Below, one piece after another: positions 1 through 64,000 of a DNA stretch of 64,000 bases. The position numbers and the translations under genes are program-made. The first letter of the stretch is position 1. Every line of letters starts with the position of its first letter. Origin of the DNA: Lachnospiraceae bacterium (GTDB lineage: Bacteria > Bacillota > Clostridia > Lachnospirales > Lachnospiraceae); assembly GCA_017470985.1 (NCBI GenBank), contig JAFUXA010000010.1:1-64000 (forward strand), read 5' to 3'. The notes under the pieces were generated by a model. The model was not told the DNA's origin, did no database searches, and saw only the letters and a program-made list of their open reading frames with translations.

Positions 1-136
1 GACTGATAAGCAGTGGCTTCTATGATTTAGCCACAGCCTACCAGTCTGTGCACGTCAACTATTGAAAGCGCCGTATACCGAACGGTACGTACGGTGCTGT
101 GAGAGGACGGGAGCTAATCACTCCCTTCTACTTGAT
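1..136 (+). mobile_element. 3' end of a group II intron (domains V and VI)
   Basis: Positions about 66-103 read as a domain V hairpin: an AGC-type triad in AAAGCGCCGTATACC, a GAAC-like tetraloop, and the returning strand GGTACGTACGGTGCT. A domain VI hairpin follows (GGGAG at about 110-114 pairing with CTCCC at about 121-125), ending in CTACTTGAT near 136, a typical bacterial group II intron 3' end. The 5' part and most of the encoded protein lie outside the window. The exact 3' splice site is inferred. Confidence 0.7.
3..65 (+). CDS. C-terminal tail of group II intron reverse transcriptase/maturase (partial)
   Basis: An open frame enters from the left edge and stops at 63-65. Its last residues include a Tyr-Gln-Ser-(Val)-His-Val pattern, the kind of tail seen on group II intron-encoded proteins (ltrA family), and it ends directly before the predicted intron domain V. 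Only about 20 residues are visible, so the call rests on its position just upstream of the ribozyme core rather than on domain content. The reverse transcriptase, maturase and any endonuclease domains would lie outside the window. Confidence 0.5.
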   Translation: MISSGFYDLATAYQSVHVNY

Positions 137-195
137 TTTTGTAAAAATTGAGTATCAGAGAAGGGAGGAAGCAATCCAATCCACTATTTCTCATT

Positions 196-234
196 AAAAA
201 AGGAGATTCCAGATGTTTAGAATCTCCTTTTTTA
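196..234. terminator. Bidirectional intrinsic terminator
   Basis: AGGAGATTC (201-209) pairs with GAATCTCCT (220-228) around a 10-nt loop, flanked by an A run on the left and a T run on the right, so it can stop transcription from either side. It separates the intron from the convergent gene at 269-580. Confidence 0.8.
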
Positions 235-268
235 GAGTATTAGCACTTATAGAAATCAGTATGAAAAA

Positions 269-580
269 TTAATCTATCCATTGTATTTTATACAAGTCAT
301 CCATTGCTTTTTCTCTTTCTTCCTCAGTAATCCATCCATTTTCTTTGGTAATTCCTAAAGCTACACCGGCTAAAAAATTCAACTCATCGTTTCTCGCATC
401 ATGTGCCATGTCACCATTTAACTTGTATGCTGGCGGTGCATACAAATCACAGCAAAAGTTATATATTGCCATATATGTCGCTTTTACAATTACCTTGGGT
501 TCTTCTTTTGCTAATTCTTTTTCTGAAGTATTTCTAAACATCTCATTTACTTTATCTATCAGGTCTTGCTTGAGTGACAT
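269..580 (-). CDS. Hypothetical protein, 103 aa
   Basis: I do not recognise this family. The product is small, acidic and mostly helical by composition, with no signal peptide or membrane segment, and two adjacent Cys near residues 43-44. It lies 69 bp downstream of the XRE regulator gene on the same strand, so the two are probably co-transcribed; that arrangement (regulator plus small partner) is common in mobile or defence-type loci, but no function can be assigned. The Shine-Dalgarno sequence is weak. The intron tail immediately downstream fits a mobile-DNA neighbourhood. Confidence 0.6.
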   Translation of the reverse strand: MSLKQDLIDKVNEMFRNTSEKELAKEEPKVIVKATYMAIYNFCCDLYAPPAYKLNGDMAHDARNDELNFLAGVALGITKENGWITEEEREKAMDDLYKIQWID

Positions 581-649
581 GCAATTTGTAAACTTGCTTT
601 CAGCAACCTTAATCGCTCTATCAAATGTTGATATAAAAAGTCTTTTATT

Positions 650-892
650 TTATTTTATTTCTTGTTCGAGATTATTAAATATGTCATCATCAAAAAAATC
701 TTTTAATGAGATATCTATTCCATCGCAGAATTTTTTTATTGTAACGATAGAAACGTCTCGACGAGATTTATCAAACATGCTATATGCAGTGGACGGTGTT
801 ACACCCGAAAGGTTTGCTAATTCATTAATTGTGATACCACGCTCATTACATATTTGACTAAATCTAGTGACAACAGCATCTTTTACACTCAT
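650..892 (-). CDS. XRE-family helix-turn-helix regulator, 80 aa
   Basis: The product is a short Cro/CI-type DNA-binding protein: residues about 10-60 hold the helix-turn-helix, with the pattern GITINELANLSGVTPSTAYSM and a following FCDGIDISLKDFF segment typical of the XRE domain. The acidic tail has no second domain. The start was set at the ATG at 892, which has GGAG 9 nt upstream; an ATG five codons earlier contains that GGAG and is less likely. It is transcribed away from a cluster of palindromes at 931-962 that are good candidates for its own operator. It probably represses itself and the downstream 103-aa gene. Confidence 0.8.
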   Translation of the reverse strand: MSVKDAVVTRFSQICNERGITINELANLSGVTPSTAYSMFDKSRRDVSIVTIKKFCDGIDISLKDFFDDDIFNNLEQEIK

Positions 893-930
893 ATATTTGC
901 ACTCCATTTATACAAATATATTAAGGATTT

Positions 931-962
931 GTGCGCAATTGCGTATACGCACTTGCGTATAT
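931..962. promoter_or_regulatory. Clustered palindromes, probable XRE operator
   Basis: Two overlapping perfect palindromes, CGCAATTGCG (934-943) and TGCGTATACGCA (940-951), and a direct repeat TTGCGTATA (939-947 and 953-961, 14-bp period) sit between the divergent XRE gene and the lipoprotein gene. Tandem dyads in this position are usual for XRE autoregulation. The binding protein is inferred. Confidence 0.55.
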
Positions 963-1041
963 ATGCTATTTGAGATAAAATATATTCAAGTGGTTATTAT
1001 ATTAACTGTATGTATGAGTATTTGTAATGGGAGAGATTGCT

Positions 1042-1545
1042 GTGTATAATATGAGGTTAAAAATATCTATTCTTATAGTTCTTTTTTGTGTTTTTACCGG
1101 AACAGTATCTGGATGCTCATCATCGGAGAAAAAAAGCAAATCATCTATTTCTTCGAAAGATATTCAAGAAATGGAAAAAAATAAAATAGAGAATGGCGAT
1201 GTCCCTGAAGATATGTATGGAGACATGTTTGTTTCTGTTTCTGGGGCACATGTTGATTATTGTGACTCTTATTATGATAAGAGTTTGGGATTGTATGGAT
1301 TTACAGTTACCAATAATGGCGACAAGACTTTGAAAACAATTATATTGGTTATTGTATATAAAGATTCTAGTGGGAATGATGTTTCTGAAGAGTCTGTTTG
1401 TGTTTTAGATAGGTTTGACGATCCGTTAAAGCCAGGCCATAGTTTTTCTATTGATTCTGATAAGTTTATTGAATTATCGGAACCCCCACCCAATGCAGTT
1501 ATTAAATCGTGGAGAATTGATTCAATAGAAGTTTTATATGAATAG
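1042..1545 (+). CDS. Lipoprotein with FxLYD-like domain
   Basis: The N-terminus is a signal peptide followed by a lipobox (Val-Ser-Gly-Cys), so the mature protein is lipid-anchored outside the membrane. A Ser/Lys-rich linker follows. The C-terminal ~95 residues (about 70-165) form a beta-rich region with a VTNNGDKTLK...VIVYKDSSG pattern, resembling FxLYD-type domains that occur in many Gram-positive lipoproteins. The GTG at 1042 is preferred because GGGAGAG lies 6 nt upstream; the ATG at 1051 is an alternative. The next gene, 12 bp downstream, encodes a related lipoprotein, so the pair looks like a duplication within an operon. Function unknown. Confidence 0.7.
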   Translation: MYNMRLKISILIVLFCVFTGTVSGCSSSEKKSKSSISSKDIQEMEKNKIENGDVPEDMYGDMFVSVSGAHVDYCDSYYDKSLGLYGFTVTNNGDKTLKTIILVIVYKDSSGNDVSEESVCVLDRFDDPLKPGHSFSIDSDKFIELSEPPPNAVIKSWRIDSIEVLYE

Positions 1546-1557
1546 GAGGGTTTGCGT

Positions 1558-1968
1558 ATGAAAAAAACTTTAGTTATATTTGGAGTGATAGTAATGATTC
1601 TATCAACGCTGTGCGGCTGTGCAAATAAGGAAGAAAAATATGCTACAAATCAAATAGAATTATCGGCTGCAAAAGTTGATCAGTTCATGGATTATTTTGA
1701 AACATATGATTGGGGCGTTTCTGACATAGCTGTTAAAAATACTGGGAATAAAACAATTAATGCATTTAAGCTTTTAGTTACTTTTTATGATAAAGACGGT
1801 AATTCTGTAGCTGATAATGAAGTTTGGATTAGCCCGGATACTCCTATTAAAGCAGGATATTCTTGGCAGGAACCAAGTGATACATATTATGAATTAGAAA
1901 ATGTTCCAGATACGGCAGATACCAGTAATTATGATATTTCAGTTGAAGAAGTTTCTTTTGCTGAGTGA
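1558..1968 (+). CDS. Lipoprotein with FxLYD-like domain, paralogue of the preceding gene
   Basis: A 136-aa lipoprotein: Lys-Lys N-terminus, hydrophobic core and a Leu-Cys-Gly-Cys lipobox. The mature part carries the same VKNTGNKTIN...FYDKDGN pattern as the neighbouring lipoprotein (VTNNGDKTLK...YKDSSGN), so the two are paralogues. The start is the ATG at 1558 with AGGAGGG seven bases upstream. The spacing (12 bp from the previous stop) implies co-transcription. No catalytic motif is visible; a ligand-binding or envelope role is possible but unproven. Confidence 0.75.
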   Translation: MKKTLVIFGVIVMILSTLCGCANKEEKYATNQIELSAAKVDQFMDYFETYDWGVSDIAVKNTGNKTINAFKLLVTFYDKDGNSVADNEVWISPDTPIKAGYSWQEPSDTYYELENVPDTADTSNYDISVEEVSFAE

Positions 1969-2015
1969 TTTGTTTAGTTTAGTATATTGTGTTGTTATAA
2001 GAAGGAGAAATTAAT

Positions 2016-2600
2016 ATGATTTGTTTTAAATGCGGAAAAATGATACCTGACGGAAGTGCATCTTGCCTAGAGTGTGGAGCAGATTTAACTAGACCAGATG
2101 AGACTGGAAATCAGGATGAAAAACAACTTTCGAAAAATAGTTTTATAGTTCCGTTTATTCTTGTGATGATAGCGGCTGTGATTTCTTTTGTTTTTATGGC
2201 TTTGGATTATATGACTGTTGATGTTACGGCTTTAGCGTTTTCTTCTAGTAGGAGCTTTAAGGGATATAGTTTCCTGGGAGCGTTAGCAGGAACTGGGCGT
2301 ATAACAGGCATAATGATTATTTTGTTGATTTTAGTTAATATTGCAACAATCATTACATCTGTATTGGGGATGCTAGGAAAGATTAAAACTGAAAAATTAA
2401 ATAACTACATGCTTTACGAAGTTATTGTTTATGTTGTTGTAACGGTTATTCCAATTTTCCATGTTTCTACTCTTCTCCATTCGTTCGACGATACTATAGG
2501 TGTAGCTAAAATGGGACCAGGGGTTTTCTTGAATGTAGGGGTTGCCGCATTTATGTCGATTATGTATTTTCTTACTATTCGAAAAAAACTAAGTAAATAG
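2016..2600 (+). CDS. Zinc-ribbon membrane protein, 194 aa
   Basis: The N-terminus is a zinc ribbon (CFKCGK at about 3-8, CLECGA at about 17-22), followed by a charged linker and four hydrophobic segments at about residues 43-65, 95-117, 130-150 and 165-188. Such zinc-ribbon plus membrane-domain proteins are common and mostly uncharacterised in Clostridia. GAAGGAG lies 9 nt before the ATG. It is the last gene before the hairpin at 2606-2630 and may be co-transcribed with the two lipoproteins. Confidence 0.7.
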   Translation: MICFKCGKMIPDGSASCLECGADLTRPDETGNQDEKQLSKNSFIVPFILVMIAAVISFVFMALDYMTVDVTALAFSSSRSFKGYSFLGALAGTGRITGIMIILLILVNIATIITSVLGMLGKIKTEKLNNYMLYEVIVYVVVTVIPIFHVSTLLHSFDDTIGVAKMGPGVFLNVGVAAFMSIMYFLTIRKKLSK

Positions 2601-2603
2601 AAA

Positions 2604-2642
2604 GAACCTTGGAAGTGCTAGCTCCAAGGTCCTAAAGTTCTT
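2604..2642. terminator. Hairpin between convergent zinc-ribbon and toxin genes
   Basis: ACCTTGGA (2606-2613) pairs perfectly with TCCAAGGT (2623-2630), nested between GAAC and GTTC. It follows the stop of the zinc-ribbon gene by a few bases and also lies downstream of the leftward toxin transcript. T runs are short, so termination strength is uncertain. Confidence 0.55.
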
Positions 2643-2664
2643 CACGGTGAACTACTCCGTTAGG

Positions 2665-2760
2665 CTATTGCTGCCGTTTGTTCCGGTCTAGCCATTTGCG
2701 AATAAAGTAGCTAACGATATTCGCCATGACCGAAACAAAAAAAGCAAGTAACAAATCCGT
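2665..2760 (-). CDS. Small hydrophobic type I toxin-like peptide, 31 aa
   Basis: This frame encodes one membrane helix (LLLAFFVSVMANIVSYFI) followed by a basic Arg-Lys-Trp-Leu-Asp-Arg tail, the pattern of small type I toxins and of short hydrophobic peptides common in Clostridia. A perfect extended ribosome site, AGGAGGTGAT, precedes it, but the codon at the right distance is ACG (2760-2758), not ATG; an in-frame GTG at 2769 overlaps the ribosome site. Either ACG initiates or the start codon has been lost. A LexA-like box overlaps its promoter, and a divergent small RNA at about 2880-2948 is complementary to its initiation region. The product would act in the cytoplasmic membrane. Identity is inferred from architecture. 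Confidence 0.6.
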   Translation of the reverse strand, partial: TDLLLAFFVSVMANIVSYFIRKWLDRNKRQQ

Positions 2761-2800
2761 ACGAATCACCTCCTCCCTGCTGGAAAGAGTCGACAGCATA

Positions 2801-2826
2801 ATTATAATAACACGAACATTAGTTCG
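2801..2826 (-). promoter_or_regulatory. Toxin promoter with LexA (SOS) box
   Basis: On the minus strand a TATAAT -10 (2806-2801) is preceded by the perfect palindrome CGAACATTAGTTCG (2813-2826), which matches the Gram-positive LexA core CGAAC-N4-GTTCG. Its position in the -35/-10 region is where a repressor would block RNA polymerase. Start of transcription would be near 2794, giving a ~35-nt leader with the ribosome site. Confidence 0.65.
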
Positions 2827-2844
2827 ATTCAATAGGCTGTGGGG

Positions 2845-2873
2845 TTGATTTTTGAAAAAAAATATAGTATTAT
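2845..2873 (+). promoter_or_regulatory. Promoter of candidate antitoxin RNA
   Basis: TTGATT (2845-2850), a 17-bp spacer and TATTAT (2868-2873) form a sigma-A-type promoter pointing right, divergent from the toxin promoter. Transcription should start near 2880. Confidence 0.55.
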
Positions 2874-2879
2874 AAGTTC

Positions 2880-2948
2880 AGCTAAAAAAGCAAGTAAATA
2901 TCCGTATGGATACGAAAAGGTTCGGAGTGCTAGTCTGGGCCTTTTTTG
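2880..2948 (+). ncRNA. Candidate antisense antitoxin RNA (~70 nt)
   Basis: The predicted transcript carries AAAAAAGCAAGTAA (2884-2897), then 2 nt, then ATCCGTA (2900-2906). The same two blocks occur on the plus strand of the toxin gene at 2738-2751 and 2755-2761, 3 nt apart, so this RNA is complementary to the toxin mRNA across its start codon and first codons (21 paired bases around a small bulge). It ends in an intrinsic terminator: a 10-bp stem (2917-2926 with 2934-2943, three G-U pairs), 7-nt loop, then T6. The second block sits in the stem-loop TATCC-GTAT-GGATA. Pairing should block toxin translation in trans. Confidence 0.6.
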
Positions 2949-2949
2949 T

Positions 2950-3304
2950 TGTCTAAATATCATAGGGGTTCTAGGGAACCATCCCTATTCCATACACCAT
3001 AAGTGCGGGGTGACAGTGAAAAGTTGCACTGCAACTTTTTGCGTATCCTGTTATTCTTTTTTTCTGATTTAGTGCTCAGTGTCACTTGTTATTCCAATTT
3101 TGGAATAGAAAAATTTAATTCCTCCGTTACGGATTTAACCACCATGTGACCCACATATAGAGTAGAAGGATGGAAAGGTGGTGAATCCATTTGAAAAAAC
3201 AAAACATGGAGAATTGGTAGCCTGTTTGTATTACAGTCTTTTAATTGTTATAATTTAATTGATGATATGTAACAAGTTGATGTGTTTCATATAGGGGATG
3301 GAGT
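2950..3304. other. Structured intergenic region, no gene seen
   Basis: No credible coding region. It holds a hairpin with ATAGGG (2962-2967) and CCCTAT (2983-2988) as outer arms; a terminator-like perfect 9-bp hairpin AAAAGTTGC/GCAACTTTT (3019-3039) with T/A flanks, able to work on both strands; and a perfect palindrome TATTCCAA-tt-TTGGAATA (3090-3107) that could be an operator. The stretch 3180-3300 is the leader of the downstream kinase gene. Confidence 0.5.
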
Positions 3305-5767
3305 TTGAAGAGAAGGTATATTATTATCATTAATATTGTGATAGTAGGTTTGATTTTTTGTATTATCGTAAAATATTCCAATGATAGAGCATTAGAATCA
3401 AACCAGTCTTCTGTTGCGTCTTTTGAGAAGATGACGACTACAACTGATCAGATTATTGCAAACTATTTAGAGGACGAGCAGCATCTGTGTGACATCTGGT
3501 CTAATTATATCAACGGTTCTGCGGAAGCAGGTAATCCTATGACTGTTGAGGAAGCTATATCTTATATCAGAAAGGCCAAAATTTCTCCTGAGATATCAGG
3601 TCATTTAATCTATATTGATGATGGTTCCATGTTAGGAATATCCACATCAGCCAGTACTACAGATTCATCAGATTATTCTGTAGATTATTCCCATATATCT
3701 ATTTTTGAAAATATTGAAATAAGTAATGTTAGTGGGGCGGTTAATTTGACTAGAGCTTATACCAACCCTTTAAATGGTGTGCAATCCATTGCTTTCTTAA
3801 ATAATGTAAAAGTATTAGACGTTGAGACTGCTGCAATTCGGGAAGCACTTTTAATTCGTGTGGTTCCAGTTAGTCGTCTGGAGCAGAAGCTTGTGTTCCT
3901 CAAGGGGGAGTATGAAAATGTTGAAATATCTATAATTGACTGGGATGGAGATTACATGATTCATGGTAAATCTCTCAAGAACAGTAATTTCTTCGAGTAT
4001 TTTAAATCATATAATCCAATGTCAACGCAAGAATTGAATGATGTTATAGATGCTATACACAATGATGTGGGTTCTATGCATATTAGTAACTCCAAGAGAG
4101 AAGACAGTATTATTGCATATACTCCACTTAGTGGATTGGATTCATGGTATCTTATAGCTTATATTCCGGCAAATGAATTAACTGCAAACAGGTCAATAGA
4201 TTGGCTGCTTTTGTTAATTGTATCTATCGGATTGATGGTGTTGCTTCATTTTAATCTGATTATTTTGCGTGGGTTTAATCGTAAACTGGCAATTGCTGCA
4301 GAGGCGGCGAACCAGGCAAATGAAGCAAAATCACATTTCTTATCAACTATGTCTCATGATATTCGAACTCCAATGAATGCTATTATTGGAATGAATGAGA
4401 TGATTTTGCGAGACAGTCATGACAAAGATATTCTAATGTACGCCGAGAGTATACGCGCTGCAGGCAATACACTCCTTGGAATAATCAATGACATTTTGGA
4501 TTTTTCCAAGATTGAAGCCGGCAAGATGGAGCTCATTGAAGTGGATTACAATTTTGTCTCTCTATTAAATGATCTGGTAAATATGGTTCAACGGAAAGCT
4601 GAGGAGAAGGGGCTTGCCTTTGAATTGCAGGTTGATAGAAATATTCCAACAATGATGCATGGAGATGAAATTCGAATCAAGCAGGTTATAACCAATATTT
4701 TGTCAAATGCTGTGAAATATACCAAGAAAGGTAAAATTGTATTTTCCATTTCTTATAGTAAATGTGAAGATGAGCAGGATTATATTATTTTACATGTAAG
4801 TGTAAAAGATACTGGAATTGGAATAAAGAAGGAAGATTTGGATAAACTCTTTGTGGCATTTGAGCGAATAGATGAGTTGAAGAATCGCAAGATTGAGGGA
4901 ACAGGCCTGGGAATGGCTATCGCTCAGAGCTTCTTGAAAATGATGGACTCAACAGTTCAGGTGGAAAGCGTATATGGAGAGGGCTCGGAATTCTTCTTTG
5001 ACCTGAAGCAGAAGGTTGTAAAATGGGATCCTGTTGGAGAATTTGAAACAGCTTATCGACGGTTTGTAAGTGAGAGGGAGGAGTACAAGGTTTCCTTTGT
5101 TGCTCCAGGAGCGAGAGTCCTGGTGGTGGATGATTCAGAAGTTAATCTCAAGGTATTTGCGAGCTTACTTAATCGAACCAGAATGCAGATTGAGACGGCA
5201 GACAGTGGAGATGCCTGCATTGAATTGTTTAAGAGAAATTTCTATGATGTAATTTTTTTGGATCACATGATGCCTGACAAGGATGGAATAGAAACTCTCA
5301 GGGAGATGAAGGCTTGTATTGATACTCCAAATCTGAAGACGCCAGTGATTTGCCTGACGGCAAATGCAATTTCGGGAATGCGTGAGATGTATATGGAGGC
5401 CGGTTTTGATGATTATCTCACTAAGCCTATTGATACTGGCAAGCTGGAAAATATGCTGCTTCAATATTTACCTCCAAATTTAATTGAGGATGATTCTGTC
5501 ACACACAGCATTCTGGTGGTAAATGATGATGTGACCATTTTACGACAGATTAAGGAATGGCTTTCGCCTATTTATAATGTGACAGTGGTCAAGACTGAGG
5601 CTCAGGCGGCGCAATATTTGAAGAATCATGAAACGGATTTGATTCTGATTGGCAGTGATATGCATCTTGAAAATGATTTTGAAAATAATCAGATTATGAG
5701 AAATAATATAGATTTGACCGATAAAGATGAGGTAATCACACAGGTTAAAAAGTATTTTGATAAATAA
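3305..5767 (+). CDS. Hybrid sensor histidine kinase/response regulator, 820 aa
   Basis: The N-terminus has a membrane anchor (about 5-25), a ~270-residue extracellular sensor region that looks like a dCache-type domain, and a second membrane helix (about 297-320). Inside the cell follow a HisKA domain with the phospho-acceptor His351 (SHDIRTPMN), a HATPase domain (about 455-575, with GTGLGMAI), a receiver domain (about 605-725, phospho-acceptor Asp653 in FLDHMMPDKDG, Lys707) and a short second receiver-like remnant (about 735-820) that lacks a proper acidic acceptor pocket. The start is TTG at 3305 with AGGGGA 6 nt upstream. With the Hpt protein and the REC-HD-GYP gene nearby it probably starts a phosphorelay. 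The adjacent solute-binding protein may present the ligand to the sensor domain. Confidence 0.85.
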   Translation: MKRRYIIIINIVIVGLIFCIIVKYSNDRALESNQSSVASFEKMTTTTDQIIANYLEDEQHLCDIWSNYINGSAEAGNPMTVEEAISYIRKAKISPEISGHLIYIDDGSMLGISTSASTTDSSDYSVDYSHISIFENIEISNVSGAVNLTRAYTNPLNGVQSIAFLNNVKVLDVETAAIREALLIRVVPVSRLEQKLVFLKGEYENVEISIIDWDGDYMIHGKSLKNSNFFEYFKSYNPMSTQELNDVIDAIHNDVGSMHISNSKREDSIIAYTPLSGLDSWYLIAYIPANELTANRSIDWLLLLIVSIGLMVLLHFNLIILRGFNRKLAIAAEAANQANEAKSHFLSTMSHDIRTPMNAIIGMNEMILRDSHDKDILMYAESIRAAGNTLLGIINDILDFSKIEAGKMELIEVDYNFVSLLNDLVNMVQRKAEEKGLAFELQVDRNIPTMMHGDEIRIKQVITNILSNAVKYTKKGKIVFSISYSKCEDEQDYIILHVSVKDTGIGIKKEDLDKLFVAFERIDELKNRKIEGTGLGMAIAQSFLKMMDSTVQVESVYGEGSEFFFDLKQKVVKWDPVGEFETAYRRFVSEREEYKVSFVAPGARVLVVDDSEVNLKVFASLLNRTRMQIETADSGDACIELFKRNFYDVIFLDHMMPDKDGIETLREMKACIDTPNLKTPVICLTANAISGMREMYMEAGFDDYLTKPIDTGKLENMLLQYLPPNLIEDDSVTHSILVVNDDVTILRQIKEWLSPIYNVTVVKTEAQAAQYLKNHETDLILIGSDMHLENDFENNQIMRNNIDLTDKDEVITQVKKYFDK

Positions 5768-5822
5768 TAGAAGCTTTTTGATAAATATTAGAAGCTATTG
5801 AAAATAGTAGGAAGGAGCGCGT

Positions 5823-7118
5823 ATGAGAAGGAAAATAATAGCAGTAGCGCTGGCTACAATAATGATTTTGGCCATGGTTGCTTGTAAAAAAAGTGAGACT
5901 GTAGAACAGGGATACTCTCCAAAATATTCATCAGATACAGAATATAAGATTTCTGTTGTAGGTACTTATTCAAATTTCGAGTCTCTGGAAAGTTCCATTG
6001 AGAGATTCTATGCCTACTACCCGCAGGGGGAGATAGAATATACTTACCTGGATGATTATAGAAATAGTATAGGACATGCTTTGGCTGGTCAGGAAGCGCC
6101 GGATATCTATGTGGTTCAGCCGTGGATGTATGGAAATCCTCAATATCAGGATTTGTTTGATAATGCAGAAGTTCTGTCTGATCCTGAATTGGGAATTAAT
6201 CTGGATTGTATTCGCTCAGGGCTCAGGTGGGAGATGGAGGATGGAAATATTGTAACGCTTCCAGTATTTGCCACATCCTATGGCATGCTTGTAAATATGG
6301 ATATATTTGAAAAAGAGAATTTAGAAGTGCCAAAGAATTTCGGGGAATTATTAGAAACTTGCCAGAAGTTGAAAGCAGCTGGTTATGAGTCTCCAATGAT
6401 GGGGGCAAATATTTCGACTACGCCGGGAATTGGTTATGCCTTTGCCTATCCAATGTTTGCCAGTGTTGTCAAAGATGGTGGTGACATAGAAGAGGGGTTA
6501 AATAATATGAGCCCATCTGCAGGGGAGGCTATGAGAGAACCTTTGACCAGATTGCAGGAACTGGTAGATTCTGGGTGTATTGATATAGACAAATGTACTG
6601 CGGAGATAGAGGATGATTATAACGGTGTTATCATGAGATTTTTCCAGGGTGATGTACCAATGATGCTTTGTTCCGGTGATGTTGTATCTGGCACCAAGAA
6701 AAGGGAGGGCACATCGGAAGATTTTAGCGCCAGGCCTTTTAAATATGATTTCTATGTAGCTCCATCCGGTGATGAGGGAGGCTATTACATGGATTCAATT
6801 TCTATACTTTTTAGTGTAAATAAAAACAGTGCCAATTTAGATATGACAAATGAGTTTATGAGATTTCTCACCAGCGAGGGAGAACTGGGACTTATAGCGC
6901 AGGAGAAGAGGTTGATAACACCTACAAAAGATTATTCTCTAGATGAGGTGTATGGTTCACTGGCAGATTTTCCCGAAGAGCGTACAATTTCCTTCAATGA
7001 TATATCACTGCTTGATACTGCTGTCAAGCAGTTTAGAGCTGCTGCATATGGAGTTACCAATGGACAGATGACAGTGGAGGAAGCAGTGGCATCATATGGA
7101 AAGCTACCGACAGACTAG
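5823..7118 (+). CDS. Extracellular solute-binding lipoprotein (sugar ABC type), 431 aa
   Basis: Signal peptide with a Met-Val-Ala-Cys lipobox, then a periplasmic-binding-protein fold of the family that binds sugars (SBP type 1-like length and motifs such as APDIYVVQPWMYG and the C-terminal TVEEAVASY). No ABC permease or ATPase gene is adjacent. It lies 55 bp downstream of the hybrid kinase on the same strand, so it is more likely a sensing partner of the kinase than a transport component; that is inference. GGAAGGAG precedes the ATG at 5823. Confidence 0.8.
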   Translation: MRRKIIAVALATIMILAMVACKKSETVEQGYSPKYSSDTEYKISVVGTYSNFESLESSIERFYAYYPQGEIEYTYLDDYRNSIGHALAGQEAPDIYVVQPWMYGNPQYQDLFDNAEVLSDPELGINLDCIRSGLRWEMEDGNIVTLPVFATSYGMLVNMDIFEKENLEVPKNFGELLETCQKLKAAGYESPMMGANISTTPGIGYAFAYPMFASVVKDGGDIEEGLNNMSPSAGEAMREPLTRLQELVDSGCIDIDKCTAEIEDDYNGVIMRFFQGDVPMMLCSGDVVSGTKKREGTSEDFSARPFKYDFYVAPSGDEGGYYMDSISILFSVNKNSANLDMTNEFMRFLTSEGELGLIAQEKRLITPTKDYSLDEVYGSLADFPEERTISFNDISLLDTAVKQFRAAAYGVTNGQMTVEEAVASYGKLPTD

Positions 7119-7119
7119 A

Positions 7120-7701
7120 TTAGAGCTGCCTGAGAATTTCCTCAGTTAGCTCCTTGGCTTCGTCATAATCTAGGTTTGATACGAGACTTTCCAATTCCTT
7201 GATTTTGATGGCAATGGAATCCTCATAGTTATATGTACGAAGAGCATTTATGGCATCTTCTGCTTTGTCCAGTGAGAAGTCATTCATGGCTGATATGAGA
7301 TTTTGCAGGTATTCTGAGACTTCATTTCTATCGAAAGCCAGTATGGCCTCCTTGGACTCAGATGCATAAGGAGCCAGGTATGGTTTCAGGCTTCTAAATG
7401 AATTTAAAACTGCTGGAGTAAGTTTTTCAATTTGCTCCAGCTGGTTTTCTTTTCCTAGCATTTCCAAGTTATAGAATTGCTCACGAAGTTCCATGGCGCC
7501 AATCATTTGACAGGTGGTTTTGAGAGAATGAACTAGCACAGTGTAGTTGGATATATCTTTCTCATTAAGGTAGGCTTCCACCTGATTACTTTTGTCATCT
7601 ATGAGTTTGTATACATCATTTAGTAGTTCCAGAAATAGTTCTGTGGAACCGGAATTCTTGATGGCCTGTTGTATATCAATACCGGGAATATTTATATTCA
7701 T
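7120..7701 (-). CDS. Hpt (histidine phosphotransfer) domain protein, 193 aa
   Basis: Residues about 20-105 form a four-helix Hpt module with the signature VHSLKTTCQMIGA, in which the His is the phospho-acceptor. The C-terminal ~85 residues are helical and unassigned. It would shuttle phosphate from the hybrid kinase receiver to a terminal regulator, the REC-HD-GYP protein being the closest candidate. It lies on the opposite strand, tail to tail with the solute-binding gene (1 bp between stop codons) and divergent from the REC-HD-GYP gene. Confidence 0.8.
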   Translation of the reverse strand: MNINIPGIDIQQAIKNSGSTELFLELLNDVYKLIDDKSNQVEAYLNEKDISNYTVLVHSLKTTCQMIGAMELREQFYNLEMLGKENQLEQIEKLTPAVLNSFRSLKPYLAPYASESKEAILAFDRNEVSEYLQNLISAMNDFSLDKAEDAINALRTYNYEDSIAIKIKELESLVSNLDYDEAKELTEEILRQL

Positions 7702-7756
7702 ATGACGACTCCTTTCGTGAGCAAAGTTTTTATTTTATAATTTGATTATGTTGTGA

Positions 7757-7818
7757 TAAACATGCCTATTTATTATTTGAGTAGGCCACAATAAATATGC
7801 CTGTTCTTAATTTGAGTA
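7757..7818. repeat. 27-bp imperfect direct repeat, 35-bp period
   Basis: Two copies, at 7757-7783 and 7792-7818, agree at 22 of 27 positions (both start TAAAYATGCCT and end ATTTGAGTA). They sit in the divergent promoter region between the Hpt gene and the REC-HD-GYP gene and are candidates for a shared regulator site. Confidence 0.5.
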
Positions 7819-7893
7819 TAGCATGATGAAGTTGAATGATAAATGTTTTTTAGATATCATAAATATAAGGAAATATCCTACGGGGAGGGGAAA

Positions 7894-8931
7894 ATGATTA
7901 CGGAAATTATAGTAGTTGACGATGACCCAATAATTTTAAAGAGAGCCTGGAATACCCTGGTGGACGCTGGATTTAAAGTAGTTATACTCAAGTCCGGCAG
8001 TGCTTTGTTGGAATATACCAATGACCATCCGGCGCCGGATTTAATTCTGATGGATATCAATATGCCTGAAATGGATGGCTTTGATGTAATCCGTGAGCTC
8101 AAGAGAGGCAAGGTATCCTGGCGTGAGACTCCGGTAATATTTCTCACAGCCAACGAGGATGAGGATGCGGAGACTCAAGGTTTATCCCTGGGTGCTATGG
8201 ATTTTATCAGGAAACCATTTGTGCCAAGTGTACTGGTATTGAGGGTGAAGCATGCGGTGGAATTAGTTCGTCTTCAAAGGAATCTTGAGACTCTGGTGTA
8301 TGAGAAGACCAGGGAAAATGAAGACCTGTTTCTTCACGTGGTTGAGAGTCTGGCAGATGCCATTGATGCCAAGGATAATTATACCAAGGGTCACTCAGGA
8401 AGAGTGGCTCAGTATTCCAAAGAGATTGCCCAGAGATTTGGCTATGATGAGAAGCATCAGGAGCAGATATTTATGATGGGACTGCTTCATGATGTGGGCA
8501 AAATCGGTGTGCCGGATGAGGTTATTAACAAACCGGGAAGACTGACGGATGAAGAGTTTAATCGAATCAAGGAGCATCCTGTAATTGGTCACAAAATTCT
8601 AAGTAATATCAGGGAGATGCCTGAACTTGCAGATGGAGCCAGATGTCATCATGAGAGATATGATGGCAGAGGTTATCCAGAAGGGATTGAAGGTGAGGAT
8701 ATCTGCGAGGAGGCTAGAATTATAGCGGTGGCTGATGCTTATGATGCCATGACCAGCAATCGCAGTTATAGAGGTGTCTTGCCCCAGGAGAAGGTTCGAG
8801 CTGAAATTGAGAAGGGGAAGGGGAGTCAGTTTGATCCAAGATTTGCAGATATTATGTTGGAAATGATTGATGAAGACAAGGACTATCTTATGAGAGACAA
8901 TTCCTTAGATTTTAAGAAGGAATCAGAATGA
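7894..8931 (+). CDS. Response regulator with HD-GYP phosphodiesterase domain, 345 aa
   Basis: A receiver domain (residues about 4-122; acidic pair VVDDDP, phospho-acceptor in LILMDINMPEMDG, Lys in IRKPF) is joined by a coiled linker to an HD-GYP domain (about 150-330; LLHDVGKIG and HHERYDGRGYP). HD-GYP proteins hydrolyse cyclic di-GMP, so the output is probably a phosphorylation-controlled change in c-di-GMP. The start is the ATG at 7894 with GGGGAGGGG upstream. It is the likely endpoint of the phosphorelay formed with the hybrid kinase and the Hpt protein. Confidence 0.9.
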   Translation: MITEIIVVDDDPIILKRAWNTLVDAGFKVVILKSGSALLEYTNDHPAPDLILMDINMPEMDGFDVIRELKRGKVSWRETPVIFLTANEDEDAETQGLSLGAMDFIRKPFVPSVLVLRVKHAVELVRLQRNLETLVYEKTRENEDLFLHVVESLADAIDAKDNYTKGHSGRVAQYSKEIAQRFGYDEKHQEQIFMMGLLHDVGKIGVPDEVINKPGRLTDEEFNRIKEHPVIGHKILSNIREMPELADGARCHHERYDGRGYPEGIEGEDICEEARIIAVADAYDAMTSNRSYRGVLPQEKVRAEIEKGKGSQFDPRFADIMLEMIDEDKDYLMRDNSLDFKKESE

Positions 8932-8967
8932 AAAATAATACTAATGACAACATAGAGGGGGATAGAA

Positions 8968-9564
8968 ATGTGGAGTATTATATGTAATGTAGGTTTATTA
9001 TTTTTTGGAATATTGGGATGTGTGCTGGAATTGAAAGTTCATAAGGTGGCTGTATTGAAATATTATACATTTCAAAGCAATGTGCTTGGAACCATAGCAG
9101 CAGCATTGATGCTATATGGTATTTATATTGGCAGAGGGATTCCTACTACAGGAATTCTGGTTTTTAAACTTTTGGCAACAAGTTGTCTTACACTTACCTT
9201 TGTTGTGGTTGTAACAGTTTTGGCACCAATGATGGGTGAGGGAGGCTACAAGTTTCAGCTTCTTGCGGGAAATCTTAAATTTCAACATTTATTATGTCCA
9301 GTAATTGCAATTGCATCATTTGTTCTATGTGATTATAAATTAGATTTTGATATTAGATGGATTATAATTGCATGGCTTCCAACAGTTATTTATGCAGCAG
9401 TGACTATTACTTTAAACATTTTGCGGAAGCTAGAAGGACCTTATCCATTTCTGGAAGTATATAAGCAGCCATGGTGGGCTTCAGTCCTATGGTGCTTTGG
9501 AATTCTGACAGCACAGTTTATTATGGTTACGGTGCTTTTGTATTTGCAGGGTATTATTTTATAA
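8968..9564 (+). CDS. Six-helix membrane protein, Pr6Pr-like, 198 aa
   Basis: Six hydrophobic segments fill the protein. Features of the Pr6Pr family are present: an early KYYTFQSN motif, a His in the FQHLLCP segment at a helix boundary, and a late GPYPFLEV motif before the last helix. Function in this family is not established. AGGGGGA lies before the ATG. It starts 36 bp after the HD-GYP gene, so it may share that transcript. Confidence 0.6.
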   Translation: MWSIICNVGLLFFGILGCVLELKVHKVAVLKYYTFQSNVLGTIAAALMLYGIYIGRGIPTTGILVFKLLATSCLTLTFVVVVTVLAPMMGEGGYKFQLLAGNLKFQHLLCPVIAIASFVLCDYKLDFDIRWIIIAWLPTVIYAAVTITLNILRKLEGPYPFLEVYKQPWWASVLWCFGILTAQFIMVTVLLYLQGIIL

Positions 9565-9605
9565 AGGTAGATAATAATTATCCCATGCTAATTTAGAAAA
9601 AACAG

Positions 9606-9635
9606 TTGGATTTTATTCTCAAACTTTAATATAAT
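9606..9635 (+). promoter_or_regulatory. Promoter upstream of tdk
   Basis: TTGGAT (9606-9611), 18-bp spacer, TATAAT (9630-9635). A second TATAAT lies at 9647-9652 without a clear -35. Confidence 0.45.
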
Positions 9636-9682
9636 GTCTGAAGTATTATAATAGAAGAAATATTTAAACTCGGGGGAGAGAA

Positions 9683-10267
9683 ATGGCAAAATTATATTTC
9701 AGATATGGCGCAATGGGTGCCGGTAAGACAATGGATGTCTTGAAAGTTGCATATAATTATGAGGAGAGAGGCCAGAAAGTGGTTCTGTTAAAACCACAGT
9801 GTGATACCAGAGATGGCAAGGCTGTGATAAAAAGCCGGGTGGAAGGTTTGTACAGAGACTGCGATTTGATAGAAGATTTTGTGAATCTAGATGAGGAAAC
9901 CATCAAATCTTATGACTGCATACTTGTTGATGAGGCGCAGTTTCTAACCAAGGATCAGGTTATGTTTCTGGTTCATGTGGTGGATGATCTAGGTGTTCCT
10001 GTTATATGTTATGGCTTGAGAACAGATTTCCAGATGAACCTGTTTGAGGGCAGTAAGTGGTTGTTTGCAGTAGCTGATACTATTGAAGAAACCAAGACTA
10101 TATGCTGGTGTGGCAAGAAGGCTATAACCAATGCCAGATACAATGAGTCAGGCATTGTCAGAGAGGGAGAGCAGGTTGTTCTCGGTGGAAATGATAGCTA
10201 TATTAGTCTGTGTCGCAAGCATTTTAGAGCGGGAGACTTAGGACCACATTTCAGTCAAAAAAGTTGA
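9683..10267 (+). CDS. tdk: Thymidine kinase
   Basis: Phosphorylates thymidine to dTMP with ATP in the salvage pathway. The type II thymidine kinase layout is clear: P-loop GAMGAGKT (residues about 9-16), Walker B/catalytic Glu in VDEAQF (about 85-90), a structural zinc site (CWC... and ...CRKHF) and a C-terminal lasso region. The length of 194 aa is usual. GGGGGAGAG precedes the ATG. It has its own promoter. De novo dTMP genes (thyA, folA) lie far away at 44350-45890. Confidence 0.93.
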   Translation: MAKLYFRYGAMGAGKTMDVLKVAYNYEERGQKVVLLKPQCDTRDGKAVIKSRVEGLYRDCDLIEDFVNLDEETIKSYDCILVDEAQFLTKDQVMFLVHVVDDLGVPVICYGLRTDFQMNLFEGSKWLFAVADTIEETKTICWCGKKAITNARYNESGIVREGEQVVLGGNDSYISLCRKHFRAGDLGPHFSQKS

Positions 10268-10361
10268 AAGTAGCTTTTAAACATTTACCAGAATAAAGGG
10301 AATATGAAATGTTTGTGAATTATATACAATTGTGCATTTTGCATATTGCCAATTAAGAATT

Positions 10362-10384
10362 GAACTTGTATGATATGTAAGTTC
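10362..10384. promoter_or_regulatory. Inverted repeat upstream of the 117-aa gene
   Basis: GAACTT (10362-10367) and AAGTTC (10379-10384) frame an AT-rich centre. It could be an operator; no T run follows, so a terminator is unlikely. Confidence 0.3.
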
Positions 10385-10445
10385 GTAAAGGGAAATCATA
10401 TTATATGAGTTAAATATGGGAAATTATAAATCACAGGAGTTAGAT

Positions 10446-10799
10446 ATGGGAATTAATACTGTTACTAACGATGAGATTAATGAGGCAAAGGAAAAAAGAA
10501 GATCTCTTGTAAGCAAGCATGAGATTATATATACAGTTGATGAGTTTGAAAAATTAGTGCGAAGCGGAGCTATATCCGATGACAAAGGAGTTGCTACTCT
10601 TTTGGTAAATGGAGCTCCATCCAATTACAGTGTTCATATAGATAGACATTGTGTAACTAAGTCAGATGGTACGCTGATTACTTTCTGGGGAATATTGAAA
10701 ATGTATGACAAGAAGCAGTTGTCTATCAGATACAAGAATAAAGAGAAGAGAGCGAGAGCTCGTTCCATTAGATTAAAGCAGGCATACGAGAAAGCCTGA
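10446..10799 (+). CDS. Hypothetical protein, 117 aa
   Basis: I do not recognise this family. The protein is soluble, with a beta-rich middle (YTVDEFEKLVRSG, then a short VNGAPSNYSVHID segment) and a strongly basic C-terminal helix (KNKEKRARARSIRLKQAYEKA) that could bind nucleic acid or acidic lipids. The start chosen is the ATG at 10446 with AGGAG 6 nt upstream; an upstream ATG at 10416 lacks a ribosome site. It stands alone between tdk and the adenylation gene. Confidence 0.55.
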   Translation: MGINTVTNDEINEAKEKRRSLVSKHEIIYTVDEFEKLVRSGAISDDKGVATLLVNGAPSNYSVHIDRHCVTKSDGTLITFWGILKMYDKKQLSIRYKNKEKRARARSIRLKQAYEKA

Positions 10800-10852
10800 A
10801 TACTGCTATTGGATTATGTTTTTCATAACTATAATGGAATAGAAGATAATAT

Positions 10853-10934
10853 AGACCTGATAAATGGTTGAACTATGAGACAGATGTACATGTGAAATGT
10901 ATATTTGGTGGTTTTACTATTTCAGGTCTTTTTT
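10853..10934 (+). terminator. Long-armed terminator or attenuator-like structure
   Basis: AGACCTGA (10853-10860) pairs with TCAGGTCT (10922-10929), followed by a run of six T. About 60 nt lie inside, with a small TACAT/ATGTA hairpin. The size is unusual for a plain terminator and leaves room for alternative folds. It ends just before the promoter at 10940, so it mainly closes the upstream transcript. Confidence 0.5.
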
Positions 10935-10939
10935 GTATA

Positions 10940-10968
10940 TTGATTCAAAATCTGTAAAACGATAAAAT
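10940..10968 (+). promoter_or_regulatory. Promoter of the adenylation/decarboxylase/carrier unit
   Basis: TTGATT (10940-10945), a 17-bp spacer and TAAAAT (10963-10968). The start codon ATG is at 10976, only 8 bp after the -10, and no ribosome site is visible between them, so the mRNA may be leaderless. Confidence 0.55.
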
Positions 10969-10975
10969 GTAAGTT

Positions 10976-12622
10976 ATGAGTGATTTAGGAAAAAGTATAA
11001 TTGATATTTATGAAAAAACAGTAGCAAAATATGGTGACAGGGAAGCTGCCATGGATCCCAACACTTCTATTACCTGGAAGGAGTATAGAAGTCGTGCCAG
11101 ATGGGGAGCCATGACTTTGCTTGATATTTTACTGCCATGTCAGGAAGGCGAAGCAAAGGCTGACGTAGATAATCTGATTTCATCTTATGAAGTGGGATAT
11201 CCTATTGCCATCTTTTCAGAGAAGAAGGTTGAACTTCTGATTTCAGTAATGAGTTGTATATATGTGGGAGCATTTTATACATATATCAATCCGGAACAGC
11301 CGGCGGAGAGAATTGCCAAGATACTGTCTGTGTTGAATCCGAAACTTGTTATTGTAGATGAAGAGTTCAAGGAGAAATTAGAGGCAGCAGGCTACGCTGG
11401 AGATACTATAGATATGTATCAGGTGGCTGGGGGAGCATTAGCTTCTGATTTATCGGGTGAAGTTTCCCAGCAGACTTCTAATTTGGAAATGAGTAGAAAT
11501 CAGTCTGAGACTGCCAGATTAGATGCTGTTGTTGAAATGATTAATCGCGACACACCTCTATATGGAGTATTTACATCAGGTTCCACTGGAACACCAAAAT
11601 GTATTCTTATAAATCATGGTGCTGTTATAGATTTCATAGGACATTTCTCAGAAGTATTTGAGTTTGATGAGACAGATGTAATCGGAAACCAGGCACCATT
11701 TGATTTCGATGTGTCCGTGAAAGATATATATACATCAATATTTACCGGTGCCAAGATGGTATTGATACCTAGGGAATATTTCTCGACACCACCTATATTG
11801 CTGGATTATCTCTGTGATAATCATGTGACTAATCTCACATGGGCTGTGTCAGCCTTGTGTATTATCTCCGGGTTGAAAGGTTTCTCATATCGAGTGCCTA
11901 CAGACATAAGACGAGTTATGTTCTCCGGGGAAGTTATGCCTATGAAGCAGTTGGCGCTGTGGCAGGAAAATGTAAGTGATGCCAGATATGTAAATCTGTA
12001 TGGACCATCGGAGATTACTTGTAACTGTACATATTTCCAACTGGATAGAAAGTATGACAAGAAGGAGAAACTGCCTTTGGGGCAGCCTTTCCCAGGCAGA
12101 AGTATATACCTCTTGGATGAAAATGGTCAGGTTATTACCGAGGCTGACAAACCGGGAGAAATTTGTGTAACAGGTGAGTCCATTGCCATGGGTTACTTCA
12201 ATAATCCGGAGCAGACCATCAAGCATTTTGTCACATTTGTAAATCCGGAAGGTTTAGAGGAACGAATGTATAAAACTGGTGACATGGCTTATATTGCTGA
12301 TGATGGTCAGATGTATTTTGCAGGTCGTAAAGATTTCCAGATCAAGCATATGGGACATAGAATTGAGCTTGAGGAGATTGAGGGCGGAATAAATAATATG
12401 CCGGATGTGAGTCGAAGCATATGTGTATATGATGAGAGTCGCCATAGAATAAGTGCGTATTATACAGGGGATGTAGACAAGAAGACTCTGCATCTACAGC
12501 TGAAGGAAGCACTGCCTGTATACATGGTGCCAAATAAATTTATTCATGTGTCAGAATTCATCTTGAACAAGAATGGCAAGATTGACAGAAAGAGATTGGA
12601 TGAATTGGAGGTGATTGAGTAG
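10976..12622 (+). CDS. Stand-alone amino-acid adenylation enzyme (DltA/NRPS A-domain type), 548 aa
   Basis: An ANL-superfamily ligase that activates a carboxylic acid, probably an amino acid, as its adenylate and loads it onto a carrier protein. Core motifs are in order: FTSGSTGTPK (A3), NLYGPSEI (A5), YKTGDMA (A7), GRKDFQIKHMGHRIE (A8) and the catalytic Lys in NGKIDRKRL (A10). It is larger than usual DltA, with a polar insertion at about 150-185. It overlaps the next gene (PLP decarboxylase) by one base and a carrier-protein gene follows, so the three form one unit. No dltB, dltD or other transferase gene is present, which argues against D-alanylation of teichoic acid. The substrate cannot be read from the sequence. 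Confidence 0.8.
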   Translation: MSDLGKSIIDIYEKTVAKYGDREAAMDPNTSITWKEYRSRARWGAMTLLDILLPCQEGEAKADVDNLISSYEVGYPIAIFSEKKVELLISVMSCIYVGAFYTYINPEQPAERIAKILSVLNPKLVIVDEEFKEKLEAAGYAGDTIDMYQVAGGALASDLSGEVSQQTSNLEMSRNQSETARLDAVVEMINRDTPLYGVFTSGSTGTPKCILINHGAVIDFIGHFSEVFEFDETDVIGNQAPFDFDVSVKDIYTSIFTGAKMVLIPREYFSTPPILLDYLCDNHVTNLTWAVSALCIISGLKGFSYRVPTDIRRVMFSGEVMPMKQLALWQENVSDARYVNLYGPSEITCNCTYFQLDRKYDKKEKLPLGQPFPGRSIYLLDENGQVITEADKPGEICVTGESIAMGYFNNPEQTIKHFVTFVNPEGLEERMYKTGDMAYIADDGQMYFAGRKDFQIKHMGHRIELEEIEGGINNMPDVSRSICVYDESRHRISAYYTGDVDKKTLHLQLKEALPVYMVPNKFIHVSEFILNKNGKIDRKRLDELEVIE

Positions 12623-13821
12623 TGGTGAATATTTCAGAAGAGGTGTTATATAACATTTCACAGGATTACAAGACCCCGGCTTATGTGTTTGATCTGGATG
12701 CATTTCACAGTAGATTTGCATACTATAAGGAAATATTTGGGGATGACATAGCTATTAATTACTGCATGAAAACCAATCCGTTTCTCACAGTGGAATCCCT
12801 GGGACAGACTGATCGTATAGAAGTATGTTCCTATGGTGAATTTCTCATATGCAAGAGTCAGAATATCCCACCTGAGCGGCTGCTTATATCCGGAGTGCTG
12901 AAAAAGCAGGAGGATGTGGAAGAGATAATGTCATACTGCACTGATAAGGCGGTATATACTGCTGAGTCTGTGGCTCAGGTTCATATTATAAATGATATCG
13001 CCTCAAGGGATGGTTACAAGGTTAATCTGCTGTTTAGACTGAATTGTAATCAATTCGGAATGGATGAAGATACCATTATAAATGTGTTAAATAATATTGA
13101 TAATCTTCCTGGAATATCATTTTACGGAATACATTATTTTACAGGAACTCAGAAGCATAAGATTAGAAAGCATGAGAAGGAAATTGTCAAGCTGGATAAG
13201 TTCTTCGCCAGAATTAATACTGAAACCGGTTTGGAAGTGGAGAATCTGGAATATGGTACAGGATTTGGAGTGCCATATTTTATGGGACAAGACGAGACAG
13301 TCACTGACAGAGAGACCTTGATTATCTTCAAGGCTTTGCTTGAGAGCATGAATTGGCATGGACGAATCTCCCTTGAGATGGGTAGAGCTCTGGCTTATGA
13401 CTGCGGATATTATCTCACGGCCATCAGAGATTTGAAGGAGTCAGATGGCAAGAGATATGCCATAGTAGATGGTGGTATTCATCAGATTAATTATGATGGT
13501 CAGCTGAGAGGAATGTATCAGCCTCATATGCATGTCATTAGAGATGGATGCAATATTACAACCAATCTGCTGGATACAAATTATACATATGGAATATACG
13601 GGTCCCTGTGTACAACCAATGATGTATTGGTTGGCGCTTATGATTCTGTAGAGCTTCAGGAAAATGATATTATAGTATTTGAACGGACCGGAGCTTACTC
13701 TGTATATGAGGGAATGTCATTATTTCTAAGTCATGAGTTGCCGGCTGTAATTGTATATTCTCAGGATGCAGGAATTGTATGTAAGCGTATGAACAGAGAG
13801 TCATATGAGCTGAATATGTAA
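12622..13821 (+). CDS. Fold-type III PLP-dependent decarboxylase (ODC/DAPDC/BtrK family), 399 aa
   Basis: The N-terminal alanine-racemase-like barrel carries the PLP Lys in NYCMKTNPF (about residue 49), and the C-terminal beta domain carries a YGSLCTTNDVL motif equivalent to the CxSxD active-site loop of diaminopimelate and ornithine decarboxylases. In the butirosin pathway, BtrK of this family decarboxylates glutamyl attached to the carrier BtrI. Here the gene sits between an adenylation enzyme and a carrier protein, so an aminoacyl-carrier substrate is likely; this is inference. The GTG start at 12622 overlaps the previous stop, with GGAGGTGA 7 nt upstream. A free amino acid decarboxylase remains possible. 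Confidence 0.75.
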   Translation: MVNISEEVLYNISQDYKTPAYVFDLDAFHSRFAYYKEIFGDDIAINYCMKTNPFLTVESLGQTDRIEVCSYGEFLICKSQNIPPERLLISGVLKKQEDVEEIMSYCTDKAVYTAESVAQVHIINDIASRDGYKVNLLFRLNCNQFGMDEDTIINVLNNIDNLPGISFYGIHYFTGTQKHKIRKHEKEIVKLDKFFARINTETGLEVENLEYGTGFGVPYFMGQDETVTDRETLIIFKALLESMNWHGRISLEMGRALAYDCGYYLTAIRDLKESDGKRYAIVDGGIHQINYDGQLRGMYQPHMHVIRDGCNITTNLLDTNYTYGIYGSLCTTNDVLVGAYDSVELQENDIIVFERTGAYSVYEGMSLFLSHELPAVIVYSQDAGIVCKRMNRESYELNM

Positions 13822-13929
13822 AATGATTTCGACTTATATGTACTAAATATGTAAAAAATAAGAATAAGATTATAAAATTAACTTATGTCAGAACAATAAT
13901 AAATTATTAAGAAAGAGGATTTTAATAAC

Positions 13930-14157
13930 ATGGAAGAATTATTAGAGATTTTAAATGAGATTGATGACAGTATTGATTATGAAAATGAGAAGGCATTGAT
14001 TGATGATCATTTGTTGGATTCATTTTCTATTATTTCCCTGGTGGGAGAGCTTGAGGATGCCTTTGACATTTCTATTGATGCAGCTGAAATGGTACCGGCA
14101 AACTTCAATTCTGCAGAGGCAATTTATGCTATGGTGCAGAGACTTCAGGAGGATTAA
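13930..14157 (+). CDS. Acyl/peptidyl carrier protein, 75 aa
   Basis: A small acidic four-helix carrier protein. The phosphopantetheine attachment Ser is in the LLDSFSII motif (about residue 33), and the GELEDAFDI segment of helix III is typical. GAAAGAGGA lies before the ATG. It lies 108 bp after the decarboxylase gene and would carry the amino acid activated by the adenylation enzyme. It is separate from any fatty-acid synthesis genes, so it is not the housekeeping ACP by context. Confidence 0.85.
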   Translation: MEELLEILNEIDDSIDYENEKALIDDHLLDSFSIISLVGELEDAFDISIDAAEMVPANFNSAEAIYAMVQRLQED

Positions 14158-14204
14158 TTTTCTGAAAATAGGCAGGAATGCGCCGTATTAGTTGCACTTA
14201 TTTA

Positions 14205-14220
14205 ATACAAGATATAGTGG
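14205..14220. promoter_or_regulatory. NrdR-box-like site upstream of nrdD
   Basis: ATACAAGATATAGTGG agrees with the NrdR consensus (ACACWATATATWGTGT) at 13 of 16 positions. NrdR boxes usually come in pairs about three helical turns apart; a convincing second copy is not seen. Confidence 0.35.
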
Positions 14221-14279
14221 TTTGAATAAAAAAGCCGAAATACATATTGTATATCAGCACGTTCTGTGTTATATTTGAT

Positions 14280-14325
14280 TATAGCCCAAGGAGAGAGTAT
14301 GTCCTTGCGGCTATATCAGCTTTTT
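14280..14325 (+). terminator. Leader hairpin with T run upstream of nrdD
   Basis: TATAGCC (14280-14286) pairs with GGCTATA (14309-14315) and AAGG (14288-14291) with CCTT (14303-14306); a T5 run follows at 14321-14325. An upstream AGCCG (about 14233-14237) could pair instead with CGGCT (14308-14312), giving a competing fold. It either ends the carrier-protein transcript or attenuates nrdD. Confidence 0.5.
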
Positions 14326-14367
14326 GTAAGCTATTTTATAGAGAGTTATAAAGGAGTTTATTGACAA

Positions 14368-16623
14368 ATGGAAGCAATAGCACAAGATATTGATGTACGC
14401 ACAAAGGTTATTAAGAGAAATGGAAGAGAAGTTAATTTCCAGATTGAGAAAATAATTGCGGCTATTGGAAAGGCAAATAAGGAAGTATCTGATCTGTACA
14501 AGATGAATGATTATCAGATAGTGGCAGTGGCAGAAAATGTTGCCAAGAGAGTTGCTCAGTCTACTCATGCTGTCAGCGTGGAAGATATTCAGGATATGGT
14601 TGAGACAGGTATCATGGAGATGCGTGCATATGAGGTTGCTCAGATTTATGTGCGTTATAGATTCAAGAGAGAGATCTCTCGTAAATCAAATACTACAGAT
14701 GATGGAATCTTAGCTCTTATTGATCAGGTAAATGAGGAAGTTAAGCAGGAGAATTCCAACAAGAATCCTGTTATTAATTCTACTCAGCGTGATTATATGG
14801 CCGGTGAGGTTTCCAAAGATCTTACAAAGCGTGTGCTTCTTCCAGAGGATGTTGTAAAAGCTCATGAAGATGGAATTATTCATTTCCATGATGCAGATTA
14901 TTTTGCTCAAAGAGAGCATAACTGTGATCTTATAAATTTGGAGGACATGCTCCAGAATGGTACAGTTATTTCTGAGACAATGATTGAGAAGCCAAAGAGC
15001 TTCTATACTGCTTGTAATATTACAACACAGATTGTAGCACAGGTGGCATCCAACCAGTACGGCGGACAGTCATTCTCACTAGCTCATTTAGCTCCTTTTG
15101 TAGATGTAAGTCGTCAGAAGATTCGTCAGCAGGTTATTGCTGAGAGAGAAGCAGTTGGGGATGATTTAGATGAGAACAAGATAGATAGAATCGTCAAGGC
15201 AAGACTTCAGACTGAGATTGAGAGTGGTATCCAGACTATTCAATATCAGCTGGTTACTCTTATGACAACCAATGGACAGACACCATTTGTTACAATGTTT
15301 ATATATCTTGACGAGGCAGCAGAAGGCCAGACAAGAGATGACCTGGCTCTTCTTGCAGAGGAAGTATTTAAGCAGAGAATTCGTGGTATCAAGAATGAGA
15401 AGGGAGTATGGGTTACACCAGCCTTCCCTAAGATTATCTATGTATTAGATGAGGATAATATTACAGAGAGAACACCATATTATGATTTGACAAAGCTTGC
15501 TGCAAAATGTACAGCAAAGCGTATGGTTCCTGATTACATTTCTGCCAAGGTTATGAGAGAACTGAAAAATGGCAATGTATATACATGCATGGGATGCAGA
15601 TCTTTCCTTACAGTTGAGGAAAATATAAGAAATGCCAATGGAACTAATAAATTCTACGGTAGATTCAACCAGGGTGTTGTTACTATCAACCTTGTTGATG
15701 TAGCCTGCTCATCAAATGGAGATATGGATTTGTTCTGGGAGATTCTTGATGAGAGATTGGAATTATGTCATAGAGCATTGCAGTGCAGACATAATAGATT
15801 AAAAGGTACACCATCAGATGTTGCTCCAATCTTGTGGCAACATGGAGCTTTGGCTCGTCTTGAAAAGGGTGAGACAATTGACAAGCTTCTCTACGGTGGT
15901 TATTCTACAATTTCTCTTGGATACGCAGGACTTTCTGAAATGTGCCAGCGTATGCTTGGTGTTAGCCATACAGACGAGAAGGGCAAGGAATTTGCTCTCG
16001 CTGTTATGCAGAGACTTAATGACAAATGTCAGGAGTGGAAGAAGGCTGAGAATATCAGCTATTCAGTGTATGGTACTCCTCTTGAGTCTACTACATATAA
16101 ATTTGCAAAATGCTTGCAGAAGAGATTTGGAATTATCCCTCATGTAACAGACAAGAATTATATTACCAATTCTTATCATATTCATGTTACAGAGAATGTT
16201 GATGCTTTCAAGAAATTGAAGTTTGAAGCAGATTTCCAGAAGTTGTCTCCAGGTGGAGCTATCTCTTATGTTGAAGTTCCAAACTTACAGAATAATCTGC
16301 CGGCAGTACTTTCTATCATGAGATATATCTATGATAATATTATGTATGCTGAGCTGAATACCAAGTCAGATTATTGCGAGGAATGTGGATATGACGGAGA
16401 GATTCGTGTAATTGAAGATACATCCGGCAAGCTTGTATGGGAATGCCCAAATTGCGGTAATAGAAATCAGGACAAGATGTCTGTTGCCCGTCGTACCTGC
16501 GGATATATCGGAACACAGTTCTGGAATCAGGGACGTACAGAAGAGATTAAAGATCGTGTACTTCATATTGCAACACCAGAATTTGATGATGCAGATATGA
16601 ATGTCAATGCTTCTGTAAAATAA
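14368..16623 (+). CDS. nrdD: Anaerobic (class III) ribonucleoside-triphosphate reductase
   Basis: Reduces ribonucleoside triphosphates to deoxyribonucleotides under anaerobic conditions, using a glycyl radical. An ATP-cone regulatory domain covers about residues 10-100 (VIKRNGREVNFQIEKI). The catalytic barrel follows, then a C-terminal zinc site with two Cys pairs (CEECG and CPNCG) and the glycyl-radical loop RRTCGYIG near residue 710. The length of 751 aa is usual. AAAGGAG lies before the ATG. The activase nrdG is the next gene, after a terminator, so the two may be transcribed in part separately. Confidence 0.95.
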   Translation: MEAIAQDIDVRTKVIKRNGREVNFQIEKIIAAIGKANKEVSDLYKMNDYQIVAVAENVAKRVAQSTHAVSVEDIQDMVETGIMEMRAYEVAQIYVRYRFKREISRKSNTTDDGILALIDQVNEEVKQENSNKNPVINSTQRDYMAGEVSKDLTKRVLLPEDVVKAHEDGIIHFHDADYFAQREHNCDLINLEDMLQNGTVISETMIEKPKSFYTACNITTQIVAQVASNQYGGQSFSLAHLAPFVDVSRQKIRQQVIAEREAVGDDLDENKIDRIVKARLQTEIESGIQTIQYQLVTLMTTNGQTPFVTMFIYLDEAAEGQTRDDLALLAEEVFKQRIRGIKNEKGVWVTPAFPKIIYVLDEDNITERTPYYDLTKLAAKCTAKRMVPDYISAKVMRELKNGNVYTCMGCRSFLTVEENIRNANGTNKFYGRFNQGVVTINLVDVACSSNGDMDLFWEILDERLELCHRALQCRHNRLKGTPSDVAPILWQHGALARLEKGETIDKLLYGGYSTISLGYAGLSEMCQRMLGVSHTDEKGKEFALAVMQRLNDKCQEWKKAENISYSVYGTPLESTTYKFAKCLQKRFGIIPHVTDKNYITNSYHIHVTENVDAFKKLKFEADFQKLSPGGAISYVEVPNLQNNLPAVLSIMRYIYDNIMYAELNTKSDYCEECGYDGEIRVIEDTSGKLVWECPNCGNRNQDKMSVARRTCGYIGTQFWNQGRTEEIKDRVLHIATPEFDDADMNVNASVK

Positions 16624-16641
16624 TATTTTAAATAGAGAATT

Positions 16642-16670
16642 AGAGCCGGTTCGCCATGAGCCGGCTTTTT
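16642..16670 (+). terminator. Intrinsic terminator between nrdD and nrdG
   Basis: AGCCGG (16644-16649) pairs with CCGGCT (16661-16666), followed by T5. It would reduce read-through into nrdG. Confidence 0.75.
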
Positions 16671-16719
16671 ACCTATAATAAAGTCTGAGGATTTAACTTC
16701 GCGAAATGGAGGAATGATT

Positions 16720-17244
16720 ATGAACTTCGGTCAAATATATTATGCTGATGTGGCAAATGGTCCTGGTTGTCGTACAAGTTTCTTTGTATCAGGTTGCCGT
16801 CATCATTGCAAAGGTTGTTTCAATCCGGAAACATGGAATTTTGACTATGGACATTTATATACAGATGAAGTGGAAAATGAGTTGGTGGAATCTGTCAAAG
16901 AATCCTATATTGATGGTATTTCAATATTGGGTGGCGAGCCTATGGAGCCTGAAAACCAGCCATATATCAAGAAACTGGTGGAGAGAATTCGACAGGAAGT
17001 GCCGGACTCAAAGACATGGATATATTCAGGATACACCTGGGAAGAATTGACAGATGAGAATAACAACCATGTTCATACCGGGGATACAATGGATATTTTG
17101 AGAAATATTGATGTGCTTGTGGATGGAGAATTTCATGAGGATGAGAAGGATATAACTTTGCTTTTCAGAGGATCTGCCAATCAGAGATTGATAGATGTAC
17201 CGGCAACTCTGGCTGCAGGTGAAATAGTCTATTGGACAGAATAG
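16720..17244 (+). CDS. nrdG: Anaerobic ribonucleotide reductase activating enzyme (radical SAM)
   Basis: Generates the glycyl radical on NrdD by cleaving S-adenosylmethionine with a [4Fe-4S] cluster. The cluster motif CRHHCKGC (about residues 26-33) is clear, and the SAM-binding GGEP motif follows (ILGGEPM). 174 aa is normal. The start at 16720 is preferred over the ATG two codons upstream because GGAGG lies 7 nt before it. It pairs with nrdD just upstream. Confidence 0.93.
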   Translation: MNFGQIYYADVANGPGCRTSFFVSGCRHHCKGCFNPETWNFDYGHLYTDEVENELVESVKESYIDGISILGGEPMEPENQPYIKKLVERIRQEVPDSKTWIYSGYTWEELTDENNNHVHTGDTMDILRNIDVLVDGEFHEDEKDITLLFRGSANQRLIDVPATLAAGEIVYWTE

Positions 17245-17352
17245 ATAACTGATCACTGGGAAATCATAGTGATTTCATAGGCTTTTATTGCATAATGCAT
17301 ATAACTTATTTATAATATGAGCATATATCTTGCGCAAGGAGAAGGTAATAAA

Positions 17353-18345
17353 ATGACAGTAAATACAGGCGATGCTGATAGAATAAAAGGTGTAGTGGAT
17401 GGCATTTTACAGGACTACAATCAGGGAAGAGACATTGATAAGATGAGTGTCTTTCATCAACCTGATAAGGAAGCTGTAACTTCCATTGTCAACAAAATGA
17501 TTCGTATTATTTATCCGGGTTACTATCGTGATAAGCTGTTTAAGAGCTACAATATGGATAGTAATTTAAATGTGTGGATAGAGGATGTAATATATAATCT
17601 AAGCAAGCAGATTGCTCTTGTTCTTCAGTATCAGAATGAAAATGATCAGAGCGATTGCGGTTGTGTCACTGATGAGGCGGACTTAGATGAGCAGGCATTA
17701 TGCATATCCATAAAATTCTGCCAGCAGATTCCGAAGATTCGTGAATATCTGGATACTGACCTGGAGGCAACTTTACAGGGGGATCCTGCAGCTTTGAATA
17801 AGGATGAAATAATTCTAAGTTATCCGGGGCTTCTTGCTACAACTATTAATCGTATGGCTCATGAATTATATCTGTTAAATGTGCCTCTTATTCCTCGTAT
17901 GATGACAGAGTATGCACATAGTATAACAGGAATAGATATACATCCTGCGGCTACTATTGGTAAATATTTCTTCATAGATCATGGAACAGGAATTGTGGTT
18001 GGTTCCACCACTATTATTGGCGAGAATGTGAAGATATATCAGGGAGTTACAATTGGCGCCTTGTCTACCAGTGGTGGACAGAGTCTCCGTGGCGTTAAGC
18101 GTCATCCTACTATTGAGGACAATGTAACTATTTACTCAGGAGCATCAATTCTCGGCGGTGAGACAGTAATCGGTCATGGTTCAGTTATTGGATCCAATGC
18201 ATTTATTACCAAGTCAATTCCAGCTAATGCCAGAGTGACTATCAAGAATCAGGAACTTGTTATGAAGACTTCAGGGGATAGAGGCTTTGAGGAACCGGAG
18301 GACAACAATAATGGACAGGATGATACCTGGTTTTATGTGATTTAA
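17353..18345 (+). CDS. cysE: Serine O-acetyltransferase
   Basis: Transfers acetyl from acetyl-CoA to L-serine, making O-acetylserine for cysteine synthase. An N-terminal helical domain (about 1-185) precedes a left-handed beta-helix of hexapeptide repeats (about 190-300) with the catalytic His pairs in DIHPAA and DHGTGIV and the GVTIGA turn. At 330 aa it is the long form found in Clostridia. The ATG at 17353 has AAGGAGAAGG upstream; an earlier ATG at 17317 does not. Its partner cysK lies at 37991, so the pathway is split over two loci, and cysE lacks the operator motif found before the cys operon. Confidence 0.9.
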   Translation: MTVNTGDADRIKGVVDGILQDYNQGRDIDKMSVFHQPDKEAVTSIVNKMIRIIYPGYYRDKLFKSYNMDSNLNVWIEDVIYNLSKQIALVLQYQNENDQSDCGCVTDEADLDEQALCISIKFCQQIPKIREYLDTDLEATLQGDPAALNKDEIILSYPGLLATTINRMAHELYLLNVPLIPRMMTEYAHSITGIDIHPAATIGKYFFIDHGTGIVVGSTTIIGENVKIYQGVTIGALSTSGGQSLRGVKRHPTIEDNVTIYSGASILGGETVIGHGSVIGSNAFITKSIPANARVTIKNQELVMKTSGDRGFEEPEDNNNGQDDTWFYVI

Positions 18346-18399
18346 TTCAGCTGATAATAATATAGAATATCAATATATAAATTGACCAATCTGATTGTG

Positions 18400-18426
18400 G
18401 AGTGAGTGCAACAGAGGCGCTCACTC
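18400..18426. terminator. Strong hairpin downstream of cysE
   Basis: A ~10-bp stem (GAGTGAG at 18400-18406 with CTCACTC at 18420-18426, extended inward) follows cysE. The T tract after it is broken, so termination efficiency is uncertain. The rest of 18346-18594 is AT-rich with no gene seen. Confidence 0.5.
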
Positions 18427-18594
18427 TATTATTATGCATTGCTTTAGCCATGAATTATATTTTCTTATCTATGACCGGCAGTTGCAAAGACTTGAAATTG
18501 ATGTTATAGTATTGTGTGAAATTTAATTGTGTTAAATTGAAGTTTGAGCAGTATGTGTATAATAGAATATATATGAGATTACGGAGGAATAGAT

Positions 18595-19485
18595 ATGATT
18601 GAATATACAGATGAGGTTTTTACAGGAGAGAGAGCCCTGTTTAAAGCAGAGGATGTTGTTGTGAAAAACTGCACTTTTGAAGATGGAGAATCTCCTTTAA
18701 AAGAAGCTTCAAACATTGAAATATATAATTGCGATTTCAAGTGGAAATATCCATTATGGTACAGCAAGAATATTCTTATAAAGGATTCTGTGATAAATGA
18801 AATGGGTAGAGCTGGAATATGGTATACAGACAATATTTCTGTGGAGGATACTGTTGTAATCGGTCCGAAGAACTTCCGTCGATGTAAGGGCGTGAAATTA
18901 ACCAATGTGGATTTCAAGGATGCTCAGGAGACCTTATGGAACTGTCAGGATGTGGAGATGACCAATGTAGAAATCAAGGGTGACTATATTGCCATGGGAA
19001 GCAAGAATATGGTGTTAAATGATGTGACTATCCATGGTAATTACGGATTTGACGGAGCTGAAAATATAGAGGTTCACAATTCCAAATTATATATGAAGGA
19101 TGCTTTCTGGAATACAGAAAATGTATGTGTCTACGATTCATATATTGAAGGAGAATACTTGGGATGGAATGCCAAGAATCTCACTCTTGTAAATTGTACA
19201 ATTAAATCATTACAGGGATTCTGCTATATTGAGAATCTGAAATTGATTAATTGTAAGTTGGAGGATACAGTTCTGGCATTTGAGTATTCCGATGTGGATG
19301 CAGAGATTGTAGGCAAGGTGGATTCTGTATTGAATCCTAAGAGTGGTACAATCAAAGCTGATGAGATTGGAACTCTTATGATTGTAAAGGATGAAGTGGA
19401 TCCGGACAAAACCAGGATCTATTGTGACAATATACATAGAACAATTGATTATGCTGATTTCTCAGAGGAAGAATATCATCATTAG
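18595..19485 (+). CDS. DUF3737 family protein (parallel beta-helix), 296 aa
   Basis: The sequence is a series of short repeats of the type (N/D)-x-x-I/V-x-(N/D)-(S/C) that form a right-handed beta-helix, as in the DUF3737 family, which is widespread in gut and rumen Firmicutes. There is no signal peptide, so it is cytoplasmic. The biochemical role is unknown. Trp-rich turns recur (WKYPLW, AGIWYTD, DAFWNTEN, GEYLGWNAKN). ACGGAGGA precedes the ATG. A PatB-type lyase gene follows 28 bp later, so both may be co-transcribed. Confidence 0.8.
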   Translation: MIEYTDEVFTGERALFKAEDVVVKNCTFEDGESPLKEASNIEIYNCDFKWKYPLWYSKNILIKDSVINEMGRAGIWYTDNISVEDTVVIGPKNFRRCKGVKLTNVDFKDAQETLWNCQDVEMTNVEIKGDYIAMGSKNMVLNDVTIHGNYGFDGAENIEVHNSKLYMKDAFWNTENVCVYDSYIEGEYLGWNAKNLTLVNCTIKSLQGFCYIENLKLINCKLEDTVLAFEYSDVDAEIVGKVDSVLNPKSGTIKADEIGTLMIVKDEVDPDKTRIYCDNIHRTIDYADFSEEEYHH

Positions 19486-19513
19486 AATAAGCTTATAAAA
19501 AAGAGGATGAGAT

Positions 19514-20689
19514 ATGGGATTTGATTTTGACAAAGTTATAAATAGAAGAGAGGAACTGGTGGATTCCCTGAAATGGGATTGCAAGGAGAATGAGCTTCCT
19601 ATGTGGGTGGCAGACATGGATTTTGAGACTGTACCACAGGTGCAGGAAACTATCAGAAAAAGAGCTGCACATGGTACATATGGTTATGCAATTGAACCGG
19701 ATGGATGGGCTGATTCTTATGTGAAATGGTGGCGAGACCATCACAATTTCAATATGAATCCCAGGGATTTAATATTTGCCACAGGTGCAATCCCGGCAAT
19801 TTCTAGTATGGTAAGATCCTTGACAAATGTTGCAGAAAATGTGCTTATCATGACTCCTGTATATAATATTTTCTATTATTCTATTTTAAATAATGGAAGA
19901 AAAGTATTGGAAAGTAAGATGGAATATGTAGACGGGGAATATCAGGTGGATTTCTTGGATTTAGAGAAGAAGATGTCTAATCCTCAGACTTCTCTTATGA
20001 TACTTTGTAATCCTCATAATCCAATAGGACATATCTGGGATGAAGATACTCTGACGAAGATTGCAGAACTGGCTTATGATAATGATGTGGTTGTTATATC
20101 AGATGAGCTTCATTGCGAGCTTGTGGATCCGGGTAAGGAGTATGTACCTTTTGCCAGAGTCTCTGACAAGGCCAGATCTAATTCTATTACATGTATGGCT
20201 CCAAGCAAGACCTTTAATCTGGCTGGAATTCAATCGGCAGCAGTGTATGTGGAGAACAGGAAATTACATCAGAGAGTGTGGCGTGGATTGAATACTGATG
20301 AGGTTGCCGAGGGCAATGCATTTGCCTATGAAGTAGCCATGGCAGCTTTTGAATATGGTTGGGATTGGCTCACAGAAGTTAGAGATTATATATACAAGAA
20401 TAAGCAGATTGTGACTGATTATTTATCAAAATATTTGCCACAATTGCATCTGATTTCAGAGGATGCAACTTATCTGCTGTGGGTTGATATATCCCGTGTG
20501 TCAGATAGCGCCAGAGATCTGGCCCGATTTATCAGAAAGGGAACCGGGCTGTGGGTAAGTGCTGGAGAGGTATATGGTGGAAATGGAGAGCATTTCCTGC
20601 GTATTAATATTGCCACCACTTCTGAAAATGTCATGGATGGCATGGACAGACTGAAGCGTGGAATTGAAATGTATGAAGCTCAGAAGTGA
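19514..20689 (+). CDS. patB: MalY/PatB-type PLP-dependent C-S lyase (aminotransferase class I/II fold)
   Basis: Cleaves cystathionine or cysteine to release homocysteine or sulfide, pyruvate and ammonia. The MalY/PatB signature is seen: MWVADMDFE near residue 30, FATGAIPAISSMVRS, VISDELHCEL (PLP ring Asp) and the PLP Lys in APSKTFNLAG. 391 aa is usual. Because AATase-fold enzymes are hard to separate by sequence alone, an aminotransferase activity remains possible. AAGAGGATGAG precedes the ATG. Confidence 0.85.
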   Translation: MGFDFDKVINRREELVDSLKWDCKENELPMWVADMDFETVPQVQETIRKRAAHGTYGYAIEPDGWADSYVKWWRDHHNFNMNPRDLIFATGAIPAISSMVRSLTNVAENVLIMTPVYNIFYYSILNNGRKVLESKMEYVDGEYQVDFLDLEKKMSNPQTSLMILCNPHNPIGHIWDEDTLTKIAELAYDNDVVVISDELHCELVDPGKEYVPFARVSDKARSNSITCMAPSKTFNLAGIQSAAVYVENRKLHQRVWRGLNTDEVAEGNAFAYEVAMAAFEYGWDWLTEVRDYIYKNKQIVTDYLSKYLPQLHLISEDATYLLWVDISRVSDSARDLARFIRKGTGLWVSAGEVYGGNGEHFLRINIATTSENVMDGMDRLKRGIEMYEAQK

Positions 20690-20694
20690 TATTC

Positions 20695-21741
20695 CTATCT
20701 TGTAGAATCGTTGATTCTGACTTCATAATCTAATTGTAGCTTTTTGCGTAATGAGGAAGAATCTATGGAACCTTTTCCACTGTTGTTGGAAGAGGTTTTC
20801 ATTTCTTCTAATAACATCTGGGCGGCATTCTGTCCGGCTTCCTCGTAGTAGAAGTGGACAGTGGTGAGTACAGGGGTTGTAGCCAGAGCCAGTGAGGAAT
20901 CACCGAAACCGGTTACCTGTATATCCCGAGGTATCTCTTTGCCAATCTCATGGAGTTTGCGAATGGCTCCTGCAGCAATAGTATCAGTGGCACATATGAG
21001 AGTGTCTGTGCCAGGATAAGCCTGCAACACCTGGCTGGTGAGATTATAGCCAGACTCCATGGTGAAGTTCCCTTCGAATATGGCATTCTCAGGTATGTGT
21101 TTGCCTGCTTCTTCTATAGCATCTATGAATCCCTTGCGGCGATTATATCCTACAGCAATATCTCGTTGAGTGACAGAAATCATGGCAAAGTTATGCCCCT
21201 CTTTGGCAATTTCCTGTCCCAGGCTGTGGGCTGCATTATAATCATCTGAATAGATACAAGAGTATCCATCTACATTTTGACCTAATATGATTACAGGCAC
21301 CATAAGTGCTTCCAAAGCTTTCTTATGAGCAGGGGTAAATATTGTCCCTATTAAAATGATTCCATCTACATGATTCTCACGGAACAGATTCAGATATTTT
21401 ACTTCCTCTGTTTCCTGATTCTCAGTGCAGGCCAGAAGCATCTGATATCCGTTGTTTGACAGGACAGCACTGATGCCACTTACCATGCGGCTTATGGAAT
21501 CAGAATTGATTTTGGGAATTATGACTCCTACATAATTGGTTTTCTTGGTTCGCAAATTCTGTGCTGATGCAGAAGGAGTGTATCCTGTCTCATCAATCAC
21601 TTTCTTGATAATGGATTTCTTGTCAGCACTGACATATCCGCCGTTTAAATATCTTGATACGGTTGTTCTAGAAACTCCCGCTAATTTAGCAATCTCATTA
21701 ATAGTCATATTATTTCTATGGAATACAGCTAAGTAGTCCAT
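20695..21741 (-). CDS. scrR: LacI-family repressor, probable sucrose operon regulator
   Basis: A LacI-type helix-turn-helix (TINEIAKLAGVSRTTVSRYLNG) is followed by a periplasmic-binding-like sensor domain (about 70-340). It is divergent from a sucrose PTS-hydrolase-fructokinase operon and two related operator-like sites lie between them, so it should repress that operon until sucrose-6-phosphate or fructose appears. The start is ambiguous: AGGAGG lies only 2 nt before the ATG at 21741 and is far from the ATG at 21708, where the conserved domain begins; a further ATG exists at 21789. I use 21741. Confidence 0.85.
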   Translation of the reverse strand: MDYLAVFHRNNMTINEIAKLAGVSRTTVSRYLNGGYVSADKKSIIKKVIDETGYTPSASAQNLRTKKTNYVGVIIPKINSDSISRMVSGISAVLSNNGYQMLLACTENQETEEVKYLNLFRENHVDGIILIGTIFTPAHKKALEALMVPVIILGQNVDGYSCIYSDDYNAAHSLGQEIAKEGHNFAMISVTQRDIAVGYNRRKGFIDAIEEAGKHIPENAIFEGNFTMESGYNLTSQVLQAYPGTDTLICATDTIAAGAIRKLHEIGKEIPRDIQVTGFGDSSLALATTPVLTTVHFYYEEAGQNAAQMLLEEMKTSSNNSGKGSIDSSSLRKKLQLDYEVRINDSTR

Positions 21742-21928
21742 TTCCTCCTGTTCACCATTATATATTAAATTATAATTATATGGAATCATTCACATGAATT
21801 TGTCACAGATAATCTGGTGGAATTAATTGCATGAAGGAGGCTTTTGCTGCTATGGAAAAAGGCTTAAATTCAGTTACTTTGGTTGATATTAACAAAATGG
21901 CATGTGTTTTTTGGGTATATCTGTCCAA

Positions 21929-21983
21929 TTTACGGAATCATTTTTGGTATATATAATAAATACATAATATGTGAACGATACCA
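21929..21983 (+). promoter_or_regulatory. Upstream promoter and first LacI-type operator of the sucrose operon
   Basis: TTTACG (21929-21934), 17-bp spacer, TATAAT (21952-21957), followed at 21970-21983 by TGTGAACGATACCA. The rest of 21790-22083 holds the repressor gene's own leader; a possible small open frame there is not supported. Confidence 0.45.
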
Positions 21984-22038
21984 CACAAACGAAGATGCAT
22001 CTCTGGAAGTTAGCTGGAATTAATAGACAATAAGTATG

Positions 22039-22064
22039 TGTGAACGGTTCCATGATTCTATAAT
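22039..22064 (+). promoter_or_regulatory. Second operator and -10 of the sucrose operon
   Basis: TGTGAACGGTTCCA (22039-22052) repeats the upstream site at 12 of 14 positions and abuts TATAAT (22059-22064). A repressor on both sites, 69 bp apart, would occlude the proximal promoter and could loop the DNA. Confidence 0.55.
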
Positions 22065-22083
22065 ATAGAAAGAGGAGAAAGAA

Positions 22084-23979
22084 ATGGATTATAGAAATTC
22101 AGCAAAAGAAGTGCTGGAGTACATTGGCGGAAGTTCCAATATTGTATCAGCAGCGCATTGTGCAACAAGACTTAGATTAGTTATTGCGGACAACAAATTG
22201 GTGGATAAAGCCAGAATTGAAAATGTGGATGGAGTGAAGGGATGCTTCGAGGCATCTGGTCAGCTTCAGGTAATTTTTGGAACTGGAATTGTAAATCATG
22301 TATATGATGAGTTTATTGACCTTGCGGGAATTCAGGGTGGCAGTAAGGAAGATGTGAAAGCGGCAGCAGCTAGCAAGCAGAATATTTTCTTCCGTGCCAT
22401 CAAGACTCTTGGAGATATATTTGTACCAATCATTCCTGCAATCGTAGCCAGCGGTTTGTTAAATGGTCTGTTGGGCGGCTTATCCAATGCTTATCCTGCA
22501 ATTGCAGAGACAAGTGCATACGAGATTATTAATTTGTTTGCCGGAGCAGCTCTTTCGATGCTTCCTATATTGATTGCTATTTCGGCAGCCAAGAAGTTCG
22601 GTGGAAATGAATTCCTTGCAGCAGTTATCGGATTCATTATGATTCATCCAAGTTTAATCAATGCATGGAATGTGGCTTCTATGGTGGAAGCTGGTGAGAA
22701 GGTTCCTTCATGGAGCGTATGGTTCGGTGCATACTCTGTGGATCAGGTTGGTTATCAGGGACATGTAATTCCTGTAATTATTGCAGTCTTTTTGATGAGC
22801 TGGTTGGAGAAGAAGTTGCATAAGATAGTTCCAGCCATGCTTGATTTGTTTGTGACACCACTTGTATCAGTTCTTGTAACAGGATATTTGACACTTACAA
22901 TTATTGGGCCTGTATTCTCCGTAGTTGAGAAATGGGTTGTAAATGGAGCTCAGTCACTTATTGGATTACCATTTGGTATTGGCGGTATCCTTATCGGTGG
23001 TTTGTATGCTTTGACAGTTGTAGCGGGTCTTCATCATATGTACAACATGATTGAGGCTGAGATGTGTTCCCTTGCTGTTCCTATGAACACATGGATGCCT
23101 ATTGCTACTGCAGCAAATGTAGGTCAGGGTGCTGCGGCTTTGGCTGTAGGTGTTAAGACCAAGAATGCCAAGATTAAATCAATGGCTATGCCTGCATCTC
23201 TCTCGGCATTCCTGGGAATTACAGAGCCGGCAATATTTGGTGTAAATATTAGATTTATGAAGCCATTCATAGCTGGATGTATTGGTGGTGCTGCAGGTGG
23301 ATTTGTTGCAGCAATCTCAGGAGTATATGCTTCTGCATATGGAATCACAGGTTTGTTTGGTTACTTGATCACTACAAAGTTTGTATTAGCTTATACACTT
23401 GTTATGGTTGTATCCTTTGTTGTTTCCTTTGTTGTATCATGGATTCTCTATAAGGACGAAGAGACAGAAGAACCAAAGGTTGAGGAAGAACCTGTAGAGA
23501 CTAAGACTGCAGAAACTGTAAAGAAAGAGGAGACAGTTATCAATCCTATGAATGGAGAAGTGAAGCCTCTGAACCAGGTTCCGGATGATACATTTTCCTC
23601 TGGAGTACTTGGAGTAGGTGTTGCAGTTGAGCCTGTGGATGGCAATTTATTTGCACCGGTGAGTGGTACTATTTCTACCATTTTCCCTACAAAACATGCT
23701 ATAGGAATCACTTCTGAGACAGGTGCAGAGATTTTGATTCACATGGGATTGAATACAGTAGAACTTGATGGCAAGTATTTTGACTGCAAAGTGGCTGAGG
23801 GTGATAAGGTGAAGGCTGGAGACTTGATCAGCACATGGGAGATTGATGAAGTAAGACGAGCTGGATATGAGACAATTACACCAATTATTGTTACAAACCC
23901 GGATGATTTCATTAATATTGCCACAAGTACACAGGGCAGCAAAATTGGAGAGACTATTATCAATCTTGCAAGATTATAA
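22084..23979 (+). CDS. scrA: PTS sucrose-type enzyme IIBCA, 631 aa
   Basis: Imports and phosphorylates a sugar, here probably sucrose to sucrose-6-phosphate. The N-terminal IIB domain has the phospho-Cys26 (AAHCATRLRL). The IIC domain spans about 100-455 with some ten membrane helices (including the GITEPAIFG motif). An acidic Glu/Val-rich linker leads to a C-terminal IIA domain of the glucose type with active His553 (ILIHMGLNTVEL). The following sucrose-6-phosphate hydrolase and fructokinase genes support sucrose over other beta-glucoside-class sugars. AAAGAGGAGAAAG precedes the ATG. Confidence 0.9.
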   Translation: MDYRNSAKEVLEYIGGSSNIVSAAHCATRLRLVIADNKLVDKARIENVDGVKGCFEASGQLQVIFGTGIVNHVYDEFIDLAGIQGGSKEDVKAAAASKQNIFFRAIKTLGDIFVPIIPAIVASGLLNGLLGGLSNAYPAIAETSAYEIINLFAGAALSMLPILIAISAAKKFGGNEFLAAVIGFIMIHPSLINAWNVASMVEAGEKVPSWSVWFGAYSVDQVGYQGHVIPVIIAVFLMSWLEKKLHKIVPAMLDLFVTPLVSVLVTGYLTLTIIGPVFSVVEKWVVNGAQSLIGLPFGIGGILIGGLYALTVVAGLHHMYNMIEAEMCSLAVPMNTWMPIATAANVGQGAAALAVGVKTKNAKIKSMAMPASLSAFLGITEPAIFGVNIRFMKPFIAGCIGGAAGGFVAAISGVYASAYGITGLFGYLITTKFVLAYTLVMVVSFVVSFVVSWILYKDEETEEPKVEEEPVETKTAETVKKEETVINPMNGEVKPLNQVPDDTFSSGVLGVGVAVEPVDGNLFAPVSGTISTIFPTKHAIGITSETGAEILIHMGLNTVELDGKYFDCKVAEGDKVKAGDLISTWEIDEVRRAGYETITPIIVTNPDDFINIATSTQGSKIGETIINLARL

Positions 23980-24005
23980 TTGGACGAGAAATTAGAGGTG
24001 TTGAA

Positions 24006-25454
24006 ATGTATCGACATAAATATCATATACTTCCGCCAGAGGGGTGGTTAAATGATCCCAATGGTTCATGCTACTTTAATGGGAAATATCATGTGTTCTT
24101 TCAGTATTCCCCGGGACAGCCGGAGGGCGGTGATAAATATTGGGGTCACTACGAGTCAGTAGATATGATTAATTGGAAATATGTGGGGATTGCCATTAGT
24201 CCTGATATGGAATATGACTGTGATGGAGCTTATTCCGGATGTGCTTATGTAGACGATGGAGTGATGGAATTATTTTACACAGGAAATGTAAAACATCCTG
24301 GAAATTATGATTACATTAATGAGGGTAGAGGGCATAATGTCCTTGCCCTCAAAAGCATTGATGGAAGCCATATGTCTGACAAGGATGTGATTCTGATAAA
24401 TGCAGACTATCCATCGGATATGAGTTGCCATGTGAGAGACCCTAAGGTGTGGAGAGAAGGAAATGGTTATTTTATGCTTCTCGGGGCCAGAACCAGAGAC
24501 TCTAAGCCGGCATTACTTCTATATAAATCTCAGGATAAGAAGAATTGGAAGTTAGAACAAACTGTATATGCAGATGAGAAATTGGGCTATATGCTGGAGT
24601 GCCCGGATTATTTTACTTTGGAGGATAATATTGTAGTTGCAGCATGCCCTCAGGGAATGAGTCATGAGGATATGCGATTCCAGAATATATATGAATCCGG
24701 ATATTTTACTATGACAGAATCTGAGATGAATGATTTCTATAGTAGTAATAACATCAGTGAGATTAGCTTATCTGACAGAGGAGAGTTTCTCAATGAATTG
24801 TTACAGGTGAAATATTTCACCGAGTGGGATATGGGCTTTGATTTTTATGCTCCACAGTCATTTGAGGCGGCTGATGGCAGACGCATACTCATAGGTTGGG
24901 CAGGTGTGCCGGATGCACCTTATAATAACGATGCAAGTGTGGCAGAAGGCTGGCAGCATTCTATGACTGTGCCGGGAGAGCTGGATGTTAAGGACGGACA
25001 TGTATATCGTTATCCTATAAGAGAATTGGCAGATTTACATATAAATGAGAGAAGATTTGAGGTTGAGAGTGACAGAGTGATCCATACCACCTCAGAAGCT
25101 TACGATATACGAATTACAGAAATAGGAGCCAGTGAGTCGGCTACAGTTTACATAAATCAGGATGTGTCATTGACATATAACAGAGATATGAAGGTGTGCA
25201 CGCTGTCATTTCATAATAATACAGGTGCAGGACGAGGCTCCAGAAAAGCGGATATGTCTATGCTTCCTGGAGGAGGAGTTCTGGAAAATATTAGAATATT
25301 ATTTGATCAATCCTTGTTGGAGATATATATCAATGATGGTGAGACAGTATTTACAAGCAGATACTATCCTAAGAGACATGATGATATGACAATAAGGTTT
25401 GAGGGTATGGCTGCTGAGGCCGTATACTGGGATATGAAGGAGGCAATCAGTTGA
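24006..25454 (+). CDS. scrB: Sucrose-6-phosphate hydrolase (GH32)
   Basis: Hydrolyses sucrose-6-phosphate to glucose-6-phosphate and fructose in the cytoplasm. GH32 motifs: nucleophile Asp in WLNDPNG (about residues 14-20), VRDPKVW (transition-state Asp) and acid/base Glu in ECPDYF. The five-bladed propeller is followed by a C-terminal beta-sandwich (about 340-480). No signal peptide, as expected with an intracellular phosphorylated substrate. TAGAGGTG precedes the ATG. It overlaps scrK by 4 bases. Confidence 0.92.
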   Translation: MYRHKYHILPPEGWLNDPNGSCYFNGKYHVFFQYSPGQPEGGDKYWGHYESVDMINWKYVGIAISPDMEYDCDGAYSGCAYVDDGVMELFYTGNVKHPGNYDYINEGRGHNVLALKSIDGSHMSDKDVILINADYPSDMSCHVRDPKVWREGNGYFMLLGARTRDSKPALLLYKSQDKKNWKLEQTVYADEKLGYMLECPDYFTLEDNIVVAACPQGMSHEDMRFQNIYESGYFTMTESEMNDFYSSNNISEISLSDRGEFLNELLQVKYFTEWDMGFDFYAPQSFEAADGRRILIGWAGVPDAPYNNDASVAEGWQHSMTVPGELDVKDGHVYRYPIRELADLHINERRFEVESDRVIHTTSEAYDIRITEIGASESATVYINQDVSLTYNRDMKVCTLSFHNNTGAGRGSRKADMSMLPGGGVLENIRILFDQSLLEIYINDGETVFTSRYYPKRHDDMTIRFEGMAAEAVYWDMKEAIS

Positions 25455-26401
25455 AGAAACTTATAGCAATGGGGGAGGCACTGATAGACTGGATACCCCA
25501 GGAGACTGGCAAGGGTATCAGTGATGTGGAGGCTTTTGCACCCAAGGTAGGAGGAGCTCCGGCAAATGTGTGTGCTGCATACAGACTGCTAGGTGGAGAA
25601 TCTGCCATGATTACCCAGCTGGGGGAGGATCCTTTTGGAGACAAGATTATCAATCTGTTAAATGATTATGATGTAAATACCGGCTATATCCGCAGAAGCC
25701 ATGATGCCAATACCTCATTAGCTTTTGTAGCTTTGAAAGAGGATGGCAATAGAGAGTTCTCTTTCTATAGAAAGCCGGGAGCTGATATGTTATATAAACC
25801 GGAGTATTTAAAGCGTGAGTGGTTTGAGAATGCATTCGCTTTTCATTTCTGCTCAGTGTCTCTAGGAGATTTTCCAATGAAGGATGCCCACAAGGTGGCT
25901 ATAGAATATGCCAGGGCAGCAGGGGCACTGATCAGTTTTGATCCAAATCTGAGATTTAATCTGTGGGATAGTAAGGAAGCTTTGAAGGAGGCGGTGGAAG
26001 AATTTATTCCATTTGCAGATGTATTGAAAATCTCTGATGAGGAGTTGGAATTCATTACTGGCTGTGCAGATATAGAGGATGCATTGGCAGGTTTATTTAA
26101 ACAGGGTGTGAAAATGGTTATTTATACTCAGGGAGCAGATGGAGCATCTGCTTATACCAGAGGGAATCATGGACATGCATCCGGAGAGAAAGTCAAGGCT
26201 GTTGATACAACGGGAGCAGGTGATTCCTTTATTGGGGCAGTGTTGGCTTATATGTCACAGAATGGAATGGATTTGTCTAATATAGAGGATACACCGGATG
26301 ATAAGTTAGAAGAGATGCTTAAATTTGCGAATCATTATAGTGCACTAAGTGTTCAGCGTCCGGGGGCAATTTCGTCATATCCAAAGTTGGAAGAACTTTG
26401 A
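25451..26401 (+). CDS. scrK: Fructokinase (PfkB/ribokinase family)
   Basis: Phosphorylates the fructose released by ScrB. PfkB signatures: GGAPANVCAAYRLLGG near the N-terminus and the anion-hole/catalytic motif DTTGAGDSFIGA (Asp is the base). 316 aa is usual. It starts with TTG at 25451, overlapping the scrB stop (TTGA), with AAGGAGG upstream; translational coupling is likely. Confidence 0.9.
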   Translation: MKKLIAMGEALIDWIPQETGKGISDVEAFAPKVGGAPANVCAAYRLLGGESAMITQLGEDPFGDKIINLLNDYDVNTGYIRRSHDANTSLAFVALKEDGNREFSFYRKPGADMLYKPEYLKREWFENAFAFHFCSVSLGDFPMKDAHKVAIEYARAAGALISFDPNLRFNLWDSKEALKEAVEEFIPFADVLKISDEELEFITGCADIEDALAGLFKQGVKMVIYTQGADGASAYTRGNHGHASGEKVKAVDTTGAGDSFIGAVLAYMSQNGMDLSNIEDTPDDKLEEMLKFANHYSALSVQRPGAISSYPKLEEL

Positions 26402-26439
26402 TTATGAATATAAGAGGGCAGAGTATTTAAAATATTGAT

Positions 26440-26470
26440 AGAACTTACGAATGAATTATTTGTAAGTTCT
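26440..26470 (+). terminator. Hairpin downstream of the sucrose operon
   Basis: AGAACTTAC (26440-26448) pairs with GTAAGTTCT (26462-26470), followed by an interrupted T tract. Confidence 0.55.
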
Positions 26471-26490
26471 ATTTGTTTGTAATGGCATAA

Positions 26491-26523
26491 AAATGGAGAA
26501 GCATTTATTGCTTCTCCATTTTG
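26491..26523. terminator. Bidirectional terminator between scrK and nadA
   Basis: AAATGGAGAAGC (26491-26502) pairs with GCTTCTCCATTT (26510-26521); A and T tracts on either side serve both convergent genes. Confidence 0.8.
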
Positions 26524-26541
26524 TTATATATAGATTTATTA

Positions 26542-27459
26542 TTATTCACCGAGACGAATCATTTCATCAATACATCTCTTGGCACCAGCCATTACATCCT
26601 CGGATAAATGGATTTCTTCACCGGCTTCGCCTTTGACACAATTCAATACATCCCCCAATGTAGTGAGCTTCATGTTGTGACATACCAAATCTTTGGAAAG
26701 AGGATAGAACTTCTTGTCAGGACAAGCGAATTGCAAGTGCTGTACAATACTATTTTCTGTTCCAATGATAAATTCCTTGGCGTCACTATTCTTGGCATAA
26801 TTCATAATGCCTGTTGTGCTTCCTGCATAGTCGGACATATCTGTAACCTCAGCCAGACATTCAGGATGAACCAGAAGCAATGCATCTGGATGAGCAGCCT
26901 TGGCTTTTTCTACATCTGCTTTTCTGGCGCGGAGATGAGTTGGGCAACCACCTTTTATCATTTTAAAATCTTTCTCCGGCACCTGCTTCTGAATCCAACC
27001 GCCTAAGTTGCAGTCAGGAACAAATAATATCTTGTCTGAATCTAATTTCTTTATGATATCAGGAGCAGAAGATGAAGTTACACATACATCACACTCAGTC
27101 TTTAATTCAGAAGTTGTATTAATGTAGCATACAGCAGTATAGCCAGGATTTTCTTCTTTTAATTGACGAAGCCAATCTGCATCAATCTGATCTGCCATAG
27201 GACAACCTGCCTCTGGAGCAGCAAGAAGTACTTTCTTGTCAGGGGATAGAATCTTCACAGTCTCGGCCATGAATCTAACACCACACATAATGATGGTTTT
27301 GTTGGATGCCTTGGCTGCCTGCTGACTTAATCCAAATGAGTCTCCTACATAATCGGCAACTTCCCACACATCATGACTGGTGTATGCATGAGCTAATATG
27401 CATACATCATTTTCTTGTTTCAGGCGAATAATTTCATCTTGCATTTCCCTGGTGTTCAT
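26542..27459 (-). CDS. nadA: Quinolinate synthase A
   Basis: Condenses iminoaspartate with dihydroxyacetone phosphate to quinolinate, using a [4Fe-4S] cluster. The three-fold NadA repeat is recognisable, with ligand Cys residues in IMCGVRFMAE, VCVTSSSA and, near the end, FACPDKKF; the DCNLGGWIQ motif is present. 305 aa is usual. The start ATG at 27459 has GGAGG 9 nt upstream. It is divergent from nadB-nadC-niaR, with a NiaR-like palindrome between, so NAD precursor level likely controls both arms. Confidence 0.93.
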   Translation of the reverse strand: MNTREMQDEIIRLKQENDVCILAHAYTSHDVWEVADYVGDSFGLSQQAAKASNKTIIMCGVRFMAETVKILSPDKKVLLAAPEAGCPMADQIDADWLRQLKEENPGYTAVCYINTTSELKTECDVCVTSSSAPDIIKKLDSDKILFVPDCNLGGWIQKQVPEKDFKMIKGGCPTHLRARKADVEKAKAAHPDALLLVHPECLAEVTDMSDYAGSTTGIMNYAKNSDAKEFIIGTENSIVQHLQFACPDKKFYPLSKDLVCHNMKLTTLGDVLNCVKGEAGEEIHLSEDVMAGAKRCIDEMIRLGE

Positions 27460-27513
27460 TGGTGAATTCCTCCATATTATATTTACTTGTTTAAAATACC
27501 TTTGAATCATGGT

Positions 27514-27541
27514 CTTTACACCTGTCTTGTCAGGTGTAAAG
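27514..27541. promoter_or_regulatory. NiaR-type operator between nadA and nadB
   Basis: A 28-bp perfect palindrome: CTTTACACCTG (27514-27524), 6-nt spacer, CAGGTGTAAAG (27531-27541). It lies in the divergent nadA/nadB promoter region, and a NiaR-family repressor gene ends the nad operon. NiaR represses NAD synthesis genes with nicotinate as co-repressor in Firmicutes. Binding here is inferred. Confidence 0.7.
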
Positions 27542-27628
27542 TCATGTGTTATACTACCATCAATTGCTAATTATTTCAAGTTTTATAAAACAACTTGATA
27601 AAACTGAATTAGTATAGAGGACAAGGAT

Positions 27629-28960
27629 ATGATAGAAACAGATATATTTATCGTAGGAACAGGATGTTCAGGATTGTACTGTGCATTGAATTTACCTAGA
27701 GATAAACAGATTTTAATGATTACAAAATCAGATGTGAGAAGTAGTGATTCATACCTGGCTCAGGGAGGCATCTGTGTATTGAAGGACGAGTCAGATTATG
27801 ACAGTTACTTCGAGGATACATTGAAGGCTGGACACTATGAGAATAACAAGGAATCAGTGGATATTATGATTCGCACTTCCCAGGAAGTCATCTCAGACTT
27901 AATAGGATATGGAGTGGACTTCGAACATACCATTGATGGAGAACTGGCATATACCAGAGAGGGTGGACACTCAGACAAGAGAATTCTCTTCCATGAGGAT
28001 GAGACCGGAGAGGAGATTACACACAATCTTCTGAACCAAGTGCTGGAGTTGCCAAATGTGACCATCTTGGAGCGCACAGCTTTGATTGATATTATTGAGG
28101 AAAATAATACCTGCTATGGTGGCGTTATCAAAAGGGAAGATGGCACAATTGATACAGTGGCCTTCAGAGATGATATGGTATTAGCCTGTGGTGGTATCGG
28201 CGGATTGTATAAGCATTCTACCAACTTTAGACATTTGACAGGTGATGGAATTGCTATCGCTGTAAAGCATGGAATTGAGAGACAGGATATTGATTATATA
28301 CAGATTCATCCTACAACTCTGTATTCTGATAAGCCACAGGATAGAAGTTTCCTTATTTCTGAGTCTGTGCGAGGGGAGGGCGCTGTGCTTCTCGATAAGA
28401 ATATGGAGAGATTTACAGATGAGCTTCAGCCTAGAGATGTGGTTACAGCTGCTATTCGCAAGCAGATGAAGGCAGATGGAACTGAATTTGTATGGGAAGA
28501 TTTGAGAACCATTCCTAAAGAGGTGGTGGAGAGTCATTTCCCAAATATTGTAGAGCACTGTAAACAGAGAGGTTTTGATGTATTTACAGAGCCTATTCCT
28601 GTAGTTCCTGCTCAGCATTATTTCATGGGTGGCATCAAGGTGGATCACAACAGTGCAACTACCATGTCAAACCTCTATGCTGTAGGTGAGACTGCCTGCA
28701 ATGGAGTGCATGGAGTTAACAGACTTGCCAGCAACTCATTGTTGGAAAGCCTGGTATTTGCCAAGAGAGCTGCACACAAAATCAATGCGGATGCAGTTGG
28801 ATTGAATGCCGTTCCTGAACCTAATTGGGAGGAGCGCAAGGCTATTGTAGACAGATTATACAATCCGGATGATTATAAGGATTTGTCCAAGTTGGAAAAT
28901 GATTATCGTCAGCTGGTTTTGGATGAGATAGATAAGTTTAAGGAAGAGAGAGGTAAATAA
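27629..28960 (+). CDS. nadB: L-aspartate oxidase
   Basis: Oxidises L-aspartate to iminoaspartate, the substrate of NadA, with FAD. Motifs: FAD-binding VGTGCSGLYCAL at the N-terminus, SYLAQGGICV, and the active-site region HPTTLYS with RGEGAVLLD. At 443 aa it is shorter than the ~530-aa enterobacterial enzyme, lacking much of the C-terminal helical domain, as seen in Clostridia. In anaerobes the electron acceptor is probably fumarate rather than oxygen. The last residues precede nadC by 1 bp, so they are co-translated. Confidence 0.92.
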   Translation: MIETDIFIVGTGCSGLYCALNLPRDKQILMITKSDVRSSDSYLAQGGICVLKDESDYDSYFEDTLKAGHYENNKESVDIMIRTSQEVISDLIGYGVDFEHTIDGELAYTREGGHSDKRILFHEDETGEEITHNLLNQVLELPNVTILERTALIDIIEENNTCYGGVIKREDGTIDTVAFRDDMVLACGGIGGLYKHSTNFRHLTGDGIAIAVKHGIERQDIDYIQIHPTTLYSDKPQDRSFLISESVRGEGAVLLDKNMERFTDELQPRDVVTAAIRKQMKADGTEFVWEDLRTIPKEVVESHFPNIVEHCKQRGFDVFTEPIPVVPAQHYFMGGIKVDHNSATTMSNLYAVGETACNGVHGVNRLASNSLLESLVFAKRAAHKINADAVGLNAVPEPNWEERKAIVDRLYNPDDYKDLSKLENDYRQLVLDEIDKFKEERGK

Positions 28961-28961
28961 T

Positions 28962-29819
28962 ATGTTTGATCAGGTTACTTTGAAATTAAATGTAGACCCA
29001 TTAATTATGGGCGCTTTGCGTGAGGATATAACAAATGAAGATGTATCTGCCAACTCAGTAATGAGAGAGCCGCAGATTGGGCAGGTGGATCTGATCTGTA
29101 AGCAGGATGGTGTTATCTGTGGATTACAGGTTTTTGAGAGAACATTTAAGCTTTTGGATGATGCAACTGAAGTGGAATTCATGGTGCAGGATGGCGATGA
29201 AGTGAAGGCCGGACAGCTTATGGGTCGCGTCGTTGGTGACATCAGAGTGTTACTTTGTGGTGAGAGAACAGGATTGAATTATCTTCAGAGAATGAGTGGT
29301 ATTGCTACATATACACATGAGGTGGCTGCTCTTCTTGAGGGAACCAAGACCAAGCTTCTTGATACAAGAAAGACTACACCGAACAACAGAATCTTTGAGA
29401 AATATGCAGTGAAGACTGGCGGCGGCAACAATCATAGATTGAATCTGTCTGATGGAGTGCTTTTAAAGGATAATCATATTGGAGCAGCTGGCAGTGTAGC
29501 CAAGGCTGTGGAGATGGCCAAGGAGTACGCTCCATTTGTTCGTAAGATTGAGGTGGAAGTTGAGACTTTAGATCAGGTGAAGGAGGCAGTGGAAGCTGGA
29601 GCTGATATTATCATGCTTGATAATATGTCAGTAGATGTAATGCGTGAGGCCATGACTATTATTGATGGTAGAGCCGAGGTGGAAGTGTCAGGTAATGTGA
29701 CTAAGGAAAATATTGCCAGACTTACTGAGCTTGGTGTTGATTTCATTTCCAGTGGAGCACTTACTCACTCAGCACCTATTATGGATATTTCTTTAAAGAA
29801 TTTACATCCTATTGACTAG
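28962..29819 (+). CDS. nadC: Nicotinate-nucleotide diphosphorylase (carboxylating)
   Basis: Converts quinolinate and PRPP to nicotinate mononucleotide, CO2 and pyrophosphate. QPRTase motifs: TRKTTPNNRIFEKYAV(K)xGGGNNHR, LLKDNHI and MLDNMSVD, with a C-terminal EVSGNVT phosphate-binding turn. 285 aa is usual. It starts directly after nadB and is followed by niaR. Confidence 0.94.
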   Translation: MFDQVTLKLNVDPLIMGALREDITNEDVSANSVMREPQIGQVDLICKQDGVICGLQVFERTFKLLDDATEVEFMVQDGDEVKAGQLMGRVVGDIRVLLCGERTGLNYLQRMSGIATYTHEVAALLEGTKTKLLDTRKTTPNNRIFEKYAVKTGGGNNHRLNLSDGVLLKDNHIGAAGSVAKAVEMAKEYAPFVRKIEVEVETLDQVKEAVEAGADIIMLDNMSVDVMREAMTIIDGRAEVEVSGNVTKENIARLTELGVDFISSGALTHSAPIMDISLKNLHPID

Positions 29820-29853
29820 GGATAGAATAAAATAAAAGGGAAGAGGAATAGAA

Positions 29854-30393
29854 ATGAAGGGCAATGAACGACGAGAACATATACTGAAATTGCTTAGCGA
29901 TTGTCAGGCTCCCCTGTCTGGAACTGCTCTTGCTCGCCAGGTAGGGTGCAGCAGACAGGTGGTTGTGCAGGATATTGCATTACTGAGAGCCTCCAATATA
30001 GATATTATATCTACCAATGAGGGATATCTGCTACCTGAGAAGATGAAGGTTAGCCGGGTGTTTAAGGTGAGACATGACGAGTCCAAAATCGGTCAGGAGT
30101 TGGAACTGATTATAGACAGAGGCGGAATAGTGAAAGATATATTTGTATATCATAAGAGTTATGGAGTGCTCAAGGCAGATATTAATGTGAAGAGCAGATT
30201 GGATATCAAAAATTATATAGATGATATTAAATCAGGAAAATCCAAACCTCTTTCAGATATTACATCAGGATATCATTATCATACAGTATTTGCGGACAAT
30301 GATGATATATTGGATATGATTCAGGAAGAATTGTGGGAGCAGGGATTTCTTGCCAAATTGCAACCATATGAGCCGGTGGATTTCGGGGTATAA
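29854..30393 (+). CDS. niaR: NAD biosynthesis repressor NiaR (HTH_11 plus 3H domain)
   Basis: An N-terminal winged helix (about 5-60, SGTALARQVGCSRQVVVQDIALLR) is joined to a 3H domain (about 75-175) named for its three conserved His, visible in VYHKSYG and GYHYHTV. The family senses nicotinic acid and represses nad genes. The gene is last in the nadBC operon, so it is probably autoregulated through the palindrome at 27514-27541. Confidence 0.9.
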   Translation: MKGNERREHILKLLSDCQAPLSGTALARQVGCSRQVVVQDIALLRASNIDIISTNEGYLLPEKMKVSRVFKVRHDESKIGQELELIIDRGGIVKDIFVYHKSYGVLKADINVKSRLDIKNYIDDIKSGKSKPLSDITSGYHYHTVFADNDDILDMIQEELWEQGFLAKLQPYEPVDFGV

Positions 30394-30434
30394 ATTCATA
30401 AGAGGCTACAGATTAAAACGAGGATATTATTATA

Positions 30435-31217
30435 ATGGATAAGAATGAACAGAATAAGAAGAGTAGAAATCTCATATCAATGATTATGATTATGGCAGGG
30501 GTGATTATCATAGCCCTTGCTGTTATTATGCTGGTGAGAAAGCAGTTGGATTACAATAAGTCCAATGATTTGTATGACAAGACCGTAAGTCAATATACCA
30601 CTGTTGATGAAAAGGGCGAGTGGTATGATCAGATTAATGTTGATTTCAATTCTTTGAGAAGTGTTAATTCTGATATCATAGCATGGATTCATTTTGAAAA
30701 TGAGGATATTGATTATCCGGTATTATTTTCCGGAGACAATGATACATATCTGCGCAAGACATATGACGGATCAGATGCGACAGCTGGCTCCATATTTATG
30801 GATGAAAACAATGCCAAGGATTTCACAGATAGCCATATATTGATATATGGACACAACATGAGAAATCTCTCTATGTTTGGCAAGTTGAAATTCTATCGCA
30901 CCCAGGAGAATTATTTTGATGATCATAAATATTTCCAGATTATCACACCTGAGGGCGCCAGGAGATATGAGGTTGTAGCCTGCAAGGAAGTATCGGAGAC
31001 AGATTCCATATTTACAATTTACAGAGGTGATGATGAAGCATTTAGAGATTTTGTGAAAACAGAGGTGCTATCAGATTCCATTGTAAATAATAAGGATGTA
31101 GATATAGAAGGAAGCAGTAATTTACAGATGGTTACTCTGTCTACATGTACTGCAGCTGACGAAGACAGATTTGTAGTTACAGGGGTGCTTGTTGATGAGC
31201 ACCCATATGGTAACTAG
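30435..31217 (+). CDS. srtB: Class B sortase
   Basis: A membrane-anchored transpeptidase that links surface proteins to peptidoglycan. One N-terminal membrane helix (about 14-35) precedes the catalytic domain. The triad is clear: His in IYGHNM, Cys in LSTCT, Arg in DRFVV. The class B features include DIIAWIHFENEDIDYPV. No substrate with a sorting signal is encoded next to it. CGAGGA lies before the ATG. It follows niaR by 41 bp, but function is unrelated. Confidence 0.85.
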   Translation: MDKNEQNKKSRNLISMIMIMAGVIIIALAVIMLVRKQLDYNKSNDLYDKTVSQYTTVDEKGEWYDQINVDFNSLRSVNSDIIAWIHFENEDIDYPVLFSGDNDTYLRKTYDGSDATAGSIFMDENNAKDFTDSHILIYGHNMRNLSMFGKLKFYRTQENYFDDHKYFQIITPEGARRYEVVACKEVSETDSIFTIYRGDDEAFRDFVKTEVLSDSIVNNKDVDIEGSSNLQMVTLSTCTAADEDRFVVTGVLVDEHPYGN

Positions 31218-31252
31218 TTGAAATATAATCTGATTGAAAAGTATTATTGTAC

Positions 31253-31302
31253 TCTCCTAAATACAAGGTGGGGATTGTCAGAATAATAGTTTATGATATA
31301 AT
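31253..31302 (+). promoter_or_regulatory. suf promoter with overlapping dyad (site A)
   Basis: TTGTCA (31275-31280), 16-bp spacer, TATAAT (31297-31302). Overlapping the -35 is the dyad TCTCCTA-N9-GTGGGGAT (31253-31275), the weakest of the related sites in the suf and cys control regions. Confidence 0.5.
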
Positions 31303-31331
31303 ACTTTTCAACAGGTTATTTTTTTGTGGGT

Positions 31332-31357
31332 ATTTCCTAGTGAATTAGTGGGATATA
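31332..31357. promoter_or_regulatory. Rrf2-type operator-like site B upstream of sufC
   Basis: ATTTCCTA-N7-AGTGGGATATA. It matches the site before the cys operon (36486-36511) at 22 of 26 positions with no gap. It lies in the leader between the mapped promoter and sufC, so it may act by roadblock or mark another promoter. Confidence 0.5.
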
Positions 31358-31408
31358 TACCGACGAAAGATGACTGTTTTGAGATTTGAGAATATTTTTT
31401 TTGAAAAC

Positions 31409-31433
31409 ATTTCCTAGTTATGAGGTGGGAATA
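31409..31433. promoter_or_regulatory. Rrf2-type operator-like site C upstream of sufC
   Basis: ATTTCCTAG-N6-GGTGGGAATA, the third related dyad in the suf leader, ending about 23 bp before the sufC start codon. Confidence 0.4.
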
Positions 31434-31456
31434 ATAAAATGTTACAGGAGGCAATT

Positions 31457-32206
31457 ATGTCAGATAAGTTATTAAAGGTATCGGGATTACGAGCTGTTGT
31501 TGAGGAGGATAATAAGGAAATCCTCAAGGGTATAAATTTAGAGATTGGAAAGGGCGAGACTCATGTCATTATGGGACCTAACGGAGCTGGTAAATCTACT
31601 TTGGGTTCCACACTCATGGGAGACCCAAGATATAAGATTACAGGTGGAGAGATTCTTTTCAAGGGTGAAAATATTGCCGGACTTTCAACTGATAAGATAG
31701 CCAAGGAAGGTATGTTTCTATCATTTCAGAATCCAATAGAAGTTCCTGGAATTACATTGGCCAACTTCATCAAGACTGCTGTGGAGAATCAGACAGGCAA
31801 GAGAATTCGTTTCTGGGATTTCAAGGTGGAACTGGAAGAGAAGATGAAGATATTGAACATGGATCCATCTTATGCAGATAGAGATTTAAATGTAGGATTC
31901 TCTGGTGGTGAGAAGAAGAAGGCAGAGATATTGCAGCTTCTTATGTTGAAACCGGAATTTGCAATTTTGGATGAGACTGATTCAGGCCTTGATGTAGATG
32001 CGGTTCGTACAGTATCTAAGGGTATACAGGAATACAACAAGACTGTAGGAGGCTCTCTTATGATTATTACCCACAGCACTAGAATATTAGAAGAGTTGGA
32101 AGTGGATGCAACTCATATTCTGGTGGATGGACAGATTGTGGCAGATGGAGATGCTTCCTATGTGGATAGAATCAATGAAAATGGTTTTGAAGAATTTGTA
32201 AAATAG
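31457..32206 (+). CDS. sufC: Fe-S cluster assembly ATPase SufC
   Basis: ABC-type ATPase that drives the SufBCD scaffold for Fe-S cluster assembly. Walker A is GPNGAGKST (about residues 37-45), the signature is FSGGEKKK, Walker B ends FAILDETDSGLD. 249 aa is usual. The start at 31457 has CAGGAGG upstream; an in-frame ATG at 31439 is less likely. It opens the sufCBDSU operon. Confidence 0.95.
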   Translation: MSDKLLKVSGLRAVVEEDNKEILKGINLEIGKGETHVIMGPNGAGKSTLGSTLMGDPRYKITGGEILFKGENIAGLSTDKIAKEGMFLSFQNPIEVPGITLANFIKTAVENQTGKRIRFWDFKVELEEKMKILNMDPSYADRDLNVGFSGGEKKKAEILQLLMLKPEFAILDETDSGLDVDAVRTVSKGIQEYNKTVGGSLMIITHSTRILEELEVDATHILVDGQIVADGDASYVDRINENGFEEFVK

Positions 32207-32221
32207 TGTGAGGTCTGTGAT

Positions 32222-33631
32222 ATGAAAGAGAAGACTAAAGTAGAAGATATAGATAGAAGCCTATACGATTTCCGCTTTGAACAAAAAGATGCATACCGAG
32301 TGCAGGAAGGATTGACAGCGGATATTGTAAGACAGATTAGTCAGGAGAAAAATGATCCTCAGTGGATGAGGGATTTTCGATTGAAATCTTTGGAGACATA
32401 TAACGAGATTGAAGTTCCACAGTGGGGACCATCAATTGAAGGTTTGAATATGGATGATATTGTAACCTATGTGCGTCCAAAGGATAACAGAATGGTAAAG
32501 GATTGGGATGAGGTTCCGGCAGATATCAAGGATACATTTGAGAGATTAGGAATTCCTCAGGCAGAGAGAAAGTCTCTGGCTGGAGTTGGAGCTCAGTTCG
32601 ATTCAGAACTTGTATATCATAATGTCCGTGATGAGGTTGCTGCTCAGGGAGTAGTTTATACAGACTTAGAGTCGGCTCTTCACGGCGAGTACGCTGATAT
32701 GATTCAGGAGCATTTTATGAAACTGGTGCCTCCTACTGATCATAAATTTGCTGCCCTTCATGGGGCAGTGTGGTCTGGCGGTTCATTTGTTTATGTTCCA
32801 CCTGGTGTGAAGGTGGAGATTCCGTTGCAGTCTTACTTCAGACTAAATGAGCCGGGAGCGGGCCAGTTTGAGCATACTCTCATTATAGTAGATGAGGGAG
32901 CTGACTTACATTTTATAGAAGGTTGTTCTGCACCGAAATATAATGTGGCAAATTTACATGCAGGTTGTGTGGAACTCTTCGTGGGTAAGAATGCCAAGCT
33001 TCGCTATTCAACCATTGAGAACTGGTCCAAGAATATGTATAACTTAAATACTAAGCGTGCCAGAGTTGAAGAAGGCGGTAAAATAGAGTGGGTATCAGGA
33101 TCATTTGGATCTCATGTATCTTATCTCTATCCAATGAGCATTCTCAAGGGAGATAATTCAAGATGTGAATTTACATCTGTTACATTTGCAGGTAAAGGTC
33201 AGAATCTTGATACAGGAACCAAGGTGGTTCATGTGGGAAAGGATACTTCTTCATATATAAATACTCGTTCCATCAGCAAGGATGGAGGTATATCGACTTT
33301 TAGAAGTGCTGTTGTTATTGGAGAGAAAGCTAATGGCTCCAAATCTGCAGTATCCTGTGAGTCCTTAATGGTGGATGGAATATCCCGCTCGGATACAATT
33401 CCAGCTATGGACATAAGATGTGATGACTGTGATATAGGACATGAAGCCAAGATAGGTAGAATCAGCGATGATACAGTATTCTATCTCATGAGCAGAGGCA
33501 TGTCAGAGGAAGATGCGAGAGCACTTATTGTAAGCGGTTTTGCTGATAATGTAAGCAAGGAATTGCCGCTGGAATATGCGGTGGAGATGAATAATCTCAT
33601 CAATCTGGAGATGAAAGGCAGCATAGGCTAG
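32222..33631 (+). CDS. sufB: Fe-S cluster scaffold protein SufB
   Basis: The main scaffold on which SufS-derived sulfur and iron form a cluster, in complex with SufC and SufD. The right-handed beta-helix core carries the conserved EGCSAPKYN region, and the C-terminus has DTIPAMDI...GHEAKIGRIS typical of SufB. 469 aa is usual. It starts 15 bp after sufC. Confidence 0.95.
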   Translation: MKEKTKVEDIDRSLYDFRFEQKDAYRVQEGLTADIVRQISQEKNDPQWMRDFRLKSLETYNEIEVPQWGPSIEGLNMDDIVTYVRPKDNRMVKDWDEVPADIKDTFERLGIPQAERKSLAGVGAQFDSELVYHNVRDEVAAQGVVYTDLESALHGEYADMIQEHFMKLVPPTDHKFAALHGAVWSGGSFVYVPPGVKVEIPLQSYFRLNEPGAGQFEHTLIIVDEGADLHFIEGCSAPKYNVANLHAGCVELFVGKNAKLRYSTIENWSKNMYNLNTKRARVEEGGKIEWVSGSFGSHVSYLYPMSILKGDNSRCEFTSVTFAGKGQNLDTGTKVVHVGKDTSSYINTRSISKDGGISTFRSAVVIGEKANGSKSAVSCESLMVDGISRSDTIPAMDIRCDDCDIGHEAKIGRISDDTVFYLMSRGMSEEDARALIVSGFADNVSKELPLEYAVEMNNLINLEMKGSIG

Positions 33632-33643
33632 GAGGAAGATAAT

Positions 33644-34732
33644 ATGGATATTCAAATTAATAAAATCCCTTCACTAACCTGGAATTGGCTTCAGATGAAT
33701 GAGGTGAAGGTGGAAAATGTACAAACTTATAATAAGAAGGATAAGGAAGAATTTATTGCCAGAATAGATAATCCTGAGTCGGTTAATCATACAGTGGAGG
33801 CAGACTTTGATATTGATGCTTCTACAGGAATGGGAAATGAGATTGGTAATGTCTTAGGAGATGCATTGGTTCACACATTTGAAACAGCAACTGCAGTAGA
33901 AGAACCTGTTGTAATTGATTATAAATTCTTACAGGGCGTGAATGCTTCAAAGGTACAATTGAAAGTGGCTGCAGGGGCTGAGATGGTTGTAGTGCAGGAT
34001 TTCGCATCAGCTCTGACAGAACAGGAAGTTCAGGAGTCTCTGGCTCATGTTGATGGAAAGCCGGATAAGACCGAGGCAGCAGTGGAGACCAGATATGATA
34101 TTGCTGAGGGCGGACATCTGACTCTGATACAGGTTCAGCATCTGTCAAAGGGTGTTAGATTCTACAACAATATAGGAGGAAAGCAGGAGACAACCGGGGG
34201 CTTCACTTTGATTCAGCTGGTATTAGGTGGAGACGAATCTTATTATGGATGCTTTGCTGGCCTACAGGGATCTAAATCTACTTTTGAGAACAGAATTGCA
34301 TATCTCTTATCCGGTCAGGATAAGTTGGATATGAATTATGATATTGATCATACTGGCACCAAAACAGTGAGTGATGTGCTTGTGTCAGGTGTTATGAGAG
34401 ATGCATCCAAGAAACTCTTCAGAGGAACAATTGATTTTCACAGAGGTTGTGCCGGTGCCAAGGGCAGCGAGTTGGAAGATGTACTTCTCATGGATGAGAC
34501 TGTGAGAAACCAGACTATTCCGGTAATCCTGTGTGATGAGGAAGATGTGGAAGGAAGCCATGGTGCATCCATCGGTAAGCTTGATGAGAAGATGATGTTC
34601 TACATGAAATCCAGAGGTATCCCTGAGGAGGAAATCTATGAGATGATGGCAACAGCCAAGATAGATTCCATAGTAAATGAGATTCCATTGGAAAATGTAA
34701 GAGAAATAATAAGAGGCTACATAAGAGATTAA
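33644..34732 (+). CDS. sufD: Fe-S cluster assembly protein SufD
   Basis: SufB-related subunit of the SufBC2D complex. The core beta-helix and C-terminal segment (SHGASIGKLDEKMMFYMKSRGI) match SufD/SufB, while the N-terminal part is divergent as usual for SufD. AGGAGGAAG precedes the ATG. Located between sufB and sufS. Confidence 0.93.
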   Translation: MDIQINKIPSLTWNWLQMNEVKVENVQTYNKKDKEEFIARIDNPESVNHTVEADFDIDASTGMGNEIGNVLGDALVHTFETATAVEEPVVIDYKFLQGVNASKVQLKVAAGAEMVVVQDFASALTEQEVQESLAHVDGKPDKTEAAVETRYDIAEGGHLTLIQVQHLSKGVRFYNNIGGKQETTGGFTLIQLVLGGDESYYGCFAGLQGSKSTFENRIAYLLSGQDKLDMNYDIDHTGTKTVSDVLVSGVMRDASKKLFRGTIDFHRGCAGAKGSELEDVLLMDETVRNQTIPVILCDEEDVEGSHGASIGKLDEKMMFYMKSRGIPEEEIYEMMATAKIDSIVNEIPLENVREIIRGYIRD

Positions 34733-34762
34733 TGGGAAATATGATTAGAGAGGTAGACTGAA

Positions 34763-35983
34763 ATGACAGAATTAGATAAGAAAATCAGACAGGAATTTCC
34801 TGTATTAAGAGACCGAGAAACTGTATATCTGGACAATGCTGCTACATCTCAGAAGCCTCAGTGCGTCATAGATGCAGTCAGTCATTATTATGAATATTAT
34901 AATGCCAACCCAATGAGAGGTTTATATGATATTTCTATAGAGGCTACAGATGCTTATGAAAATGCCAGAGCCAAGGTGGCACAGTTTATAAATGCACATG
35001 TTGCATCTGAAATAATATTTACAAGAAATACTACAGAGTCCATGAACCTGTTGGCATACTCTTTAGGTGAAGAGTTGAAGGCTGGAGATGAAATTATAGT
35101 AGCTGTGACAGAGCATCATAGCAATTTCCTGCCGTGGAAGGAAGTGGCTTCCAGAAACGGTGCAACTATCGTATGGTTTGATTGCCAGGAGGATGGATAT
35201 TTAGATCCGGATACTTTGAGAGGTCTGGTAAATGAGCATACTAAACTGGTGGCAGTGACTCAACTGTCCAATGTTCTAGGAAGAATAAATGATGTGAAGA
35301 CATTTGCCAAGATTGCCCATGAGGTGGGAGCCAAGATCGTAGTTGACGGTGCTCAGTCTGTACCTCATATGCCGGTGGATGTAATTGATTTGGATTGTGA
35401 CTTCCTGGCTTTCAGTGGTCACAAGATGTACGCCCCTATGGGAATTGGAGTCCTCTATGGCAAGATGGAATTATTGAAGGATATGAAGCCTTTCCTGTAT
35501 GGCGGTGAGATGATAGAATATGTCTTCAAGGATCGTGTGAAATATGCTGATGTGCCACATAAATTTGAAGCAGGAACAGTTAATGTAGGCGGAGCCGTGG
35601 GACTGGTAGAAGCTATTAAGTATATCGAGAGTTATGGATGGGATACTATTATTTCCCGTGAAAATGAAATAACTAAATATGCAATGGAGAAAATGGCTGA
35701 GATTCCTCATGTAAATATTATTGGAAGTCAGGATTGGCATGAACATCATGGTCTGATTACATTTACCATAGATGATATACATCCTCATGATGTGGCTGCA
35801 ATTTTTGATGATGCCCATGTGGCAGTTCGAGCAGGTCATCATTGCGCACAGCCGTTGCATAAACATTTGAATCTTATGTCTACTACTAGAGTATCCTTTG
35901 CATTTTACAATACTTTGGATGATATTGATGCATTTATCAATTGCCTTAGAGGAATTCGTGCCAAGATGGGATACGAGGATTAA
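34763..35983 (+). CDS. sufS: Cysteine desulfurase SufS
   Basis: PLP enzyme that removes sulfur from cysteine and passes it as persulfide to SufU. Class II desulfurase features: YLDNAATSQKP near the N-terminus, the PLP Lys in FSGHKMYAP and the catalytic Cys in RAGHHCAQPLH near residue 360. 406 aa. AGAGAGGTAG precedes the ATG. The cysteine it consumes is made by the operon directly downstream. Confidence 0.95.
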   Translation: MTELDKKIRQEFPVLRDRETVYLDNAATSQKPQCVIDAVSHYYEYYNANPMRGLYDISIEATDAYENARAKVAQFINAHVASEIIFTRNTTESMNLLAYSLGEELKAGDEIIVAVTEHHSNFLPWKEVASRNGATIVWFDCQEDGYLDPDTLRGLVNEHTKLVAVTQLSNVLGRINDVKTFAKIAHEVGAKIVVDGAQSVPHMPVDVIDLDCDFLAFSGHKMYAPMGIGVLYGKMELLKDMKPFLYGGEMIEYVFKDRVKYADVPHKFEAGTVNVGGAVGLVEAIKYIESYGWDTIISRENEITKYAMEKMAEIPHVNIIGSQDWHEHHGLITFTIDDIHPHDVAAIFDDAHVAVRAGHHCAQPLHKHLNLMSTTRVSFAFYNTLDDIDAFINCLRGIRAKMGYED

Positions 35984-36012
35984 GTGATATAGAATGAAGA
36001 AGGAGGCCGTCA

Positions 36013-36432
36013 ATGGCAAATACATTTTATAATGAAATATTAACAGAACATAATAGAAATCCATACCATAAGCATAGTTTGGAGGGGGCGAACCTTACAT
36101 TAGAAGGTGTCAACCCAAGCTGTGGAGATGATATAATTCTCAATCTCAAGGTGGAAGATAATACTATTGTGGATGGGGCTTATGAGGGAGATGGATGTGC
36201 AATATCCCAGGCCTCTGCCGATATGATGCTGGATTTGGTTATTGGCAAGTCTGTTGAGGAGGCGATGCATCTGTCTGATATTTTCCTGCGCATGATTAAG
36301 GGCGAGACTACAGAGGAAGAGAGAAATGAATTGCAGGAAGCTTCTATATTGCAGGATATATCCCACATGCCTAGCCGTGTGAAATGTGCTGTATTGGGCT
36401 GGCATACAATGGAAGAAATGTTGTCTGAATAG
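36013..36432 (+). CDS. sufU: Sulfur-transfer protein SufU
   Basis: Zinc-bound sulfurtransferase that accepts persulfide sulfur from SufS. The three conserved Cys are seen in PSCGDD (about residue 36), GDGCAIS (about 61) and RVKCAVLGW (about 124). The 18-20 residue insertion that separates SufU from IscU is present between them. The usual C-terminal ending and length (139 aa) fit. Last gene of the suf operon, followed by a terminator. Confidence 0.93.
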   Translation: MANTFYNEILTEHNRNPYHKHSLEGANLTLEGVNPSCGDDIILNLKVEDNTIVDGAYEGDGCAISQASADMMLDLVIGKSVEEAMHLSDIFLRMIKGETTEEERNELQEASILQDISHMPSRVKCAVLGWHTMEEMLSE

Positions 36433-36436
36433 TGAT

Positions 36437-36471
36437 AGAAAGCCGTGAAAATGCGGCTTTCTAATTTTTTT
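36437..36471 (+). terminator. Terminator of the suf operon
   Basis: AGAAAGCCG (36437-36445) pairs with CGGCTTTCT (36454-36462), followed by a T tract. Confidence 0.85.
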
Positions 36472-36485
36472 GAAAATATTCCTAT

Positions 36486-36522
36486 ATTTCCTATTGACAT
36501 AGTAGGATATAAATGATATTTT
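36486..36522 (+). promoter_or_regulatory. cys operon promoter with embedded operator (site D)
   Basis: TTGACA (36494-36499), 17-bp spacer and TATTTT (36517-36522). The dyad ATTTCCTA-N6-TAGTAGGATATA (36486-36511) covers the -35 and matches suf site B at 22 of 26 positions. CCTA/TAGG arms are typical of Rrf2-family (CymR/IscR) operators. No rrf2 gene lies in the window. Confidence 0.6.
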
Positions 36523-36561
36523 ATATTCATCAGTTAAATCTGAACAAGAGAGGTGAGGAAA

Positions 36562-36669
36562 ATGAACTACACAATTAATAGAAATTTAAAAATGAATATG
36601 TGTATGTGCATGTGTTGCTGTACCAATATAACCCAAGCTAATTATTTGCCCGGGGCTCTTGAAGTGTGA
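36562..36669 (+). CDS. Cysteine-rich leader peptide, 35 aa
   Basis: A good ribosome site (GAGAGGTGAGGA) precedes an ATG that opens a 35-codon frame. Residues 14-20 read Cys-Met-Cys-Met-Cys-Cys-Cys, five Cys codons in seven. Directly downstream are alternative RNA folds and an intrinsic terminator in front of the cys genes. This is the layout of a leader peptide for transcription attenuation: scarce cysteinyl-tRNA would stall the ribosome at the Cys run and favour read-through. Met codons alternate with Cys, so methionine supply could also count. The peptide itself probably has no function. Confidence 0.75.
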   Translation: MNYTINRNLKMNMCMCMCCCTNITQANYLPGALEV

Positions 36670-36757
36670 CAAATTGCCTCGGTTTAAACAGAGGTTTTGT
36701 AATATAAATAATACCTAGCGCTTGGGAGTTCTTATTAATGATAAGAGCTCCTTTTTT
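36632..36757 (+). promoter_or_regulatory. Cysteine attenuator: antiterminator segments and terminator
   Basis: The terminator is GGAGTTCTTAT (36725-36735) with ATAAGAGCTCC (36741-36751), 5-nt loop, then T6. Two upstream segments compete with it: CCCAAGC (36632-36638, 11 nt after the last Cys codon) is complementary to GCTTGGG (36720-36726), and GGGGCTCTT (36652-36660) is complementary to the 3' terminator arm (36743-36751, one G-U). A ribosome stalled on the Cys codons leaves these free; a ribosome reaching the stop at 36667 masks them and the terminator forms. Confidence 0.7.
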
Positions 36758-36802
36758 GCTAACAAAATTACTGATGAATGTATACAGAAAGGGATTAGAA
36801 AA

Positions 36803-37978
36803 ATGAGCACATCGTTGAACACATTATTGATTCATGGAGGAGTAGATGGAGATGAGACAACAGGAGCAGTAAATGTTCCAATATATCAGACATCTACATA
36901 TAAGCAGAGTGAACTTGGAGTAAACACAGGTTGGGAGTATTCCAGAACAGGAAATCCTACAAGAGCTGCTTTGGAGAAACTTATAGCTGATTTGGAAGGC
37001 GGTGAATATGGTCTGGCTTTTGCATCGGGCCTGGCTGCAATACATACAGTTTTATCTATATTCAAGACGGGAGATAAATTACTTGTATCAGACAACATCT
37101 ACGGAGGAACTTTTAGATTGTTGGATACAGTTTTCAAACCTTTAGGTTTGGAATATGAGATAGTAGATACTTCGAATTTAGAAGCTATCGAGGATGCTAT
37201 TAAAAGAAATGATGAAGCAGCAGACTCACCAAATATTGCAGCAATATATATTGAGTCCCCTGCCAATCCACTTTTGACAATTACAGATATTGAGGCAGTA
37301 AGCCAGGTGGCCAAGAAATATGAGAAGTTACTTATTGTTGATAATACATTTCTCACACCATATTTACAGCGACCACTTCAGTTGGGAGCAGACATTGTAG
37401 TACACAGTGGAACCAAGTATCTGGGAGGTCACAGTGATACAATTGCTGGGTTTGCAGTGGTAAATGATAAGGCTATCGCAGACAGATTATATTATCTGCA
37501 AAATGCAATCGGTGGAGTTTTGGCTCCATGGGACAGCTTCCTTATGATTAGAGGAATTAAGACATTGGGAGTGCGAATGGACAGACATGTATCCAATGCA
37601 ACAACCATTGCCAAGTGGTTGCAGGAAAGCGGTTATGTGGATCGCATATATTTCCCTGGATTGGAGTCAGATCCTGGATATGAAGTTCAGAATAAGCAGG
37701 CTGATGGCCCGGGAGCAATGATTTCTTTCGTATTGAAAAGCGAGTATGACTACAAGACATTTTTCAGAGAGTTAAAACTCATTACTCTGGCAGAAAGCCT
37801 TGGTGGAGTTGAATCACTGGTATGCCATCCTGCAAGTATGACACATGCATCAATTCCTAGAGAGATTCGTCAGGAAGTAGGTATCGTAGATGAGCTTATT
37901 CGTTTCTCAGTTGGAATAGAAGATGTCAATGATTTGATTGCAGATCTGACACAGGCTATAGAAGCTTCTCGTAGATAG
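36803..37978 (+). CDS. Cystathionine gamma-lyase/synthase family enzyme
   Basis: A Cys/Met-metabolism PLP enzyme. Motifs: YSRTGNPTR near residue 55, ASGLAAI, DNTFLTPYLQRP and the PLP Lys in HSGTKYLGGHSD. 391 aa. The pairing with a cysteine-synthase-like gene resembles the mccA-mccB pair of reverse transsulfuration, which would make this a cystathionine gamma-lyase (mccB); cystathionine gamma-synthase (metB) or a homocysteine lyase cannot be excluded from sequence alone. The start at 36803 lies after the attenuator; an upstream in-frame ATG at 36722 would lie inside the terminator and is rejected. Expression should rise when cysteine is short. Confidence 0.85.
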   Translation: MSTSLNTLLIHGGVDGDETTGAVNVPIYQTSTYKQSELGVNTGWEYSRTGNPTRAALEKLIADLEGGEYGLAFASGLAAIHTVLSIFKTGDKLLVSDNIYGGTFRLLDTVFKPLGLEYEIVDTSNLEAIEDAIKRNDEAADSPNIAAIYIESPANPLLTITDIEAVSQVAKKYEKLLIVDNTFLTPYLQRPLQLGADIVVHSGTKYLGGHSDTIAGFAVVNDKAIADRLYYLQNAIGGVLAPWDSFLMIRGIKTLGVRMDRHVSNATTIAKWLQESGYVDRIYFPGLESDPGYEVQNKQADGPGAMISFVLKSEYDYKTFFRELKLITLAESLGGVESLVCHPASMTHASIPREIRQEVGIVDELIRFSVGIEDVNDLIADLTQAIEASRR

Positions 37979-37990
37979 GTGGTGATTCAT

Positions 37991-38908
37991 ATGGATGTAT
38001 TTATGAGTGTGAGAGAAATGATTGGACATACACCTATCTTGAAGCTGAACAATCTGGATTCAGATTACAAGGCGGATATATATACCAAGTTGGAGCTGAT
38101 GAATCCGGCAGGCAGTGTCAAAGATAGAGTTGGAGTATATATGTTGGAAGATGCCAAAAAAAAGGGAATCCTGCAAGACGGTGGAACTATTGTGTTGGCA
38201 ACAGCTGGAAATACAGGAATTGGTTTGGCCCTGGCTGCGCTAAATCAGGGATATGAAGTTATCTTCACTGTTCCGGAGAAATTCTCTGTGGAGAAGCAAC
38301 AGATTATGGCAGCCCTTGGAGCCAAAATAGTACATACACCTAGAGCTGAGGGTATGCTTGGTGCACAGCGCAGAGCAGAGGAGATAATGGCAGAAATTCC
38401 TGGAGCCATTTCCATAAATCAATTTCAGACTCCTGCAAATCCACAGGCTCATTTCGAGACAACAGGTCCGGAGATATATGAGCAGATGGATGGTAAGATT
38501 GATTATTTTGTAGCAGGAGCAGGAAGCGGTGGTACATTTACCGGAGTGATGAAATATCTCAGAAGCAAGAATCCTAATGTAGTTGGAGTATTGGCTGATC
38601 CGGTGGGAAGTATCATAGGCGGAGGTGAGCATGGTGATTATGATATAGAAGGAATTGGAAATGATTTCATAGCGGACACCATGGATATCACATTCGTAGA
38701 CAAGGTTATCAAGGTGACTGACGAAGAAAGCTTCGATGCAGTCAGAAGACTTGCCAGAAGAGAGGGCATAATTGCAGGTACTTCTTCAGGAGCGGCGCTG
38801 GTTGCGGCAGAGAAACTGGCAAGAGAAATAGATGGCGGCAATATAGTTACATTATTTGCCGACAGGGGAGATAGATATTTGAGTAAGGGAATATTTGATT
38901 TTGAGTAG
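37991..38908 (+). CDS. cysK: Cysteine synthase family enzyme (CysK/MccA-type)
   Basis: PLP enzyme that replaces the acetyl of O-acetylserine by sulfide to give cysteine, or condenses homocysteine with it. Motifs: PLP Lys in NPAGSVKDRVG, TAGNTGIGLA and the C-terminal SSGAALVAA. 305 aa is usual. Starts 12 bp after the preceding gene with AGGTGGTGA upstream. The acceptor substrate depends on whether the pair acts as mccAB or as metB-cysK; the sequence does not decide. Confidence 0.9.
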   Translation: MDVFMSVREMIGHTPILKLNNLDSDYKADIYTKLELMNPAGSVKDRVGVYMLEDAKKKGILQDGGTIVLATAGNTGIGLALAALNQGYEVIFTVPEKFSVEKQQIMAALGAKIVHTPRAEGMLGAQRRAEEIMAEIPGAISINQFQTPANPQAHFETTGPEIYEQMDGKIDYFVAGAGSGGTFTGVMKYLRSKNPNVVGVLADPVGSIIGGGEHGDYDIEGIGNDFIADTMDITFVDKVIKVTDEESFDAVRRLARREGIIAGTSSGAALVAAEKLAREIDGGNIVTLFADRGDRYLSKGIFDFE

Positions 38909-39013
38909 TTTACATACTACCTAATATTGGTTGAAAGATATCCTGTGGTATAGCGTGGAGTCTTTTTACATACATCATAGTAGATAAATATAAATCAAAG
39001 GAGGACAAAAACT

Positions 39014-39898
39014 ATGAAGAAAAGAACTTTATTATCATTAGCATTGGCTGCATCACTTTTATTGGGTGTGACAGCATGCGGAAGCAAAGGTGCAGAATCA
39101 GCTGATAAGGCATCAGTGAAGGACAAGGAGGTTACTGCAACATCATCAGCTTATGATTATGATGGAGAGCCAACAACAATCAAGGTGGGAGCCAATATTA
39201 CTCCTCATTCGGAGATTTTGGAAGTGGCAAAGCCTATACTTGCAGATCTTGGAATCACACTTGAGATTGTACAGTTAGAAGATTCAATTACACCAAATAC
39301 AGGTGTTATTGAGGGAAGCCTGGATGCAAATTATTTCCAGCATGTTCCATATCTGGAGCAGTTCAACGAGGAAAATGGTTCTGATCTCGTTTCCATTGGA
39401 GCAGTTCACTACGAGCCATTTGGAATCTATGCTGGTAAGACAAAGTCATTGAAGGACTTAAAGAAGGGTGCATTGGTAGCAGTTCCAAATAATGTGACAA
39501 ATGAAGCCAGAGCTCTTCTTCTGTTAGCACAGGAAGGCGTCATTACATTGAAAGAGGATGCAGGTATTGAAGCAACAGTTGCTGATATTGTAGAAAATCC
39601 ATTGAACATTCAGTTCAAGGAATTGGCACCAGAGCAGTTAGTACAGTCATTACCTGATGTAGATGTAGCTGTTATCAATGGTAACTACGCAATTGAAGGT
39701 GGCTTGAAGGTAAGTGAAGCTTTGGCAGTTGAGGCAAATGATGGACTTGCTGCTCAGACATATGGCAACATCGTTGCGACATCAAAGGATAAGCAGAATG
39801 ACAAGGCGCTTCTTACACTTGTAAAGGTACTTCAGGGAGCAGAGGTAAAGGAATATATCAATAATACTTACGATGGAGCTGTTGTTCCATTGAACTAA
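39014..39898 (+). CDS. metQ: MetQ/NlpA-family substrate-binding lipoprotein
   Basis: Binds methionine or a related sulfur compound outside the membrane for the MetNI transporter. Signal peptide with lipobox ending at Cys22 (GVTACGS). The NlpA-fold motifs are present: IKVGANITPHSEIL, DANYFQHVPYL and the conserved ALIDG-like INGNYAI. 294 aa including a signal. AAAGGAGGA precedes the ATG. The ATPase and permease genes lie downstream but are separated from it by two enzyme genes. Confidence 0.88.
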   Translation: MKKRTLLSLALAASLLLGVTACGSKGAESADKASVKDKEVTATSSAYDYDGEPTTIKVGANITPHSEILEVAKPILADLGITLEIVQLEDSITPNTGVIEGSLDANYFQHVPYLEQFNEENGSDLVSIGAVHYEPFGIYAGKTKSLKDLKKGALVAVPNNVTNEARALLLLAQEGVITLKEDAGIEATVADIVENPLNIQFKELAPEQLVQSLPDVDVAVINGNYAIEGGLKVSEALAVEANDGLAAQTYGNIVATSKDKQNDKALLTLVKVLQGAEVKEYINNTYDGAVVPLN

Positions 39899-39924
39899 TA
39901 CAGACATGAAGAGAGGGAACTGAC

Positions 39925-41118
39925 ATGATAGATTTCGAATATTACAATCCGGCGAAAATTTTGTTTGGAGTAAATAGTATAGATTCATTGGAGCAGGAGC
40001 TGGTTGCAAATGATGCACATTCTGTACTGATGGTTTATAGCGGGGAGTTCGTAAAAGAGTTAGGAATATACGATGCTGTAAAAAATATAACTGATAAGCT
40101 AGGAATTGGATTTATAGAAAATGGTCATGTAGTTCCTAATCCTTCTGTTGAATTAGTTAGAGAATTGATAGTACAAGGTAGAGAGGCCAAGGTGGATTTC
40201 GTACTGGCAGTAGGTGGTGGAAGTTCCATTGATACAGCCAAAGCTATTAGTATAGGAATACCATATGATGGTGATGTGTGGGATTTCTTTGAATCAGGAA
40301 TCGTACCTCAGCAGGTGTTGCCAATTGGTGTTATTGCAACAACTGCATCCAGCGGTTCAGAGACATCCAATGCAGCTATCATTTCCAATGGTAACTGGAA
40401 GCTGGGCTTTGAGGATAATAGAATCATACCTAGATTTGCCATTATGAATCCAGTATATACTCTGGGATTGCCAAAGTATCAGACTGCTGTAGGAATTGCT
40501 GATATACTCAGCCATTTGTTGGAGAGATATTTCTCAGATACAACAGATTCAGATACTACAGATTATCTCATTGAGGGCGCTATCAAGGCACTTATAGTAA
40601 ATGCTAATCGAATCATTGAATTGTACCGCAACAATACAGTTGAAGAGTTACAGGATTCAAGAGAATATCTTGATGCCAAAGCTCAGGTTCAGTGGTTGGC
40701 TACAGTGGCACACAATAATTTCCTTGATGCAGGCCGTAGAGCTGACTGGGCTTCTCATAGAGTAGAGCATGAACTCTCTGCTGAATACAATATTACTCAT
40801 GGAGAAGGAATGGCAGTGGTTCTATTGGCATGGATCAGATACATGGCTGACGAGAAACCATGGAGACCAGCCCTTCTGGCTTCAAGAATATATGGAGCAG
40901 ATTCATATGACTACAGTCCAAGGCAGCAGGCACTTATATTGGCAGATCGCTTTGAACAGTTCTTCAAGGAATTGGAAATTGCTACATCTTTGGAGGACTT
41001 AAATATAGATGATAGCAGATTTGAAGTTATGGCAAAGCGAGCTACCAGAAATGGTGCTGTGGGGCATTATCTGCCGATTGATGAGGCTAGATTCATTGAC
41101 ATTTTGAAGTTGGCTTAA
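39925..41118 (+). CDS. Iron-containing alcohol dehydrogenase (BdhA/YqhD type)
   Basis: Group III metal-dependent alcohol dehydrogenase. The NAD(P)-binding GGGSSIDTAKA motif is at about 95-105, and metal-ligand His residues are found in ILSHLLERYF and the later NITHGEGMAV segment. 397 aa is usual. It starts 26 bp after metQ and therefore probably shares a transcript with the transporter, an unusual partnership. Butanol or short-chain aldehyde reduction is the family's common activity; the actual substrate is unknown. Confidence 0.85.
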   Translation: MIDFEYYNPAKILFGVNSIDSLEQELVANDAHSVLMVYSGEFVKELGIYDAVKNITDKLGIGFIENGHVVPNPSVELVRELIVQGREAKVDFVLAVGGGSSIDTAKAISIGIPYDGDVWDFFESGIVPQQVLPIGVIATTASSGSETSNAAIISNGNWKLGFEDNRIIPRFAIMNPVYTLGLPKYQTAVGIADILSHLLERYFSDTTDSDTTDYLIEGAIKALIVNANRIIELYRNNTVEELQDSREYLDAKAQVQWLATVAHNNFLDAGRRADWASHRVEHELSAEYNITHGEGMAVVLLAWIRYMADEKPWRPALLASRIYGADSYDYSPRQQALILADRFEQFFKELEIATSLEDLNIDDSRFEVMAKRATRNGAVGHYLPIDEARFIDILKLA

Positions 41119-41148
41119 TGCTGGTGATTTTACTTGAGGTGTAAATTC

Positions 41149-41287
41149 GAGCTTGTCGGGTACATGTTCTACAAGCAGGTGCTTTGGAGCCGCCGGCACT
41201 TAACGAATGCGTAGCATGAGTTTAGTACCGCTGCGAGTGACAAGCAGCGAGAGCGTGCCTGCGGTAGAATATGTATCCGCCAAGCTC
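41149..41287. repeat. Structured intergenic repeat, copy A
   Basis: A 139-nt element that can fold into one long hairpin with branches. Outer arms GAGCTTG (41149-41155) and CAAGCTC (41281-41287) continue inward through GTACAT/ATGTAT, TTCTAC/GTAGAA and GCAGG/CCTGC. Inside is a stem with CACTTAACGA and GTTTAGTACC flanking a small ATGC/GCAT hairpin, and a CGCTGC/GCAGCG hairpin. The conserved core (YACTTAAYGA, TTTAGTWCC, GCTGCGA) recurs in copy B at 57241-57366. Confidence 0.65.
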
Positions 41288-41379
41288 AGCATTATAACCA
41301 AAGAAAGTAAAAGTCATGCAGCTGCTATAGCAACATACACGATAGATACATAATGTAATAGAAAAAGGAGATTAAGAAA

Positions 41380-41934
41380 ATGGCTAGAATTAAATTATTG
41401 GAATTGGAAGAAACTACAGGGGCAGAGAAGGAGAGATATGAGGAGTTGGCAGGAAGAAATGCTGTCACAAATATGAAGAGAGGCCTCTTAAATGATGCAG
41501 CTACATATGATGCATATATGGCTTGGTATACATCATGGCAGAGACTTGTAGAGGTTCTTGGCGAGAAGGATTCAGTTCTTTATGCTCATGCCATCTCTAC
41601 AACAAATTCATGCCAGTTATGCTCACTGTTCTTCATCAGTGATGTAAAGGGATTAGGATTAGATCCTCATAACTTAGAGTATGATGAGAAGGAGCAGGTA
41701 CTTAGCGAGCTTGGACAGCAGATTGTCAAGAATCCAACAGCTGTATCTGATGAATTATTTGATAGATTACGCAAGTTCTTCAGCGATGCAGAGATTGTAG
41801 TAATTGTAGGTTTTGCAGGACAGATGATTGCAACTAACAACTTTAATTCAGTATTGCAGATTGATGTAGATAAGAGATTACTTCCTATTATTGACGAGTT
41901 CAAGCCTGCAACATGGAGAGAGAATATTAAATAG
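41380..41934 (+). CDS. Carboxymuconolactone-decarboxylase/AhpD-like protein with CxxC, 184 aa
   Basis: An all-helical protein with the redox motif Cys-Gln-Leu-Cys (about 77-80) in an AISTTNSCQLCSLFF context. In AhpD the motif is CxxCxxxH; here Phe replaces the His, so classic alkyl-hydroperoxidase chemistry is doubtful. It lies between metQ/adh and metN and probably belongs to that operon. AAAAAGGAG precedes the ATG. A redox or sulfur-related role is possible; I cannot state more. Confidence 0.7.
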   Translation: MARIKLLELEETTGAEKERYEELAGRNAVTNMKRGLLNDAATYDAYMAWYTSWQRLVEVLGEKDSVLYAHAISTTNSCQLCSLFFISDVKGLGLDPHNLEYDEKEQVLSELGQQIVKNPTAVSDELFDRLRKFFSDAEIVVIVGFAGQMIATNNFNSVLQIDVDKRLLPIIDEFKPATWRENIK

Positions 41935-41950
41935 AAAGAGAGAAGATAAC

Positions 41951-42985
41951 ATGGCAGAAAATACTGTGTTTAGGCTTGAAAATGTGGGCAAAGTCTATAA
42001 GGCTGATAAAGAAGCTGACTTTGAAGCATTGAGAGATATTAATTTGGAAATATATGAGGGTGAAATATTTGGAATCATAGGAATGAGTGGCGCTGGTAAA
42101 TCTACACTGGTTCGAACTCTGAACAGATTAGAGGATGTTACATCAGGCCAGGTGAATTTCTACGGAGAAAATCTGGCTGAGATGAATGGAGCGCAGCTTA
42201 GACAGGCCAGACAATCAATTTCCATGATATTTCAGAATTTTAACCTGTTAACTCAGAAGACAGTATTGGAAAATGTTATGTTGCCTTTGAAGATTGCAGG
42301 AGTGAAGAAGTCAAAACGCAAGGAAATTGCCCTTGAGATGCTTCAGGTTGTGGGATTGGCTGATAAGGCCAAAGCATATCCACTTCAGTTGTCTGGTGGA
42401 CAGCGTCAGAGAGTGGCTATAGCAAGAGCCCTTACCAACAATCCCAAAGTACTTCTGTGTGATGAGGCTACTTCAGCTCTTGATCCGAAAATGACCGAGG
42501 AGATTTTGAATCTGTTACAGGAGATTAATCGAACCAGAAAGCTTACAGTTGTAATAATCACTCATGAGATGAGCGTAGTAGAGAAAATCTGTGACAGGGT
42601 TGCAATCTTAGATGATGGAAATCTGGCGGAGATTGGCAAGGTTACAGACATATTTACCAAGCCAACATCCAAGGCTGCCAAGACATTGGTATTCCCGAAT
42701 GGATTAGATGATATGATCAATCCATTTGACAGAGGACATGGCTTGAAGAGATTGGTCAGAATAGCTTTCGACGGTACTTCATGCAATGAACCTTTTATAG
42801 CAAGTCTGGTGGAAGAGACCGGCAAGAAGGTGAATATTTTGAGCGCCAATACCAAGAGTGTAAATGGAATTGGTTATGGTCAGATGGTTGTTGAATTACC
42901 GGAGGATGAGACTGATCAGCAGATTGTGTTGAGCTTTTTCGCTGGAAAAGGGCTTAGCGTAGTGGAGGTGGAAGAAGATGACTGA
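41951..42985 (+). CDS. metN: Methionine-type ABC transporter ATPase MetN
   Basis: Drives uptake with MetI and MetQ. Walker A GMSGAGKST, signature LSGGQRQRVA, Walker B VLLCDEATSALD. The C-terminal NIL domain (about 265-340), which binds methionine for feedback inhibition in the family, is present. 344 aa. The ATG at 41951 has GAGAGAAG upstream. It overlaps metI by 8 bases. Confidence 0.92.
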   Translation: MAENTVFRLENVGKVYKADKEADFEALRDINLEIYEGEIFGIIGMSGAGKSTLVRTLNRLEDVTSGQVNFYGENLAEMNGAQLRQARQSISMIFQNFNLLTQKTVLENVMLPLKIAGVKKSKRKEIALEMLQVVGLADKAKAYPLQLSGGQRQRVAIARALTNNPKVLLCDEATSALDPKMTEEILNLLQEINRTRKLTVVIITHEMSVVEKICDRVAILDDGNLAEIGKVTDIFTKPTSKAAKTLVFPNGLDDMINPFDRGHGLKRLVRIAFDGTSCNEPFIASLVEETGKKVNILSANTKSVNGIGYGQMVVELPEDETDQQIVLSFFAGKGLSVVEVEEDD

Positions 42986-43631
42986 TTACATACAACAGGC
43001 AATTTTAAATGGAATAGTTGAGACTTTGCAGATGACATTTTTCTCGTCAATATTTGCATATATAATTGGATTGCCAGTGGGAGTGATTCTGTATCTGACT
43101 TCCAAGGGACATCTCTATGAAAATACTGTGATAAATGCTGTTATAGGATTTCTGGTAAATGTATTTCGCTCTTTGCCGTTTCTGATTCTATTGGTTTTAT
43201 TTATCCCGGTGACAAGATGGATTGTTGGATCTTCAATTGGAACTACTGCATCAATTGTGCCGCTTACAATAGGTACAATTCCTATTGTGGCTCGTATGGT
43301 TGAGTCATCCCTGAATGAGGTGCCATCAGGTATAATTGAGGCGGCTAATTCTATGGCTGCTAAACCATGGTTTATTGTAGTACATTTTATAATTCCTGAA
43401 GCAGTACCATCTCTTTTGCTGGGGGCTGCCATAAATGTTGCCACAGTACTTGGATACTCAGCAATGGCCGGTGTTATAGGTGGAGGCGGTTTAGGCGCTC
43501 TGGCTCTTCAATATGGATATTATAGATATCAGAAGGATGTGCTTTGGGTAACTGTAGGAATCCTGATCGTAATGGTAATGATTATCCAGGAAGTGGGAAT
43601 TATTTTGTCCAAAAGAGTGCGCAGATCTTAA
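42978..43631 (+). CDS. metI: Methionine-type ABC transporter permease MetI
   Basis: Membrane permease with five helices and the coupling-helix EAANSMAAKPWFIV segment. 217 aa is usual. It overlaps the end of metN, with GGAGGTGGAAG as ribosome site inside metN. Confidence 0.92.
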   Translation: MTDYIQQAILNGIVETLQMTFFSSIFAYIIGLPVGVILYLTSKGHLYENTVINAVIGFLVNVFRSLPFLILLVLFIPVTRWIVGSSIGTTASIVPLTIGTIPIVARMVESSLNEVPSGIIEAANSMAAKPWFIVVHFIIPEAVPSLLLGAAINVATVLGYSAMAGVIGGGGLGALALQYGYYRYQKDVLWVTVGILIVMVMIIQEVGIILSKRVRRS

Positions 43632-43717
43632 AATTATAAATTGAATTTTTGCCTTAAATCATATATATTATTTCTTGTGGGCTAAGGCCTGTTAATGGAA
43701 GAAGGAGTATTGATATA

Positions 43718-43972
43718 ATGAGTCAGGAAAAAGTTGATTTAAATAAAGAGAAGAAATTAAACCGCAAGAAGGAAGTTCATAAGAGAAAAGTATATCGTGG
43801 TGTTAGAATTGCTTGTACCTGTGTAGTATGTGCAGCATTGATTGCATGGATTGGTTTCTCTGTATACAAGAAGCAGGAGGCCAAAAAGGCAGAAAATCCT
43901 GATACATATACAATTGATACAACAGCAATCAACGATTATATGTATTCTCTCAATGATGATTCTGCAGAATAA
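43718..43972 (+). CDS. Small single-span membrane protein, 84 aa
   Basis: A very basic N-terminus (about 1-28, Lys/Arg-rich) precedes one membrane helix (about 29-50) and an acidic C-terminal tail that would lie outside. No family recognised. GAAGGAG precedes the ATG. It follows metI by 86 bp and ends just before a terminator. Confidence 0.65.
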   Translation: MSQEKVDLNKEKKLNRKKEVHKRKVYRGVRIACTCVVCAALIAWIGFSVYKKQEAKKAENPDTYTIDTTAINDYMYSLNDDSAE

Positions 43973-44002
43973 AATGCCTGGTTTTTCATGGTTTTTAAAG
44001 AC

Positions 44003-44028
44003 TTGAAATTTTTTCGGAAAAATTTCAA
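44003..44028. terminator. Terminator before the tRNA gene
   Basis: TTGAAATTTTT (44003-44013) pairs perfectly with AAAAATTTCAA (44018-44028) around a TCGG loop. Confidence 0.65.
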
Positions 44029-44036
44029 AAATATTG

Positions 44037-44065
44037 TTGACAAAGCATAGGGCTTTATATATAAT
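44037..44065 (+). promoter_or_regulatory. Consensus promoter of tRNA-Gly
   Basis: TTGACA (44037-44042), exactly 17 bp, TATAAT (44060-44065). Both hexamers match consensus. A small TTTTGTCG/CGACAAAA hairpin (about 44069-44097) follows in the leader. Confidence 0.85.
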
Positions 44066-44098
44066 AACTTTTGTCGTCGCGAAGAGGCGACAAAATAT

Positions 44099-44171
44099 GC
44101 GACAGTGGCTCAGTTGGTAGAGCACCTCCTTGCCAAGGAGGAAGTCGCGGGTTCGAGTCCCGTCTGTCGCT
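44099..44171 (+). tRNA. tRNA-Gly (anticodon GCC)
   Basis: Full cloverleaf: acceptor GCGACAG/CTGTCGC, D arm GCTC/GAGC, anticodon arm CCTCC/GGAGG with loop TTGCCAA, T arm GCGGG/CCCGT with loop TTCGAGT. 73 nt; the 3' CCA is not encoded. Confidence 0.97.
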
Positions 44172-44187
44172 CTTCATAAATGGTTTT

Positions 44188-44220
44188 ACCCGGATTTCTA
44201 TTTTAGGAATCCGGGTTTTT
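44188..44220 (+). terminator. Terminator downstream of tRNA-Gly
   Basis: ACCCGGATT (44188-44196) pairs with AATCCGGGT (44208-44216), followed by T5. Confidence 0.88.
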
Positions 44221-44349
44221 CTTATACATTTTAATAAGGAAGAAATGGAGAAGTAAAAGCCACCGTCAAACCTTGAAACCAAGGGCTAAATTGTATAAAA
44301 TATTAGCAATGTAACTATTTGCAAGAATAGATTTGAAGGAGTATAGAAT

Positions 44350-45309
44350 ATGAGCAAAGCAGATGAATTGTTTGTGGCAATGTGTCAGGACATTATAGAT
44401 AACGGATATAGCACTGAGGGCGAGAAGGTTCGCCCGGTTTGGACTGACACAGGAGAGAGCGCTTATACAATCAAGAGATTTGGCGTGGTTAACAGATATA
44501 ATCTGGCTGAGGAATTTCCGGCCATTACTCTTAGAAGAACAGCTATTAAGAGCTGTACTAACGAGATGCTTTGGATCTGGCAGAAGAAGTCCAATAACAT
44601 CAATGACTTAAAGAGTACTGTATGGGATGAATGGGCTGATGAGAGTGGCTCTATCGGTTCGGCTTATGGTTACCAGATTGCCAAAAAATATGCTCATCAT
44701 GTATTGAAAAATGCCGAGCAGGTGGCTGGAGAATTTCCGGTGGTAGATGGCAGAGAAGATTTGTCTGATTATCCTAGTGCTGAAATTACAGAAATCAATG
44801 GCAAGACTTATGTCATGTTAGATCAGATTGATGGTGTGAGATATGATTTGAAGCATACACCATTTTCTCGAAGAATAATTGCCAATATGTACAATTTGGA
44901 GGAGTTGCATGATATGCATCTGTATCCTTGTGCATATTCTATGACTTTCAATGTGACATCAAAGCCAGGATCTGATAAGTTAATTCTAAATGGTTTGCTT
45001 AACCAGCGATCACAGGATATTCTGGCAGCAAATAACTGGAATGTATGTCAGTATGCAGTGCTTATTCATATGCTTGCAAGAGATTGTGATATGGAAGTTG
45101 GAGAGCTGGTGCATGTGATTTCTGATGCACATATTTATGACAGACATATTCCTATTGTGAAGGAATTGATTACAAGAGAGCAGTTCGCTGCACCGAAGTT
45201 CTGGTTGAATCCGGAGAAGCACAACTTCTATGATTTCACAGAGGATGACATCAGACTTGATGATTATCAGACTGGTCCACAGGTGAAGGATATTCCGATT
45301 GCGGTATAA
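44350..45309 (+). CDS. thyA: Thymidylate synthase ThyA (divergent subfamily)
   Basis: Methylates dUMP to dTMP using methylene-tetrahydrofolate. The catalytic Cys lies in LYPCAYSM (about residue 199), and the RSQD and DAHIYDRH motifs that bind dUMP are present. Two usual features differ: the His after the catalytic Cys (PCH) is Ala, and the LGxPFN motif is replaced by AANNWN. This resembles the B. subtilis ThyA/phage phi3T branch more than the E. coli type, to my recollection. 319 aa. GAAGGAG precedes the ATG; dihydrofolate reductase follows. Confidence 0.88.
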   Translation: MSKADELFVAMCQDIIDNGYSTEGEKVRPVWTDTGESAYTIKRFGVVNRYNLAEEFPAITLRRTAIKSCTNEMLWIWQKKSNNINDLKSTVWDEWADESGSIGSAYGYQIAKKYAHHVLKNAEQVAGEFPVVDGREDLSDYPSAEITEINGKTYVMLDQIDGVRYDLKHTPFSRRIIANMYNLEELHDMHLYPCAYSMTFNVTSKPGSDKLILNGLLNQRSQDILAANNWNVCQYAVLIHMLARDCDMEVGELVHVISDAHIYDRHIPIVKELITREQFAAPKFWLNPEKHNFYDFTEDDIRLDDYQTGPQVKDIPIAV

Positions 45310-45398
45310 ATAATTTATAAGAGATTTGTGCAGATTATGATTTATATAGTTGTACAGGATGCTTATGTTGTTGGTTGAGTTGTAGACAGGAGATCGAT

Positions 45399-45890
45399 AT
45401 GAATTTAATTGTAGCTGTTGATAAGAATTGGGGAATAGGTAAAGATAATAAACTTCTCACCAGTATCCCTGCAGATATGAAGTTTTTCGTTAGTAAGACT
45501 ACGGGAAATGTAGTCGTAATGGGACGTAAGACTTTGGAGAGTTTTCCAAACAAGAAACCCCTGAAGAACAGAGTGAATATAGTTCTTACAAGAAATGCTG
45601 ATTATCATGTGGATGGAGCCATTGTAGTACACAATGACGAGGAGCTCCAGGCAGAACTTGCCAAGTATGACAGCGAGAAAATATATGTAATTGGTGGCGA
45701 GAGTATATATAAGAAAATGCTTGATATGTGTGACATAGCTTATGTTACCAGGATGGATTATGCATTTGATGCGGATGCACATTTCCCAAATCTGGACGAG
45801 ATGGATAATTGGGAACTGGCAGATGCAGGGGAAGAGGAAACTTACTTTGATTTAGAATATGCATTTTGCACATACAGACGAGTCAGATAA
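45399..45890 (+). CDS. folA: Dihydrofolate reductase
   Basis: Regenerates tetrahydrofolate after the ThyA reaction. Motifs: N-terminal NLIVAVDKNWGIGKDNKL, PADMKFF, VVMGRKTLESFP and the YVIGGESIYK cofactor loop. 163 aa. The ATG at 45399 has CAGGAG upstream; an earlier in-frame start would add 8 residues to the domain. It follows thyA by 89 bp. Confidence 0.93.
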   Translation: MNLIVAVDKNWGIGKDNKLLTSIPADMKFFVSKTTGNVVVMGRKTLESFPNKKPLKNRVNIVLTRNADYHVDGAIVVHNDEELQAELAKYDSEKIYVIGGESIYKKMLDMCDIAYVTRMDYAFDADAHFPNLDEMDNWELADAGEEETYFDLEYAFCTYRRVR

Positions 45891-45975
45891 TATCTATTGA
45901 GAAAATATTTTTCATTAGATGGAAATTAATATGTCGTTGGTATGATAAATTGCAGAAGGAAGTAGGTAGTGAATT

Positions 45976-47697
45976 ATGGATATAACAGGAAGAAAACTAT
46001 TTGTTAAAGCACTTCAGGAAGAGGGGGTTGATACAATCTTCGCTTATCCTGGAGGAATGATAATAGATATTGTTGATGAGTTGTACAAGACTGAGGGAAT
46101 GCATGTGGTGTTACCTCGTCATGAACAGGCTCTTGTGCACGAGGCAGAAGGTTATGCCAAGGCCACAGGTAAGGTGGGTGTATGTCTTGTGACAAGTGGT
46201 CCAGGGGCAACCAATGCCATTACGGGTATAGCGGATGCTCATTATGACAGTATTCCTCTTGTTGTATTTACAGGTCAGGTGTCACAAAACCTCATTGGTA
46301 ATGATGCTTTCCAGGAAGTTGATATTGTAGGTATGACCAGAAGTATCACCAAGTATGGAGTGACTGTAAAAGATAGAAAGGATTTGGGCCGTATAATCAA
46401 GATGGCATTTCAGATTGCCACAAGTGGAAAACCGGGTCCTGTTGTTATAGATATTCCCAAGGATATACAGACCAAGAGCGGCTCTCCTGATTATCCGGAC
46501 CATGTGGATATTCGAGGATATAAACCGAATGAGACAGTTCATATCGGTCAGCTGAAGAAGGCATTTAAAATGTTGAGACATGCCAAGCGTCCTCTTATTC
46601 TGGCAGGTGGTGGTGTAAATATTGCCAGAGCTGGAGATTTGCTGGTAGAGTTTGCCGAGAAGATGCAGATTCCGGTTGTTACAACCATTATGGGCAAAGG
46701 GGCTATGCCTACAGACCATGTTCTTTATATAGGAAATAGTGGTATGCATGGTAAATATGCTTCCAACAAAGCAATAAGCGAGTGCGATGTATTATTTTCT
46801 ATAGGAACCAGATTTAATGATAGAATCACAGGAGACTTAAACGAGTTTGCTCCTCGTGCCAAGATTATACATGTGGATATTGATGCGGCTTCAATTTCGA
46901 GAAATGTTGTAGTAGATGTACCGATTACTGCTGATGCGAGATTGGCACTTGAAAAACTTGCTGAGTATGCTGATGAACCAATGGATACAACCAAGTGGAT
47001 GAATCAGATAATGAAATGGGATGATGAATATCCGCTTGATATGAGACGTGACAGAGGATTATGTCCTCAGATTATCATGGAGGAAATCAACAAGGCATTT
47101 CCAGAAGGAATTGTGGTTACAGATGTAGGTCAGCATCAGATGTGGGCTACCCAATATATTGATATGCCAGCTGGCAAGAAATTTATTACATCTGGTGGAC
47201 TTGGAACTATGGGATTCGGATTTCCGGCAGCAATAGGAGCGAAGATCGGTTCGCCGGATAAACCTGTTGTATGCATCACAGGAGATGGTGGTTTTCAGAT
47301 GAATATGCAGGAGATGGCTATGGCAATTACAGAAAAGCTGCCACTAGTAGTTTGTATCATTAATAACCGCTATCTTGGAATGGTTCGACAGATGCAACAG
47401 ATTTTCTATGGTAAGAGATATGAAATCACATATCTGGGTAAAGAATTGGATGAATCAGGAAAGTGCGTAGCAGAGACAGAAGAGCCAGAGTATGCTCCTG
47501 ATTTTGTGAAATGGGCTGAGAGTTATGGCGCCAAGGGGATAAGAGTTACATCTGTTGATGAAGTAGGTCCTGCTCTTGTGGAAGCTGCCAAGGCCACAGA
47601 TGCACCTGTTGTAATAGAATTTATGATAGCTAGTGAGGAAATAGTTCTTCCAATGGTAAAGGGAGGAAATCCAATTAGCGAGATGATATTGAAGTAG
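45976..47697 (+). CDS. ilvB: Acetolactate synthase large subunit
   Basis: Thiamine-diphosphate enzyme for the first step of branched-chain amino acid synthesis. Motifs: FAYPGG, catalytic Glu in LPRHEQALVHEAEGYA, the ThDP-binding GDGGFQMNMQEMAMA...NNR. 573 aa. It overlaps no neighbour and is followed 10 bp later by the regulatory subunit. No leader peptide with branched-chain codons is seen upstream. Confidence 0.93.
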   Translation: MDITGRKLFVKALQEEGVDTIFAYPGGMIIDIVDELYKTEGMHVVLPRHEQALVHEAEGYAKATGKVGVCLVTSGPGATNAITGIADAHYDSIPLVVFTGQVSQNLIGNDAFQEVDIVGMTRSITKYGVTVKDRKDLGRIIKMAFQIATSGKPGPVVIDIPKDIQTKSGSPDYPDHVDIRGYKPNETVHIGQLKKAFKMLRHAKRPLILAGGGVNIARAGDLLVEFAEKMQIPVVTTIMGKGAMPTDHVLYIGNSGMHGKYASNKAISECDVLFSIGTRFNDRITGDLNEFAPRAKIIHVDIDAASISRNVVVDVPITADARLALEKLAEYADEPMDTTKWMNQIMKWDDEYPLDMRRDRGLCPQIIMEEINKAFPEGIVVTDVGQHQMWATQYIDMPAGKKFITSGGLGTMGFGFPAAIGAKIGSPDKPVVCITGDGGFQMNMQEMAMAITEKLPLVVCIINNRYLGMVRQMQQIFYGKRYEITYLGKELDESGKCVAETEEPEYAPDFVKWAESYGAKGIRVTSVDEVGPALVEAAKATDAPVVIEFMIASEEIVLPMVKGGNPISEMILK

Positions 47698-47707
47698 GGG
47701 GAAGAAT

Positions 47708-48229
47708 ATGGCATCAAAGATGAAAAACAGATGGATTGCTCTATATGTAGAAAACCAGGTAGGTGTTCTTGCCAAGGTGTCTGGTCTTTTCTCGGGTAAA
47801 TCATATAATTTACAAAGCCTGACAGTAGGAACAACTGAGCATGAAGATGTGTCTAGAATGACAATTTGTGTAACCAGTGATGATGTGACTTTCGAGCAGA
47901 TCAAGAAGCAATTGAACTGTATGGTTGAAGTTATAAAGGTAATGGATTTGACTGATGTGCCGATACATATGAAAGAGATACTTTTTGCCAAAATCAAGAA
48001 GATTGATTGCTTGCAGAAGCAGGAAGTGTATCAGATTGCCAATGTATTTGACCAAGGTGGTTCGGTGGAGATTACGGATATTGGTGAGGACAGTATATTG
48101 ATGGAATGTATGTTGACCGAGCGCCGCAACAATGAATTGATTGCACTGTTGAAGAAGCAGTTTAAGCATGTGGAAGTGGTGCGCGGGGGCGCAGTTGCTA
48201 TTGAATCCATCAGTACAAGCTGTAGATAG
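47708..48229 (+). CDS. ilvN: Acetolactate synthase small (regulatory) subunit
   Basis: Binds valine and stimulates the large subunit. The N-terminal ACT domain (about 8-80; ENQVGVLAKVSGLFSGKSYNLQSL) is followed by the C-terminal ALS small-subunit domain. 173 aa is usual. GGGGGAAG precedes the ATG. Confidence 0.92.
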   Translation: MASKMKNRWIALYVENQVGVLAKVSGLFSGKSYNLQSLTVGTTEHEDVSRMTICVTSDDVTFEQIKKQLNCMVEVIKVMDLTDVPIHMKEILFAKIKKIDCLQKQEVYQIANVFDQGGSVEITDIGEDSILMECMLTERRNNELIALLKKQFKHVEVVRGGAVAIESISTSCR

Positions 48230-48310
48230 AATTGCATTTTATGCGAAAATAAGCTATTAATATAAGTAGTTACAAGTGAATTGGTGTGAGAGATAGAGAG
48301 GTTTGCTACC

Positions 48311-49624
48311 ATGAGTATAAGCAATAGGAGATTAGTGAAAAACTGCATAGTGTTTGTATTGATGGTAGCTTTTTTGACGGCTTCTATAGGAATGTTGCCA
48401 GATTATACAATTCACACGGTTGCAGCATCTATAGAGGAGTTACAGCAGAAACAACAGGAAACTCAGGAGAAAATTAATTCAGTAGATGCTCTCAAGAAAG
48501 AAGCAGAGGCAGTGTTGAAAGCTCTGCAGGGAGAAGCTAATTCATTGGAGGGTAAATATGCTGATTATAATACCCGATTGAAAAAGATTACAACTGAGAT
48601 TAGCAGTGCTGAGAAATCTATTGATGATACGCAAAATAGAATTGCTGATTTGAAGTTGAAATTAGAGCAGGCTGAGGCTGATGAGGTTGAGACCAAGGAA
48701 TTGATGAAGGCTCATATTCAGTATATGTATGAGAATAATTCTAATCAGTCTTTGTTCTTATCATTATTGGCAAGTGATTCTATGACAACATTTCTCAAGA
48801 GAGCAGAGTACACCGCTGCTATTATAAGAAACGATCAGGATTTGATTGATAAATTTCAGAAGCAACAGGAAGAAATAAAACAGGCTACAGTTGAGCTTCA
48901 ACAAAAGGAAGCAGATTTGCAGACTTATCAGGACACACTTACGGCGCAGGTTGATGATTTGAAGGCATTGACTGAGGAAGCAAAGCAGGCTTATCAGGAT
49001 AAGACTGGGGAAGTGTATACGGCACAGGGGACTGTGGATGATTATGATGCTATGATGAAGGAACTGGAGCGAGAGATGGCGTCATATCAGGCACAGCAGG
49101 CTCAGGCACAGATGGAGTTAGCTAAGCAATTGGCTGAACAGGAAACACCTGATGCAGGTGGAGCAGAAGGCGATGCTGGAACAGATGGTGGCAATGTAGT
49201 AGATCCGGGAACAAGCGGCGGAAGTGGTGCTGCTTATGGTGCAGGAGATAGCGAGCGAATGCTTCTGGCTGCATGTATACAGGCAGAGGCCTGGGGTGAA
49301 GGAACTGCAGGTCAATTGGCAGTTGGTTCTGTAATAATGAATCGTGTAGAAGATTCCAGATTCCCAGGAAGTATAACAGGTGTTGTTACACAACGTGATA
49401 ATAGAGGGAATCCTCAGTTTGCTTCATATCCAAAGTCAATAAATAAAATTTTGGAAAGAGGAGTAGCGCCGGAATGTCTAGCGGCAGCAGATCAGGTGTT
49501 AGGCGGATATCGCTCAGGAAACTGGTTGTTCTTCATGACTCAGCCATATGCTGATAAATTTGGAATAACAGGATATACGATGATCGGAAATCATGCTTTC
49601 TTCTATAGATGGGGAGCTAATTAG
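48311..49624 (+). CDS. Secreted SleB-type cell-wall hydrolase with coiled-coil region, 437 aa
   Basis: Signal peptide (about 1-40), then a long coiled coil (about 42-265) of the PcsB/CwlO-N type, a Gly/Asp-rich linker and a C-terminal SleB-like hydrolase domain (about 312-437; catalytic Glu probably in CIQAEAWGEG). The coiled coil may dock the enzyme to an FtsEX-like complex, by analogy with PcsB. Peptidoglycan hydrolysis during growth or division is the likely role; SleB domains also act in spore germination. Confidence 0.82.
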   Translation: MSISNRRLVKNCIVFVLMVAFLTASIGMLPDYTIHTVAASIEELQQKQQETQEKINSVDALKKEAEAVLKALQGEANSLEGKYADYNTRLKKITTEISSAEKSIDDTQNRIADLKLKLEQAEADEVETKELMKAHIQYMYENNSNQSLFLSLLASDSMTTFLKRAEYTAAIIRNDQDLIDKFQKQQEEIKQATVELQQKEADLQTYQDTLTAQVDDLKALTEEAKQAYQDKTGEVYTAQGTVDDYDAMMKELEREMASYQAQQAQAQMELAKQLAEQETPDAGGAEGDAGTDGGNVVDPGTSGGSGAAYGAGDSERMLLAACIQAEAWGEGTAGQLAVGSVIMNRVEDSRFPGSITGVVTQRDNRGNPQFASYPKSINKILERGVAPECLAAADQVLGGYRSGNWLFFMTQPYADKFGITGYTMIGNHAFFYRWGAN

Positions 49625-49631
49625 GAATATA

Positions 49632-49670
49632 GTGCTATTTGGTTTGATTGACCAAATAGCACATTTTTTA
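49632..49670 (+). terminator. Terminator after the wall hydrolase gene
   Basis: GTGCTATTTGGT (49632-49643) pairs with ACCAAATAGCAC (49651-49662), followed by T tract. Confidence 0.85.
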
Positions 49671-49778
49671 TGCTAAATAGCATCACTTTATTGAAAAGAA
49701 GAGCAATAAGTAATAGCATGTGAATATAGAGATTATTGTATTAAGATAGATAAAAGATTGCTTTAGAGAGGTGACATT

Positions 49779-50417
49779 ATGAGAAAATCAATTACAGTAT
49801 GTCTGACGATACTACCTTTAATAGTTACAATATTGTTGATGCCTTATATGATTGATTCTGTCCCAATGCACTATAATTTTGCTGGTGAAGTAGATAGATA
49901 CGGCTCCAAGTACGAGGAGCTAATTTTTCCATTGCTAATAATAATACTTTCGATGCTTTTTAGTTTATATAAAAACAAGAATAGAGATGATAGAAATTCA
50001 GGGTTGATGGATTATTTACAATGGGTTATATTAGTGATTTTTAATATAACACAGTATTACTTTTTATTTAAAGATTTTGCAACGGCGAATTTTCAAGTTG
50101 ATATTAGATTATTATCTGGAATTATGGGAGCTGCAATAATTATAGCTGGAATCTTAACGCGTTACTCAAAAAGAAATGATATCATAGGGCTTAGAACTAA
50201 ATGGAGTAAATATAGTGATTTGACATGGGAAAAGTCAAACCATTTTGCAAGCGTATTGTTTGTTCTAGCAGGTCTTTTGATTATAATTATGAGTGTGGCA
50301 AATGTAAGCAATTATATCTTTATTATAGATGTATGTATAGTATGCGTGGTAAGTGTTTTGAGTGTGATAGGCAGTTATCATTTCTACAAGCAAGAAAAAG
50401 TAGAACAAGGAAATTGA
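49779..50417 (+). CDS. SdpI/DUF1648 family membrane protein, 212 aa
   Basis: An N-terminal DUF1648 segment (PMHYNFAGEVDRYGSKYEELIFP) is followed by further membrane helices and an SdpI-like region (RNDIIGLRTKWSKYSDLTWEKSN). In B. subtilis SdpI gives immunity to the SdpC toxin, but most homologues have no known toxin partner, and none is seen here. GAGAGGTGA precedes the ATG. Lower GC and AT-rich codons than the preceding genes may mark a more recent region. Confidence 0.8.
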   Translation: MRKSITVCLTILPLIVTILLMPYMIDSVPMHYNFAGEVDRYGSKYEELIFPLLIIILSMLFSLYKNKNRDDRNSGLMDYLQWVILVIFNITQYYFLFKDFATANFQVDIRLLSGIMGAAIIIAGILTRYSKRNDIIGLRTKWSKYSDLTWEKSNHFASVLFVLAGLLIIIMSVANVSNYIFIIDVCIVCVVSVLSVIGSYHFYKQEKVEQGN

Positions 50418-50515
50418 AGGAGTATGCAATAATCGATAAACTATCAATGAGAGGATGATGCGAAGTATGGAATTATCAGCAAATTTTAATGAAATTTTTT
50501 CTAGGAGGGAGAAGA

Positions 50516-50905
50516 GTGAAATCAAGGAATTTGTATAATGCTTTTTGCTGTATAAGTGTTCTCTTGTATATTGAAACACTGATTTCAATTATAGTCGGAG
50601 TAATTAATAATGCACATAAGGTTTATTCGTTTTATTTAGGAAGAGGATTTTTGGAACTGTTAATATGCATAGTATATGTTGCTTTGGCAATAAAAATGAA
50701 AAAAACAGAACATAAGGAAATACTTTCAAAAAACTATGTGGGCGTTGTTGCTATATATATATTAATTTCAATTATGTCTGTATTTGCTATAGTTTATGAA
50801 ATAATCTATCCTAAGGCGGGTGCTCTTGTTATCATGTTGCTTGTTTTGGGATTTACTATGATGCATGTTATTAAAGGTGGAGTTGAACGAGGTGAAGATG
50901 ATTAA
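50516..50905 (+). CDS. Membrane protein, 129 aa
   Basis: Four hydrophobic segments (about 8-30, 42-58, 75-95, 103-120). No family recognised. Starts with GTG at 50516 preceded by TAGGAGGGA. It lies 98 bp after the SdpI-like gene and is followed closely by another small membrane-protein gene. Confidence 0.6.
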   Translation: MKSRNLYNAFCCISVLLYIETLISIIVGVINNAHKVYSFYLGRGFLELLICIVYVALAIKMKKTEHKEILSKNYVGVVAIYILISIMSVFAIVYEIIYPKAGALVIMLLVLGFTMMHVIKGGVERGEDD

Positions 50906-50918
50906 GTGGAGGATGAGG

Positions 50919-51086
50919 ATGAAATATAGACGTTATTTATTGCTTACTATTGCATTTGCACTTAGTGCACTGATGTTTTGGTTACGTGATAATATTGTCG
51001 CGACAGCGGCGTTTTCTGTTGCTGCTGGATTGTTTGGTACTATATTTATATATATAAATGTTCGAGGACCGGTGGACAATTCCTAA
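50919..51086 (+). CDS. Small membrane protein, 55 aa
   Basis: Two membrane helices (about 6-20 and 25-45). The ATG at 50919 has GGAGG 6 nt upstream; ATGs at 50898 and 50913 are possible. Its start follows the previous stop by 13 bp, so both belong to one operon. No function known. Confidence 0.5.
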   Translation: MKYRRYLLLTIAFALSALMFWLRDNIVATAAFSVAAGLFGTIFIYINVRGPVDNS

Positions 51087-51102
51087 GATTTAGGCCTCAT
51101 AG

Positions 51103-51212
51103 TTGATTCTTGCGTGGGTGATTGTGATTCCACTTTATTTTGGATTGAGTGAATTATAATTGATGTGCTACAGAATTTTATTTCTCCTGATAATAAGGAG
51201 CTGCTTACAATG
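51103..51212 (+). pseudogene. 5' remnant of a CPBP-protease-like gene
   Basis: The stretch is close in sequence to 51834-51940 of the intact CPBP gene: shared blocks include TTGCGTGGGTGATTGT, TTTGGATTGAGT and CCTGATAATAA, and a TTACAATGG end. The frame is broken by a stop and a small deletion. It is a decayed copy of the N-terminal part of that gene. Confidence 0.75.
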
Positions 51213-51285
51213 GAAAGTTTGTTGGGGCAGGTTAGACAAAAAATTATTTATTTTTAATTTGTAAGATTAAATATTGGTATATTGT

Positions 51286-51471
51286 ATGAAGAATATTAAT
51301 TGGAAGACTATAATAAGTATTTTGTTTATTATATTGGGTATAATAGGATTTATAGATGCAATTGGTTACATGATGGACCATCGGGTTTTAGATGCAATTA
51401 AAATGGCTGCGATGGCATTGTTTTTAATGGTTGTTAGTGGCTTGTATAGATTATCTGACAGTGAAAAATAG
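51286..51471 (+). CDS. Small membrane protein, 61 aa
   Basis: Two hydrophobic stretches (about 10-28 and 38-53) in a 61-residue product. No ribosome site is obvious, so translation is uncertain. It lies between the two decayed CPBP fragments. No family recognised. Confidence 0.4.
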   Translation: MKNINWKTIISILFIILGIIGFIDAIGYMMDHRVLDAIKMAAMALFLMVVSGLYRLSDSEK

Positions 51472-51484
51472 AAAATAGGAGTTG

Positions 51485-51562
51485 CTTGTGTATATATCAA
51501 ATAATGCAATTGCATTGGTACTGCAGATGTATTTGATGCCACTTTTGCAGAATATGCAATAG
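51485..51562 (+). pseudogene. 3' remnant of a CPBP-protease-like gene
   Basis: Read in frame from 51485, the DNA gives a LVYISNNAIALVLQMYL-type C-terminus ending in a stop at 51560-51562, similar to the end of the intact CPBP protein (LVHMSSNLIALLLQSFLL). No start or body is attached. The rest of 51563-51792 shows no gene; it is AT-rich. Confidence 0.6.
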
Positions 51563-51792
51563 TGAAAAAGAATATTTCAATTATAAGTATTATACTATTA
51601 CAAATGCCAATGATAGCATTTTGGTTTATGATAGAGCGGTGTTGATGTTCTCAGCTCTGTCATGGATTATAAATGAACTTAGATAAGTGTGGTTGCCGTG
51701 GGACCATATATTATTTATAATGTTGCTTATATTGCTGGATGAATAATAATCTGGCTTTTGTAAATACTAGTTTTGAAAGAGAGGTAGAGTTT

Positions 51793-52521
51793 ATGGATAA
51801 GTCGTATCCGAAGATAAAGAAATTGTGGTTGATACTTGCGTGGGTGATTGTCATTCCACTCTACTTTGGATTGAGTAGCATTATAGTAGAGGCGTTGAAA
51901 ATATTTATTTCACCTGATAATAAAGAGCTACTTACAATGGTCGGACAGACACTTCTTTATGCGATTATGCTGATTATTTTGATTCCTGCATGTAGCAGAA
52001 TTCTGAAGGAATCATTTAAGAAGAAGAATAAGTTCAAGAACTTCTGGAAAGCTTTTGGAATTTTCTGGGCTTTTAAGTTTGGATCGGCTTTCTTAATGGG
52101 AATTTTGGCCGCTTTGACAGGAAATGTTAATACATCATCATTGATATCAGACAATCAAAATACATTAAATTCGATGATGACGAGTATACCATTATTTACA
52201 TGGTTATTTGCAGTGGTATTTGCGCCTATCATTGAGGAGATGGTTTTTAGAGGCGTTATTTTCCAGACGTTTAGAAGATTTGGTGCTACATTTGCAGTTC
52301 TTGGATCGGCACTATTATTTGCCCTAATACATGTCATTGGTGAAATAGGAACAGTTAGCCCGCTGATGTTTTTGATCCATATTTTGCCTTATTTAGGAAT
52401 GGCTATTCCATTGTCATGGATGTGTGAGAAATACAAGGACATTACAATCTGTATGCTTGTACATATGTCAAGTAATTTGATTGCGCTTTTATTACAATCA
52501 TTCCTGTTACAACTTATGTAA
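51793..52521 (+). CDS. CPBP-family intramembrane metalloprotease, 242 aa
   Basis: An Abi/CAAX-type membrane protease. The three motifs are present: EEMVFRGV (Glu-Glu, Arg), FALIHVIGE (His) and CMLVHMSSN (His), which together bind the metal. Seven or so membrane helices. In Lactobacillales such proteins can give bacteriocin immunity; in general the role is unclear. The ATG at 51793 has AGAGAGGTAGAG upstream; an upstream in-frame ATG at 51739 is possible. Two decayed copies lie just upstream. Confidence 0.85.
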   Translation: MDKSYPKIKKLWLILAWVIVIPLYFGLSSIIVEALKIFISPDNKELLTMVGQTLLYAIMLIILIPACSRILKESFKKKNKFKNFWKAFGIFWAFKFGSAFLMGILAALTGNVNTSSLISDNQNTLNSMMTSIPLFTWLFAVVFAPIIEEMVFRGVIFQTFRRFGATFAVLGSALLFALIHVIGEIGTVSPLMFLIHILPYLGMAIPLSWMCEKYKDITICMLVHMSSNLIALLLQSFLLQLM

Positions 52522-52596
52522 TTAAAAAAGTATAATTTTTTATAAAAATGACTAATTTTTTGTATTATATATTAATTAATAGAAACTAAAATTATA

Positions 52597-52626
52597 GAGT
52601 AATGCTTCGAGGCATTGCTCTTTTTT
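52597..52626 (+). terminator. Terminator after the CPBP gene
   Basis: GAGTAATGC (52597-52605) pairs with GCATTGCTC (52612-52620), followed by T6. Confidence 0.85.
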
Positions 52627-52682
52627 AGTATAAACATGGCTGGCTGAAATAGGTCATGTGAAATGTATTGGAGGGAACAAAA

Positions 52683-54110
52683 ATGAAAAAGAAAATGATT
52701 AGTATGTTGCTAATGGCAACGATTACTGTATCAGCTATTGTTTTGGCAGGTTGCAGTAAGGGAGAGAGCACAAAAGATTTGACTACAGAGACAAATGAGG
52801 AGCAAGAAGTGAATGAGAACAGTGCTATAAGTGGTATAAATGTAGCATGGTTCGGATCAGATCTGATTAATGGAACGGGAAATGATGGGGAATCAATGGT
52901 TGAATATGTGGCCAAGAGAAATGATCAAACATTTACCAAAGAAGCAAAAGCCGGAAGCAGCATGGTAGATGATAGTGACGACGGTTATATTGCCAGATTG
53001 GAGAAGATGGATACTTCCGTAGAATACGATGTATTTGTCGTAGAGATGCCACTATGCGATGTGAATGCTCCTGTCGGAGAATTCTCGGAGTCGGAGAACA
53101 GGGATGATTATGATACATCTACTATAATTGGCTCAATGCAATACATTCAAAGCTATGTATCAGAAAAATTTGGCCTTGATGTGTCATTTATGACACCTGC
53201 AAAGTGTGATGTGAAGGGTGGCTCAGCTTATTCTGAGGTGCTTTGGAAGGTGGTTGTGCCATATAGTACCAATCCAATGCAGATAGATTTATGGCACAAT
53301 GTTGATTTGACATCTGCAACTGCGGATTATATTGATAAAGATGGTAATCCTACCAAGAAAGGATATGAGGAAATGTACATACCAGCATTGGAGACAATTT
53401 TGAAGAAAGTAGTTCATGAGGTAAATGTTGGCAAAATCAATAATTTGCCAGAGTACGATCCGGCAAATGTTGAGGCTATAGACACTTATCCAAACTTGAA
53501 GGGAAAGAAGATTATTTTCCTTGGCTCTTCTGTAACATATGGTTCTGCATCAAAGCAGGCTTCCTTTGTGGAATATATGGCTGCTCGAGATGGAATCGAG
53601 TATGTGAAGGAAGCAGTATCAGGAACTACATTGGTAAACGAGGAGGGAAATAATTCTAACTATATTGCCAGAATGGAAGCAAATATTCCACCGCAGGATG
53701 CTGATTTATTTATCTGTCAGCTTTCTACAAATGATGCTTCGCAGGACAAACCTCTAGGTGAAGTGAGTGAGTCTCGTGATATGAATGACTTTGATCAGAC
53801 TACAGTAGCAGGTGCCATAGAGTATATCATTGCATATGCACAGGAAAAATATAATTGCCCTGTAATGTTCTACACCGGAACTAAGTATGATAGTGAGAAA
53901 TATCAGGAGATGGTTGATCTGCTTTTGGAGATTCAGAAGAAATGGGGAATTGGTGTCATCGATATGTGGAACGATTTGCCTGTAGAAGATTTGGAAGAAG
54001 GCAAATATGATTTCTATATGGAAAATGGTATTCACCCTGACAGAGCAGGATACCTGGAGTGGTGGACACCATTCATGGAAAAGGAAATATCTGAGTTTTT
54101 AGATAAGTAG
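52683..54110 (+). CDS. Lipoprotein with tandem SGNH-hydrolase domains, 475 aa
   Basis: Signal peptide with lipobox (Val-Leu-Ala-Gly-Cys), acidic linker, then two related halves. The C-terminal half (about 275-475) keeps the SGNH catalytic set: GSSVTYGS (nucleophile Ser), STNDAS (Asn) and the Asp/His pair in NGIHPDRAGY. The N-terminal half (about 45-245) aligns with it (AWFGSDL for the Ser block, EAKAGSSMVDD against EAVSGTTLVNE, GEFSESENRDD against GEVSESRDMND) but lacks a matching C-terminal His, so it is probably inactive. It may deacylate a cell-surface or dietary polymer. TGGAGGGA precedes the ATG at 52683. Confidence 0.8.
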   Translation: MKKKMISMLLMATITVSAIVLAGCSKGESTKDLTTETNEEQEVNENSAISGINVAWFGSDLINGTGNDGESMVEYVAKRNDQTFTKEAKAGSSMVDDSDDGYIARLEKMDTSVEYDVFVVEMPLCDVNAPVGEFSESENRDDYDTSTIIGSMQYIQSYVSEKFGLDVSFMTPAKCDVKGGSAYSEVLWKVVVPYSTNPMQIDLWHNVDLTSATADYIDKDGNPTKKGYEEMYIPALETILKKVVHEVNVGKINNLPEYDPANVEAIDTYPNLKGKKIIFLGSSVTYGSASKQASFVEYMAARDGIEYVKEAVSGTTLVNEEGNNSNYIARMEANIPPQDADLFICQLSTNDASQDKPLGEVSESRDMNDFDQTTVAGAIEYIIAYAQEKYNCPVMFYTGTKYDSEKYQEMVDLLLEIQKKWGIGVIDMWNDLPVEDLEEGKYDFYMENGIHPDRAGYLEWWTPFMEKEISEFLDK

Positions 54111-54143
54111 TTTGATAGAACAGTCAATTCTATAAAAAACAGA

Positions 54144-54194
54144 AAAAACCACCGTATGTCTCCGCTAAGTTAGTTAGCGACAACGGTGGTTTTT
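54144..54194. terminator. Bidirectional terminator with nested stem
   Basis: AAAAACCACCGT (54144-54155) pairs with ACGGTGGTTTTT (54183-54194); inside, CGCTAA (54163-54168) pairs with TTAGCG (54174-54179). It serves the convergent SGNH and kinase genes. Confidence 0.88.
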
Positions 54195-54208
54195 ATGATT
54201 TTGGTATC

Positions 54209-55453
54209 CTACTCTTTTCTCTTTGGAATAATTATTGTAACTGTGGTTCCGTGATCTTTCACAGAATCAATTCGAAGCTTTCCGCCAACAATTGAATTGA
54301 GACGGTCATTTACATTTTCAATGCCTACATGAGAACGGTCGTCCTTTGGCTTTTGGGTAGTATCAAATCCTGGACCATTGTCTACAACCTGTATTATGTA
54401 ATGATTTTCTTCCTCACTTGAAGTTACCGTTACGCGGCCGACACCGTCTTCCTTTTGTCTGGCGCCATGACGAATGGCATTTTCCACAATAGGCTGCAAC
54501 GTCAAAACAGGCAACTCAAAATCTGTACATTTTAAATCATATATTACTTCTAAGCTGTCCCGAAAACGCAGCAATTGTAACGCTACATATTCTTTTACAT
54601 GCTCCAATTCTTTTTTAAATGGAACAAGACTGTTTTTAGATAATGAATCCATGTTGTATCGCAGGAAATTTGAAAACTGTAAAATGGCATCATCACCTTT
54701 TTCTATGTCAGAATGGTATGTCGCCCGGATCACAGTCAGGCAGTTAAACAGAAAATGTGGCTGTATTTGGCTGAACATTATCTGGTACTGCTGGTTTTTG
54801 ATTTTGTCATCAGATAGTTGCTGCGAGAACTCTGATGAGCGGATATATAACAAACCGAGGGAAATAGATAAGGTTAAATAAGCAATTCTTAAATTATCCC
54901 CGATAAATTCCTGAACTACGATACCTGCAACTGCAAGCATTATAATCAGATACATGGAAAGTTTGTTTTCCTTGGCAAAATTGCGACCATATTCAAAGAA
55001 TGCAAAGGCCGACACCAGTAAGATTACACCGTAAAAGGCGATATATACCGGATAAAGAGGACCATGATGATATATATTATTGATATCAACATAGAATACA
55101 CCACCATTTAACAGGCATATGGTCTGAAAAACAGTATTTGCACCCAGAATAAGAAGAACAATTTTCTTGAGAGTCTTGTTGGACTGGATGTTCCATATAA
55201 GTGCTGCGCCTGAAGTTGGTGTGAATATATAATCCATAAATTTGAAGAGATATATTAGAACGACATTGTATTGGGCTTTCCCGCTGAAATACAGTCCACA
55301 CCATTCAGAAATGGCTGCCATTGCAACGATCATATAGGAAATATAATAATGGTGCTTTTCCGTTTTTGATAGTCTGGCATTTTCATGTACCAGCACACTT
55401 AGGATGATTAGAATTGCTCCGGTTAAGAGCATGATAGTATTGTAGTAATTCAA
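54209..55453 (-). CDS. LytS/YehU-type sensor histidine kinase, 414 aa
   Basis: The N-terminal half has about seven membrane helices. The His_kinase domain follows with the phospho-acceptor in QIQPHFLFNCL (about residue 232), and the HATPase with ENAIRHG (N box) and VDNGPGFD. Such kinases usually work with a LytTR-type response regulator, but none is adjacent. GGAGGGGG lies 5 nt before a TTG at 55453, so that is the likely start; an upstream ATG at 55468 contains this ribosome site. Confidence 0.85.
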   Translation of the reverse strand: MNYYNTIMLLTGAILIILSVLVHENARLSKTEKHHYYISYMIVAMAAISEWCGLYFSGKAQYNVVLIYLFKFMDYIFTPTSGAALIWNIQSNKTLKKIVLLILGANTVFQTICLLNGGVFYVDINNIYHHGPLYPVYIAFYGVILLVSAFAFFEYGRNFAKENKLSMYLIIMLAVAGIVVQEFIGDNLRIAYLTLSISLGLLYIRSSEFSQQLSDDKIKNQQYQIMFSQIQPHFLFNCLTVIRATYHSDIEKGDDAILQFSNFLRYNMDSLSKNSLVPFKKELEHVKEYVALQLLRFRDSLEVIYDLKCTDFELPVLTLQPIVENAIRHGARQKEDGVGRVTVTSSEEENHYIIQVVDNGPGFDTTQKPKDDRSHVGIENVNDRLNSIVGGKLRIDSVKDHGTTVTIIIPKRKE

Positions 55454-55827
55454 TAGTGCCCCCTCCATGATGAAATGCTAATACCCATGTGCATTTCATT
55501 CTACTTTTCACTACATTGTAACTGTCTGACAAGTATATTATATCTTAATATGATGGATACACCAAGAAGAGAAGGCGAATTTTATAAAAAAATAAATTCT
55601 GACAATTAACTATAATTTTCCTTGTAAAAAAACAATTATGGCGGTTATATGATATGCATTTTGAAAGGCGAGGAGAGGAGTGAAATCTTTGAAAAAGCTA
55701 AAAATGCCCAAATATTGATATTTTTTTAACAATCGGGAAACTGTAGGGGGTTCTCGCTGGTGTTCGAAAAATATAAGAATATTCTGAAAATTAGGCTTTT
55801 ATTTATCATTGTGTTAAAAAAGTGCCC

Positions 55828-55856
55828 TTGCGTCACTAGATATTATGTGATAATAT
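55828..55856 (+). promoter_or_regulatory. Butyrate operon promoter
   Basis: TTGCGT (55828-55833), 17-bp spacer, TAATAT (55851-55856). Other -10-like sequences exist in this AT-rich region, so the start site is not certain. Confidence 0.4.
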
Positions 55857-55896
55857 CAAAGCAGATTTGTAATAAATCCTTTTTTTTCAAAGGTCT

Positions 55897-55914
55897 TTGT
55901 TAAAAGATTAACGA
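55897..55914. promoter_or_regulatory. Rex operator upstream of thl
   Basis: TTGTTAAAAGATTAACGA matches the Rex consensus TTGTTAA-N4-TTAACAA with one mismatch. Rex represses fermentation genes at low NADH/NAD ratio, so butyrate formation would respond to redox state. It lies about 35 bp after the proposed start of transcription, fitting a roadblock. Confidence 0.7.
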
Positions 55915-55973
55915 ACAAAGGCGGATGAAATGGAAACTATTGTCGGATTTATAGAGAAAAGGAGAAAGAAAAA

Positions 55974-57170
55974 ATGGCAAAAAAAGTGGTTTTAGCAGGT
56001 GCATGTCGTACCGCAATCGGAAAGATGGGGGGAGGTCTTTCAAATACTCCTGCAGCAGATCTTGGTGCAGTAGTAATTAAGGAGGCTCTCAACAGAGCTG
56101 GTGTTAAGCCAGAGCAGGTTGACGAGGTTATGATGGGTTGCGTAATCCAGGCAGCTCAGGGACAGAATGTAGCTCGTCAGGCTTCTATCAAGGCTGGTCT
56201 TCCAGTTGATGTTCCAGCATTCACATTGAATGTTGTATGTGGATCAGGTTTGAAATGTGTAAACGAAGCAGCCAACATGATTATGGCTGGACAGGCTGAC
56301 ATTGTAGTAGCCGGTGGTATGGAGAACATGTCAATGGCACCATATGCTATGACAAAAGCTCGTTTTGGTTACAGAATGAACAATGCAACAATCATCGATA
56401 CTATGGTAAATGATGCTTTAACAGATGCATTTAACCATTATCATATGATGATTACAGCTGAAAATGTAATTGATAAATATGGAATCACTCGTCAGGAGTT
56501 GGATGAGTTCTCAGCAAACTCACAGCAGAAGTGTGAGGCAGCTATTGCAGCTGGTAAGTTTGATGATGAAATCGTTCCAGTTCAGACTGGTGTTGACAGA
56601 AAGACCAAGGAACCAATCATCTTTGCAAAGGATGAAGGCCCAAGACCTGGAACAACAGCAGAGTCACTTGCAAACTTGAAGTGCTGCTCAGGCAAAGAAG
56701 GCGGTTCGGTTACAGCAGGAAACGCATCAGGAATCAATGATGGTGCAGCTGCAATCGTTGTAATGAGCGAGGAGAAGGCAAAGGAACTTGGCGTTAAGCC
56801 AATGGCTACATTCGTAGCTGGAGCTCTTGGCGGTGTTGAGCCTGAGATCATGGGTGTAGGTCCTGTACCTGCAACAAGAAAGGCATTAAAGATTGCAGAT
56901 CTTTCTATGGATGATATTGATCTTATCGAGGCAAATGAAGCATTTGCTGCTCAGTCAATTGCAGTTGCTCGTGACCTTAACTTCGATATGAACAAGGTAA
57001 ATGTAAACGGTGGTGCAATTGCACTTGGACATCCAGTTGGAGCTTCAGGATGCCGTATCCTTGTTACACTTCTTCATGAGATGCAGAAGCGCGATGACGT
57101 AAAGAAAGGTCTTGCTACTCTTTGTATCGGTGGTGGAATGGGATGCGCTACTATCGTTGAGAAGTACTAA
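55974..57170 (+). CDS. thl: Acetyl-CoA acetyltransferase (thiolase)
   Basis: Condenses two acetyl-CoA to acetoacetyl-CoA, the entry to butyrate synthesis. Catalytic Cys89 (NVVCGSGLK), His in [14 protein letters not shown] and the second Cys in LCIGGGMG. 398 aa is usual. Codons are biased towards the highly expressed set seen in the rest of this operon. AAAGGAG precedes the ATG. Confidence 0.95.
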
Positions 57171-57240
57171 TCTATAATGGCTTTTATAAAGTCTTTTTAG
57201 GTAGATAATGTATTGTGATTTTTGATTTTACTAGGCGAAG

Positions 57241-57366
57241 ACACATAATGTGTTTCCTCCGACCCTGACGAGCGCGGGTACTTAATGAGCTTGATTTATC
57301 AAGCGAATTTAGTTCCCTTGCTGCGAAGTCCGGAGCGAAAGCGTGTCGGAGAAATATATTATGTGT
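57241..57366. repeat. Structured intergenic repeat, copy B
   Basis: Outer arms ACACATAAT (57241-57249) and ATTATGTGT (57358-57366), then CTCCGAC/GTCGGAG inside, then GGGTACTTAATGA and GAATTTAGTTCCC around a GCTTGAT/ATCAAGC hairpin, then GCTGCGA. The core and fold match copy A at 41149-41287, while the arms differ in sequence. It lies in the 233-bp thl-hbd gap of the butyrate operon. Confidence 0.65.
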
Positions 57367-57403
57367 ATGAGCCGAAAATATAAGATTATTTAGGAGGCAA
57401 CAG

Positions 57404-58276
57404 ATGAAAGTTGGAGTAATTGGCGCTGGTACAATGGGCCAGGGCATCGCAAAAGCATTTGCACAGGTAGACGGCTACGAAGTGGCATTGTGTGATATCA
57501 AACAGGAATGGGCAGAGGGCGGCAAGGACAAAATCGCCAAAGGATATGCTCGTCTTGTTGCAAAAGAGAAGATGACACAGGAGCAGGTTGATGGAATTCT
57601 TGCTAAGATTACACCAGGTCTCAAGGAAGACTTATGTAAGGATTGTGATCTTATTGTAGAGGCTGCATTTGAAAATATGGAAGTAAAGAAGACAACATTT
57701 GCTGAGCTTGACAAGATTGCTAAGCCAGAGTGCATCTTCGCTTCAAATACATCATCTCTTTCTATTACAGAGATTGGAAATGGACTTAATCGTCCAATGA
57801 TTGGTATGCATTTCTTCAATCCAGCAGACCGCATGAAGTTGGTTGAGGTTATTGCAGGTGTTAACACTCCTCAGGAGACAGTTGATGCTATCGTAAATAT
57901 TTCAAAGGAAATCGGAAAGACACCTGTACAGGTAAATGAAGCTGCTGGTTTCGTTGTAAATAGAATTCTTATTCCACTTATTAATGAAGCTGCATTCATT
58001 AAGATGGAGGGTGTATCAGATATCGAAGGTATTGATACAGCTATGAAGCTTGGCGCTAATCATCCAATGGGACCTCTTGAGTTAGGTGATTTCATTGGTC
58101 TGGATATCTGTCTTGCAATCATGGATGTACTTTACAATGAGACAGGAGACAGCAAGTATCGTGCTTGCCCACTTCTTCGTAAAATGGTTCGCGGTGGCAA
58201 CCTTGGTGTTAAGTCTGGTAAGGGATTCTACAAGTACAACGAGGATCGCACTAAGACTCCAGTAGATCAGTTATAA
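57404..58276 (+). CDS. hbd: 3-hydroxybutyryl-CoA dehydrogenase
   Basis: Reduces acetoacetyl-CoA to 3-hydroxybutyryl-CoA. N-terminal Rossmann motif GVIGAGTMGQGIA, catalytic His in GMHFFNPADRMKLVEV and Glu in the following helix; C-terminal helical domain with NHPMGPLELGDFIGLD. 290 aa. GGAGGC precedes the ATG. No crotonase gene separates it from bcd. Confidence 0.95.
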   Translation: MKVGVIGAGTMGQGIAKAFAQVDGYEVALCDIKQEWAEGGKDKIAKGYARLVAKEKMTQEQVDGILAKITPGLKEDLCKDCDLIVEAAFENMEVKKTTFAELDKIAKPECIFASNTSSLSITEIGNGLNRPMIGMHFFNPADRMKLVEVIAGVNTPQETVDAIVNISKEIGKTPVQVNEAAGFVVNRILIPLINEAAFIKMEGVSDIEGIDTAMKLGANHPMGPLELGDFIGLDICLAIMDVLYNETGDSKYRACPLLRKMVRGGNLGVKSGKGFYKYNEDRTKTPVDQL

Positions 58277-58309
58277 GAAAAATATAAAAATAATGAAGGA
58301 GATAATTTC

Positions 58310-59464
58310 ATGGAATTCGGTTTAGATAAGAAGCATGAGATGGCTCGTGACCTCTTCAGAGAGTTTGCTGAAAATGAGGCAAAGCCACTTGCTCAGGAAA
58401 CAGATGAGACAGAAGTTTTCCCACAGGTTACAGTAGACAAGATGGGAAAATATGGATTTATGGGAATCCCTGTACCAAAGGAGTACGGCGGACAGGGTTG
58501 TGATCCACTTACATATGTAATGTGTGTAGAGGAACTTTCAAAGGTATGCGCTACAACAGGTGTTATCGTATCAGCTCATACATCACTTTGTATTGATCCA
58601 ATTCTTACATATGGTACAGAGGAGCAGAAGCAGAAATATGTTAAGCCTCTTGCAACAGGTGAGAAGCTTGGTGCATTTGCTCTTACAGAGCCAGGAGCAG
58701 GAACAGATGCTCAGGGTGCTCAGACCAAGGCTGTACTTGACGGAGATGAGTGGGTACTTAATGGATCTAAATGTTTTATTACAAATGGTAAGGTTGCAGA
58801 CGTATATATCGTTATCGCTATCACTTCTATTACAGAGGATAAGCGTGGACGCAAGAAGAAGAACTTTTCTGCATTTATCGTAGATAAGGATACTCCAGGA
58901 TTCTCATTTGGTACAAAGGAGAAGAAGATGGGTATTCGTGGTTCTTCTACATATGAGCTTATTTTTGAGGATGCTCGTATTCCAAAGGAGAACTTACTTG
59001 GACCTGAAGGAAAAGGTTTCCCAATCGCTATGCACACACTTGATGGTGGACGTATCGGTATTGCAGCTCAGGCTCTTGGTATTGCTGAGGGCGCTCTTGA
59101 TAGAGCTATTGAATATACAAAAGAGAGAAAGCAGTTTGGCCGCTCAATTGCTGCACAGCAGAATACACAGTTTGTATTAGCTGATCTTGCAACAAAGGTT
59201 GAGGCTGCTCAGCTTCTTGTATACAAAGCTGCCAAGGCAAAAGAGACACAGAAGGTATATTCTGTAGAAGCTGCAAAAGCAAAATTATTTGCTGCAGAGA
59301 CAGCTATGGAAGTTACAACAAAGGTAGTTCAGCTCTTCGGTGGATATGGATATATCCGTGAGTATGATGTTGAGAGAATGATGCGTGATGCCAAGATTAC
59401 AGAGATTTACGAGGGAACTTCAGAAGTTCAGCGTATGGTAATCTCAGGTGCATTGCTTAAGTAG
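58310..59464 (+). CDS. bcd: Butyryl-CoA dehydrogenase
   Basis: Reduces crotonyl-CoA to butyryl-CoA; with EtfAB it can bifurcate electrons from NADH to ferredoxin and crotonyl-CoA. Acyl-CoA dehydrogenase fold with [19 protein letters not shown] and the catalytic Glu in [10 protein letters not shown] (about residue 368). 384 aa. AAGGAG precedes the ATG. Confidence 0.95.
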
Positions 59465-59485
59465 TAGAAAGGAAGGATTAAATAC

Positions 59486-60271
59486 ATGAATATCGTAGTA
59501 TGTATTAAACAGGTTCCAGATACTGCAGGTGGAGTTAAGTTCAACCCAGATGGAACACTTGATAGAGCGTCAATGCTTGCTATCATGAATCCGGATGATA
59601 AGGCCGGTCTTGAGGCAGCACTTAGAATTAAGGATGCAAATCCTGATACAAAGGTTACAGTACTTACAATGGGTCTTCCAAAGGCAGATGCAGTTCTTCG
59701 TGAAGCAATGGCAATGGGAGCTGATGATGCAGTTCTTGTAACTGATAGAGTACTTGGTGGAGCTGATACATGGGCTACATCTACAACAATTGCAGGAGCA
59801 CTCAGAAACTTAGATTATGACATGATTATCACAGGTCGTCAGGCTATCGACGGTGATACTGCACAGGTTGGACCACAGATTGCTGAGCACCTCGGAATTC
59901 CAGTTATCTCTTATGCTGAGGATATCAAGGTAGAGGGCAACACTGTAATCGTAAAGAGACAGTATGAGGATCGTTATCACATTTTAAAGGCTCAGATGCC
60001 AGTTCTTGTAACTGCACTTTCTGAGTTAAATGAGCCTAGATATATGACTCCAGGTGGAATCTTCGATGCATTTGACAAAGAAGTGACAGTATGGGGCAGA
60101 GCAGACTTGAAGGATGTAGATGATTCTGACCTTGGATTAAAGGGTTCTCCAACAAAGATTGCCAAGGCAAGTGACAAGGTGCCAAAGGGTGCTGGTGAGA
60201 AGGTTCATCTTGATCCAACAGAGTCAGTTGCATACATTATGGATAAGTTTAAAGAGAAGCACATTATCTAG
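59486..60271 (+). CDS. etfB: Electron transfer flavoprotein subunit beta
   Basis: Beta subunit of the ETF that couples to Bcd. The N-terminus MNIVVCIKQVPDT, the AMGADDAVLVTD segment and the ETF-beta signature VKRQYEDRYHILKAQMPVLVT are present. 261 aa. AAAGGAAGG precedes the ATG; etfA follows 11 bp later. Confidence 0.95.
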   Translation: MNIVVCIKQVPDTAGGVKFNPDGTLDRASMLAIMNPDDKAGLEAALRIKDANPDTKVTVLTMGLPKADAVLREAMAMGADDAVLVTDRVLGGADTWATSTTIAGALRNLDYDMIITGRQAIDGDTAQVGPQIAEHLGIPVISYAEDIKVEGNTVIVKRQYEDRYHILKAQMPVLVTALSELNEPRYMTPGGIFDAFDKEVTVWGRADLKDVDDSDLGLKGSPTKIAKASDKVPKGAGEKVHLDPTESVAYIMDKFKEKHII

Positions 60272-60282
60272 GAGGTACTAAA

Positions 60283-61326
60283 ATGAGTTTAGAAGAGTAT
60301 AAGGGCGTATTTATCTACGCACAGCAGGTAGATAATGAGCTTAGCTCAATCGCTTTTGAATTAATTGGAAAGGCTAAGGAATTAGCAGCAGATTTAAATA
60401 CAGATGTTACAGCAGTTCTTCTTGGTAAGGATGTAGCTGGACTTACAGATGAGCTCGGTGCATACGGCGCAGACAAGGTTATCGTAGTTGATAATCCTGA
60501 ATTAGAGACATATAGAACAGAGCCTTATGCACAGGCACTTACAGCAGTAATCAATGAGTACAAGCCAGAGATTATGTTGGTAGGAGCTACAGCAATTGGT
60601 CGTGATCTTGGACCTACAGTTTCAGCTAGAGTAAAGACAGGTCTTACAGCTGACTGTACAAAGCTTGAAATTGGTGATTTCCCACTTGAGGCAAGAGAGG
60701 GACAGGAGCAGAAGCACAATCAGCTTCTTATGACTCGTCCTGCATTTGGTGGAAATACAATCGCTACAATTGCTTGTCCTGATAACAGACCTCAGATGGC
60801 AACAGTTCGTCCAGGTGTTATGCAGAGACTTCCAAAGGATGCATCTCACAAGGCAGAGGTTATTACATTTAACCCAACACTTGAGAAGAACAACAAGTAT
60901 GTTGAGATTGAAGAGATTGTAAAGGCTGTTGGAAATGTAGAGAACATCATGGATGCCAAGGTTTTGGTATCAGGTGGTCGTGGAGTTGGTTCAGAAGAAA
61001 ACTTCGCAATGCTTCGTGATTTGGCTGATTGCTTCAAGGGTGGAATGGTATCTTGCTCACGTGCCGTTGTAGAAAACGGTTGGTTAGCTCAGGATTACCA
61101 GGTTGGTCAGACAGGAAAGACTGTTCGTCCACAGATTTACTTCGCTATTGGTATTTCAGGTGCAATTCAGCACGTAGCTGGTATGGAAGAGTCTGATCTT
61201 ATTGTTGCAATCAACAAGGATGAGGACGCTCCAATCTTTGATGTAGCTGATTATGGAATCGTTGGCGACTTAAAGAAGATTGTTCCTGCACTTACAGATG
61301 CTTTGAAAGCAGCAAAAGCTGAGTAA
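60283..61326 (+). CDS. etfA: Electron transfer flavoprotein subunit alpha
   Basis: Alpha subunit with the FAD-binding C-terminal domain: LVSGGRGVGSEENF, PQIYFAIGISGAIQHVAGM and VAINKDEDAPIFDVADYGIVGD. 347 aa is normal. AGGAGGTA precedes the ATG. Last gene of the operon; a strong terminator follows about 80 bp later. Confidence 0.95.
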   Translation: MSLEEYKGVFIYAQQVDNELSSIAFELIGKAKELAADLNTDVTAVLLGKDVAGLTDELGAYGADKVIVVDNPELETYRTEPYAQALTAVINEYKPEIMLVGATAIGRDLGPTVSARVKTGLTADCTKLEIGDFPLEAREGQEQKHNQLLMTRPAFGGNTIATIACPDNRPQMATVRPGVMQRLPKDASHKAEVITFNPTLEKNNKYVEIEEIVKAVGNVENIMDAKVLVSGGRGVGSEENFAMLRDLADCFKGGMVSCSRAVVENGWLAQDYQVGQTGKTVRPQIYFAIGISGAIQHVAGMEESDLIVAINKDEDAPIFDVADYGIVGDLKKIVPALTDALKAAKAE

Positions 61327-61405
61327 TATTAGCTGATTAGAGCATAGCACTGAAAAGTGTAAATCGAATTACATATGGCAGTTGCTAAAACTACACATAA
61401 ATTTG

Positions 61406-61440
61406 GAGAGAACCTCAGGCGTTTCGCCTGGGGTTCTCTT
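61406..61440 (+). terminator. Strong terminator of the butyrate operon
   Basis: AGAGAACCTCAGGCG (61407-61421) pairs along its full length with CGCCTGGGGTTCTCT (61425-61439; one G-U) around a 3-nt loop. It is GC-rich and very stable, though the T tract after it is short. Confidence 0.85.
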
Positions 61441-61504
61441 CATTTGTTTTATTAGCCCAATTAAACTTTCAGGTGCAGATAGAAAGATCCAGAATATGAA
61501 TATC

Positions 61505-61921
61505 ATCTGTATCTGCATTACAGCCAACTCCTCAGATACAGATAAAAAGAATTGTTTCTTCTAAAACCTCCGCCGATTAAGAAAAGAACAACGAGAGAAT
61601 ACGGCTGTAAAGGATGGAATTAGGAATATTATCTGTATTTGCATCTTAGCCAACTCTTCGGATGCAGATAAAACAACAAAAAGCATAGATACTATCTGTA
61701 TTGGCAATCAACCAAACTCCATAGATACAGATATAATAGCTTAAATAATAAATACTATCTGTATTAGCAATTATCTAAACTCCTTAAATACAGATAAAAA
61801 GAATAGTTTCTTCTAAAACCTCCGCCAATTAAGAAAGGGACAATGAGAGAATACGGCTGTAAAGGATGGAATTAGGAATATCATCTGTATTTGCATCTCA
61901 GCCACCTCTTCAGATACAGAT
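61505..61921. repeat. Array of five 39-nt hairpins on a 63-bp lattice
   Basis: Hairpins at 61505-61543, 61631-61669, 61694-61732, 61757-61795 and 61883-61921. Each has 11-nt arms (5' ATCTGTATYTG-like, 3' CAGATACAGAT-like) and a loop of exactly 17 nt with a conserved centre (CA..., then CCAACTC or similar). Start-to-start distances are 126, 63, 63 and 126. Two spacers of 87 nt (61544-61630 and 61796-61882) are near-identical to each other, so the array holds a larger duplication. A worn half-unit lies at about 61462-61480. No long open frame covers the array. The stretch 61930-62142 is AT-rich with no gene and leads into the nuclease-like gene. Confidence 0.85.
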
Positions 61922-62142
61922 AATACACATAAAAACATAAAAATTAGTTGAAAAATCTTTTTAATGATGTTATAGATTAAGTGTCTTTTTTCATTTCAAT
62001 ATTAAGAATTCTGCGAATCTATAAAAACTATTTTGAATTTCATTTTTTTCATTTTGCAAATCCTATCAAAATCCAAATGTTTTAGTTATAAGTTAATCCG
62101 GCGTAAGCATTTAATATAAAAGTATGGAGAGGAGACAAATTA

Positions 62143-63048
62143 ATGGGCGAAAGAAAAATAATCAAGGAATCGACTGACAAAATATCAATAAGCAAAAGAA
62201 CGATTGACAGTAAATCAGCTGGTAATAAATCAGAGGCGTCAGTTTATTTAGAACCAGATAAAATATTGGATGTATTGAAACACAGAAAGGAGGAATTACA
62301 ATTCATTTATGACATTTTAGAAAAGAAAGCGTTGAATGAACCAGCGGGAGGCCTGCGAATTTCCAAGAAAGGAAATTCGTATCAATATTATTTTATAGAA
62401 AATGAGCAGGATACCATTGGAAAATATATATCGAAAAAACATATGAAACAAATCTGTGCATTAGCTCAAAAAGCATATAACAATAAATTGAGGAAGGAAG
62501 TGCTTCGTGAAATATATTTGATTGATACCATGATGAATAAATACAATCCTACTGCTATAGAAGAGATATTTGATAAATGCACACCGGGAAGGCAGGCTCT
62601 GATCGATCCGGTTTTTATGCCAAATGAAATATTTGCCCGTGAATGGCTTGGTGAGGAATATCAACATATGCTAATTGCTGAGGAAATGCCTTTCTTTGCG
62701 ACGAAACAAGGCGAAAAGGTTAGGTCGAAGACTGAAATGATAATTGCTGACAAGTTGTATGAACAGGGTGTGTTGTATAAATATGAATATCCATTGAAAT
62801 TAAAAAACGGAATAGAGGTTCATCCGGATTTCGTATGTTTGAATATGGCCACGCGAAAAGAGGTGGTTTGGGAGCATTTTGGAATGGTGGATAATTTTGA
62901 ATATGCAACTAATATGGTGAAAAAGATTAATAGTTACATTGCCAGTGGCTATGTGTGGGGAGAGACCTTTATAGCATCTTTTGAAGGGAGCAGATCGCCG
63001 ATTGATGTTAAATATATAGACAATATGATAAATATTTATCTGAAGTAA
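62143..63048 (+). CDS. Putative PD-(D/E)XK nuclease-like protein, 301 aa
   Basis: A helical N-terminal region (about 35-140, charged, coiled-coil-like) precedes a C-terminal domain with the pattern RSKTEMIIADKL (Glu198), HPDFV (Asp229) and EVVWEHFG (Glu240/Glu244), spaced as in PD-(D/E)XK-type nuclease folds. Related proteins of unknown function are common in Lachnospiraceae, as far as I recall. The catalytic Lys is not obvious, so activity is uncertain. GGAGAGGAG precedes the ATG. It stands alone, between the hairpin array and a 37-bp tandem repeat. Confidence 0.55.
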   Translation: MGERKIIKESTDKISISKRTIDSKSAGNKSEASVYLEPDKILDVLKHRKEELQFIYDILEKKALNEPAGGLRISKKGNSYQYYFIENEQDTIGKYISKKHMKQICALAQKAYNNKLRKEVLREIYLIDTMMNKYNPTAIEEIFDKCTPGRQALIDPVFMPNEIFAREWLGEEYQHMLIAEEMPFFATKQGEKVRSKTEMIIADKLYEQGVLYKYEYPLKLKNGIEVHPDFVCLNMATRKEVVWEHFGMVDNFEYATNMVKKINSYIASGYVWGETFIASFEGSRSPIDVKYIDNMINIYLK

Positions 63049-63122
63049 AATGAGATGATGGCTGGAATATTTCTCATATAAATGAAATGAGATAATGGCT
63101 GGAATATTTCTTATATAAAAGA
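63049..63122. repeat. 37-bp tandem repeat, two copies
   Basis: Copies at 63049-63085 and 63086-63122 share the block ATGGCTGGAATATTTCT and differ at a few positions. Each can form an ATGAGA/TCTCAT (or TCTTAT) hairpin, with the second copy's change keeping a G-U pair. It starts directly after the stop codon of the nuclease-like gene. Confidence 0.75.
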
Positions 63123-63220
63123 AATGTAAGGATAGGTGAACTATTATCTACAAATTTTTGCAGTGATAAATAAGGACACTTTTTTTAATTAAACAGGGAT
63201 ATTGAGGGTAATTAAAGGGG

Positions 63221-63238
63221 TTGTTAAACTATTAACAG
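63221..63238. promoter_or_regulatory. Rex operator upstream of the alcohol dehydrogenase gene
   Basis: TTGTTAAACTATTAACAG matches the Rex consensus with one mismatch, 40 bp before the start codon. It links this gene to the butyrate operon under redox control. Confidence 0.7.
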
Positions 63239-63278
63239 ATGTTAAAAATGTCATAAGATGTAGAGGAGGATTTATACT

Positions 63279-64000
63279 ATGGCAAATGCAATTGTACTTA
63301 ACACAGTATCATATCATGGCAAAGGAGCAATCTCTGAGATTCCTGCTATTGCACAGAACAAAGGATTCAAGCATGTATTCGTATGCTCTGATCCTGATCT
63401 TGTGAAGTTTGGTGTAACTGCAAAGGTTACAGATCTTCTTGACAAGGCTGGAATTCCATTCACTCTTTATTCAGAGATTAAGCCAAACCCAACTATTCAG
63501 AATGTTACAGATGGTGTTGAAGCTTTCAAGGCTTGTGGTGCTGATTCGATTATAACTATCGGTGGTGGCTCATCTATGGATACAGCCAAAGCTATCGGTA
63601 TTATCATCAACAACCCTGAGTTTGCTGATGTACGTTCCCTTGAAGGCGTAGCTCCAACCAAGAATCATGCAGTTCCAACTATTGCAGTTCCTACAACTGC
63701 TGGTACAGCTGCAGAGGTTACAATCAATTATGTAATCACAGATGTTGAGAAGGAAAGAAAGTTCGTATGCGTAGATCAGAATGATATCCCTGAGGTTGCA
63801 ATTATTGATCCTGAGATGATGTCTTCTATGCCAAAGGGACTTACAGCTTCAACAGGTATGGATGCACTTACTCATGCAATCGAAGGTTACACAACTAAGG
63901 CTGCTTGGGAAATGACAGACATGTTCCACCTTGAGGCTATCAAGCTCATTTCTCAGAATCTTCGTGGCGCAGTTGAGAACACACCAGAAGGTAGAGAAGG
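63279..64000 (+). CDS. Iron-containing alcohol dehydrogenase, lactaldehyde-reductase-like (partial)
   Basis: The gene runs off the right edge; 240 residues are visible. Group III alcohol dehydrogenase motifs: GGGSSMDTAKAIG (about 95-107), PTTAGTAAEVT and metal-ligand His in GMDALTHAIEGY. Closest in pattern to FucO-type lactaldehyde reductase/propanediol dehydrogenase; ethanol or other aldehydes are possible substrates. AGAGGAGGA precedes the ATG. Codon use resembles the highly expressed butyrate operon. Confidence 0.9.
   Translation, partial: MANAIVLNTVSYHGKGAISEIPAIAQNKGFKHVFVCSDPDLVKFGVTAKVTDLLDKAGIPFTLYSEIKPNPTIQNVTDGVEAFKACGADSIITIGGGSSMDTAKAIGIIINNPEFADVRSLEGVAPTKNHAVPTIAVPTTAGTAAEVTINYVITDVEKERKFVCVDQNDIPEVAIIDPEMMSSMPKGLTASTGMDALTHAIEGYTTKAAWEMTDMFHLEAIKLISQNLRGAVENTPEGRE

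Follow-up and report, generated by a model that had tools for sequence, protein, structure and literature searches.

The array beside etfA and its copies in the genus

In the 64,000-nt stretch of DNA analysed here (the window), seven 63-bp units arranged head to tail were found between etfA and the gene of an orphan PD-(D/E)XK-type protein. The features of this region, all on the forward strand, are as follows:

61404-61442, +: intrinsic-terminator-like hairpin 3′ of etfA (simple scan), beyond which the array begins
61472-61482, +: leading right-arm element AGGTGCAGATA, ahead of the first full unit (read from the sequence)
61501-61945, +: array of seven head-to-tail 63-bp units (63-letter lines, register comparison)
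61496-61946, +: span of a 252-bp duplication, 61496-61694 against 61748-61946, 84% match
61505-61543, +: inverted repeat 1 (unit w0), 39 nt, with 11-nt arms and a 17-nt loop
61564-61626, +: unit w1, diverged and without the long hairpin, carrying the in-register right-arm element ATACGGCT
61631-61669, +: inverted repeat 2 (unit w2)
61694-61732, +: inverted repeat 3 (unit w3)
61757-61795, +: inverted repeat 4 (unit w4)
61816-61878, +: unit w5, diverged, a near-copy of w1 (59/63 letters)
61883-61921, +: inverted repeat 5 (unit w6)
62143-63048, +: gene for a 301-aa orphan PD-(D/E)XK-type protein, 200 bp 3′ of the array

The original prediction had described five 39-nt hairpins with 11-nt arms and a 17-nt loop, starting at 61505, 61631, 61694, 61757 and 61883 on a 63-bp register. 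Both the hairpins and the register were confirmed, and the two gap positions proved to be occupied by diverged units of the same 63-bp family. As had also been stated, no reading frame is open throughout the array, and the array is not a CRISPR, as sequence divergence runs along the units, loop segments resemble one another from unit to unit and unique spacers are absent. Inverted arms lie at unit positions 5-12 and 36-43 of the window array, with alternating spacings of ~31 and 32 bp. Because of the 252-bp, 84% duplication, the five hairpins do not represent five independent events. A simple scan of the window found no terminator between the array and the 62143 gene. Two copies of a 37-bp direct repeat, which are not an inverted-repeat array, lie at 63048-63126 right after the stop codon of this gene. 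Elsewhere in the window, positions 66-136 match the Rfam model of a group II catalytic intron (score 43.9 bits, threshold 40).

The stem changes had been called mostly compensatory. Across the five units, none of the 11 pairs varies on both sides (seven are invariant and four change on one side), RNAalifold predicted no pair on 14 units from two loci, and an imposed helix contained five pairs with a double change, a number that 161 of 500 shuffles reached; an RNA gene with compensatory stems was rejected on these results. The wider claim of a structured RNA under compensatory selection was not supported either: besides the lack of double changes and of a consensus fold, no Rfam match at curated thresholds was found in the window array or in 20 relatives' loci, and arm mismatches are strand-symmetric (see below). 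Folded singly as + strand RNA, the units at 61505 and 61883 (2/5) gave exactly the described hairpin, those at 61694 and 61757 (2/5) gave nine pairs and the one at 61631 (1/5) folded otherwise, with fold z-scores of -1.8 to -3.8 for the five window hairpins. Over the 11 pairs, these hairpins hold seven G.U cells and no A.C cell; this lean is the strongest remaining point for RNA, in hairpins that are copies of one another.

Copies elsewhere in the genome, a check that had been proposed, are present both in the window's own genome (G000) and in a congener (G001). A BLAST search revealed a second array place beside sfsA in G000, and the same place in the congener (contig JAGBNK010000036.1, Lachnospiraceae bacterium RGIG9274, water deer rumen) holds 5-6 units. 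A leading element of the AGGTGCAGATA type recurs with equal spacing at the sfsA locus. Between units of the etfA and sfsA arrays, a mean of 30.1 of 63 letters were equal in register, compared with 17.5 when shifted (highest shifted mean, 20.3). A sequence-only unit model (R2) was run on 397 family genomes and then, with more candidates scored, on three genomes of the genus. It added C30 and C19 near 88 kb in G000, and C16, C12, C4, C36 near 7 kb and C18 in G001, all read by eye in 63-letter lines. Altogether, the 63-bp framework occurs at ten places, four in G000 and six in G001. The etfA place of G001 (L075, G001:C34, 3′ of etfA) carries a further half unit, next to which, read by eye, a HEPN-type gene seems to end on the opposite strand. 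The arms, by place, are ATCTGTAT/ATACAGAT, ATCCGTAT/ATACGGAT and AGCCGTAT/ATACGGCT. Orthologous places differ in unit number, with seven units at C16 of G001 and about two and a half at C30 of G000. Furthermore, in the 842,883 bases of G000 and G001, 63 was the commonest self-similarity lag between 20 and 130 (8 hits; lag 126, 4 hits; lag 33, 5 hits), and three shuffles of these bases gave no lag hits.

Most of the arrays in these two genomes sit between ordinary genes, without the 62143-type gene. G001 has kept arrays but lacks any close 62143 homologue (31-36% protein identity at best) in an assembly that is 92% complete; the assemblies are drafts, and that of G000 is 88.8% complete. In a third congener (G002), no array was found at etfA or sfsA, and R2 matches were no better than E 0.04. 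Outside the genus, a BLAST search of the 397 family genomes with the window array gave single short matches, part of which were inspected and which were taken as background, and the best R2 match among the 12 candidates scored per genome (2.6e-4, in G108) was not an array. The pattern GTTTCTTCTAAAACCNCCG occurs in 10 stretches of the genome contigs, array-like only in the congener, and in none of the viral contigs.

A 21-aa repeat encoded on the minus strand was ruled out for the window by stops. In the G001:C16 array (L149 4410-4982), the minus strand is open for 190 aa with a 21-aa repeat, probably by chance, as other arrays contain stops. For three peptides translated from arrays, the best Pfam match reached only E 0.86.

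Shorter direct repeats also lie beside these arrays. Repeats of 33 bp with the 15-mer GCAAATCCCCGTTCA adjoin the sfsA array in both genomes (L002 1615-1700, G000:C19:62960-63040; L016, G001:C36:26160-26273), and others, 32-34 bp in length or roughly three turns of the helix, adjoin several 63-bp arrays (G000:C30 ~92427, G001:C16 ~12968, G000:C19 ~88504). The 15-mer is present in 12 of the 397 family genomes, and in G116, G070 and G132 it lies ~460-530 bp ahead of the start of a DUF4143/AAA match. The gene after the sfsA array (L084, L085) differs, encoding in G000 a NERD and zinc-ribbon protein and in G001, over two frames, one of AAA/DUF4143 type.

A protein family accompanied by arrays

The 62143 product has no Pfam match; of 150 sampled Lachnospiraceae genomes, 54 encode relatives. 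An alignment of 27 members shows invariant S-K-E, P-D-F and E-H-x-G residues, which presumably form a PD-(D/E)XK-type core, in which E, PD and E/D-x-K-like residues are conserved and the lysine position is occupied by H in all 27. These members share no Pfam family, and a profile search of solved structures returned no relative. Family members have ~240-470 aa as called, with one disrupted copy of 99 aa. All 27 match the PADLOC PDC-S68 models, and residues 182-297 of the window protein align to the C-terminal end of such a model; the C-terminal domain is shared with PDC-S68, whereas the PDC-S68 models span ~1,200 positions. A related domain was found at eight viral-contig loci, ending helicase-like proteins in the five of these that were inspected, and unlike the loci of the family, these eight have no array (lag measure at most 50/100). 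Outside Lachnospiraceae, in viral contigs, plasmids and phages, there was one near-full-length protein match, on a faecal 'Bacteriophage sp.' contig (MT839528), where no array was detected by the lag measure (best 56/100); degenerate inverted copies 3′ of the gene were seen there by eye only. The family data refer to Lachnospiraceae genomes.

The suggested check beside homologues of the 62143 gene proved decisive: arrays were found there too, but with arm sequences that differ from locus to locus, so a covariance or sequence search with the window units would miss them. By eye, the homologous loci show inverted repeats with locus-specific arms and periods near 53, 63, 74 or 86 bp, and in a lag scan of 95 loci of other genera, arrays of lag 62-64 occurred only at loci brought in by the 62143-type gene. 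We scored an array where at least 64 of 100 letters were equal at a lag of 40-130. The homologous loci numbered 48 (45 from other genera and three from this genus), being 28 best-per-genome loci, which are 30 minus the window (L087) and L094 (the same gene as L246), and 20 paralogue loci picked before their flanks were viewed. A tandem array was detected at 35 of these 48, an upper figure for the lag measure because the lag hits include sequences other than inverted-repeat arrays (a 6-bp repeat at L115; a 45-bp hit at L244; L260). The same measure was positive at 2 of 29 loci of DUF4143/AAA, another accessory gene that is common (Fisher p 6e-9), and in 2 of 100 pieces of 3.7 kb drawn at random from 20 other genera; an earlier, weaker control gave an array at 3 of 66 other loci. 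An inverted 7-mer test, which asks for two copies each way within 600 bp and is independent of lags, was positive at 37 of 49 loci (window included), compared with 17 of 200 random places and 4 of 29 control-gene loci (DUF4143), whose flanks were positioned by a set rule instead of from the gene ends.

Six loci failed both measures (L098, L102, L105, L109, L110 and L253). At L102, L105 and L109 the contig ends ~250 bp or less from the gene, and L110 and L253 have degenerate arrays by eye. L098 and L263, two of the 48 and both with DNA on either side, have no array by eye, L263 passing the 7-mer test alone. Twenty-six arrays lie 5′ of the gene, their median distance to the start codon being 25.5 bp (-56 to 271), and seven lie 3′ of it. 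Gene-free arrays were found elsewhere as well: one in G122, one in G075 (73 bp) and the majority of the ten of G000 and G001. The one in G122 is a second 62-bp array; its GCATC arms are related, and 6.5 kb separate it from the array at the gene. An identical terminator-like hairpin stands at the start of both G122 arrays (L104 1066-1091; G122:C7 near 116924), its arms having a GATGC core in common with those of the arrays.

Whole-turn periods and strand-neutral arms

The 63-bp period had been remarked on as a whole number of helical turns that places the units on one DNA face, and this remark turned out to be right across the whole family of arrays. Periods were taken from 39 array sides, of which seven were left out for also holding a repeat of less than 40 nt; a double-length lag was halved by rule in seven cases. 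The 32 periods fall at 52-54 (12), 57 (1), 62-64 (7), 73-75 (9), 85-86 (2) and 94 bp (1), so that all except the one of 57 lie at whole helical turns. When a common step was scanned from 8 to 14 bp, the best was 10.50 bp with a resultant R of 0.834, which was reached in 0 of 20,000 draws under each of two nulls (uniform and smoothed); when each genome contributed a single value per class (n=25), R was 0.79. Among the seven sides left out, 53, 62, 72 and 73 are near whole turns and 42, 57 and 59 are off.

Mapped on a 35-row protein tree, turn class (read by eye for L089 and L110, and by eye from the second lag for L112) required 12 changes, against 17.3 when shuffled, a value as low being obtained in 1 of 200. 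Supported clades comprise ten 5-turn members, four 7-turn members, and six members of which five have six turns and one has seven. Since turn class follows the protein tree, the period is inherited with the gene, yet shifts by whole turns. Arm similarity also follows protein identity (Mantel r 0.307, 0/10,000; 30 loci, arms picked by hand or by eye), a correlation that could stem from joint inheritance alone. No consistent split of the arm spacing within units emerged when a fixed one was sought across the arrays.

In 137 hairpins of 32 arrays, the arm mismatches on the gene's strand were 73 G.T and 70 A.C. By array, 15 lean to G.T and 12 to A.C, with five ties, and single arrays are lopsided either way (G.T to A.C, 14 to 1 in L088 and 2 to 13 in L250). 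An RNA hairpin should favour G.T, and the lack of strand bias therefore argues against RNA. Together, whole-turn spacing and strand symmetry favour in-phase protein-binding DNA sites over RNA hairpins, and it is the DNA-binding array, one of the readings offered originally, that gains support from them.

A candidate recognition array and competing explanations

We propose, with about even confidence, that the array, rather than being an RNA gene, is a recognition array of duplex-DNA sites for the PD-(D/E)XK-type product of the downstream 62143 gene. Two inverted half-sites would be presented per unit, and the units would be spaced by whole turns (six in the window, five to nine in relatives), so that bound copies would stand on one DNA face and be able to touch. 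We infer that the protein reads its own array because the inverted half-sites are in phase and near the start codon, and because the arms vary with the protein. Binding may be cooperative. It may repress the protein's own gene, the array end usually lying tens of bp from the start codon, and it may keep the nuclease in check, with protein and arms diverging jointly from locus to locus. More tentatively, these loci may form a new class, in which diversifying PD-(D/E)XK-type proteins each assemble as a one-faced chain on their own whole-turn array and are silenced or restrained there, for example as a defence effector on a DNA leash. The phasing yields a sharp prediction: a half-turn shift of a unit should break function and a whole-turn shift should not. 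An uncharacterised family of gut and rumen Lachnospiraceae, of which 27 scanned members have no Pfam family in common, thereby gains a consistent companion in the DNA, one that is physically distinctive, and becomes directly testable, each array being a candidate target sequence of its protein. No account of this arrangement or its parts was found among the titles and abstract openings of the literature searched, mostly open-access and exclusive of preprints, and a gene-plus-array DNA-binding system of this kind seems to be undescribed, its novelty being provisional.

The competing explanation that survives best, although we consider it unlikely, is selfish DNA resembling REP elements and their RAYT transposases, in which the nuclease would nick or cut the inverted repeats, expanding, copying and scattering the arrays; the gene would be the driver, and orphan arrays non-autonomous progeny. 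REP and BIME sequences are intergenic, regularly spaced inverted motifs of alternating orientation, located near the gene of a DNA-processing enzyme and also occurring as dispersed copies. The arrays resemble them in being inverted, alternating, regular and intergenic, in lying near a nuclease-like gene and in having dispersed copies; indeed, palindromes stand both beside the enzyme gene and scattered between genes, one arm family is dispersed without the gene in G000 and G001, the second G122 array has arms related to those of the gene-linked one, and unit number varies between orthologous places. The copies per genome are few, however, in the sequence searched and far below the usual number for REPs, and the model does not require the whole-turn periods of 52-94 bp that set these tandem arrays apart from BIMEs. 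Moreover, no match marks the protein as a Y1 (HUH) transposase; it has instead invariant residues of PD-(D/E)XK type and no shared Pfam family. REP/BIME elements with RAYT transposases are the subject of PMC2817692 and PMC8266576, and a GTAG or CGTC tag alongside the palindrome is a feature reported for such systems (PMC3733652).

We give little credence to a system like type III toxin-antitoxin loci, in which transcription of the array would yield a repetitive RNA acting as the antidote to a toxic nuclease. In ToxIN and its relatives, tandem repeats lie directly 5′ of the cognate nuclease-like toxin gene, and the 26 arrays 5′ of the family gene likewise consist of locus-specific repeats directly ahead of a nuclease-like gene to which they are cognate. 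That the RNA hairpins outfold shuffles and that the five window hairpins have a G.U bias would also fit. Against this, the units are longer (52-94 bp), their periods are quantised in helical turns, and mismatches are strand-symmetric in 32 arrays; seven arrays are 3′ of the gene and others are orphans. In a simple scan of three loci (the window, L095 and L104), no terminator was found to separate array from gene, 20 loci had no Rfam match, and no ToxN-type toxin was recognised by Pfam, with no match in the window protein and none shared by the 27 members.

Still less probable is it that the arrays are bound by a host factor, of the kind that binds BIMEs (gyrase or a nucleoid protein), and that the gene merely adjoins them. 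Helical phasing would fit any DNA-binding protein, and arrays that lie among ordinary genes, as in G000 and G001, would be expected, but the arrays are strongly specific for one gene family, and both arms and turn class track the protein. Arms also differ among paralogue loci of a single genome (G075), which one factor would not read.

Finally, a neutral minisatellite, that is, functionless local tandem duplication, is very improbable: the 252-bp duplication and the change of unit number between species are in keeping with it, and MIRU/VNTR loci are likewise intergenic tandem repeats whose unit number varies between relatives, but the arrays, though intergenic, tandem and variable in unit number, are tied to one gene family, have inverted arms and quantised whole-turn periods, and keep the 63-bp register between loci that share under half their letters.
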